Source: Opitutus sp. GAS368 (lineage in GTDB: Bacteria > Verrucomicrobiota > Verrucomicrobiia > Opitutales > Opitutaceae). From it: a DNA stretch of 35,478 nucleotides. Every line of letters begins with the position of its first letter. Positions within the stretch are counted from its first letter, which is position 1. The stretch spans positions 1 through 35,478 of the forward strand of contig CAMBUJ010000015.1 of NCBI GenBank assembly GCA_945871005.1. The letters are read 5' to 3'. The position numbers were made by a program, and so were the translations under genes. The notes below the pieces were generated by a model. The model was not told the origin of the DNA. It did no database searches and saw only the letters and a program-made list of their open reading frames with translations. Positions 1 through 35,478 of this stretch are shown here, one piece after another.

Positions 1-371
1 TGAGGACAATACCCTAGGCGTTTCACCTACGTCGGACGGCGTTTGCAACGGGTGCTTTTCAGCGGTCGCCATACGAACCTGCGACTGGCTAACCGAACCG
101 GTAGCTTTGCCGCCCGCTGTAGGCCAGACCGGTGGTCAAGTTCGCCAAAAAATGCCCGACCACCGGTCGGACTTATACGAAATGCCCGCCCCCCGGTCGG
201 GTCTCCAGGGAGCAATGCCCGCAATTCACCGAGATGGTGGTAGGGCCCGCAGGTTTGAGCCCAAAACCATTTAGCCGTTGGTTTAACCCTCCCCTTCCCC
301 AGTGGTCGTCAATCCTCCTCCCGGCGTTCGCGGTGGGCGGGAGGGGTAAACCGCGACTCGGGGAGCGGCGA
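1..371. other. Non-coding region downstream of rho
   Basis: No convincing gene is visible. Open frames here have no family resemblance and overlap rho in the opposite sense. The region holds a cluster of hyphenated palindromes (124-201, listed separately) and a 7-bp stem at 317-323/338-344 just beyond the rho stop codon. That stem has no T-run on either strand, so I do not call it an intrinsic terminator. A gene running in from the left edge cannot be excluded for the first tens of bases, but none is recognisable. Confidence 0.6.
124..201. repeat. Cluster of GACCACCGGTC palindromic repeats
   Basis: An 11-bp arm at 127-137 is the exact reverse complement of 158-168. The second arm lies inside a hyphenated palindrome, CCGACC-ACC-GGTCGG, at 156-170. 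A near copy at 186-200, with one arm mismatch, follows 30 bases later, and both are preceded by AATGCCCG (151-158 and 181-188). A third AATGCCCG occurs at 214-221 without the palindrome. This looks like a small intergenic repeat family. The spacing and number of units do not fit a CRISPR array. Function is unknown. Confidence 0.6.
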
Positions 372-1640
372 CTAGCGGGCGATCAGCTTAAGGAATTCCT
401 CATTGGTCTTCGTTTTCGAAAGACGCGCGATCATGGTGTCGGTCGCTTCCTCGATTTTCTGGGAAACGAGGGCGCGGCGGAAGAAGTGAATCGAGTCGAG
501 CTTCTTGGCGTCGATCAGCAGTTCTTCCTTACGGGTGCCCGAGGACTGGATGTTCATCGCCGGCCAGAGGCGCATTTCGGCGCACTTGCGGTCGAGAACC
601 AGGTCGCTGTTACCCGTGCCCTTGAATTCTTGGAAAATCACGTCGTCCATACGGCTGCCGGTTTCCACCAGCACCGAAGCGACGATGGTGAGCGAGCCAC
701 CCTCTTCCACGTTACGGGCGGCGGCGAAAAGCTGACGGGGTTTTTCCAAGGCGCGCACATCGAGACCACCCGAGCCGGTGCGGCCGGAGTTTTTAAGGGT
801 GTTATGGGCACGGGCCAGGCGGGTGATCGAATCGATGAACAGCACCACGTCGCGACCGACTTCGACCAGGCGCTTGGCGCGCTCAATCGCCATGTCGGCA
901 ATCCGCACATGGCTGTCCACGTTTTCGTCGTTCGACGAGGCCCAGATCTCGGCGGGCACGCTGCGGCGGAAGTCGGTGACCTCCTCGGGGCGCTCGTCGA
1001 CGAGCAGAATCATGACGTGGCACTCGGGGTGGTTTTGCAGAACGCCCAGGGCCAAATCGCGCAACAAGGTGGTTTTGCCAGTGCGCGGAGGGGCGACGAT
1101 GAGCCCGCGGGTGCCCTTGCCGATCGGGCAGAACAGATCGACGGCGCGGGTGGTCATACGGCCGTCCTTGAGCTCGGTTTTGAGCTGCTTGTCAGGCGAC
1201 ATACTGGTCAGCGCGATGAAATCGGGGCGGTCCTTGCGCTCGTCGATGGTCAGGCCGTCGACGGTTTCGACAAACTTCATCTTTGGGTTGGTGAAGCGCC
1301 CCTCGGCGGGCCAAGCGGTGCCGGTGATGCGGCTGCCCTGGCGCAGCTTAAAGCGGCGAATGAGCTCTTTGGGCACGAAGGTGTCGGACGGGCGGCGCTT
1401 GCCATAACGGGTCAGGTCAAGGAGTTGGCCGTTGCCGCCCTTCTGGATGTCGATGTCGAGGACGCCCTCCACGTGGATCACGTTCTCGGGCGGACGCTCG
1501 ACGACGGGCGGGGCGACGGGAACCGCAGCCGGCGCGGGCGCGGCAACCGGCGCAACGGCCTCCGCAGCGACGGACAGGGGCGCGGAAGGGCTCTCGACGG
1601 GAGTCGGAGCGGTGGTGGAGGGGGCGGTAGTATTAGCCAT
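372..1640 (-). CDS. rho: Transcription termination factor Rho
   Basis: Hexameric RNA-dependent ATPase that ends transcription of untranslated RNA. The 422-residue protein starts with about 50 Ala/Pro/Thr/Val-rich, probably disordered residues in place of the usual N-terminal helical domain. A cold-shock-like RNA-binding domain follows at about 55-130, then the ATPase core: Walker A APPRTGKT (183-190), catalytic Glu at about 216 in VDERPEE, Walker B LFID ending at Asp270, a Q-loop region near 281-294, and the arginine finger Arg370 in SGTRKEE. The ATG at 1638-1640 is chosen over an in-frame TTG at 1659-1661 that adds seven residues; neither has a Shine-Dalgarno sequence. Unusually, the RNP-type GFGFLR segment of the RNA-binding domain reads GNGQLLD (69-75), without aromatics. 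The gene is divergent from acs. The family call is certain. Confidence 0.97.
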
Positions 1641-1782
1641 AAAAATGTATGAATGAAGCAAACTGCATAAGGGGGGCTAAATCGTTGGCTCGCCCTTGAC
1701 GGGGTAATGAACCGCAGAAACAACCGTTATAGTCCCTGCGCGCAATTGACCGCGCGCATAACCAAACCCCAAAAAAACAAAC
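1641..1782. promoter_or_regulatory. Divergent rho-acs intergenic promoter region
   Basis: This 142-nt space separates two divergent genes, so it should hold promoters for both. On the plus strand TTGACG (1696-1701) and TATAGT (1728-1733) resemble -35 and -10 boxes, but their 26-nt spacing is too long for a standard sigma-70 promoter. A short palindrome, TGCGCG/CGCGCA, lies at 1737-1742/1753-1758, just upstream of the acs GTG, and could be an operator or chance. No box pair is assigned for rho. Confidence 0.35.
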
Positions 1783-3732
1783 GTGTCAGAACCTAAGATT
1801 TCCTCAGCAGCCCGCGAAAAGCGGGTGTTTAAGCCTTCAGCCGAGTTTCAACGTCAAGCCAACTTGGGAAGTCTCGCCACGTATAAGAAGCTTCATGCCG
1901 AATCTGTCAACTCCCCAGAAAACTTCTGGGGCCGGCAGGCCAACGAGCACCTGATCTGGCGCAAACCCTTCAGCACGGTGCTCAACTGGAAAACCCCGCA
2001 TGCGGAGTGGTTCAAGGGCGGCAAGCTCAACGTGGCTGAAAACTGCGTCGATCGCCACCTCGGCACCGTGCGCGAGAACAAGGCGGCGATCATTTTCGAA
2101 GGTGAACCGGGCGATGTGCGCACGATCACCTACAAGCAGCTTTCCATGCACGTGTGCCGTCTGGCCCATGTGTTTGAAAACATGGGGGTGAAGGCCGGCG
2201 ACCGCGTGGCGATTTACCTGCCCATGGTGCCCGAGGCCATCGTCGCCATGCTGGCTTGCGCACGCATCGGCGCGGTCCACACGGTGATTTTCGGCGGCTT
2301 CAGCGCCGAGGCGATCAAGGATCGCCTTAACGATTGCCAAGCCAAGTTGGTCATCACCGCCGATGGCGGCTGGCGCCGCGGCAAGGTCGTCGAGCTCAAG
2401 TCGGTGGTCGACCGCGCCCTCGAGAGCACCCCGAGCGTGGAGACGGTTATCGTACTTAAGCGCACCGCCAACGAAATCAACATGGTCGAAGGCCGCGACA
2501 TCTGGTGGCACGACGCCTGGAAAGGCGGTCCTAACCAGCACAAAGCCAAGGCGTTCGACAGCGAGCACCCGCTTTTCATCCTCTACACCAGCGGCAGCAC
2601 CGGCAAGCCCAAGGGCGTGCTCCACACCAGCGCGGGCTACCTGCTCGGCGCCAAGCTCTCCGCCCACTACGTCTTCGACCTCAAGGAGAACGACCGCTAC
2701 TTCTGCTCCGCCGACATCGGCTGGATCACCGGCCACAGTTATGTCGTTTACGGCCTGCTCGCCAACGGTTCGACCGTGTTCCTCTACGAGGGCGCGCCCA
2801 ACCAGCCCGAGCCCGATCGTTTCTGGCAAATGATTGATCGTCATGCCATTACCATCCTTTACACCGCCCCGACCGCGATCCGCTCTTTTATGCGCTGGGG
2901 TGACAACTACGTGCTGCGCCACCGTCTCGACTCGCTGCGACTGCTCGGCTCGGTTGGAGAGCCGATCAGCCCCGAGGCCTGGCGCTGGTACCACCACATG
3001 ATCGGCAAGGATCGCTGCCCGATCGTGGATACCTGGTGGCAGACCGAAACCGGCTCTATCCTGATCGCCACGCTGCCCGGCGCCGCTCCGCTCAAGCCAG
3101 GCGCGGCCGGCCTGCCGTTTTTCGGCGTGGCGGCGAAGATCGTCGACGAACAGGGCAAGGAAGTGCCCCGTGGCACCGACGGCAAAATGGTCATCACCAA
3201 GCCCTGGCCCTCGATGCTACGCACCCTCTGGAACGACGATGCGCGTTACCAATCGGCCTACTTTGGCGATTTCCCCGGTGTTTACTTCACCGGTGACGGC
3301 GCCAAGCAGGACAAGGACGGGTATTTCTGGATCTCCGGTCGCGTTGACGACGTGCTCAACATCTCCGGTCACCGCATCGGCACCGCCGAGGTGGAAGCCG
3401 CTTTGGCTTCGCATCCCTCGGTGGCTGAATCGGCTGCCGTGGGCCGTCCCGACAGCCTCAAGGGCCAAGCCCTGGTGGTATTCGTGTCGCTCAAGACCGG
3501 CGTCGCCACCAGCGATGCCCTCAAAGAAGACCTGCGCTCGCACATCGGCCGCGAAATCGGTTCGTTCGCCAAGCCCGACTCGGTGCGGATCGCCGCCGGC
3601 CTGCCGAAGACCCGTTCGGGCAAAATCATGCGCCGCATCCTTAAGGAAATCGCCGCCGGTCGCGAAGTGAAGGGTGACACCTCGACGCTGGAGGATTTCT
3701 CGGTGATCGCCGCCCTGCAAAAGGAGGATTGA
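1783..3732 (+). CDS. acs: Acetyl-CoA synthetase (AMP-forming)
   Basis: Activates acetate to acetyl-CoA through acetyl-AMP in the cytoplasm (EC 6.2.1.1). The 649 residues match the usual length of about 650. Visible motifs are the P-loop-like YTSGSTGKPKG (about 268-278), the acetate-pocket and adenylate motif TWWQTETG (417-424), YFTGDGA, the hinge region GRVDDVLNISGHR, and C-terminal PKTRSGKIMRR, in which Lys614 matches the catalytic lysine that is reversibly acetylated in Salmonella Acs. The start is GTG at 1783, giving the expected N-terminus MSEPK. No ribosome binding site is visible; an A-rich stretch precedes the start. The gene is monocistronic, divergent from rho and closed by a strong terminator. 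With the SatP-like transporter at 9133-9807 it suggests acetate scavenging. Confidence 0.97.
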   Translation: MSEPKISSAAREKRVFKPSAEFQRQANLGSLATYKKLHAESVNSPENFWGRQANEHLIWRKPFSTVLNWKTPHAEWFKGGKLNVAENCVDRHLGTVRENKAAIIFEGEPGDVRTITYKQLSMHVCRLAHVFENMGVKAGDRVAIYLPMVPEAIVAMLACARIGAVHTVIFGGFSAEAIKDRLNDCQAKLVITADGGWRRGKVVELKSVVDRALESTPSVETVIVLKRTANEINMVEGRDIWWHDAWKGGPNQHKAKAFDSEHPLFILYTSGSTGKPKGVLHTSAGYLLGAKLSAHYVFDLKENDRYFCSADIGWITGHSYVVYGLLANGSTVFLYEGAPNQPEPDRFWQMIDRHAITILYTAPTAIRSFMRWGDNYVLRHRLDSLRLLGSVGEPISPEAWRWYHHMIGKDRCPIVDTWWQTETGSILIATLPGAAPLKPGAAGLPFFGVAAKIVDEQGKEVPRGTDGKMVITKPWPSMLRTLWNDDARYQSAYFGDFPGVYFTGDGAKQDKDGYFWISGRVDDVLNISGHRIGTAEVEAALASHPSVAESAAVGRPDSLKGQALVVFVSLKTGVATSDALKEDLRSHIGREIGSFAKPDSVRIAAGLPKTRSGKIMRRILKEIAAGREVKGDTSTLEDFSVIAALQKED

Positions 3733-3742
3733 TTCGCCCCGC

Positions 3743-3816
3743 CCTGCGGGCGCTTGGCCCGCAGGCGATGACTTACACCCAGACCGGGAGCCCCAAAGGC
3801 TCCCGGTCTTTTTTTT
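3743..3816 (+). terminator. Intrinsic terminator of acs
   Basis: Two hairpins follow the acs stop. The first, CCTGCGGGC (3743-3751) with GCCCGCAGG (3757-3765), has no T-run. The second is a perfect 12-bp stem, AGACCGGGAGCC (3781-3792) with GGCTCCCGGTCT (3798-3809), a five-base loop and eight T residues to 3816. This is a textbook Rho-independent terminator, and it shows that intrinsic termination works alongside Rho in this genome. Confidence 0.93.
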
Positions 3817-3840
3817 GGGGTTAAACGGGGACCTGCCGAG

Positions 3841-3926
3841 ACCACCTTGAGCTCACGCTCAAGGCCACCACCGGGTTCGGCCCCTGAGCGTCCCCGTGGC
3901 CTTGAGCGTGAGCTGCTCAGGGTGGC
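3841..3926. repeat. Long inverted repeat upstream of the queD-like gene
   Basis: A perfect 18-bp inverted repeat pairs 3851-3868 with 3896-3913, and the pairing continues imperfectly outwards, from about 3841 to about 3926. The loop of 27 bases contains ACCGGGTTCGGCCCC. There is no T-run, so it is not a normal terminator. It lies between the acs terminator and an 11-G run at 3955-3965. The 3733-4092 space holds no gene that I can support. The repeat may be a REP-like element or a strong RNA structure in the queD leader. Confidence 0.75.
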
Positions 3927-4092
3927 ACTGCGGCCAGGAGCCGAGGCGTGGGCAGGGGGGGGGGGACTGGCGGGGATTTCCCCTGCAAAACCGCTCCCGG
4001 TTGCAAACAGGATACGCAGAATTCCTCGCGCCCCTGCCGAGCTTTTTCTTGGCAGGCGCGGCGGTTCGTGGGTAACTCCGCTTTTTCCCGCC

Positions 4093-4527
4093 ATGCTCAC
4101 TTGCCGCAAAACTTACGCCGACATCCCTTTTGCCCACCGGCAGCACCGGCATGACGGGCACTGCGCGCTCATCCACGGACACAACTGGGCCTTCACCCTC
4201 ACCTTCGGCTGCTCCGCCACCGATGCCAACGGCTTCGTGGTCGATTTCGGCAAACTCAAGTTCCTGCGCGAGTGGATCAACACCCACCTTGACCACGCCT
4301 GCGTCTTCAACGCCGACGATCCCCTGCGTGCAACCCTGCTCGCCGCCGCTCCCGACGCCTGGAAAAGCTACGTGGTGGAAAGCTGCTCCTGCGAAGGGCT
4401 CGCCCGCCACCTGCACGGGGTTTTCGACGCTCTGGTGCGCGAGCACACCGGCGGCCGGGCCTTCGTGCTCGCCGTCGAAGTGATCGAGGACTCCAAGAAC
4501 TCCGCCACTTGGGACGTGCGTTCTTAG
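4093..4527 (+). CDS. queD: 6-carboxytetrahydropterin synthase / PTPS family
   Basis: A small zinc enzyme of the QueD/6-pyruvoyltetrahydropterin synthase family. The 144 residues are in the usual range. Zinc ligands are His15, His28 and His30 (the latter two in IHGHNW), and Cys24 in GHCALIHGH sits at the catalytic cysteine position. VVDFGKLK (49-56) and LDHACVFN (66-73) are family motifs, and VEVIEDS near the end carries the acidic pterin-binding residue. The ATG at 4093 is chosen because the family begins here; the frame is open further upstream but without similarity. QueD makes 6-carboxy-5,6,7,8-tetrahydropterin for queuosine. The HxxHxHDGHC spacing differs from E. coli QueD, so another PTPS-family activity is possible. 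No other queuosine gene is in the window. Confidence 0.85.
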
Positions 4528-4614
4528 GCGTTTGGCTTCCCCTCGCGGGTGCCGAAAATCGACCGCCACCGCGGGTCCGTTGACGCCCGGCTTGTTTTCG
4601 GCACAGTCGGCCCC

Positions 4615-5586
4615 ATGAGTGATTTCGTTTCCGGTCCGGCGGTGAGTGAAGCCAAGAAAACCCTCGACCGGCTCCGCGCCTCGATGCGCCAAACCATCAA
4701 GGGCAAGGACGAGGTGATTGACCAAGTCCTTATCTGCCTGGCTGCCGCCGGCCACCCGCTGATCGAGGACCTGCCCGGCGTGGGCAAAACCACCCTGGCC
4801 TATTCGCTCGCCCGCTCGATGGACTGCGCCTTTTCCCGCATCCAATTCACCAGCGACCTGCTTCCCTCCGACGTGACCGGCGTGTCCATTTACGACGAAT
4901 TGGAACGGCGCTTTATTTTCAAAAAAGGCCCGGTTTTCGCCAACGTGGTTTTGGCCGACGAGATCAACCGAGCCACCCCCAAGACCCAATCGGCCCTGCT
5001 CGAAGTCATGGACCGGGCCAAGGTGACCATCGACGGCGAACCCCATGACGTGGGCGCGCCGTTTATGGTTTTCGCCACCCAAAACCCAGTGGACTACGAG
5101 GGCACGTTCCCGCTGCCCGAAAGCCAAATGGACCGCTTCCTCATGCGCCTGCACATGGGTTACCCCAAGGCCGCCGACGAACTCGACATCCTGCGAGCGG
5201 CGCGGAATTCCTACGATGCCATCACCCTCAACGCCGTGGCCACACGCGAGCAGGTCCTGCACGTGCAGCGCATCTGCCAGGAGGTGTTCATCGAGGAATC
5301 GGTGCTCGGCTACATCATTCAAATCATCGGGGCGACCCGCACCGAGTCCGAGTTTGGGGCCGGTATTTCGGTTCGCGGTAGCTTGGCGCTCAAGCACGCC
5401 GCCCAGGCCCGGGCGCTTCTGTTAGGCCGTGATTTTGTGATTCCCGAAGACGTGCAGGAGTTAGTCGTTCCGGTGTTGGCCCACCGGCTTTCCCTGCTGC
5501 GCCAGAGCTCCGATCCGATGGAAGAGCGCCGGTCGATCACCGCCTCGTTGCGCCGGATCGTGGGCAACCTCCCCGCCCCGCTCTAA
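4615..5586 (+). CDS. MoxR-family AAA+ ATPase (first cluster)
   Basis: Predicted cytoplasmic AAA+ chaperone ATPase of the MoxR family. Walker A PGVGKTT has Lys58; Walker B is LADEINR with Asp115-Glu116; the sensor-1 region [20 protein letters not shown] is typical of MoxR; the C-terminal helical lid ends in [11 protein letters not shown]. The ATG at 4615 gives 323 residues; the frame extends upstream to a GTG but those residues do not fit the family. It is followed 31 nt later by a DUF58 gene and then by a transglutaminase gene, the common MoxR-DUF58-TgpA arrangement in which the ATPase is thought to act on VWA-like partners. It is a different subfamily from the MoxR at 10416, since its P-loop is GVGKT rather than GLAKT. 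Confidence 0.93.
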
Positions 5587-5617
5587 GCCGCCCGCCTTCC
5601 CTGCTCTGCCCCGCCAC

Positions 5618-6823
5618 ATGTCGTTAATCGCGCGCCACGCCGATTCCTTGCAAGCGCCTTCACCGGCCGCGCTGGGGGGCACGGTGGCGGATGGCGCCAG
5701 CGAGTGGCAGAATAGCGGCGTCAAACCGGGCCGCCTGCGGGCCAAACGCTGGCGCGGAATCCTCTGGGGGTTGGTGTATCCGTATCGAGGTAACCGGCTG
5801 CTGCTCACCGTTCCGGGCTGCGTGGTGATCGCGGTGGCGATTGCCATCGGTGCAGCCGCCTACAACACCTCGAACAACATCCTCTTTATTGCGCTCTCGC
5901 TGCTGCTGGCCTGCCTGATTTTCAGCGGCATCCTGTCGTGGTGTAACCTGCGCCTCCTCGCCTGGCGCTTGGCCGTGTTAGCTCCGGTGCGCGCCGGACA
6001 GGAACACCCAGCGGCGATCGAATTGCGCAACAACAAGAGTCTCCTGCCCAGTTACGGCGTGTGGTTCGAGGTCGTCACCCAAGCCGAAAAAAAGCCAGTG
6101 CGCCTGCCGCTGCGTGTGCGCCTCGATCCGCAGTCCGTAACTACCCTGGACTGGACGTTGCCACCGGCCCAACGCGGGCAGCTGGTGGTGGAGATCCGCT
6201 CGGCAGCCTCGTTATTCCCCTTCGGCTTCCTCAAAAAAATCATTGGCAGCCAGCTCCGGCGCGAGCTGCTGGTGTGGCCGGCCCCGGTGGCGTACCAGCG
6301 CTTTGCGGCGACGGCGTGGAGCCAGCCCGGACAGGCCGAGCGGTCCCGCCGAGCGGGCTTGAGCGGGGATCTGCTGGCCTTACGCGGCTATGTGCAGGGA
6401 GATCCCCAACGCCAGGTACACTGGAAGGCCAGCGCGCGATTGGGCCGGTTGATGGTGCGGCAACACGCCGCAGAAACCCAAGCCGGCTACACCGTGTGGG
6501 TGCGCACCGCGCAGGCCGATTGGCCGCGGCCCGAGCAGTTCGAACTCATGTGCAGCTTGGCGGCCACGCTGGCCGAGGATTTTTTCCGGGCCGGCCGGCT
6601 GGTCGCAGTCGCGATCGATGATGAACAACCGCTACCGGTGCGCCGCCGCCACGACCTCGACCGATTCCTTGACCGTCTCGCATTGCTGAGTCCCTCCGCA
6701 GCGACCCACTCCAGCCACGGCACGATGCCGGCGTCGCGCCGAACCAATCTGCTGCGCCTCACGCCCGACGGGGCTCGGGGCGTGGCGGCTTATCTCGATG
6801 AAACCAAAGCGGCCACAGCTTAA
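5618..6823 (+). CDS. DUF58 membrane protein (first cluster)
   Basis: A DUF58-family protein of 401 residues. About 65 residues of polar N-terminus precede two closely spaced membrane helices (about 65-110: LLLTVPGCVVIAVAIAIGAA and ILFIALSLLLACLIFSGIL). A soluble region follows, with the DUF58 signature LRGYVQGDPQRQVHWKASAR at about 254-273. DUF58 proteins are structurally VWA-like and accompany MoxR ATPases; biochemical function is not established. The start codon is the ATG at 5618; no ribosome binding site is evident. The 3' end overlaps the transglutaminase start by 26 nt, which implies translational coupling. Family and operon role are well supported, the molecular role is inferred. Confidence 0.9.
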   Translation: MSLIARHADSLQAPSPAALGGTVADGASEWQNSGVKPGRLRAKRWRGILWGLVYPYRGNRLLLTVPGCVVIAVAIAIGAAAYNTSNNILFIALSLLLACLIFSGILSWCNLRLLAWRLAVLAPVRAGQEHPAAIELRNNKSLLPSYGVWFEVVTQAEKKPVRLPLRVRLDPQSVTTLDWTLPPAQRGQLVVEIRSAASLFPFGFLKKIIGSQLRRELLVWPAPVAYQRFAATAWSQPGQAERSRRAGLSGDLLALRGYVQGDPQRQVHWKASARLGRLMVRQHAAETQAGYTVWVRTAQADWPRPEQFELMCSLAATLAEDFFRAGRLVAVAIDDEQPLPVRRRHDLDRFLDRLALLSPSAATHSSHGTMPASRRTNLLRLTPDGARGVAAYLDETKAATA

Positions 6824-9050
6824 CCTCACCGAGCTCCACCAGCTCAAATGGCTACTGGGCGGCGCGCTGGCGGTTCTTGCCTCTTGGAGTGTGCTCTACC
6901 TCGAGGTGGAGGCGTGGGTGTTACTCGGGTTGATCACTCTCACCGTGCCGGTGGTGCTGCGCTGGCCGCTGCTCACCTTGCACATCCCCCTCTGGGTGCA
7001 CCGGCTGGCCTTTCCGCTCTTCGTCACGCTTTTCGCCGCCGACTATTACCTGGGCAAGGAAACCATGCCCGCACTTATCCGGCTGGCCCTGATGCTGGTT
7101 TTTTATCGGGCGGTGACTGCGCGCCGGCGCCGCGATGATTTGCAGCTCATCGTCCTAGGATTGTTTCTGGTCGTGGTGGCCGGGGTGCTTTCGGTGTCGC
7201 TCGCCTTTGCCTTTCAAATCGTGGCATTCACCGGCTGCACCCTGGCACTGCTGCTGGTGATTAACCTGGTCGACGCCGCCGAGGCCGGGCAGGCGGTGAA
7301 ACCTGCTACGTTGGCCGCGCCCCCGGCCTGGATGCACCTTAACTGGGGACGGCTGGCGCGCCGATTACGCGAGGCCACCGACTGGCGGGTGGCCTCGCTC
7401 GGGGCGGGCTTGTTCGGCGGAGTCGTCGGACTTTCCGCGCTGCTGTTCTTTTCCCTGCCGCGCTTCGAGTTCACCAACAACCTGTTTCTCGATAACCTGA
7501 TCTCCCAAAAATCAAAAACCGGCTTCAGTGAAGCCGTACGCTTTGGCGACGTCACTGACATCCGGCAGGACACCAGCGTGGCGCTGAGCGTGGATGTCTC
7601 GGATCCGCGCCAAATCCCTGCCAACGGCTACTGGCGAATGCTGGTGCTCGATGAGTATTCACAGGGCCAGTTCAGCGTGTCCGCAGAACTCAAGCGGCAG
7701 ATGCGCGACCAGCGCCAGCCCGCGCAGCAGATCAGCGGCGGGGCTCGGCCGCGTTTCGGCGAGGCGGTGTGGACCTTTTATCTAGAGGCGGGCACCTCGC
7801 GCTACCTGCCGCTGCTGGGCGATTTCAGCCAACTGCAGTTCAATGACGGGCCGCAGGACTACGCGATCAACGATGCGCTGCGGGTGCTCCGCTTGCAGAA
7901 AACGCCCGCCAAGATGTTCGCCTATCGGGTGGAGGGAATGCGCTTTGAAACCGGCTTGGGCTCCCCCGAAGTATCCCCGCCGCGCGATGCGGTTGCAGTG
8001 GCGGCCAACGGCGCGAGCGATGCGGCGGGCGATGCGGCAGGCGGCAAAACCGCGAGCCTTACCCGCCCCTCGTTTCTGGAGCTAAAACTGGAGCCAGCCG
8101 ATCGCGACCGGGTCGACGCCTGGGCGCGCGCTCTCCAGGCACCGCGTGACGACGCGGCGGCCTTCGCCCGGCAAGCCACCGATTGGCTGGCGCGGGCGCA
8201 TAGTTATTCGCTCCAAGTGACGCTCGCCGAGGGCAAGGACGACCCACTGGTCCGCTGGATGGCATCGAACTCGCCGGGGCACTGCGAGTTGTTCGCCGGG
8301 GCCTTTACGCTGCTGGCGCGTTCGGCGGGTTATCCCTCGCGGCTGGTCACGGGGTTTCGCGGCGGCAGTTGGAATCCCACCAGCGGCAACCTCACGATCC
8401 GCAATTCCGACGCGCATGCCTGGGGCGAAATCTTCTCGCGGCAGACCCAGACGTGGCTGCGCGTCGACCCCACGCCAGGAATGGCCGAGCTGAACCGGAA
8501 TGACCGTACGGAAAAGCCCGAGGCCCTCCTCGCCCGCATCAGCGACCGGAGCTGGTCGGCGAAACTCGATGGCCTGCGCATGTTCTGGTACCGGCGCATT
8601 GTCGATTTCGACCAGAAATCGCAAACCGAGCTGGCGCGCGGGGCCAAGGTGGCGATCGAGAGCCGTGCCAAGCAGCTCAAGCTGTCGCTCAATCGCGTGA
8701 TCAAGGAGGTCGGCGAGTGGTTGCAACAACCCTGGGATATCCGCCGTCTGGTTACCTGCGCGGGGCTGCTGGCGGGCGGGGTCGCGGCCGGCTTGGGCTG
8801 GCAGTATTTCGCCCGCGAGCTCTGGCGGCGCTGGCGCACCGGCGCAGCTCGTTCGGGGATGGATCCGGTAAGGCGTGAAGCCGGCCACTGGTTGCGCAAG
8901 CTTGACGCGGCCCAACCTCGCGGAGTTGCGGTTTTCGATACCCTGCAGGTGCGGGCCGAGCTGGAACGGCTGCGCTACGGACCCAAGCACGGCTGGCCGG
9001 AGGCGCGGGCGGTGTTTCGCCGGGCTAGATCATTTCACGTTAAACTGTAG
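6798..9050 (+). CDS. TgpA-like membrane transglutaminase
   Basis: A 750-residue membrane protein. Several N-terminal helices (about 10-215, DUF3488/TgpA_N type) are followed by a large outer domain with a transglutaminase-like catalytic core. The papain-like triad is visible: Cys496 in GHCELFA, His540 in DAHAWGE and Asp557 in RVDPTPG. A further helix near 650-670 (VTCAGLLAGGVAAGLGW) precedes a cytoplasmic tail resembling DUF4129. Pseudomonas TgpA has the same plan, but its substrate is uncertain. The ATG at 6798 lies inside the DUF58 gene, out of frame with it, giving a 26-nt overlap. An Ala/Gly-rich stretch near 390-420 looks like a flexible insertion. The gene is the last of this cluster and is followed by a palindromic repeat. 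Confidence 0.92.
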   Translation: MKPKRPQLNLTELHQLKWLLGGALAVLASWSVLYLEVEAWVLLGLITLTVPVVLRWPLLTLHIPLWVHRLAFPLFVTLFAADYYLGKETMPALIRLALMLVFYRAVTARRRRDDLQLIVLGLFLVVVAGVLSVSLAFAFQIVAFTGCTLALLLVINLVDAAEAGQAVKPATLAAPPAWMHLNWGRLARRLREATDWRVASLGAGLFGGVVGLSALLFFSLPRFEFTNNLFLDNLISQKSKTGFSEAVRFGDVTDIRQDTSVALSVDVSDPRQIPANGYWRMLVLDEYSQGQFSVSAELKRQMRDQRQPAQQISGGARPRFGEAVWTFYLEAGTSRYLPLLGDFSQLQFNDGPQDYAINDALRVLRLQKTPAKMFAYRVEGMRFETGLGSPEVSPPRDAVAVAANGASDAAGDAAGGKTASLTRPSFLELKLEPADRDRVDAWARALQAPRDDAAAFARQATDWLARAHSYSLQVTLAEGKDDPLVRWMASNSPGHCELFAGAFTLLARSAGYPSRLVTGFRGGSWNPTSGNLTIRNSDAHAWGEIFSRQTQTWLRVDPTPGMAELNRNDRTEKPEALLARISDRSWSAKLDGLRMFWYRRIVDFDQKSQTELARGAKVAIESRAKQLKLSLNRVIKEVGEWLQQPWDIRRLVTCAGLLAGGVAAGLGWQYFARELWRRWRTGAARSGMDPVRREAGHWLRKLDAAQPRGVAVFDTLQVRAELERLRYGPKHGWPEARAVFRRARSFHVKL

Positions 9051-9057
9051 CCGCTTA

Positions 9058-9118
9058 AAGTAGCGCAGACTTCCAGTCTGCTCCGAATGAGAAAGCAGGC
9101 TGGAAGCCTGCGCTACTT
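9058..9118. repeat. Nested palindromic repeat between convergent genes
   Basis: The 24-base arms 9058-9081 and 9095-9118 are reverse complements at 22 of 24 positions, and both mismatches are G/A-C/T transitions that still pair as G-U in RNA. Each arm also contains its own palindrome: CAGACT-TCC-AGTCTG (9066-9080) and CAGGCT-GGA-AGCCTG (9096-9110). The element can therefore fold as one long hairpin or as two small ones. It lies between tgpA (+) and satP (-) and could act as a two-way transcript end. I recall the core AGTAGCGCAGGCTTCCAGCC from other verrucomicrobial genomes but could not check this. Confidence 0.88.
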
Positions 9119-9132
9119 CGGGCCCAGCTGCC

Positions 9133-9807
9133 TCAGCGGACGTTGGCGCTGGACAGAGTCGCGGCTGAAGGCGACGGGGTGACTTGCACGCCGACCACCC
9201 GAGGGGCGGAATGGACGGTAGTCACGCGAGCCGCCACCCAGGCTTTGCCCGCCGGCAGCAGCTCGCGGCCGTAGAGCTCGTTAAGGATAATCCGCGCCAT
9301 CATGTACCAGGCGCCCAGCGCGCAAGCGATGAGCACATAGGCCGCCACCTTATTCAAAACAGGGAAACCGAAGTGGCCGATGTCGAGCAGGACAAACCCG
9401 GCGAGGAGCAACGAGAAGGTCGTCGCCATTGCGCCATGGATACGCAGCGCGCCGACCCACAGGATCGCCGTGAACAGCGTCCAGGCCACGAGGAACCAGC
9501 CCACATCGGTGGTCGACGCTTTGAGAAAGCCAAACTGCCCGGCGATGAGCATCGCGCAGAGCGAAATCCAGAACGCTCCGTAACTGGTAAAAGCGCAGTA
9601 GCCAAAATTGTTACCCGTTTTCATCTCCTGCAGACCGGCGATCAACTGCGCCAGCCCCCCAAAAAAAAGGCCCAGCCAGATCACCGGGCCGAGCCCGACT
9701 AACTCCAGCGTATGGAGCTGCAGGATCAGCGTGGTCAGGCCGAAGCCAGCCAGGCCGACGACGGCGGGATTGCACAACTTGGGAGCGGTCGAAGCAGAGG
9801 AGTTCAT
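9133..9807 (-). CDS. satP: Acetate/succinate transporter, SatP (GPR1/FUN34/YaaH) family
   Basis: A six-helix inner-membrane protein that imports acetate and succinate with protons in characterised relatives. The 224 residues, from the ATG at 9805-9807, carry the N-terminal family signature as NPAVVGLAG (13-21), a variant of NPAPLGL with Val-Val for Pro-Leu. The conserved FGYCAFTSYGAFW segment lies near residues 70-82. The C-terminus extends about 30 residues beyond the last helix (SAPRVVGVQVTPSPS), longer than in E. coli SatP. Upstream in-frame starts exist but encode an Arg-rich segment unlike the family. It is probably functionally linked to acs. The variant signature could alter substrate preference. 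The reverse-strand neighbour upstream is the GGQ protein gene. Confidence 0.88.
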   Translation of the reverse strand: MNSSASTAPKLCNPAVVGLAGFGLTTLILQLHTLELVGLGPVIWLGLFFGGLAQLIAGLQEMKTGNNFGYCAFTSYGAFWISLCAMLIAGQFGFLKASTTDVGWFLVAWTLFTAILWVGALRIHGAMATTFSLLLAGFVLLDIGHFGFPVLNKVAAYVLIACALGAWYMMARIILNELYGRELLPAGKAWVAARVTTVHSAPRVVGVQVTPSPSAATLSSANVR

Positions 9808-9942
9808 GGTAGGAATTGAGCGCGTTGATCTCAATGCGCGCCTCCGCAGCCTGTCCAGCGCCCGTCCACCCCCGGCGGCGCAATGAGCGGCTACTAATTC
9901 GCCGAATAAGCAATCGTCCACGCCCCGCGCCCCAGCGCCGCC

Positions 9943-10356
9943 TCAGTCGGCCCGGCCGCGCCCGGCCTTGATGTCGGCGCGGTGGCGCTTGCCGGCCACC
10001 GAGATGGCCTTTTGCCGCTTGCTGCGCTTGCGCTGGGTGCGGCGAGTTTTGGCAACAGCCTGTTGGCGGGCCAGTTCGGCCGTACGCAGGAGCGTTTCCA
10101 GCTTCGCGCACAGCTCCGTCCAGGCGGTTTCCCGATTGGCCGCCTGGGAGCGCTCGCGCTGGCAGCGCACCTCGACGCCGGTGGGCCGGTGTTTCACGCA
10201 CACCGTCGAGCTCGTCTTGTTGATTTTCTGCCCGCCCGGCCCTGAACCTCGTACAAAGCGCTCCTCCACGTCGGCTGCCAATACCCCGAGGGCGTCCAAG
10301 CGCTGTTGAATTTGAGTTGGTAAATCCACGTCGGGTCCGTTTTCTCCATGAAACAT
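9943..10356 (-). CDS. GGQ-domain ribosome-rescue factor, MTRFR/C12orf65-like
   Basis: A small class-I release-factor-like protein of 137 residues. It has the peptidyl-tRNA hydrolysis motif GSGPGGQKINKTSS (37-50; GGQ at 41-43) and the following PTGVEVRCQRERSQAANR, then a very basic tail (KTRRTQRKRSKRQK and GKRHRADIKAGRGR). There is no stop-codon recognition domain, so it should release peptides from stalled ribosomes or large subunits rather than at ordinary stops. The FVRGSGPGGQ...HRPTGVEVRCQ pattern is closer to mitochondrial MTRFR (C12orf65) than to E. coli ArfB. The ATG at 10354-10356 is preferred; an in-frame TTG at 10371 adds five residues. It is divergent from the second moxR, with only 59 nt between starts. 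Confidence 0.85.
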   Translation of the reverse strand: MFHGENGPDVDLPTQIQQRLDALGVLAADVEERFVRGSGPGGQKINKTSSTVCVKHRPTGVEVRCQRERSQAANRETAWTELCAKLETLLRTAELARQQAVAKTRRTQRKRSKRQKAISVAGKRHRADIKAGRGRAD

Positions 10357-10415
10357 TTTTTCCGCAAGCAAGTCCCACGACTCCGCTTAACGCCCCCCCA
10401 CCTCTCGCCTCCTCC

Positions 10416-11378
10416 ATGATTACTGGTCCCACTTGGTCCCAAAAACTCCGCGACGAAATCGGCAAAGCCGTGATCGGCCAAGACGCCGTCGTCGAACGCC
10501 TGCTGGTCGCCCTGCTCGCCAACGGCCACGTATTGCTCGAAGGCATGCCCGGCCTGGCCAAGACCTTGTTGATCAAATCTCTCGGCACCGCCCTCGGCGT
10601 CCAGTTTGAGCGCGTCCAATTCACTCCCGATTTGCTGCCGAGCGACGTGGTCGGCACGATGGTGTTTTCCCCCAAGGACGGCGGCTTCACCGCCCACCGC
10701 GGGCCGATCTTCGCCAACCTGGTGCTGGCCGACGAAATCAACCGCGCTCCCGCCAAGGTTCAATCCGCCCTGCTCGAAGCCATGCAAGAGCGGCAAGTCA
10801 CCATCGGTGGGCAAACCCACCCCTTGCCCCGGCCGTTCTTCGTCATGGCCACGCAAAACCCGGTCGAGCAGGAAGGCACCTACCCGTTGCCCGAGGCGCA
10901 GACGGACCGCTTTTTATTTAAACTGCTCGTCGATTACCCGTCGCTGGATGAGGAAGCGACGATGATGCAGCGCTGGGGCCAGGTCACCCGCCAACCGGCC
11001 CTGAACGCAGTGGCCAACGGCGAAGAGCTGCTCGAACTGCGCGGTGAGGTTGATAAAGTTCACCTCTCGCCCGCCATCCAAGCGTACATCCTTGCGCTGG
11101 TGCGTGCCACCCGCGACCTGGCCGCGCCGCCGGCCGGAGCGAAGCGTTACCTGAGTTTTGGTGCTTCGCCGCGCGCTTCGCTCGCGCTCTACCAAGCGGC
11201 CCGCGCCTTGGCGTGGTTGCGCGGTCTCGACTACGTTTCCCCCGGCCTGGTGCAGGAAATCGCCCCCGACGTGCTCCGTCACCGCGTGGGCCTGACCTAC
11301 GAAGCCGAGGCCGAGGAAATCACCACCGACCACCTCATCGCCGAGGTGATCCGCAAAACCCCGGTGCCCACCGCCTGA
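10416..11378 (+). CDS. MoxR-family AAA+ ATPase (Bat cluster)
   Basis: AAA+ ATPase of the classical MoxR subfamily, 320 residues from the ATG at 10416. Walker A is GMPGLAKT (Lys49), where Ala before the lysine is normal for this subfamily. Walker B is LADEINR (Asp106-Glu107), and the sensor-1 segment is ATQNPVEQEGTYPLPEAQTD. It heads a long plus-strand cluster (DUF58, BatA, BatB-C, BatD-E). MoxR ATPases of such loci are proposed to remodel VWA-domain partners. The frame is open 33 codons upstream, but that segment overlaps the divergent GGQ gene and shows no family similarity. A 105-nt gap with a large hairpin separates it from the next gene. Confidence 0.94.
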   Translation: MITGPTWSQKLRDEIGKAVIGQDAVVERLLVALLANGHVLLEGMPGLAKTLLIKSLGTALGVQFERVQFTPDLLPSDVVGTMVFSPKDGGFTAHRGPIFANLVLADEINRAPAKVQSALLEAMQERQVTIGGQTHPLPRPFFVMATQNPVEQEGTYPLPEAQTDRFLFKLLVDYPSLDEEATMMQRWGQVTRQPALNAVANGEELLELRGEVDKVHLSPAIQAYILALVRATRDLAAPPAGAKRYLSFGASPRASLALYQAARALAWLRGLDYVSPGLVQEIAPDVLRHRVGLTYEAEAEEITTDHLIAEVIRKTPVPTA

Positions 11379-11386
11379 GCGCCGCC

Positions 11387-11470
11387 TCTTTCTCGTTCCG
11401 CTTAATCGTTCTCTTTCTCCTCCGGATTTCCGGACTGGATAACGATTAAGATAAAGAGGAACGAGAAAGA
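11387..11470. repeat. Two-part inverted repeat between moxR and DUF58
   Basis: Two perfect stems nest here: a 13-bp outer stem (11387-11399 with 11458-11470) and a 10-bp inner stem, CTTAATCGTT (11401-11410) with AACGATTAAG (11441-11450). The join is asymmetric, one base on the left and seven on the right. The loop contains a palindromic TCCGGA (11421-11426). The sequence is pyrimidine-rich on the left and purine-rich on the right, unlike the neighbouring genes. It may be a mobile intergenic repeat or an RNA element that tunes expression between moxR and the rest of the cluster. There is no terminal T-run. Confidence 0.85.
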
Positions 11471-11483
11471 CTTATAAAACCCC

Positions 11484-12443
11484 GTGTCCGCTTCGCTTCC
11501 GCTTAACTCTGGCTCGCCCTCCTCTCCGCTTGCGCTGCTGCGCCGGTTGGAGTGGCGCGTGCGTCACGCCGTGGAAAACGTGCTCAGTGGCGAGTACCGC
11601 TCGGCGTTCCGCGGGCGCGGCATGGAGTTCGACCAGGTGGTCAAATACGAGTTCGGCGACGACGTGCGCGACATCGACTGGAACGTCACCGCCCGCCTCG
11701 GCGAACCGTACCGCAAGAAATTCGTCGAGGAGCGCGAGGTCACGGTGATGATCGTCTTCGAGGACACCCCCAGCCTCCAATTCGGCTCCGGCGCGCAGTC
11801 CAAGCGCGAGGCGCTGCTGGAACTGGCCGGGCTGGTCATGCTGCTGGGGGCGGTCAATCGTGACCGGGTTGGATTCCTTCACGCCAAGCCCGACGGCTAT
11901 ACCCTGCGCGAACCGGTGCGCGGTCGCGGACCGATTCTCCACGCCGCCGCCTCGCTGCTCGGAGCGGCAGCGCCAGCGCTGCAATCTCAAATCTCAGATC
12001 TCAAATCTCAGATCTCAGATTCACCCTCTCAGATCTCAAATCTCAGATCTCAGATACCCTGGCGCCTGCTCGCCCGGGCCGCCCCGCGCCACAGCATTCT
12101 GATTTGGCTGGGGGATTTCGCGCCCCGCCCGACCCCGGACGGCTGGGCGGTCATGCGGAAGCGGTATCAACCGATGGGCTTTCGCGTCGACGATCCGTGG
12201 GAGCGCGAGTTGCCCACGGGCGAGGCTTTTGCCGCCTACGATCCGGTGAACGGGCGCCTGGTGACGCTGGAAAACTCCTCAGCCGAGCGCGCCGCCCATG
12301 CCCGCTGGCGCGAGGAACGCGACGCGGCTTGGCGCGAGCTTTTACCCGACTCCCTCACCCGGCTGGTGGTGGGCACCGAAGAGGACCGCCTTGAGGCACT
12401 GGTGCGCTTTTTCCATGCCCGTCAGGCCGGCACCCGCCGATGA
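11484..12443 (+). CDS. DUF58 protein of the Bat cluster, with repeat insertion
   Basis: A soluble DUF58 protein of 319 residues. The signature is YEFGDDVRDIDWNVTARLGE (about 55-74), with VFEDTPSLQFG further on. It lacks the N-terminal membrane helices of the first DUF58 protein, as is usual in MoxR-DUF58-BatA operons. The start is GTG at 11484. Residues 167-192 are a low-complexity heptapeptide segment, QISDLKS/QISDSPS/QISNLRS, encoded by an ATCTCA(A/G) heptanucleotide repeat that does not belong to the family. It lies between LLGAAAPAL and PWRLLARA, probably in a surface loop. The stop overlaps the batA start (ATGA). Confidence 0.9.
   Translation: MSASLPLNSGSPSSPLALLRRLEWRVRHAVENVLSGEYRSAFRGRGMEFDQVVKYEFGDDVRDIDWNVTARLGEPYRKKFVEEREVTVMIVFEDTPSLQFGSGAQSKREALLELAGLVMLLGAVNRDRVGFLHAKPDGYTLREPVRGRGPILHAAASLLGAAAPALQSQISDLKSQISDSPSQISNLRSQIPWRLLARAAPRHSILIWLGDFAPRPTPDGWAVMRKRYQPMGFRVDDPWERELPTGEAFAAYDPVNGRLVTLENSSAERAAHARWREERDAAWRELLPDSLTRLVVGTEEDRLEALVRFFHARQAGTRR
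11984..12058 (+). repeat. In-frame heptanucleotide repeat ATCTCA(A/G), ten units
   Basis: Ten consecutive 7-bp units run from 11984 to 12053, then ATACC. Eight are exact ATCTCAA or ATCTCAG. Units six (ATTCACC, 12019-12025) and seven (CTCTCAG) are degenerate but keep the 7-bp phase. The array is translated within the DUF58 gene as a heptad with Ile and Leu three residues apart. The same repeat with the same ATACCC end occurs at 17047-17087. Repeat units read without stops in all three forward frames, but the reverse strand meets TGA in every frame. Confidence 0.95.
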
Positions 12444-13483
12444 ATAACCTCATCCTCCAGTCCCCGTTTTGGCTGCTGGCCCTCCTGCTCATTCCCGCGG
12501 TGATCTGGCTGCGCGGTCGCCGGGCGGTGCCCGTGTTGCTCGTGCCATTTGCGGCCGCCTGGCACCGGCCGTCCCAACTCTCGCCGTCACGTTGGCCGGC
12601 GGGCCTGACCATTATTGGACTCGTCCTGCTGATCGTAGCGCTGGCCCGGCCCCAGAACGTCGAGGATAAACGCGAAATCCACAGCCAGGGTTACGACATC
12701 ATGCTGGCCATCGACCTGTCGGGATCCATGCAGGCCGAGGACTACGAGAAAAAGGGCGAACGCATCAACCGTCTCCAGGCGATCAAGCCGGTCATCCAGG
12801 CCTTCATCGGCCAACGGCCCAACGACCGCATCGGCATCGTGGTATTTTCCGGCCGCGCCTACACGCTCGCCCCGCTGACCTTTGACCACGACTGGCTGGC
12901 CCGCCAAGTCGAGCGGCTCAAAATCGGCTTGATCGAGGACGGCACCGCGATTGGGGACGGACTTGGCCTCGCTCTGACCCGCCTCGAGCAAGCCACGCGC
13001 GCACAATCCGGCATGCGCAAGGGCGCCTTCGCCGTGTTGCTGACCGACGGTGCTAACAACCGCGGCGCCCTCAGCCCCATGCAGTCCGCCGCGGTGGCCA
13101 AGGGTCGCGGCATCCCGGTCTACACCATCGGCGCCGGCCGCGACGGTTTGGTCCCGTTTCCCGTCTTCGACCAAGCAGGCAACCGCGTCGGAACCACCCG
13201 CATGGCCTCCGACCTCGACCAAACCATGCTGGTCGAGATCGCTCAACTCACCGGCGGACAGGCGTACCGGGCCGACGATTCCAAAACCATCGAGTCCGCC
13301 TTCAAAGCCATCGACCGGGCCCAAAAAATCGAGTTTCAGGCCAAAAGTTTTCTGCTGACCACGGAGCTATTCACCTGGGTCGCGGTGCCCGGCTTGGGCT
13401 GCTTGTTACTCGCCGCGCTCGTCTCCGGCACCGCCGCTTGGCGCGCCACAACCCCCACCCCGCGTCCGCCGGTTTCCCCATGA
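12440..13483 (+). CDS. batA: BatA-like VWA-domain membrane protein
   Basis: A membrane-anchored von Willebrand A protein of 347 residues. Helices lie near residues 10-25 and 55-72 (WPAGLTIIGLVLLIVALARP) and near the C-terminus (WVAVPGLGCLLLAALVSG). The VWA domain at about 85-290 has a complete MIDAS: DLSGS (Asp92, Ser94, Ser96), Thr169 in EDGTAIGDG and Asp203 in LLTDGANN, so metal binding should be intact. Bat proteins were named from Bacteroides aerotolerance loci and are thought to form an envelope complex with MoxR. The ATG at 12440 overlaps the DUF58 stop by 4 nt, and its own stop overlaps batB in the same way, indicating tight coupling. Confidence 0.93.
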   Translation: MNNLILQSPFWLLALLLIPAVIWLRGRRAVPVLLVPFAAAWHRPSQLSPSRWPAGLTIIGLVLLIVALARPQNVEDKREIHSQGYDIMLAIDLSGSMQAEDYEKKGERINRLQAIKPVIQAFIGQRPNDRIGIVVFSGRAYTLAPLTFDHDWLARQVERLKIGLIEDGTAIGDGLGLALTRLEQATRAQSGMRKGAFAVLLTDGANNRGALSPMQSAAVAKGRGIPVYTIGAGRDGLVPFPVFDQAGNRVGTTRMASDLDQTMLVEIAQLTGGQAYRADDSKTIESAFKAIDRAQKIEFQAKSFLLTTELFTWVAVPGLGCLLLAALVSGTAAWRATTPTPRPPVSP

Positions 13484-15438
13484 GCTTCTACTGGCCCCAC
13501 GCGTTCTGGTTGTTACTCATTCCTGCCGGCTTGCTCGCGCTCAGCCTGCGCCAGCGGCGCGCCGCCACGGCCAGCGCCCGCCCCAAAATCACTCAGGCGG
13601 AGGCCCGCCAATCTTCGCTTGTTCTGGGTCCAGCGACGTCGCGCTCGGGTGCGGGCCGCGCCCGCCTGCTGTTCACCTTCGGGCTGGTCGCGGCGATCGG
13701 GGCCGTCGCCCGGCCGCAATGGGGCCAGTTGGAGGAACCCGTCTTCGACCAGGCCCGCGAGATCATTATCGCCCTGGATTTGTCCCGCAGCATGTTGGCC
13801 GAAGATGTGAAGCCCTCCCGGCTGGAACGCGCCCGCCTGCTCATCACCAGCCTGCTCGAACGCCTCAAGGGCGAGCGCGTCGGCCTGGTGGTTTTTTCCG
13901 GCACCGCTTTTCTACAAAGCCCACTCAGCTCCGACTACGAGATTTTGCGCGAATTCCTGCCGGTGTTGAATCCCGATTACCTGCCCGAGGGCGGGACCAA
14001 TTATGACGCGCTGCTTGAAACCACCCTCAGCGCCTTCGGGGCCTCCGGCGCCGCCGACCGCTTCCTCATCGTGCTCAGCGACGGCGAAGCCCAATCGACG
14101 ACCTGGCAAAAACACGTCGATGAACTCAAAACCAAAGGCATCCGCGTGCTCTCCCTCGGAGTGGGCACCGACGACGGCGCGATGATCCCCGACGGGGCCG
14201 GCGCGTTTGTGAAAGATGAACGCGGCGCGGTGGTCATGTCCAAACTCACCCCGACGAGCTTGCGCGAACTGGCCGACAAAACCGAAGGCCGCTACATTGA
14301 CGCGAGCTCGTGGGTCGACCTTGCGCAACTCATCCAGGGCACGGTTGAGCAGGGCAAACGCGGTGAGTTCAAAGAAAACACCCGCGTGCGCCTGGCCGAG
14401 CGCTACCAGTGGCCGTTGGGTGCCGCCCTCGTTTTGCTGCTGCTCAGCTTCTGGCGTGAATTCCCCGTGCGCCCCCGCCCGCGGGCGATCCAACTCGCCG
14501 CTTCTGCCGGCAAAGCCAGCGCGCTCGCGCTCGCTTTTTTGATCGCCCTGCTTGGAACGGCGACCTCCGTGCGTGCAGCCGAACCCGCCTCCCCGGGCGC
14601 GGCCACGGCCGCTCTAGCCGCGCCGGTGGCTCAACTGGTTACCCGCCTCGCCACCCTACCGCAGGCCGGCGCGACGGACTACGCTGAACTCGCCCAGACC
14701 ACGCTCACCTTTGGCGAGCGCACCCAAGCGGCCCACCAGCCCGTGCCTGAAGGCGCGGTGCGCGACGCCCTCGCTGCGGTTGCTTCCGGTGCCGCCCTCG
14801 ATTCCAAGGGCGCGGACTGGCCCGCCCTGCGCGAACAACTGGAAGCACTCCTCCCCAAAAGGGATCAGCCCAAGTCTGACTCCTCAAAGCCGGAGGAAAA
14901 AAAGCCCGAGCAAAACAAGAAGGACAAATCCGACCAAAAAGATAAGTCCGGCGAGAAGGGCGACTCCGCGCACTCACCTGAACAGGACAAAGACCAGAAA
15001 TCCGATTCCTCGAAGCCTGATGACACAAAGTCGGACGAAAAAAAGTCCGACGACTCCAAGTCGGGTAAGGACGGCAAAGGTGAAAACTCCCCGCCGCCGG
15101 CTGATTCCAACAAAAAGCCCGACTCACCCGGCCAATCGGCCTTTGGCGACATGAAGGACGATCCGGCCAAACAGCCGCCCCCCAAAGACGCGGGTGGGGA
15201 AAAACCGCAGCCCGACCCGGCTCAGCCGCCGGCCGAGCAACCCCCGTCCGGCGAGATGCAGCAGGTCGGCGGCGCGCCCGAGCAAGCCTCCAGTGATCCG
15301 GCCCGCCAAGATCCCAACCTAACGGTCCCGCTGCAAAAACTCGACCAAGTGAAGCAGGGCGATTCCCCCGCCCGGCTCTTTCAACTCCTACAAGGCCCCG
15401 CCGCCGACCAACCGGCCAACAAGGGCAAAAACTGGTAA
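13480..15438 (+). CDS. batB: BatB VWA protein fused to a BatC-like domain
   Basis: 652 residues, starting at the ATG at 13480 (4-nt overlap with batA; an upstream in-frame TTG is less likely). Residues 1-325 are BatB-like: N-terminal helices, a VWA domain with intact MIDAS (DLSRS with Asp100, Ser102 and Ser104; Thr173; Asp201), and a helix near 312-325. Residues about 346-368 (SALALAFLIALLGTATSVRA) look like an internal signal peptide with an AxA-like site, as if a secreted protein had been joined on. The remainder is a BatC-like region: alpha-helical, then a long Lys/Asp/Ser/Pro-rich linker (about 465-620) and the conserved end LQKLDQVKQGDSPARLFQLL. The linker is probably disordered. The fusion is inferred from domain order. 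Confidence 0.9.
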   Translation: MSFYWPHAFWLLLIPAGLLALSLRQRRAATASARPKITQAEARQSSLVLGPATSRSGAGRARLLFTFGLVAAIGAVARPQWGQLEEPVFDQAREIIIALDLSRSMLAEDVKPSRLERARLLITSLLERLKGERVGLVVFSGTAFLQSPLSSDYEILREFLPVLNPDYLPEGGTNYDALLETTLSAFGASGAADRFLIVLSDGEAQSTTWQKHVDELKTKGIRVLSLGVGTDDGAMIPDGAGAFVKDERGAVVMSKLTPTSLRELADKTEGRYIDASSWVDLAQLIQGTVEQGKRGEFKENTRVRLAERYQWPLGAALVLLLLSFWREFPVRPRPRAIQLAASAGKASALALAFLIALLGTATSVRAAEPASPGAATAALAAPVAQLVTRLATLPQAGATDYAELAQTTLTFGERTQAAHQPVPEGAVRDALAAVASGAALDSKGADWPALREQLEALLPKRDQPKSDSSKPEEKKPEQNKKDKSDQKDKSGEKGDSAHSPEQDKDQKSDSSKPDDTKSDEKKSDDSKSGKDGKGENSPPPADSNKKPDSPGQSAFGDMKDDPAKQPPPKDAGGEKPQPDPAQPPAEQPPSGEMQQVGGAPEQASSDPARQDPNLTVPLQKLDQVKQGDSPARLFQLLQGPAADQPANKGKNW

Positions 15439-15505
15439 GCGCCCAGTTTAAACACTCCCCGCCCCGCCGTCTCACCTTCACCCCTGCCCACGTCACAATT
15501 CCGAC

Positions 15506-15536
15506 TTTCGTGTCTTCCGTGTGTTTCGTGGTAAAC
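15506..15536. repeat. TTTCGTGTCTTCCGTGTGTT-type intergenic repeat
   Basis: A short quasi-periodic stretch of CGTG-containing units, three within 30 bases, ending in TTTCGTGGTAAAC. On the other strand it reads ACCACGAAACACACGGAAG and would encode TTKHTEDTK, a peptide I recall from spurious ORFs in many verrucomicrobial and planctomycete genomes. It lies in the 119-nt gap between batB-C and batD-E. A GTG inside it could extend batD-E by 16 residues, but the resulting N-terminus is not signal-like. Identity as a dispersed repeat is recall, not checked. Confidence 0.55.
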
Positions 15537-15557
15537 CCGTTCCGCCTTTCCGTCCCG

Positions 15558-18077
15558 ATGCTCCGCCGCCTCCTTTTCCTCTTCTCTCTGCTACTCGCCT
15601 TTGTCATCCACGCGAATTTGCACGCCCAAGCCGTGCATTGGGAACCCGGCGCGGGCACGCTGGCCTTCAATCAAACCAGCGAGCTGAGCCTGGTGTTCGA
15701 ACAGTGCGAACCGTCCGACATGTTTAAATTACCGGTCGTACCCGGACTCACCTTTATCGGTCAGCCCACCCGCTCCACGTCCAGCTCCTACTCGGTGGTG
15801 AACTTCAAAGCCACCTCGCTCAAAACCATCACCTTGACCTACCGGGTTCGCCCCAACGAGCGCCGCACCGTCCAAATTCCCGCGTTCCAAATCGACACCG
15901 ACAAGGGCAGGCAAACCGTGTCCGCCGCCACCTTTGACGTCAGCGATGCCACCGTCGGCCAATCCAACTTGTCCCTCGAGTCCATCGTCCAGACCCGGTT
16001 CACCCTGCCGGCCGGGTCGGTTTGGGCCGGAGAAGTTTTCCCGCTGAGTTACTCGCTGCACACCACCCGGCGCTATTTTTATCAGCTCGGCAACGACCCC
16101 GAATGGAACCCGGCCCCGCTCAGCGTGGAGGCGTGGAGTAAACCCGAGGGCACCGAATCGACGGTCAACAACGAGCAACGTATCACCGTTATCTACAAAA
16201 CCCGCGCCTACGCCAAGACCGCCGGCACGGTGGCACTCAATCCGGCCAGCCAGTTGGTTAACCTCACCACCGGGGCCCAGTCCGGCTTCGGGCTGTTTGC
16301 GCGCCAGAGTCTGGATCAGTATGCCGTTACCAGCCAGCCAGCCAGCCTGACGGTGCGCGCCCTGCCCACCCCGTCGCCCGCTGGTTTCGCCGGCGCGGTC
16401 GGCAAGTTCACGCTCGACTCCAAAGTCGTCCCCGCCACCGCCAGTATCGGCGAACCCATCACGTGGACACTCACCTTTGAGGGCACCGGCAACTGGCCCG
16501 ACCTCGGCGGTCTTCCCGCCCGCTCGGTGTCCAAGGATTTCCGTGTGGTTCAGCCCCAGGCCAAACGCACCAACAAAGAAAACGCACTCTTCGACGCCGC
16601 GATCACCGAGGACATCATCCTCATCCCCACGCGGGCCGGCAGCTACACCCTGGGGCCGGTCAAGGTGGTTATCTTCAACCCCAGCACGGGCGCCTATGAG
16701 ACGCTGACCACCCCCGCAGTAACCGTACAAGTTGCGGGCGCGCCCACCGGTCCCAACGGACAACCGGCCACGCCGCCAGCGGTAACGGTAAACGGCACGG
16801 CTTCGCCCCCCGCCCTTACCGCGGTGGGAGTTGAACGTGCAGCCGCACCCGCCGCGCCCATCCCGCGCGATCCGCTCCCGCCGGACGGCCGCAGTTTTCA
16901 ACCGCTGGCCCAATCCACTCTGCTGGGCGGACTGCTCGCCGCCGTCCTCCTGCCGCTGGGTGTCTGGCTCACTCTCGCGCGGCGCCGGGCCCAGCAAACC
17001 GATCCCGGCCGCCCCCTGCGCGAAGCCCACGCCCGGCTCGAATCGAATCTCAGATCTCAAATCTCAGATCTTAAATCCCAGATACCCGCCAGCGCGCTCC
17101 AGCACTGGCAACGCGACACCGCCATCCTCTGGAAACTAGACACGGCGGTGCCCACGCCCAAGCATTTCCCCGACGCCACCTGGTCGATCCTCTGGGCCGA
17201 GGCCGACCGCACGCTCTATGGCGCCGCCGAGCTGCCCACCGACTGGCCGCAACGCGCGCAACAAGCCCTCCTCGCCCGCCCCGCCCCAGCCTTCTCGTCT
17301 TGGCAGCTCTTCATTCCGCGCAACTTGCTCCCCCTGCTCCTGCTTGCCGCCGTTCTCCTGCCCGCGCCCACCAGTCTGGCCGCCGACGCCCGCGACGCCT
17401 ACGCCAAGGGCGATTTCGCCACCGCCGAATCCACTTGGAGCGCCGAGCTCAAAGCCAGTCCGACCGACTGGGTGGCGCACCACAACCTCGCGCTCGTACT
17501 CTTGCAGCAAAACCGCGCCAGCGAAGCCGCCGGCCACTCCCTCGCCGCCTTCGTGCAACAGCCCTGTAACGCGTCGGTTAACTGGCACCTCGGCTACACC
17601 TGGAAAACCGCTGGCGTCACCCCGGCCGCGCTCGCGCCCTTCCTCGCCAACGCCCCGGCGGCCGCCCTGGCCCGCCTCGCCTCACCCACCGTCTGGCAAG
17701 CAGGACTGTTGGCCGCGACGTGGCTGACCGCGGTGGCCCTAGGGCTGGCTATTTACGGAGCCTTTAACCCCAGCCCCAAATCCTGGCGCCGCTGGCTCAC
17801 CCGCAGCCTGTTCGCGGTTTCGCTCCTGCTGGCCGTGGCCGCAGGGGTCAGCCTGAAAACCTATGGTCCGCTCACCGACGCCCATGCGGTGGTGGTGGTG
17901 AAGGCAACCGTGCTGCGTTCCATCCCCACCGATTTGGACACTCCGCAAAAATCGACCTCGTTGGCGGTCGGCGTGGTGGCGTCAACCGACAAGGCCTTCC
18001 TTGGCTGGCGCCGACTGGTCTTTGAAGACGGCCAAACCGGCTGGGTTCGCGCCGAGACGCTCGTGCCCCTGTGGTAG
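15558..18077 (+). CDS. batD: BatD protein fused to BatE-like TPR and SH3 domains
   Basis: 839 residues from the ATG at 15558, chosen because it begins a good signal peptide (MLRRLLFLFSLLLAFVIHAN, cleavage near HAQA). Residues about 27-440 are the beta-rich periplasmic BatD region, followed by a membrane helix (about 454-475). A short cytoplasmic part contains the heptad segment SNLRSQISDLKSQIP (about 496-510), encoded by the same repeat as in the DUF58 gene. A second signal-like helix near 588-610 (LLPLLLLAAVLLPAPTSLAA) precedes TPR units (ADARDAYAKGDFATAE...), then two helices (about 720-770) and a C-terminal bacterial SH3-like domain (about 774-835, VVVKATVLRS...GWVRAETLVPLW). The second half matches BatE. 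It is the last gene of the Bat cluster. Confidence 0.88.
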   Translation: MLRRLLFLFSLLLAFVIHANLHAQAVHWEPGAGTLAFNQTSELSLVFEQCEPSDMFKLPVVPGLTFIGQPTRSTSSSYSVVNFKATSLKTITLTYRVRPNERRTVQIPAFQIDTDKGRQTVSAATFDVSDATVGQSNLSLESIVQTRFTLPAGSVWAGEVFPLSYSLHTTRRYFYQLGNDPEWNPAPLSVEAWSKPEGTESTVNNEQRITVIYKTRAYAKTAGTVALNPASQLVNLTTGAQSGFGLFARQSLDQYAVTSQPASLTVRALPTPSPAGFAGAVGKFTLDSKVVPATASIGEPITWTLTFEGTGNWPDLGGLPARSVSKDFRVVQPQAKRTNKENALFDAAITEDIILIPTRAGSYTLGPVKVVIFNPSTGAYETLTTPAVTVQVAGAPTGPNGQPATPPAVTVNGTASPPALTAVGVERAAAPAAPIPRDPLPPDGRSFQPLAQSTLLGGLLAAVLLPLGVWLTLARRRAQQTDPGRPLREAHARLESNLRSQISDLKSQIPASALQHWQRDTAILWKLDTAVPTPKHFPDATWSILWAEADRTLYGAAELPTDWPQRAQQALLARPAPAFSSWQLFIPRNLLPLLLLAAVLLPAPTSLAADARDAYAKGDFATAESTWSAELKASPTDWVAHHNLALVLLQQNRASEAAGHSLAAFVQQPCNASVNWHLGYTWKTAGVTPAALAPFLANAPAAALARLASPTVWQAGLLAATWLTAVALGLAIYGAFNPSPKSWRRWLTRSLFAVSLLLAVAAGVSLKTYGPLTDAHAVVVVKATVLRSIPTDLDTPQKSTSLAVGVVASTDKAFLGWRRLVFEDGQTGWVRAETLVPLW
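17047..17087 (+). repeat. In-frame heptanucleotide repeat, second copy (five units)
   Basis: Five 7-bp units at 17047-17081 (ATCTCAG, ATCTCAA, ATCTCAG, ATCTTAA, ATCCCAG) followed by ATACCC. The first unit starts at codon position 2, whereas the array at 11984 starts at position 3, yet both encode the same cyclic heptapeptide. Both arrays end in the same codon frame (CAG ATA CCC). The last two units are degenerate, suggesting an older or decaying copy. Confidence 0.93.
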
Positions 18078-18117
18078 CGATTAAATCAAAGGCTCATTTG
18101 CATTAGCCTTTGCGGAA

Positions 18118-18190
18118 TCGAAACGACTCCGTCGTCCCGCTACGTTCCCGAGCCCGCGCCCAGCATCCGAGGCGCAGCGCTTTCGATCCG
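18118..18190. repeat. Dispersed palindromic repeat, shorter copy
   Basis: Positions 18118-18174 are identical over 57 bases to 33558-33614. The copies then diverge by an internal gap of about 13 bases and both end in TTTCGATCCG. The ends form a short terminal inverted repeat (ATCGAAA at 18117-18123, TTTCGAT at 18181-18187). The missing segment is the right arm of an internal stem present in the other copy. It lies in the 169-nt space after batD-E; no gene is seen there. Confidence 0.92.
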
Positions 18191-18246
18191 CGCCGCTTAA
18201 GGCTAGGTCTTGTTTTCGCCAAAAAACTTCCGCAACGTCTGCGCTC

Positions 18247-18825
18247 ATGTTGAAAATTCTCACCTGGGGCGTCGGCCTCGCCCTGATCACCCTCACGGCC
18301 CAGGCCCAGCAATCCGTGGGCGTCGAACTGGCCAACCTGCGCGAAGACGTGCGGCTGCTCAGCCAAAAAGTCGGCTCGCTCACCCTCACCGTCGAAGACC
18401 TGCAGCGCGAGAACGCCACCCTGCGCAGCCAGACGGCCACTGCCTCCGCCCCAGCCTACGCCACCGTTGCCCAGCTCAACGAGGCCATCACTAACCTCGA
18501 CCACGCCATCAAATCGGGCGATGCCGCCACCACCGCCAGCGCCGCCGCCCAGATCAAAAAACTCGGCGAGGCGACCAACGCCGCCCTCGACTCCCTCAAC
18601 AAGGGCCAAACCCAGCGCGCCCCGGCCGCCGCCCCCGCAGCGACCAGCTTCAGCACCAACTACCCCTCCGAGGGCACTAGCTACACGGTCCAAAAGGGCG
18701 ATACGCTCTCCAATATTGCCCGTAAAACCGGCGGTAAACTTTCCGATATCATCAACGCCAACAAAATCTCCGACTCCACCAAGGTGCGCGTCGGCGACAC
18801 GCTCTTCATTCCCGGAGGCAAATAA
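18247..18825 (+). CDS. Secreted coiled-coil protein with C-terminal LysM domain
   Basis: 192 residues with a signal peptide (MLKILTWGVGLALITLTAQA, probable cleavage after AQA). A predicted coiled coil follows at about 25-65 (VELANLREDVRLLSQKVGSL), then an Ala-rich helical segment (70-125), an Ala/Pro linker and one LysM domain at about 146-190 (YTVQKGDTLSNIARKT...VRVGDTLFIPG). LysM binds peptidoglycan, so this is likely a periplasmic or wall-attached structural protein; no catalytic domain is visible. The stop is 5 nt before parB, and the GGAGG near 18813-18817, inside its last codons, is one of the few Shine-Dalgarno-like sequences in the window, well placed for parB. The same-operon association with parB is notable but unexplained. 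Confidence 0.88.
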   Translation: MLKILTWGVGLALITLTAQAQQSVGVELANLREDVRLLSQKVGSLTLTVEDLQRENATLRSQTATASAPAYATVAQLNEAITNLDHAIKSGDAATTASAAAQIKKLGEATNAALDSLNKGQTQRAPAAAPAATSFSTNYPSEGTSYTVQKGDTLSNIARKTGGKLSDIINANKISDSTKVRVGDTLFIPGGK

Positions 18826-18830
18826 AACCC

Positions 18831-19745
18831 ATGTGCGCAGCTCCAAAATCTCGTCTCGGTCGTGGTCTCGGCGGTCTTATCGCCGCTGCCGCGCCGGCTA
18901 AACCTCCAGCACCGGCCCCAACTGCGGCCGTGCCGAGTTTCCCCGGCTTTGCCGAAATCGCCGTGAGTTTGATCGTGCCGAGCCCCTACCAGGCCCGCCG
19001 CGAAATCTCCCCCGCGCAGCTCTCCGAGCTGGCCGAAAGCATCCGCAGCGAGGGCCTGCTCCAGCCCATCGTGGTGCGCAAGGCTGGCGACAAATACGAG
19101 CTCATCGCCGGCGAACGCCGGTGGCGCGCGTTTCAGCTGCTCAAGATCAAGACCATCCCGGTGCGTCTGCACGAGGCGAGCAACGCCTCCTCGGCCGCCC
19201 TCGGCCTGATCGAAAACCTCCAGCGCGAGGGGCTTAACCCGCTCGAAGAAGCCTACGGTTACGCCAGCCTCATCCGCGACTTCGACCTCACCCAGGAAGC
19301 CGCCTCCGAGCGCGTGGGCAAGGGCCGCGCCTCCGTCGCCAACGCACTGCGCCTGCTTTCACTCGACGCCGAGCTGCAGGGTTATGTCGCCAAGGGCATC
19401 CTCTCGGTGGGCCACGCCAAGGTGCTGCTCGGCATCGAGGAGCCCGCGCAACGCGCCCTGATCGCCCGCCGCGTGATCGAAGAGGGCCTGAGCGTGCGCG
19501 CCACCGAAAAACTGGTGCAGGCTAAAAAAGCCGGCGCCCCCGCCCCGTCGGCCCAGGCCCCCGCCGTGCGTAAGCTCGCCGCCTCCGACGCTTCCGCGGT
19601 CGCCGGCATCGAGAAGCGACTGACCTCGCACCTCGGCGCGCGCGTCGCCCTGCAGCACACCCCCAAGAAGGGCAAAATCGTCATCGCCTACGCCGGCAAC
19701 GACGACCTGCAGCGCATTCTCGAAAAGCTCGGGATCGAAGCCTAA
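18831..19745 (+). CDS. parB: Chromosome-partitioning protein ParB
   Basis: A CTP-dependent DNA clamp that loads at parS sites and organises the chromosome origin. 304 residues: N-terminal ParA-contact motif RLGRGLGGLI (8-17), a Pro/Ala linker, the ParB/Srx nuclease-like CTP-binding domain with PSPYQARR and GERRWRA (94-100), ENLQR (128-132), a helix-turn-helix region (about 145-220, QEAASERVGKGRASVANALR) and a C-terminal dimerisation domain ending in ILEKLGIEA. The start is the ATG at 18831, with a GGAGG about 13 nt upstream. No parA/soj lies in the window, although parA commonly sits directly upstream. The sulP start is 3 nt after the stop. Confidence 0.96.
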   Translation: MCAAPKSRLGRGLGGLIAAAAPAKPPAPAPTAAVPSFPGFAEIAVSLIVPSPYQARREISPAQLSELAESIRSEGLLQPIVVRKAGDKYELIAGERRWRAFQLLKIKTIPVRLHEASNASSAALGLIENLQREGLNPLEEAYGYASLIRDFDLTQEAASERVGKGRASVANALRLLSLDAELQGYVAKGILSVGHAKVLLGIEEPAQRALIARRVIEEGLSVRATEKLVQAKKAGAPAPSAQAPAVRKLAASDASAVAGIEKRLTSHLGARVALQHTPKKGKIVIAYAGNDDLQRILEKLGIEA

Positions 19746-19748
19746 TCG

Positions 19749-21638
19749 ATGTCCACACCGACGGATGCCTCGGCCCTGGATAACCTCCAGAGGCACTCCC
19801 GTCGGTGGCTCGGCGAGCGTTTCCCGCTGCGCGAGGAGTTGGCGCGGTACAGCTGGGCGAAGTTAAAAGCGGACTGTGCCGCCGGCGCGACCGTCTCGCT
19901 GGTCTCCATCCCGCAGGCCATCGGCTTTGCCCTAATCGCCGGACTGCCGCCGCTGATGGTGATTATGGCCGCAGTGGTCGGCGGGTTTGTGTGCGCGCTG
20001 TTTAGCTCCTCGCACCACATGGTTTTTGGGCCGACGAACTCGGTCAGTATTATTCTGGCCGCTACGCTTCACGCGCTTAGCGGGGGAGCGCTCAGCGCGG
20101 CCGAATTGGCCCTGATCCTCGCGCTGCTGATTGGTGTTTTCCAGTGCATCGCCGGGTTGTCGCAGATGGGTAAACTCACGCAGTTTATTTCCCGCTCGGT
20201 GATCATCGGCTACGGGACGGCGATCGGGCTGCTCCTGATGGCCGGGCAAGTGCCACACTTGCTCGGTACGGCCGTGGCCCACGGCAGTACCCTCGACTCA
20301 CTCCTGGCGGCGGCCCAGCACCTCACCCAGCTCAATTTCAATCCTTACCCGCTGTGCATGGGCGCGGTGACCTTGCTCATTTTCTGGGCGCTGGAACGGT
20401 TCTGGCCGCGACTACCCGTGGAGTTGATCGGCTTGGTCGCCCTCGCGCTCATCACCGAGCATTTTAATTTAACCGAACTGGGAATCCGTACGATTGGCGA
20501 CGAAGGGGCGCTGACGGCCGCCCTGCCCTCGTTTATCGGCATCCCGCTGGGGCAATCGGACTGGTCGGTGGTCCCCCCACTGCTGGGCGCCGCGCTGGCT
20601 ATCGCCATCCTCGGTATGCTCGAGGCGATTTCCATTTCCAAAACCATGGCCTCGCAGTCAGGCCAACGCCTCGATGCCAATCAGGAGTTGGTCGCAATGG
20701 GCTCGGCCAACATCGCCAACAGTTTTTTTGGCGCCATGCCCGGCTCAGCCTCCTTCGCCCGCTCCGCGACCAACCTGCAAAGCGGCGCGAAGACTCAGGT
20801 CTCCGCTTTGCTCAGCAGCCTGATGGTGCTGGGCGCGCTTTTTTTCGTCGCCCCGCTGATCAACTTTATTCCGGTGGCCAGCCTGGCCGCGCACCTGATC
20901 CGCATCGGCCTAAAAATGATCAACCGAGAGCACATCCGCATTTCCTGGCGCTCGACGCGCTCCGATGCCGTCGTCTTCGCGGTGACACTTTGCTCGGCGT
21001 TTTTCCTCAATTTAGACACCGCCATTTACGTGGGTGTGGGGGTGTCGCTGGCGCTGTTTCTACGCAAGGCCAGCGCGCCTGCTCTGGTGGAATACGGCTT
21101 CAATGACCAGGGGCAACTCGCCGAACTCAATGGGGGCAACCAGCGCAGCAACGCCGCAATTTCGATTGTGCACGTCGAGGGTGAACTATTCTTCGGCGCC
21201 GCCGATTTGTTTCAGGAACAGGTCCGGCTGCTGGCCGACAACGACGGGCTCATCGTGGTGATCCTGCGCATGAAAAACGCCCGCCACCTCGACGCCACGG
21301 CGGTGATGTCGCTGCTGCAACTGCATGAGTACCTGCGCAAGACAGGGCGCCATCTGCTCATCAGCGGGATCAATCCCGACGTCGAGCTGGTGCTGAGGAA
21401 AAGCGGCGCCCTCAAAACGGTGGGCGCGGAAAACATTTTCCCTGCGGAGGCCAATCTGACGATGAGCACCAAACGCGCGCTGCTGCGGGCCTCGCAACTG
21501 CTCCAGCAAACCGGCTCGGTGCCGAAGAGCGGGGTGCGTATTTTTTATGATCGCAACCGCGACAATGCCGCCGGGGCAGACACCGCCAGCCCGATCGCCA
21601 AAGGCGACCACGACAAACCGGGCGACTATCAGATTTAG
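19749..21638 (+). CDS. SulP-family anion transporter with STAS domain
   Basis: 629 residues. An N-terminal soluble stretch of about 35 residues is followed by a multi-helix SLC26/SulP transport domain (about 40-450), with the family start LKADCAAGATVSLVSIPQAI and the conserved GMLEAISISKTMA and ANIANSFFGAMPGSASFARS segments. A STAS domain follows at about 470-570 (IVHVEGELFFGAADLF...LDATAVMSLLQL). The last 50 or so residues are polar and not conserved. SulP proteins carry sulfate, bicarbonate or dicarboxylates, usually with Na+ or H+. No carbonic anhydrase or sulfur gene is adjacent, so the substrate stays open. It follows parB by 3 nt, so it is probably cotranscribed. Confidence 0.92.
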   Translation: MSTPTDASALDNLQRHSRRWLGERFPLREELARYSWAKLKADCAAGATVSLVSIPQAIGFALIAGLPPLMVIMAAVVGGFVCALFSSSHHMVFGPTNSVSIILAATLHALSGGALSAAELALILALLIGVFQCIAGLSQMGKLTQFISRSVIIGYGTAIGLLLMAGQVPHLLGTAVAHGSTLDSLLAAAQHLTQLNFNPYPLCMGAVTLLIFWALERFWPRLPVELIGLVALALITEHFNLTELGIRTIGDEGALTAALPSFIGIPLGQSDWSVVPPLLGAALAIAILGMLEAISISKTMASQSGQRLDANQELVAMGSANIANSFFGAMPGSASFARSATNLQSGAKTQVSALLSSLMVLGALFFVAPLINFIPVASLAAHLIRIGLKMINREHIRISWRSTRSDAVVFAVTLCSAFFLNLDTAIYVGVGVSLALFLRKASAPALVEYGFNDQGQLAELNGGNQRSNAAISIVHVEGELFFGAADLFQEQVRLLADNDGLIVVILRMKNARHLDATAVMSLLQLHEYLRKTGRHLLISGINPDVELVLRKSGALKTVGAENIFPAEANLTMSTKRALLRASQLLQQTGSVPKSGVRIFYDRNRDNAAGADTASPIAKGDHDKPGDYQI

Positions 21639-21726
21639 GACCTGCTGATCGAGTCAGTCGGCGGGATTTCCTGCCTTCCGACGATTGACAAGCCCCCTGT
21701 GCTGCGGCTCTCTGACCGTTTCTATC

Positions 21727-22104
21727 ATGGTAAACATCCTTATCTGGCTTTTCACGGCGGTCCTCATTCTCGTCTCCGTGTTCCTGGTTCTCGTGGTGCT
21801 GGCTCAAAAGGCTAAGACCGATGGCGGTATGGGCGCTGCCCTCGGCGGCGGAGCCACCGAAGCGGCTTTTGGCGCCGACACCGGCAACGTCCTGACCAAG
21901 CTGACCATCAACGCCGCCATCCTCTTCTTTGTACTCACCTTCGGGCTCTACTTGGCCAACATTTACGCCGCCAAGCACAAGACGTCCTCCGAGGGTCAGC
22001 TGCCGACGATCACCGCCCCGGCGGCCCCCGCGCCAGCCTCCGCCCCGGCCGCGCCCAGCGTGGTCTTGCCGACTTCCGTTCCGGCCGAGGCAGCCAAAAA
22101 CTGA
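21727..22104 (+). CDS. secG: Protein translocase subunit SecG
   Basis: A small inner-membrane partner of SecYE. 125 residues: helix 1 (about 3-25, [20 protein letters not shown]), the conserved cytoplasmic loop [33 protein letters not shown], helix 2 (about 60-82) and an Ala/Pro/Ser-rich tail of about 40 residues, longer than in E. coli. The ATG at 21727 is chosen; a GTG-type extension upstream (from 21685) does not match the family. A perfect hairpin with a T-run begins 36 nt after the stop, but inside the next reading frame. Confidence 0.93.
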
Positions 22105-22109
22105 TTCCC

Positions 22110-23021
22110 GTGGATCTCGCGTCCCTGTGGACGAGTTCTTCAAGGCAGGCGAGCTGGCTCGCCTGCCTTGTTGTTTTTAGCGGCCTGACGCCCCTCCAAA
22201 CCTGGGGCCAGTCCAAGCATTACCGCCCGCCCGCCCGCTACGTCCAGTTCGGTCAGCCCGATCAGGCTGAGGGGCGTAAAATCCTCGAAACCTTCCGCCA
22301 GCAGGGGATCGCCGGGGATTATTACCTGGAGTTTGAACTGCGCGTCATGCCCCGTCGCGGTGATACCCGCGTGGTCAGCGGAGGCCGCTTTTGGGGCGGG
22401 CGCAACGAGATCGGCCCGGTTTCCCGCGTGGAGTTACCCGCCGTCGAGGGTGCTTCCGCCCGCCGCCTGCTGGTGCAAAACGGCCCCACCAGCTCGGTCT
22501 GGATCGCCGGCGCCACTGCCACCGCCGCCCTGCCCGGCGCCCTGGATCCGTCGGCCTTGTTTACCCGTCTGGCCGGCACTGACCTGACCGCCTTCGATCT
22601 GCAGATGCCGTTTCTGTACTGGAACGATTTTATCTTCGAGGGCGTCGCCCCGGTGCGCGGTCGTCCCGCCCACGTGTTCTTGGTTTATCCACCCGCCGAC
22701 ATCGTGGCACTCAAGCCCGAACTTTCCGGCGTACGCATCTTTTTGGATACGCAATTCGGCGCCCTGGTCCAGGCCCAGCAAATCGGCAGCGAGGAACGCG
22801 TGCTGAAATCAACCACCGTTCTCGACCTCAAAAAAGTCGACGACCAGTGGATGGTGAAAACCATCGACCTGCGCGACGAAACCACGCGCAACAAAACCCA
22901 GTTTATCGTCACCGGCGCCGCCCTCGGCCTGGACTTCTCTGGGGCCCTCTTTGATGCCGCCGCCTTGGGCAGCACCGTGACACCACCGCCGCCCGAGCGC
23001 ATTCACCGAATCGCCCCATGA
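22110..23021 (+). CDS. Secreted LolA-like (outer-membrane lipoprotein-sorting-like) protein
   Basis: 303 residues, GTG start at 22110, only 5 nt after secG. The N-terminus (about 10-35: SSRQASWLACLVVFSGLTPL, cleavage near TWGQ) can act as a signal peptide. The mature part is beta-rich. Its order of segments (DLQMPFLYWNDFIFEG, VFLVYPP, VRIFLDTQFGALVQAQ, KSTTVLDLKKVDDQWMVKTI) resembles proteins annotated as outer-membrane lipoprotein-sorting proteins, with a LolA-like fold; this is recall, not a search result. There is no lipobox. The next in-frame ATG lies far downstream, after residue 75, so the GTG or another rare start near it is needed. The secG terminator hairpin overlaps the signal-peptide codons. 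The stop overlaps the HAD gene by 4 nt. Confidence 0.62.
   Translation: MDLASLWTSSSRQASWLACLVVFSGLTPLQTWGQSKHYRPPARYVQFGQPDQAEGRKILETFRQQGIAGDYYLEFELRVMPRRGDTRVVSGGRFWGGRNEIGPVSRVELPAVEGASARRLLVQNGPTSSVWIAGATATAALPGALDPSALFTRLAGTDLTAFDLQMPFLYWNDFIFEGVAPVRGRPAHVFLVYPPADIVALKPELSGVRIFLDTQFGALVQAQQIGSEERVLKSTTVLDLKKVDDQWMVKTIDLRDETTRNKTQFIVTGAALGLDFSGALFDAAALGSTVTPPPPERIHRIAP
22141..22178 (+). terminator. Terminator-like hairpin after secG, inside the next gene
   Basis: A perfect 13-bp stem, CAAGGCAGGCGAG (22141-22153) with CTCGCCTGCCTTG (22158-22170), has a four-base loop CTGG and is followed by TTGTTTTT to 22178. On sequence alone it is a good intrinsic terminator for secG. It lies within codons 11-23 of the LolA-like gene and so encodes part of its signal peptide. 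Confidence 0.85.
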
Positions 23022-23719
23022 GCCCACTTCCCTCGTTTCCCTCTGCCCCCTTGCCCGAAATCAAGGCGGTCATTTTCGACCTCGATGGCACGCTGGTCGA
23101 CTCGATGCCACTGGTCCTGCAGGCCTTCGCCCACGCGCTCGCCCCGTTCCGTCCGGACTTGGACACCCACGGGATTTTTCAGCGCTTGGGTGGCCCACCC
23201 AAACGCACCTTTTTGGAGCTGATCGGCGATGAGGCCAAAGCCGAGGAAGCGATGCGCCGGCTCGAAGCCTTTGGCTTTGAGAACGGGGATTTGGTGAAGC
23301 CCTTCGCCGGCATGCGCCCCCTGCTGGAGGCGCTACGCGGCAACGGGCTGCAACTGGCGATTTGGACCGGTCGCGACCGCCAGACGACCGAGGCAATCGT
23401 GGCCGCTCACGAACTGGCCGGCTTGTTCGCCACGGTGGTCTGCGGCGACGATCTGCCGACGCACAAACCCCACCCGGGCGGCCTGATCGAAATCCTCGCT
23501 CGGCTCGGGTTGCAATCCCACCAGGCGCTCTATTCCGGGGACGCCGATGCTGACGTACTCGGTGGGGCCGAGGCGGGGGTGCGCACGGTGCTGATCAGCC
23601 ACGGCCGCGAAGTCGAAGTCGCCATTAATGAGCGGGCCTGGCAGGTGGTGGAAACACCCCCGCAAGCCTATGCGCTCATCGCCGCGACGCTGGGCCTGGC
23701 TGCGAGCGGGCAGGCTTGA
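23018..23719 (+). CDS. HAD-superfamily phosphatase, phosphoglycolate phosphatase-like
   Basis: 233 residues with all four HAD motifs: DLDGTLVDS (nucleophile Asp21, acid/base Asp23), Thr in WTGRDRQTT (motif II), Lys in THKPHPGG (motif III) and SGDADADVLGG (motif IV). A helical cap lies between motifs I and II, as in Gph/PgmB-type enzymes. Motif II has Thr-Gly-Arg rather than Thr/Ser-Asn-Lys, which makes the specificity uncertain. It starts with an ATG that overlaps the preceding stop (ATGA), so the two are coupled. The substrate is likely a small phosphorylated metabolite. The gene is the last of the secG-containing group and is followed by an inverted repeat. Confidence 0.87.
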   Translation: MSPLPSFPSAPLPEIKAVIFDLDGTLVDSMPLVLQAFAHALAPFRPDLDTHGIFQRLGGPPKRTFLELIGDEAKAEEAMRRLEAFGFENGDLVKPFAGMRPLLEALRGNGLQLAIWTGRDRQTTEAIVAAHELAGLFATVVCGDDLPTHKPHPGGLIEILARLGLQSHQALYSGDADADVLGGAEAGVRTVLISHGREVEVAINERAWQVVETPPQAYALIAATLGLAASGQA

Positions 23720-23734
23720 GGGAATCGTTTAATC

Positions 23735-23810
23735 CTTGGCCGGGGACGGCCAACCCTACACCCCGGCCGGTGGGTTTCTCCGCCTGTCGAGTTAGCCGTC
23801 CCCGGCCAAG
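23735..23810. repeat. Inverted repeat between the HAD gene and ctaA
   Basis: The 20-base arms 23735-23754 and 23791-23810 are reverse complements at 19 of 20 positions (CTTGGCCGGGGACGGCCAAC type). Each arm itself contains GGCCGGGGACGGCC, partly self-complementary. The 36-base loop includes CCCCGGCCGG. There is no T-run. It may stop or insulate transcription between the HAD gene and ctaA, or be a dispersed palindromic element. The rest of the gap (23811-23967) shows TTGTCA at 23895-23900 as a possible -35 box for ctaA, but no convincing -10. Confidence 0.85.
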
Positions 23811-23967
23811 ATTCCTCTGGACCCCGCCCGCCAAAAGCAGGCCCTCACCCCATGGCCATACTCCGGAGGGGTACAGATTTTCCTACGGAAGGATTTGTCA
23901 AAGTCGGTTCGGTGGCTACTGGTAGGCCCCTTTCGCCGCGCCCAGACGCCGTCTGTCGCCCTACACC

Positions 23968-24975
23968 ATGCCCACTTCCCGCTCTCTTACCTACCGACCA
24001 GCACTCGCTTGGTTCGCCGCGCTCAGCGCCCTTTGGGTGTTCGGGGTGGTCACGCTCGGAGCGTTCACCACCAGTATCCATGCCGGCATGGCGTTCCCCG
24101 ACTGGCCGTTGTCAAACGGCTCGATCAACCCCGAGGGGTGGCTGACCGAGGTCGACAAGTTTGCGGAGCATTCCCACCGCTTGTTCGGCATTGTGATGGG
24201 TATGCTGGCCATCGGGCTGGTTGTCGGGCTGCACCGTTACGAGGCGCGCGCCTGGCTGCGTAATTTGGGTTGGGGCTCGCTCGCCATCGTAGTGTTTCAG
24301 GGCGTGCTCGGCGGAACCCGCGTGCTCCAGGATTCAATCCACGTTCCCGGTTTTTCACTCACGCTGGGCGAGATGCTGCGCATTCCCCACGGGATTTTGG
24401 CGCAGGTTTACGTCTGCACCCTGTTTGCCATCGCCGCCTCGCTCTCGCGGCCGTGGGTTGATGGCCGCCCGGGCCGCAGTGATGCGACCGGTGCCGCTCC
24501 CGAGGCCACCGGCGGTTTACGGCGCCTGGCGCTGGCTGCCACCGGTTTGATTTTTGTCCAGCTGGTGATTGCCGCCCTCATGCGGCATAACAACGCCGGT
24601 CTGGCGATCCCGACCTTTCCCCTCACCCCCGAGGGCGGGTTGGTGCCCGCCCACTGGGATTTCCGGGTCGCGATCCATTTTGCCCACCGGGTCATGGCTC
24701 TGGTGCTCACCGGGGTGCTGGGCGCACTGGTCTTTACCCTCTGGCGCGCCCCCCGCTCCAGCGAGGGGTTCAAACTTGCCGCCGGACTGATCGCCGGACT
24801 TCTTTTTGTGCAAATCCTGCTGGGCGCGATCACGGTTTGGACGACCCGTGATCCCTACGCCGCCACCGCCCATGTGATCGTTGGCGCCGTCCTGTTGGCA
24901 GCCGTGTTCACTTTGACCTGGTGGCTGCACCGGGGCGCCGACCTCCGCACGCAATCCACTCCGCTCGCCGCATGA
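23968..24975 (+). CDS. ctaA: Heme A synthase (CtaA/Cox15)
   Basis: Oxidises the heme O C8 methyl group to formyl to give heme A. 335 residues with about eight membrane helices in two four-helix halves. Candidate heme ligands are His68 and His70 in EHSHR, His141 in PHGILAQ, His237 and His240 in HFAHR, and His302 in TAHV, matching the paired-histidine pattern of Cox15/CtaA. A polar loop (about 170-185, GRPGRSDATGAAPEA) separates the halves. The first gene of the caa3 locus; its stop overlaps the ctaB ATG by 4 nt. The start is the ATG at 23968. Confidence 0.94.
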   Translation: MPTSRSLTYRPALAWFAALSALWVFGVVTLGAFTTSIHAGMAFPDWPLSNGSINPEGWLTEVDKFAEHSHRLFGIVMGMLAIGLVVGLHRYEARAWLRNLGWGSLAIVVFQGVLGGTRVLQDSIHVPGFSLTLGEMLRIPHGILAQVYVCTLFAIAASLSRPWVDGRPGRSDATGAAPEATGGLRRLALAATGLIFVQLVIAALMRHNNAGLAIPTFPLTPEGGLVPAHWDFRVAIHFAHRVMALVLTGVLGALVFTLWRAPRSSEGFKLAAGLIAGLLFVQILLGAITVWTTRDPYAATAHVIVGAVLLAAVFTLTWWLHRGADLRTQSTPLAA

Positions 24976-25874
24976 CCACCACTGACGCAACCCCCGGGGC
25001 CAGCACACCCGCGCCGGCCCGCTTCGGCGATTATCTGGAGTTAACCAAGCCGCGCCTGAGCCTGCTCTCGGTGATCACCACCCTGGTGGGCTACGCGGCC
25101 GCCCGCCCCGGCTGGCACCCCGGCGAATTCACCGCCCTGGTCATCGGCACCTGCGCGTGCGCCGGCGGAGTGGCCGCGCTCAATCAATGGATGGAAAGCG
25201 ACACCGACGCGGTCATGCCGCGCACGGCGGATCGGCCGATTCCCGCCGGCAAGATCGCGACGGGCTCGGCCTTTGTGGTCGGCACCGGTCTGTGCGCGGG
25301 TGGACTGGGCGTGTTGTTCACCTACATGCACGGCGGGGCGGCTTTTTTTGCGCTGCTGACGATTATTTCCTACCTCGCAATCTACACCCCGGCGAAACGC
25401 TGGTCGCATTGGTCCACTGAGATTGGCGCGGTGGCGGGGGCCTTCCCGCCCTTGATTGGCTGGGCCGCGGCAACTGGCGGAGTTACAGCCTTGGGCTGGA
25501 TCCTGTTCGCGGTGCTGTTTTTCTGGCAAATCCCGCACTTCATGGCGGTGGCCTGGACCTACCGTAAGGACTACGGCGCGGTTAACTTCCCCATGCTGCC
25601 GGTGCGTGACAGCGAAGGCGGCAAGGTTGCCCGCTGGTCGTTCATCAACGCCGTGGCCTTGATTCTCGTTTGCTTGCTGCCGCAAGCCCTCGGCTTGGCC
25701 AGCACGTATTACACGGTGGTTACCGCCCTGCTCGGTGTTTGGTTCCTCACCCGCGCGGCGGCGTTTCTGCGCAAAACCAACCGCGATCAAAACGCCCGCC
25801 GCTTGTTTTTCACCACCATCGGCTGGCTGCCCTTGCAGCTGGGCGCACTGGTGGCCGACCGGTTCATTTTTTGA
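24972..25874 (+). CDS. ctaB: Protoheme IX farnesyltransferase, heme O synthase (CtaB/Cox10)
   Basis: A UbiA-family prenyltransferase that adds farnesyl to heme b to make heme O. 300 residues with about nine helices. N-terminal FGDYLELTKPRLSLLSVITT is typical. The Mg-diphosphate motif is NQWMESDTDAVMPRTADRP (71-89), with Asp77 and Asp79 conserved and Glu75 at a position usually Asp. The second motif region is YTPAKRWSHWST near 150, and IPHFMAVAWTYRKDY is also characteristic. The ATG at 24972 overlaps the ctaA stop, which supports this start over an upstream in-frame one. It supplies CtaA with substrate. Confidence 0.95.
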   Translation: MTTTDATPGASTPAPARFGDYLELTKPRLSLLSVITTLVGYAAARPGWHPGEFTALVIGTCACAGGVAALNQWMESDTDAVMPRTADRPIPAGKIATGSAFVVGTGLCAGGLGVLFTYMHGGAAFFALLTIISYLAIYTPAKRWSHWSTEIGAVAGAFPPLIGWAAATGGVTALGWILFAVLFFWQIPHFMAVAWTYRKDYGAVNFPMLPVRDSEGGKVARWSFINAVALILVCLLPQALGLASTYYTVVTALLGVWFLTRAAAFLRKTNRDQNARRLFFTTIGWLPLQLGALVADRFIF

Positions 25875-25910
25875 CGGCCACTTAAGGCCACCCGAAAGAC
25901 TATTTACCTA

Positions 25911-26366
25911 ATGACCATCAACGACATCCCGGCGCTCAATGCTGGGCTCAACGCCCTCGCCACCGTGCTGATCACCGCCGGCTTCATCTGCATCAAGACC
26001 AGGCGCAAACTCGCCCACCGTGCTTGTATGCTGGCGGCCGGGGTGGTCTCAGCGGTTTTCCTCGTCGGCTACCTCGGCCACAAAATCCTCAAGGGCCTGG
26101 CGGCCGGCCCCGGCGGGGCTGTCCACACCCAGTTCGGCGGGGAAGGGGCGATTCGCACGATTTATTACGTCATGCTGATCAGCCATATTTTCCTCGCAAT
26201 CGGCATCGCCTACTTGGTCCCCAAGACCTTCGCCCTCGCCCTGAAAGGCGATTTCGAGCGCCACCGCCGGTGGGCCCGGGTGGTGTTCCCCATCTGGTAC
26301 TACGTGAGTGTCACCGGAGTGCTCGTCTATTTCTTCCTCTACCAGTGGTGGCCCGCCACCCCTTAA
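25911..26366 (+). CDS. DUF420 membrane protein (CtaM/YozB-like)
   Basis: 151 residues with four membrane helices: about 8-28, 38-60, 85-108 and 125-146. Conserved DUF420 features include NAGLNALATVLITAGF at the start, RKLAHRACMLAA, a His-bearing GHKILKG loop and HRRWARVVFPIWYYVSVTG near the end. In Staphylococcus aureus the DUF420 protein CtaM is needed for a heme A-containing oxidase to become active, so a role in oxidase maturation is a fair inference. It lies between heme synthesis and structural oxidase genes, 36 nt after ctaB. Confidence 0.9.
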   Translation: MTINDIPALNAGLNALATVLITAGFICIKTRRKLAHRACMLAAGVVSAVFLVGYLGHKILKGLAAGPGGAVHTQFGGEGAIRTIYYVMLISHIFLAIGIAYLVPKTFALALKGDFERHRRWARVVFPIWYYVSVTGVLVYFFLYQWWPATP

Positions 26367-26531
26367 ATCGCGCCCCTTCAGCGATGCTACACCGGCCGCA
26401 TCGATTGCTAATGGTGTCCAGCATGCGCGTTTATGGCTTGAAATGCCTCCGCGCTTGCCGACGCTGATTCGAAATATCGACTTTTTTTCCACCCGTTTGA
26501 CCCGCCCGTCCTCACGACTTTTTTTCGACAA
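26367..26531. other. 165-nt leader between DUF420 and ctaC
   Basis: No gene is seen. An imperfect stem, ATGCTACACC (26384-26393) with GGTGT (26413-26417) and AGCAT (26420-26424), has a two-base bulge. Two T-runs in similar context (CGACTTTTTTTC near 26478 and again near 26516) lie before the ctaC start, and a TTGACC at 26497-26502 resembles a -35 box but has no clear -10. A promoter or leader controlling the oxidase subunits is plausible here. Confidence 0.4.
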
Positions 26532-27830
26532 ATGACCTTAACGTCTATTTATCAACTTATTAAGCGCCGCGCCCTCCCCGCTGCGGCCGTTGCTGTGATC
26601 CCGCTATTCACCGGCGGTTGGCTCAATTGGCTCACGGGCCCCCAGTCCACCTTTGATACCAAGGGGCCAGTGGCGCAGTCCCAGCTCGACGTTTTTTACG
26701 CCACCTGCTGGGTGACGGGCATCACCTTTGTGATTGTCGCCGGCATCATGGCCTACGCCATGATTCGCTTCCGCGCCCGCAAAACCGACGATCCGAAGGC
26801 CCTCCCGCCCGACCCTGGCCATGGTAACCCGTTGATTGAGCTTAGCTTGATCGGATTGTCGGTGCTGGCCCTCGTCTTCATCGCGGTCCCCACCCTTAAG
26901 GCGATCTGGTACACCTACGACGTTCCCGCCGCCGAGAAGGCCAACGCCTACGAGGTGAACGCCACTGGCCTGCAGTGGTGGTTCCGCTTCGATTACCCGA
27001 AGGAGCAAATCGATGGCGTCGGCAGCCTGACCACGGCCAACGAACTGGTCATCCCCGCCGGACGCCCCGTGCGCATCAACCTGCGCACCTCGGATGTCAT
27101 CCACTCGTTCTGGGTGCCCAAGCTCGCCGGCAAGGTCGACATGATGCCCAATCGTGGCAACCACCTCTGGCTGCAAGCCGACGCCCCCGGCTACTTCTGG
27201 GGCCAGTGCGCCGAGTACTGCGGTGAATCCCACGCCGTCATGCGCTTCCGCGTGATTGCCCTGGCCGAAGCCGACTTCGCCGCCTGGGTCGCCCACCAGA
27301 AAACTGCCGCCCGCAGTGTCGCCGCCACCGCTGTGCCGGCCACCGCCCCGGCCGCTCCCTATGCCTACACCCCGGCCGGCCGCAACGCCCCAGGTTATTC
27401 GGCCTCCTTTGACGCCAATCCGTTGGCCGCTTGGCAGGCGCAGCAGAAAATCAACGCGGGCGAAAACCCCACGGCGATTGCCGCCGGCCGGGCGATTTTC
27501 CAACAAAAAGGCTGCGTGACCTGCCACACCGTGCGCGGCAACGAGGGCATGGGCGTCACTGCCCCCGATCTCACTCATGTGGGCTCGCGCACCACCATCG
27601 CCGCCGGCCTGATGGAAAACACCCCGCAAAACCTCCACCACTGGATCACCGCACCGAACGAGTTGAAGCCCGGTAACAAGATGATGGTCGGCGTTCCCAC
27701 CGGCGGCGGCAACGTCATGGCCGGCTATCTCAATATCGACCGCGCCACCGGCGCGACCACCGGCCACAACATCGTCGTCTCCGACGAAGAAGCCCGCTCG
27801 CTCGTCGCCTACCTGCACAGCCTGAAATAA
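26532..27830 (+). CDS. ctaC: Cytochrome c oxidase subunit II with fused cytochrome c (caa3 type)
   Basis: 432 residues. A hydrophobic start (signal or helix, 12-30) is followed by two helices (about 55-78 and 100-120), then a cupredoxin domain with the CuA site: VIHSFWVP for the first ligand, and Cys226, Glu228, Cys230, His234 and Met237 in GQCAEYCGESHAVM. The aromatic patch GLQWWFRFDYP is the electron-entry region. After an Ala/Pro linker comes a cytochrome c domain with CVTCH (328-332) and probable axial Met at 384 or 385 in GNKMMVGVP. The fused heme marks a caa3-type enzyme. The ATG at 26532 has no Shine-Dalgarno sequence. Confidence 0.97.
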   Translation: MTLTSIYQLIKRRALPAAAVAVIPLFTGGWLNWLTGPQSTFDTKGPVAQSQLDVFYATCWVTGITFVIVAGIMAYAMIRFRARKTDDPKALPPDPGHGNPLIELSLIGLSVLALVFIAVPTLKAIWYTYDVPAAEKANAYEVNATGLQWWFRFDYPKEQIDGVGSLTTANELVIPAGRPVRINLRTSDVIHSFWVPKLAGKVDMMPNRGNHLWLQADAPGYFWGQCAEYCGESHAVMRFRVIALAEADFAAWVAHQKTAARSVAATAVPATAPAAPYAYTPAGRNAPGYSASFDANPLAAWQAQQKINAGENPTAIAAGRAIFQQKGCVTCHTVRGNEGMGVTAPDLTHVGSRTTIAAGLMENTPQNLHHWITAPNELKPGNKMMVGVPTGGGNVMAGYLNIDRATGATTGHNIVVSDEEARSLVAYLHSLK

Positions 27831-27861
27831 TTCCCTTAATTTAACGAACGCCGCCGCCACC

Positions 27862-29808
27862 ATGTCCGCCCAATCCCAAACCCAATCCGCCGGCCACGCT
27901 GGCCACGACGCCGCTCCCGTGGAGAAGCGCTCCTGGCTGCTCACCCGGCCCACCGCCAAAACCGGCCTGATCAGCTGGTTAACCACCGTCGACCACAAGA
28001 AGATCGGCCTGCTCTACGCCATGTCGGCGCTGTTCTTCTTCCTGGTCGGAGGCGTCGAGGCCTTGCTGATCCGCCTCCAGCTCGCCGTCCCCAACAACAC
28101 GCTCATCTCGCACCAGCTCTACAACGAGTTGTTCACGATGCACGCCACCACCATGATCTTTTTGGCGGTCATGCCCCTGTCGGCGGCGTTCTTTAACTAC
28201 ATGATGCCGCTGCAGATCGGTGCGCGCGACGTCGCCTTCCCCCGCCTCAACGGGTTCGCCTTCTGGGTGTTTTTGGTCGGCGCGATCGTCCTGAACATCG
28301 GCTGGTTCGTCAAATCCGGCGCCCCCGACGCCGGCTGGTTCGGCTACGCCCCGCTGACCTCCACGGCCTACTCCAACCAGTTCGCCAACGACATGTCCAC
28401 CGACCTCTGGGTCATGGGCCTGCAAATCCTCGGCGTTTCCTCGGTGGTCGGCTCGCTTAACTTTATTGTCACCATCATCAATATGCGCGCTCCCGGCATG
28501 ACCATGATGCGCCTGCCGGTGTTCACCTGGATGACCTTGGTCACCGCCTTCCTCATCGTCCTGTCCTTCCCCGCCATTACCATCGCCTTGGTCGAGCTGA
28601 TGATGGACCGCTCTTTCGGCACCTCCTTCTTTGACGTGTCAAACGGCGGCCTGCCCATCCTCTGGCAGCACCTTTTCTGGATCTTCGGCCACCCCGAGGT
28701 GTACATCCTGATCCTGCCGGCGATGGGTGTGGTTTCGGAAATCCTCCCGACCTTCGCCCGCAAGCCGCTGTTCGGTTACCCGATCATCGTGTTCTCCGGA
28801 GCCACGATCGGTTTCCTCGGTTTCGGCGTCTGGTCGCACCACATGTTCACCACCGGCATGGGCACGGTGGCCACCGCCGCCTTCTCCTTGCTGACCATGG
28901 CGATCGCGGTTCCCACCGGCGTTAAAATGTTCAACTGGATCGGCACCCTCTGGGGTGGCACCTTGCGCATGACCACGCCCATGATGTTCGCCCTCGGTTT
29001 CATGTGGATGTTCATGATGGGTGGCTTCTCCGGGGTGATGCACTCCGCCGCCCCCGCCGACGCCCAGCAGCAGGACAGTTACTTTGTGGTCGCTCACTTC
29101 CACTACGTGCTGATCGGTGGCTCGGTCTTCGCGCTTCTCGGAGGCATCCAATACTGGTTCCCCCTGGTTTTCGGCCGCAAGGTTTCTGAGGCCTGGGGCA
29201 AGGCGTCGTTCTGGGTGATTTTTGCCGGCTTCAACATCACCTTCTTCCCGATGCACTTCCTCGGCCTGAACGGCATGCCCCGCCGCACCGCCGTTTACGA
29301 CGGCAACATGGGTTGGAACGAAGCTAACTTCATCGCCACCATCGGCGCGCTGATCCTCGGGGTGGGCGTGGCCATTTACTTCGCCGTCATGGTCTACACC
29401 TATTTCAAGGGTGAAAAAACCACCCACGACGAGTGGGGCGCCCGCACCCTCGAGTGGACCGTGCCGACCACCCCCCCGCCTGAGCACAACTTCGACGTTA
29501 TCCCGACGGTGCATGCCCGCGATGCCTTTTGGTATGAGAAAACCCACGTCGAGCAGACCGCCAAGGACAAGGCGGCCAGCGCCTTGGCCGAGCAATCCCA
29601 CGGTGGCATCCACATGCCCAGCCAGTCCTGGTTCCCGCTGGTTGCGGCGATCGGCCTGCTGATCGGCGCCCTTTTCTTTGTTAACCACATCATGATCGGC
29701 GCGATCGCCGGCGGCGCGATCATGTTCCTCGGGGTTTACCTCTGGGCCGCCGAAGGCCCGGGTGGCTACCACATCCACCTCGACGCCAAAATCTCGAAAA
29801 AACACTGA
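27862..29808 (+). CDS. ctaD: Cytochrome c oxidase subunit I (caa3 type)
   Basis: The catalytic subunit, 648 residues, with the canonical twelve helices plus a C-terminal extension holding two or more extra helices (about 590-635). Low-spin heme a ligands are His94 and His414; heme a3 is bound by His412 in AHFHYV; CuB ligands are His277, His326 and His327, with the His277-Tyr281 cross-link motif HPEVY. Glu279 in HPEVY and Asp123 in QIGARDVAFPRLN mark an A1-type D-channel. The polar N-terminus has a few His residues. The gene follows ctaC by 31 nt. A caa3 subunit I carrying extra C-terminal helices is usual when subunit III is short; here subunit III is long as well. Confidence 0.98.
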   Translation: MSAQSQTQSAGHAGHDAAPVEKRSWLLTRPTAKTGLISWLTTVDHKKIGLLYAMSALFFFLVGGVEALLIRLQLAVPNNTLISHQLYNELFTMHATTMIFLAVMPLSAAFFNYMMPLQIGARDVAFPRLNGFAFWVFLVGAIVLNIGWFVKSGAPDAGWFGYAPLTSTAYSNQFANDMSTDLWVMGLQILGVSSVVGSLNFIVTIINMRAPGMTMMRLPVFTWMTLVTAFLIVLSFPAITIALVELMMDRSFGTSFFDVSNGGLPILWQHLFWIFGHPEVYILILPAMGVVSEILPTFARKPLFGYPIIVFSGATIGFLGFGVWSHHMFTTGMGTVATAAFSLLTMAIAVPTGVKMFNWIGTLWGGTLRMTTPMMFALGFMWMFMMGGFSGVMHSAAPADAQQQDSYFVVAHFHYVLIGGSVFALLGGIQYWFPLVFGRKVSEAWGKASFWVIFAGFNITFFPMHFLGLNGMPRRTAVYDGNMGWNEANFIATIGALILGVGVAIYFAVMVYTYFKGEKTTHDEWGARTLEWTVPTTPPPEHNFDVIPTVHARDAFWYEKTHVEQTAKDKAASALAEQSHGGIHMPSQSWFPLVAAIGLLIGALFFVNHIMIGAIAGGAIMFLGVYLWAAEGPGGYHIHLDAKISKKH

Positions 29809-29904
29809 TTTTCCCGAAAGCGCGGCGCCCGAGCGCGGGGAAGAGTTAAACCACTCGTCCCCGCCAGGAGCGCCGCCCCTCCAACCCTCTCCCACTTCCA
29901 GCCA

Positions 29905-30753
29905 ATGAGCACTCACGCGGCCGCCGGGGCCATCGACCACCACCACGACCACACGACCACCACGGGCATTCCTAATAAGAAGCTGTTCATGTGGGCGTTT
30001 CTCGCCTCGGACTGCATGTTTTTCGGTGCGCTCATCTCGACGCACCTGATTTACCGGCTCCACCCCACGCCCAACCAGCCCGACATCCTCGGCCTGTTCT
30101 CCCTCGAACTGACCTCCTTCTCGACCTTCATCCTTTTGATGTCGTCGCTGTTGATGGCCTTGGCGGTTAACTCCTGTCAAAAAGGCCAGGTCGGTGCGAC
30201 CCGCAAGATGCTGCTCGGCACGATCGTCTTCGGTCTGATCTTCCTGACCTGCCAAGTCTACGAGTTCAGCCACTTCGTCCATGAAAAGGGGCTTACGCTG
30301 AACAGCAGCATGTTCGGCTCCACCTTTTACACCTTGACCGGCACCCACGGGTGCCACGTTGCAATCGGTGTTTTGTGGCTGGTGTTAATGTATATTCGCA
30401 CTTTCAAACCCGCCGACGGCAGCCCCTGGATTCTCAAATCCGTTGTCCACCTGTTGGTTTTTGCGGTGATCACCGTTGCCTCGATCAAAGCCCTGTTGGG
30501 CGGCGTCCACGCCATCCACGAACACGGTGCAACCGCCGAGGCCCTCTCCTCACTCCTGCACCACGAGTTGCCCGCTCTTCTGGCCACTTTCATCAGCTTC
30601 ATTGCTCTGGTGGTCTTGGGCCGTTCCGCTAAAGCCGTCGAATTTGGTGAAGCCAACGCAATCGACGTCGAATCAATGGGCCTTTACTGGCACTTCGTCG
30701 ACATCGTCTGGATCGTGATTTTTACTGCCGTCTACCTGCTCGAATACCTCTGA
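29905..30753 (+). CDS. ctaE: Cytochrome c oxidase subunit III with an extra two-helix segment
   Basis: 282 residues. The subunit III core is clear: KLFMWAFLASDCMFFGALIS, FSTFILLMSSLLMALAV, the conserved QVYEF, STFYTLTGTHGCHVAIGVLW and the final helix GLYWHFVDIVWIVIF (about 259-273). In ordinary subunit III the last two blocks are joined by a loop of about 20 residues; here about 90 residues intervene (about 168-258), including two hydrophobic stretches (VVHLLVFAVITVASIKALLG and ALLATFISFIALVVLG) and a His-rich loop, HAIHEH...LLHHE. The frame is continuous, so this is an insertion, not a frameshift. The ATG at 29905 follows a 96-nt gap after ctaD. Confidence 0.95.
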   Translation: MSTHAAAGAIDHHHDHTTTTGIPNKKLFMWAFLASDCMFFGALISTHLIYRLHPTPNQPDILGLFSLELTSFSTFILLMSSLLMALAVNSCQKGQVGATRKMLLGTIVFGLIFLTCQVYEFSHFVHEKGLTLNSSMFGSTFYTLTGTHGCHVAIGVLWLVLMYIRTFKPADGSPWILKSVVHLLVFAVITVASIKALLGGVHAIHEHGATAEALSSLLHHELPALLATFISFIALVVLGRSAKAVEFGEANAIDVESMGLYWHFVDIVWIVIFTAVYLLEYL

Positions 30754-30764
30754 TTTCCCTGCCC

Positions 30765-31139
30765 ATGAGCGCACCTTCCCATTCCCCCGTTTCGGCCGAC
30801 CACGGTCACGCCGAGGCCAGTAAGTTTCATATTTTCGTCCAGCTCGCCATGATCCTCGCGGTCATCACCGGCGTTGAAATTGTCTTAATCTACCTGCCGT
30901 TGGTGAAGTGGCTGATCGTCACCAGCCTCGTCACCCTTTCGGTGGTGAAGTTCATGTTGGTGATCTTCGTGTTCATGCACCTGAAGTGGGACAAGTTGTT
31001 TTGCACCATTCTGTTCTTCATCGGCTTGATCCTCGCCTCCGGTACCGTGGCGGCACTGATGGCGATTTTTTCAGCCGAGGACAGTATCCCGCTGGAAGCG
31101 CAAAAGATCTACGCCGAGCAGACTGCGGCGGCCAAGTAA
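30765..31139 (+). CDS. ctaF: Cytochrome c oxidase subunit IV (prokaryotic COX4 type)
   Basis: 124 residues with three membrane helices (about 25-45, 48-72 and 80-103). The family motif VVKFMLVIFVFMHLKWDKLF links helices two and three. This small subunit is thought to stabilise the oxidase. It starts 11 nt after the ctaE stop and is the last gene before a clear intrinsic terminator, which closes the structural part of the caa3 operon. The polar His-containing N-terminus (about 20 residues) is not conserved. Confidence 0.92.
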   Translation: MSAPSHSPVSADHGHAEASKFHIFVQLAMILAVITGVEIVLIYLPLVKWLIVTSLVTLSVVKFMLVIFVFMHLKWDKLFCTILFFIGLILASGTVAALMAIFSAEDSIPLEAQKIYAEQTAAAK

Positions 31140-31162
31140 GCGGCGCGTGCGTCTCTGATCCT

Positions 31163-31192
31163 AAAAGCGGCTCATTCAGGGGCCGCTTTTTT
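31163..31192 (+). terminator. Intrinsic terminator of the caa3 oxidase operon
   Basis: A perfect 9-bp stem, AAAAGCGGC (31163-31171) with GCCGCTTTT (31182-31190), has a 10-base loop and a T-run of six (31187-31192). It starts 24 nt after the ctaF stop. The A-rich foot and T-run are typical of a Rho-independent terminator. Confidence 0.9.
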
Positions 31193-31269
31193 GTGCCCCA
31201 GCGCCACCCTCAATAAATTCACGGATTCCCTATTGCCTCCCCGTTTTTCTCCATAACTCTCTGGATAAC

Positions 31270-33486
31270 ATGAAGCAAAGAACCAAAGGCATTATCAAAT
31301 ACTACCTGCTGCCAGTACTCTTATGTAGCGGGATTGCCTTCGCCTTGGGGGCCACACCGTGGGTGCAGCGATTGGACAACGTTCCGCTCGACCTGATCAC
31401 CCAATACCGGGTGCGTTACCAAAAACCAGCCGACTCCCGCGTGGTCATCATTGGTATCGATGACAGCAGTATCGAAGACAATGCGTACGGGCGTTGGCCG
31501 TGGGATCGGCAGATTCACGGACGCTTTATGGAAAGCATCTCCCACGGGAAACCCGCTGCTCTGGTGTGGGATATTTTATTCCCCGAGAAGTCCGCTGATT
31601 TTAAAAGCGACCTGATCATACAAGCAGGCGCGCATAAACTGCAAAAGCGGGTTATTTTTGGGGCTTATACCAACGACGCCGATCCCCGACAGCCTGAGCC
31701 GATTCCCGCATCCAATCTCCCCATCACCAATATTCAGGGTGAACAGAAAAGTTTACCCAGCTCGGCATATGGCGTGCGCCCCATTACCGGATTACAAATG
31801 ACCGGCCTAACCGCTTATGCAGACACCCCACCAGGCCATGATGGCGTGCGGCGTGCTGCTCCCATGCTCCAGCGTATTGATGGAAAAGTTTACCCGAGCT
31901 TATCCCTTCAGGCCCTGATGCTTTTTGGTGGGGTCGCCCCGGCCGAGGTACGCGTCGTTTTGGGCGAAGCAATCTACTTAGAAGGCAAAAGCTTTCGGCG
32001 CCGGATTCCGATCGATCACTCCGGTTATTACTGGATCAACTATCGTTTTGCCCTGGAGGGTGCGATTAACGCCGGCAACGTCTTCCCTTATTTTGATATC
32101 ACCGAAAGCTATTATCAAAATTTCGTCGCCAAATCCCCACTCCCTGATCTCCCGAGTGTGGCAGGAAAGATCCTACTCGTGGGCCAAATTTCGACCGGGT
32201 TGAGTGATAATGGCGTCACCCCTTACGGAGCCGAGACGCCCCTGGTTCTGGTTCACGCCAACGTCATTGATAACGTCCTCAATGAGGACTATGTACACCA
32301 CGTCAGCAGCTGGAAGGTGTTAATCGTAACCTTGGTGATTGGGTTTACGGGGCTTATTTTATTAACTAAACAGAGTCTCAAAAAAAAGGCGTTTTTCGCC
32401 CTTGGTGTTCCCCTGGTTTATATTCCCATCGTCAGCGTTTGCTGGACATTTTGGAGTTTCCAGTTGCCGCTGATTTGGCCCTTGGCGGGGTTTGGATCAC
32501 TCCAGGTTTTTATGATTGTGCGCCAGTTGGTGAATGAGCAGCGCGCCGCCCAACGCATCAAGGGTATGTTTGGCACCTATGTTTCTCCTGAACTGGTCAG
32601 TCGAATGATTAATTCAGGTCAGTCGCCCGAACTCGGTGGCCACCAAGAAGATATTACGGCGTATTTCTCCGACATTCAGGGTTTCTCTGGTTTTTCCGAG
32701 AAACTACCGCCTGACCAACTCGTTGTCCTTATGAACGAATACCTGAGTGCGTGTACAAATATTATTCAGGCGGAAGGCGGAACTCTCGACAAATACATTG
32801 GCGACGCGGTGGTTGCCATGTTTGGCGCCCCCATTCCCCTGCCCGACCATGCCTTCAGAGCCTGTGTGGCCAGCCAGCGGGTCCATCTTAAGTTACTCGA
32901 GCTCAGGGAAAACTGGAAATCTGAGGGCGAGCGCTGGCCGGAGATTGTGCATGAGATGCAGTCGCGCATCGGGCTGAACAGCGGTTCGGTCATCGTCGGC
33001 AATATGGGCAGCAATACCCGCTTCAACTACACCATGATGGGTGACAACGTGAACTTGGCCGCGCGCATGGAGTCGGGGGCGAAGAGCTGGGGTGTATATT
33101 CCATGTGTGCCGAGGCTACTAAACTCGCCTGCGAAGAGCACGGCGGCGATCGGGTTGTCTTCCGCGCCCTCGGACGCATCGTGGTGAAGGGGCGCTCGAC
33201 GGCGGTTCCTATTTTTGAAATTGTCGGCCTCAAGGAAAACATCACCGCTGAAACCATTGAAGGCCTGCGTCTATTTGAACAAGGCTTGGCTCTGCATTAT
33301 CAACGCGATTGGGCCGGGGCTTTGGCGTTATTTCAGCAAAGTGCCGCCCTTGAAGTTAACCAGCCAGGCGTCACCCCAGGTGTTAGCAGCAACCCCTCGT
33401 TGGTCTATATCGGCCTCGTACAATACTACCAACTCAACCCACCGCCCGCTGACTGGAGTGGTGAATATGTAATGACAGTCAAATAA
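31270..33486 (+). CDS. CHASE2-domain class III adenylate cyclase
   Basis: A membrane sensor that makes cAMP. 738 residues: N-terminal helix (about 10-28), an extracytoplasmic CHASE2 sensor (about 35-340, with VVIIGIDDSSIEDNAYGRWP and PAALVWDILFPE), three helices (about 350-425), then the cyclase domain (about 450-640). Metal-binding Asp468 (YFSDIQGF) and Asp512 (KYIGDAVVAMFG), adenine-selecting Lys508 and Asp592 (MMGDNVNLAAR), Asn595 and Arg599 are all present, so activity as an adenylate rather than guanylate cyclase is expected. A C-terminal TPR-like tail ends in PPPADWSGEYVMTVK, common in this family. The gene looks visibly poorer in G+C, with more A/T-ending codons than its neighbours. 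It starts after the cta terminator, so it is a separate transcript. The ligand is unknown. Confidence 0.95.
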   Translation: MKQRTKGIIKYYLLPVLLCSGIAFALGATPWVQRLDNVPLDLITQYRVRYQKPADSRVVIIGIDDSSIEDNAYGRWPWDRQIHGRFMESISHGKPAALVWDILFPEKSADFKSDLIIQAGAHKLQKRVIFGAYTNDADPRQPEPIPASNLPITNIQGEQKSLPSSAYGVRPITGLQMTGLTAYADTPPGHDGVRRAAPMLQRIDGKVYPSLSLQALMLFGGVAPAEVRVVLGEAIYLEGKSFRRRIPIDHSGYYWINYRFALEGAINAGNVFPYFDITESYYQNFVAKSPLPDLPSVAGKILLVGQISTGLSDNGVTPYGAETPLVLVHANVIDNVLNEDYVHHVSSWKVLIVTLVIGFTGLILLTKQSLKKKAFFALGVPLVYIPIVSVCWTFWSFQLPLIWPLAGFGSLQVFMIVRQLVNEQRAAQRIKGMFGTYVSPELVSRMINSGQSPELGGHQEDITAYFSDIQGFSGFSEKLPPDQLVVLMNEYLSACTNIIQAEGGTLDKYIGDAVVAMFGAPIPLPDHAFRACVASQRVHLKLLELRENWKSEGERWPEIVHEMQSRIGLNSGSVIVGNMGSNTRFNYTMMGDNVNLAARMESGAKSWGVYSMCAEATKLACEEHGGDRVVFRALGRIVVKGRSTAVPIFEIVGLKENITAETIEGLRLFEQGLALHYQRDWAGALALFQQSAALEVNQPGVTPGVSSNPSLVYIGLVQYYQLNPPPADWSGEYVMTVK

Positions 33487-33516
33487 GCCTCCTCGCCGCC
33501 GGGCCGGGTTCCGCGA

Positions 33517-33653
33517 CTTAGCGGAGTAGCGCAGCGATTCGACCCCGGCACAGGCCGTCGAAACGACTCCGTCGTCCCGCTACGTTCCCGAGCCCGCGCC
33601 CAGCATCCGAGGCGTAGCGGGAGCGCGCAGCGATTTCGATCCGGCGGGGGGGG
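33517..33653. repeat. Dispersed palindromic repeat, longer copy, with partial duplicate
   Basis: Positions 33558-33643 are the fuller copy of the repeat at 18118-18190. Inverted ends are TCGAAA (33558-33563) and TTTCGA (33634-33639), and an internal stem pairs CCCGCTACG (33576-33584) with CGTAGCGGG (33613-33621). Just upstream, GTAGCGCAGCGATTCGACC (33527-33545) resembles its right end, as if a truncated copy lies in tandem. A run of nine G follows at 33646-33654. The element fills the gap between convergent cyclase and HD genes, where no other gene is seen. Confidence 0.88.
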
Positions 33654-33705
33654 GCATCGACTCCGGTCGTCTCGCCACTCTCCTTAATCCCACGCCCAAG
33701 CGCCC

Positions 33706-34539
33706 TTATCGCGCCTGCAGCGCGTCGATTTGCCGTAGGTTCGCATCCACCGCCTCCACATAAAGATTGCGACCATCGGCTTGAGCCAGCACCCGGTAAA
33801 TCCCCTCGTAATCCTTTTCGAGTTTGGGCAGGGCGAAGTAATTCCAAAAACCGCGGGTCTTCGCCATCAGATCCTGCGCCGACTTGAAGAGCCGCTTTTC
33901 CGCGGGAACCCCGGTGAAGTCGTTGGACTCTTCAAACTCGGCAAACAAACTGGACAGCTTGGCCGGATAAGCCGGGTCGGCCATCTGGCCGAGGTAATCG
34001 GCCGTGGCAACCATACAGCCCGTCAGCCGTTCCTCCGCACTTTGAAAGGTCAAAAGCTCAATTTGGCTGGTGATTCCGGTGCAGCGAATCGCGTTCTGAA
34101 TGCCCTGGATTTCCGCCTCCGAACACCCCATTTCGGGCAGAAAGCGCGCCGCCATCGCGCAACTGCGCTCAACGTGGATGCTAGTGTATTTGGCCCCCGT
34201 GCCCTCACGATCATCACGGTTTTTTAAATACCCGCAGTCGTGCAGGATGATCGCCGCGTAACCGAGTGAAAACTGCCGGCCATTGAAGGCGGGTTGGGCG
34301 GAGTGGTTAATCCGGCCGGCGGCCAAATCGATGTAACACTGGGTGGCGAGCAAGGTGTGCTCAAAATTGTGATAACTGAGGTCGGCCTGCTGATAATCGG
34401 GGTGGCGACCGGCAAAGAGATTTTCAACCAACTCGCTGGCCGCCTCGATGAGTCCAGGCGGGGTCGTCAACTGGTTGTCCGCAAGGTGCGCCTGAGCGGC
34501 GGCCAAAACCGAATTGGTCGTGATATTGGAATATAACAT
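33706..34539 (-). CDS. HD-domain metal-dependent phosphohydrolase
   Basis: 277 residues. Metal-site motifs of the HD superfamily are SYHNFEHT (His57, His61), ILHDCGY (His100-Asp101) and IHVERS (His122), with a later TADYLGQ that may supply the last Asp. The YHNxxH arrangement also recalls class I cyclic-nucleotide phosphodiesterases and COG4339-like hydrolases. No membrane segment or sensor domain is visible, so it is probably cytoplasmic. It is convergent with the adenylate cyclase, which raises the idea that it degrades a nucleotide signal, but the substrate is not known. The ATG is at 34537-34539; no ribosome binding site is evident. Confidence 0.82.
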   Translation of the reverse strand: MLYSNITTNSVLAAAQAHLADNQLTTPPGLIEAASELVENLFAGRHPDYQQADLSYHNFEHTLLATQCYIDLAAGRINHSAQPAFNGRQFSLGYAAIILHDCGYLKNRDDREGTGAKYTSIHVERSCAMAARFLPEMGCSEAEIQGIQNAIRCTGITSQIELLTFQSAEERLTGCMVATADYLGQMADPAYPAKLSSLFAEFEESNDFTGVPAEKRLFKSAQDLMAKTRGFWNYFALPKLEKDYEGIYRVLAQADGRNLYVEAVDANLRQIDALQAR

Positions 34540-34771
34540 TGCGGGGTATCCAATCCATCGGAACGGATTTAATCTCAGGCGTCCATTCTGAATATCGGCC
34601 TTGCCCTCCGTCGCTTAGGCCCCCCCCCAACCGCCCCCTCTGGTTGGCGTACTCCAGGGGCTAGGAATCGGCCCCGAGCAGCGTCGCCGTTCCCCAGAGA
34701 TTTCCGCAGATTAAAACTTTGCGCTGTTCACCCTTTGGCCTCTTTGGGTTAAGGCTGCTTCCACTTCACCC
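34540..34771. other. Divergent intergenic region between the HD gene and ctaG
   Basis: No gene is seen in these 232 bases, which must contain promoters for two divergent genes. Visible features are a run of nine C (34620-34628) and AGAGATTTCCGCAGATTAAA (34696-34715), which resembles a widespread intergenic repeat (GCAGATTT/CCGCAGATTAAA type) I recall from several phyla. No -35/-10 pair with normal spacing stands out on either strand. Confidence 0.4.
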
Positions 34772-35478
34772 ATGATCAACTGGACCCACTGGCACAACGA
34801 GCCGCACCTGATTGGCGGACTCATCCTGATCGGCTGGCTCTATGCGGTGTTCACTGGCCCGCTACGGGAACGTCTCGCTCCGGGTGTCCCCTTCCCGCGT
34901 GGCCATGCCCTGCCCTTTTACCTCGGGCTGATCGTTTTCTACCTCGCGGTCGGCTCGCCCCTCGACCAAATCGGCGAACGCTTCCTGCTCTGTGGCCACA
35001 TGGTTCAACATCAGTTGATTATGTATGTGGCCGCGGTGCTCATCTTGTTGGGTTTACCCGCTTGGCTGGTCTCCCCCGTGACCGCCCGCCCGAACCTGCG
35101 CACCGTGCTCGGCGTCCTGACCCATCCCTTGGTCTGCGGTCTCATTTACACCTTGGTGTATTCCGTCTGGCACGCTCCCGCGCTCTATGACTGGGCCCTG
35201 CAAAACCGCTGGGTTCATATCACCGAGCACATCATGTTTTTTGGCGCCGCCCTGTTTTATTGGTGGCCCATTCTCAGCCCCTCCCGCGACTTCCCCCGCC
35301 TTTCCTACGGGGCTCAGATGCTCTACCTCACCGGGGTCGTGATCGGCATGACCCCGGTCTTTGCCTTCATCGCTTTCTCCAACGGTATCCTTTACCCCAC
35401 CTACGAGTACGCCCCGCGCTTGTTCGCTTCGTTCGGTCCCGCCGAAGACCAACTGCTCGGCGCGGTCATCATGAAAAT
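34772..35478 (+). CDS. ctaG: Caa3-type cytochrome oxidase assembly protein CtaG (partial)
   Basis: The frame opens with an ATG at 34772 and is still open at the window edge: 235 complete codons, 3' end missing. It is hydrophobic, with at least six helices, and carries histidine clusters typical of the Caa3_CtaG family: MINWTHWHNEPHLIGGLILI at the start, LCGHMVQHQLIMYVAA, VYSVWHAPALYDWAL and HITEHIMFFGAALFYWWPIL. Bacillus CtaG is needed to make active caa3 oxidase, perhaps in copper delivery; it is unrelated to the Cox11-type proteins of the same name. With ctaC-F nearby, a role in assembling this oxidase is likely. No Sco or Cox11 gene is in the window. Confidence 0.9.
   Translation, partial: MINWTHWHNEPHLIGGLILIGWLYAVFTGPLRERLAPGVPFPRGHALPFYLGLIVFYLAVGSPLDQIGERFLLCGHMVQHQLIMYVAAVLILLGLPAWLVSPVTARPNLRTVLGVLTHPLVCGLIYTLVYSVWHAPALYDWALQNRWVHITEHIMFFGAALFYWWPILSPSRDFPRLSYGAQMLYLTGVVIGMTPVFAFIAFSNGILYPTYEYAPRLFASFGPAEDQLLGAVIMK

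Follow-up and report, generated by a model that had tools for sequence, protein, structure and literature searches.

The window is the whole stretch of DNA that was analysed, 35,478 nucleotides of contig CAMBUJ010000015.1 from Opitutus sp. GAS368 (Opitutaceae). Two of its genes, encoding a DUF58 protein and BatD, each hold an array of heptamers on the forward strand, at 11984-12053 and 17047-17081. The features are as follows.

11484..12443, + strand: DUF58 gene, 319 amino acids (PF01882, E 1.8e-32), open through array 1, which lies in a variable linker
11967..11982, no strand assigned: GC-rich hairpin adjoining array 1, 7-bp perfect stem and 2-nt loop (stem scan; RNA fold)
11983..12021, + strand: heptamer patch 1a, 39 nt, five ATCTCAR units plus ends (segment score)
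12027..12055, + strand: heptamer patch 1b, 29 nt (segment score)
15510..18077, + strand: BatD gene, holding array 2 (PF13584, 8.7e-21; a TPR_16 match falls below its cut-off)
17046..17083, + strand: heptamer patch 2, 38 nt, five units plus ends, protein length unchanged (segment score; orthologue anchors)

The first-pass annotation had placed both arrays correctly, counting ten units in the DUF58 gene and five in a gene that it named BatD-E. We found eight perfect ATCTCAR units and one with a single mismatch (CTCTCAG) in the DUF58 gene, where ATTCACC is a heptamer but not a unit, and the array scores as the two pieces listed above. The count of five held for the second gene (three perfect units, two with one mismatch), which we call BatD, and the DUF58 identity stood. 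In both genes CAG ATA CCC follows directly after the array and the frame is open across it, giving the peptide ..SQISDLKSQ... Two-unit matches with at most two mismatches numbered 13 in the window, compared with 0.27 on average, and never more than 2, in 100 shuffles. That every forward frame yields one cyclic peptide, as had been pointed out, is true but arithmetic, because any stop-free unit has this property unless its length is divisible by 3.

The repeat had been described as inserted in both genes. This applies to the DUF58 gene, whose linker is 114 nt long in the window, the commonest length being 60 nt (33 of 81 linkers). In BatD, the flanking anchors lie 34 amino acids apart, the commonest distance among the measured orthologues (22/59), so the array replaces other sequence there with no net insertion. 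By the criterion of our scan, an array of at least three ATYTSAR units was present in the DUF58 gene at none of 80 DUF58 loci. Three relatives (L032, L036 and L039) carry a near spelling (..KSQIPW) in the linker; the window's array may therefore be an older, shared array whose spelling has drifted. At lag 7, at least 12 of 14 positions matched in the linker of 8/80 loci, against 1/80 at any other lag from 4 to 12. The RNA fold of 11960-12060, in which the hairpin is drawn with a 6-bp stem, had a z of -3.95 against shuffles, and the BatD stretch folded no better than shuffles (z -1.18). The codons of the DUF58 hairpin belong to an LLG.PAPAL region common to orthologues, so the stem here lies in older coding sequence.

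We found no support for the proposal that the peptide forms a helix with a coiled-coil heptad. In a structure model of the DUF58 protein (30-sequence alignment, mean pLDDT 70.7), pLDDT was below 50 over most of the repeat (residues 171-176 and 178-186) and only a short, uncertain helix was predicted at 168-177. The copies are mostly about 10 residues long, and another frequent unit of this genome encodes SSQLxAP, which also counts against a coiled coil.

The arrays are real, but they are not special to this operon; they belong to a genome-wide family. The window's own genome contains 162 three-unit matches (at most three mismatches), and the reversed control gave none. In a separate scan the reversed control also matched in three genomes (2, 3 and 1 matches), and in another it was the same repeat in a different register and so was no control. 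The 61-62 segments analysed below are from among the matches listed, on contigs with matches of at most two mismatches plus contig C8 (L140), which gave none; 62 of the 162 three-mismatch matches, and the sites known only by them, lie outside. L131 and L136 represent a single locus, present at two contig ends, and L136 was left out of segment scoring and the phase count. The own spelling, ATYTSAR, often occurs as AT(YTSARAT)4 of about 30 nt, scattered in this genome and rare in its sisters. Segment length was 29-33 nt in 39/62 and 22-28 nt in 3, and 35/62 contained four complete heptamers with 2 nt set aside. A1, T2, T4 and A6 were fixed at 91-98% and Y, S and R were near even, a contrast partly built in because the segments were found by that same consensus. 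Selection on pairs within the 30-mer was considered and rejected, as Y and R combine nearly freely.

Period 7 also prevailed in relatives. Across 80 loci, lag 7 gave 73 arrays, compared with 21, 12 and 13 at lags 6, 8 and 9, and lags 14 and 15 gave 20 and 22; array length was 29-33 nt in 41/73 and 22-28 nt in 16. A 400-kb sample of the sister genome G002 contained 145 starts of exact five-fold spaced tetramers at period 7 and none at periods 5, 6 or 8-12, with 18 of its 27 merged arrays coming from one 20-kb island (L195) and one being a poly-G run. AGCT arrays had 443 starts in G002 and 226 in G000, compared with 0-4 in 11 other genomes of the genus that were searched. The long ones, of up to 34 units, keep the tetramer, vary the spacers and are often two-armed, the constancy being partly built in since the scan itself requires AGCT; some contain runs of identical units. 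A general unit of four fixed plus three free positions was dropped, being present in pooled AGCT arrays and absent from relatives' arrays: in 57 of the latter (at least 28 nt), variable columns were contiguous in 6/23 cases against 7.7 expected for two columns, and in 1/6 against 1.2 for three.

Forty of 61 segments lay in open gene frames, including those of UvrA, SMC, Tex and isocitrate dehydrogenase, and core genes are among the hosts. Genic calls were made with an in-house codon-usage score and no gene finder; among the 21 segments not called genic, three (L119, L129) were also in open frames with a lower score. Names based on Pfam are DUF58, BatD, monomeric isocitrate dehydrogenase, Tex, SMC hinge, glutamate synthase, N6_Mtase (HsdM), AMP-binding and NIR_SIR; UvrA at L122 and isocitrate dehydrogenase were also named by PDB matches. 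We take the others, from their sequences, to be UvrA (L120), DnaE, CrtI-like, T2SS-F-like, SNF2, WD40, DmsB, a carboxylase and an E2. The first unit of genic segments began in phases 0, 1 and 2 in 11, 14 and 15 cases. Entry into genes is frame-blind. What had been proposed as a rule of orientation proved to be one of codon phase: genes contain both S = C and S = G units, and G is absent only where TGA would result (TGA-reading units, 0/48 in the stop phase against 32/104; Fisher 7e-7).

We then compared the same sites in relatives. The array in Tex was missing from 11/11, although the length excess of Tex was 12-13 residues and not 10 alone. In isocitrate dehydrogenase it was missing from 8/11, and the remaining 3 carry other heptamers in that loop. 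The patch there adds 10 residues relative to PDB 1itw, exactly 10 codons relative to 7/11 relatives and 9 relative to one more. An array common to G000 and G002 in GltB differs by 21 nt with the frame kept. In G002, the AGCTCNN spelling occupies the same loops of UvrA (twice) and of the CrtI-like, HsdM and T2SS-F-like proteins. Some loops are thus occupied in related species by patches of another spelling. In SMC, two relatives have the same peptide in diverged codons. At this one site the pattern is the one named beforehand as refuting the proposal, so some copies are old. The earlier interpretation is partly supported. Its repeat family spreading into genes in frame holds up: it is genome-wide, often genic, about 30 nt long and, in Tex and isocitrate dehydrogenase, missing from the matching site in relatives.

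Hairpins are enriched at array edges. Stems of at least 6 bp occurred in 26/88 own array flanks (one hairpin, L131/L136, entered twice) compared with 8.6% of random windows, and in 31/146 relatives' array flanks compared with 8.7%. Own stems were longer than those in the same flank of relatives for isocitrate dehydrogenase (9 bp), the WD40-like gene (11) and the carboxylase-like gene (7); DmsB was left out, and the flanks compared include some chosen for a long own stem, a choice that favours shorter stems in relatives. By these comparisons, the GC-rich edge hairpins look mostly gained together with the arrays. Against this, the window's DUF58 stem lies in conserved coding sequence. In UvrA (L122) and HsdM, relatives with arrays also have stems, so hairpins could instead be preferred targets.

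The explanation that we favour, with confidence a little short of even, is that the arrays are selfish-like heptamer patches: template switching copies them from site to site, and loops and disordered linkers tolerate them. We infer the copying mechanism as follows. A stalled or broken replication end would switch template to an array elsewhere, copy about 30 nt and return; fold-back of the nascent strand would create the adjoining inverted repeat. Such an event might add DNA, as in isocitrate dehydrogenase, or overwrite it, as in BatD. Patches would survive in a disordered linker or surface loop without an in-frame TGA, and selection would remove the others; 30 nt make 10 codons and a heptamer array gives one peptide in any frame, which could make a patch tolerable. 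Template switching does not account for two features: the near-even Y, S and R beside the fixed A1, T2, T4 and A6, and the AGCT arrays that run to 34 units and vary their spacers. The narrow length peak is equally compatible with a discrete element or with a length bound by a protein. If the favoured explanation is right, a short periodic DNA patch enters core genes repeatedly and in frame. One could then ask by what route dispersed heptamers spread, what favours four to five units even in the absence of G-quadruplexes, and how new disordered protein segments come from parasitic DNA. It would also be a warning that a lineage-specific insertion in a core bacterial protein need not be adaptation and may be repeat DNA.

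The narrow length peak, the edge hairpins, the clean 10-codon gain in isocitrate dehydrogenase and the clade-limited bursts of AGCT arrays in G002 and G000 would also suit a miniature mobile element, discrete and about 30 bp long, which a transposase moves in trans and for which GC hairpins are the favoured targets. We consider this rather unlikely, because in the isocitrate dehydrogenase and Tex alignments we noticed by eye neither constant ends beyond the heptamers nor target duplications, and because BatD gained no length. One candidate enzyme would be a Y1 transposase of the REP-associated kind, which acts on single strands when these are folded. Y1_Tnp matches occur in 21/28 genomes, but we provisionally rejected a Y1 transposase whose copy number tracks the arrays, since G000 has 1, G012 none and G043 17, with one array hit in G043. 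Around the G000 Y1_Tnp gene (L179), a region scanned for AGCT only, no AGCT arrays were listed.

It is improbable that the arrays are selected as sites at the DNA or RNA level, whether bound by a protein that recognises heptads or folded into RNA hairpins, with their genic location collateral. The tetramer-keeping, often two-armed AGCT arrays (a pattern partly built into the scan) and the DUF58 fold agree with it. However, the BatD stretch folds no better than its shuffles, array locations differ among sister genomes, and the variable columns of the 57 relatives' arrays are not contiguous beyond chance, so that a fixed core with a free spacer is not general.

More speculatively, and in our judgement quite improbably, a telomerase-like or polymerase-like DNA-writing activity of Opitutaceae might write a lineage-specific heptamer, about 30 nt at a time, where DNA breaks or replication forks stall. 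The spelling would then serve as a genome's "dialect"; when the dialect changes, new patches would overwrite the earlier ones in the same loops and so steadily re-sculpt disordered regions of core proteins. Local slippage, in which every array expanded at its own site from a seed that arose by chance, has been proposed for heptanucleotide repeats, which are common in bacteria (Mrazek 2007, as cited in the available part of PMC4679880), and the 21-nt GltB difference and identical-unit runs in some AGCT arrays fit it, but it is already unlikely, and to us very much so, given one spelling at dozens of unrelated loci, mostly absent there in sisters, few arrays shorter than the 29-33 nt peak, and no five-fold array at other periods in the G002 sample.

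Judging by the available parts of the papers concerned, the anatomy of the patches resembles the GGGAATC repeats of Xanthomonas, and their life inside genes the Rickettsia palindromic elements. The GGGAATC/GGGANTN heptamers of Xanthomonas and Nostoc are described in the available text of PMC4692102 as dispersed, G-rich and under-represented in coding regions, with units that are conserved at some positions and vary freely at the rest; arrays of four units are commonest, a mode linked to G-quadruplexes, and Xcc has 186 repeats, with 70 cases of close convergent pairs. The Opitutaceae arrays share the dispersal, period 7, mix of conserved and free positions, four-unit mode and close convergent pairs, and have a similar length peak, but their units are not G-rich and many are genic. 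No run of three G occurs on either strand in the window's units or the ATYTSAR consensus. The Beggiatoaceae TAACTGA heptamers (PMC4679880, in part) are likewise direct repeats with stops in one orientation, the other reading LSVISYQ, and some copies genic; they are mostly intergenic, just upstream of starts, and thought regulatory, and a leucine zipper was considered and doubted. Unlike that single spelling, the Opitutaceae arrays are often genic, have several spellings and have array-free sites in close relatives. The Rickettsia elements (Ogata 2000, 2002, via the available part of PMC10969869) are likewise short and prone to form palindromes, and they lie in frame in genes unrelated to one another, but they are about 150 bp long with a conserved peptide per element, whereas ours measure about 30 nt, repeat every seven bases and follow a stop-phase rule. 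PARCELs (PMC2996958, in part) share coding repeats, dyad symmetry and punctate spread; they are tandem domains of 25 residues, in proteins to which no function has been assigned, and the Opitutaceae copies are 10-residue patches in enzymes.

The two heptamer arrays of the window lie where the first-pass annotation had placed them, in the DUF58 and BatD genes, and the frames of both genes run uninterrupted through them. The window holds 13 array matches, against a mean of 0.27 in a chance test. As RNA, the stretch in DUF58 folds better than shuffled versions of itself (z -3.95), and the one in BatD does not (z -1.18).

The repeat is not special to the operon in which it was first noticed: G000, the genome from which the window comes (3.48 Mb, 305 contigs), has 162 matches to a pattern of three units when up to 3 mismatches are allowed, and 0 to the reversed pattern. 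When 2 mismatches were allowed, 15 genomes out of 56, G000 among them, had a match, led by G000 (92), then G034 (30) and G025 (12); with a single mismatch allowed, matches came from 20 of the phylum's 288 genomes, G000 again included. A second unit, AGCTNNN, had 443 starts in the sister genome G002, 226 in G000 and 0–4 in eleven other searched genomes of the genus, and AACTCTC units were present in 26 of 150 genomes of the family. For G231 and G117, from the same class and a different order, the matches listed were runs of identical ATCTCAA units, all on one strand (26 and 8, respectively); they resemble the usual long tandem arrays more than they do G000's short patches of mixed units.

We read around the matches on all 29 G000 contigs with a match at up to 2 mismatches, the window's own contig being covered through the window. 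A scoring scan gave 62 segments, and 1 with the reversed consensus. Segment length was 29–33 nt in 39, 22–28 nt in 3, 34–40 nt in 10, longer in 9 and shorter in 1; the start phase was 6, 0 or 1 in 54 of the 62 and the end phase 1, 2 or 3 in 54. Because lengths cluster at 29–33 nt and starts and ends fall mostly in nearby registers, the usual form is AT(YTSARAT)4, a consensus that after rotation is identical to its own reverse complement. Over 280 units, A1 (270), T2 (273), T4 (260) and A6 (254) were nearly fixed and Y, S and R near even, a contrast partly built in because the segments were found with the ATYTSAR consensus.

The period of 7 is general, beyond the ATYTSAR arrays of G000. Relatives (80 loci, 1.28 Mb) contained 73 lag-7 arrays, 41 of them of length 29–33, versus 21, 12 and 13 at lags 6, 8 and 9; lags 14 and 15 gave 20 and 22. 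When 400 kb of G002 were sampled, 145 starts of exact five-fold spaced tetramers fell at lag 7 and 0 at lags 5, 6 and 8–12. One island of this sample, L195 (G002:C1:820001-840000), holds 18 of the 27 merged arrays; longer repeated modules surround them, and we take some of its reading frames to be transposase-like, one 355-aa frame being present twice. The long AGCTNNN arrays of loci L182, L183, L186 and L187 have two arms: units in the left arm carry a G ahead of AGCT and units in the right arm a C behind it, which lets the strand fold back.

Scored by codon usage, with a measure of our own, 40 of the 61 segments fall within open gene frames, in proteins including UvrA, SMC, Tex, glutamate synthase, isocitrate dehydrogenase and sulfite reductase. 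The in-gene peptides printed are rotation variants of I-S-[ND]-L-K-S-[QE], and entry phases are even (11, 14, 15). It had been proposed that genes tolerate one orientation only. TGA-forming units are indeed absent: in the phase where G at position S would give TGA, the base was C in 46 of 48 units, T in 2 and G in 0. The orientation claim itself went too far, as G units occur in the other genic phases (C 65, G 32, T 2, A 5); segments not called genic had C 29, G 42, T 4 and A 2. Since G is missing in the TGA phase but present in others, units of both strands arrive and stops are purged. In relatives, several in-gene heptamer arrays of this region directly follow a hydrophobic stretch resembling a signal-peptide end, which is another tolerant place for arrays (in L070, ..IFILLAGFRFPVSGFAAED..):

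L070, 12981-13009: in-gene array after hydrophobic stretch
L061, 5847-5875: the same
L061, 8442-8461: the same
L071, 7695-7718: the same
L056, 15934-15963: the same

The BatD array adds no length to the protein. The isocitrate dehydrogenase patch adds 10 residues relative to PDB 1itw and to 7 of 11 relatives, and 9 relative to an eighth; the remaining 3 carry different heptamers in the same turn. The Tex array is absent in 11 of 11 relatives, and Tex of G000 is 12–13 residues longer at the site, the alignment placing 10 of them in the patch against 7 of the 11. At the first GltB site an array was seen by eye in 0 of 13 loci, with L177 and L178 more distant (43–44% identical); at the second, G000 and G002 have an AGCT array in common, with lengths 21 nt apart.

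Thirteen more stretches were set against G002 and the relative G012 and judged by eye. AGCT arrays of G002 occupy the same loop in 5 (UvrA twice, CrtI-like, HsdM, T2SS-F-like), and an unrelated repeat lies at the G000 patch site in 2 (sulfite reductase, AMP-ligase). For SMC, both relatives have an older diverged copy and the stretch is longer in G000; DmsB showed short ATCCCAA-like stretches; and in the genes we take to encode DnaE, WD40, carboxylase and SNF2 proteins no clear array was seen in G002 or G012. DUF58 orthologues were drawn from records labelled Opitutaceae, Opitutae and Verrucomicrobia; in the DUF58 linker, a lag of 7 gave 12 or more matches out of 14 at 8 of 80 loci, with units other than those of the window, and inverted arms were seen by eye in L061, L070 and L099. 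The repeat AGTAGCGCAGACTTCCAGTCTGC, read in frame as the peptide SSADFQSA, contains an inner palindrome and occurs in G002 and G012 in two unrelated genes, at sites of G000 heptamer patches:

L232, L230 (sulfite reductase): AGTAGCGCAGACTTCCAGTCTGC repeat
L219 (AMP-ligase): the same
L222: the same, less clearly

Hairpins are frequent at array edges. A perfect stem of at least 6 bp was present in 26 of 88 flanks of G000 arrays, versus 8.6% of 11,205 random windows, and 20 of the 26 lay within 2 nt of the array. Around relatives' arrays such stems occurred in 31 of 146 flanks versus 8.7%, and 13 of the 31 abut the array versus 22%. Where sites could be aligned, stems in G000 exceeded those of array-free relatives at isocitrate dehydrogenase (9 bp versus 3–6 in five), Tex (6 versus 4–5 in six) and the carboxylase (7 versus 3 and 5), a comparison weakened because long G000 stems guided the choice of sites. 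At UvrA (L122) the stems of array-bearing relatives measure 9 and 6 bp and differ in sequence, and at HsdM the stem is 7 bp in G002 versus 5 in G000.

Among the papers that literature searches brought up, judged mostly by title and opening of the abstract, we recognised none that describes such repeats in Opitutaceae. Xanthomonas and Nostoc repeats likewise have a four-unit mode and convergent pairs (PMC4692102), Rickettsia elements likewise reside in genes (PMC10969869), and for TAACTGA repeats it was already noted that stops are asymmetric between the orientations and which peptide the stop-free one encodes (MacGregor 2015, PMC4679880). Heptamer satellites (PMC6749651), simple-repeat surveys (PMC4060949), Borg tandem repeats (PMC9879509) and PARCELs (PMC2996958) were also considered.

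We infer that new arrays are copied from existing ones by template switching, which would produce shared spelling, length-neutral replacement, changes by multiples of the unit and new inverted repeats. Slippage and the selection of arrays as binding sites were weighed as rivals to this copying. So was movement of an element by a transposase. G000 has one Y1-type transposase match, and such matches do not follow array abundance across genomes. The contig of that single Y1_Tnp match (G000:C128:2034-2282, E 3.1e-10) also has an N6-methylase (HsdM) gene with an array in it.
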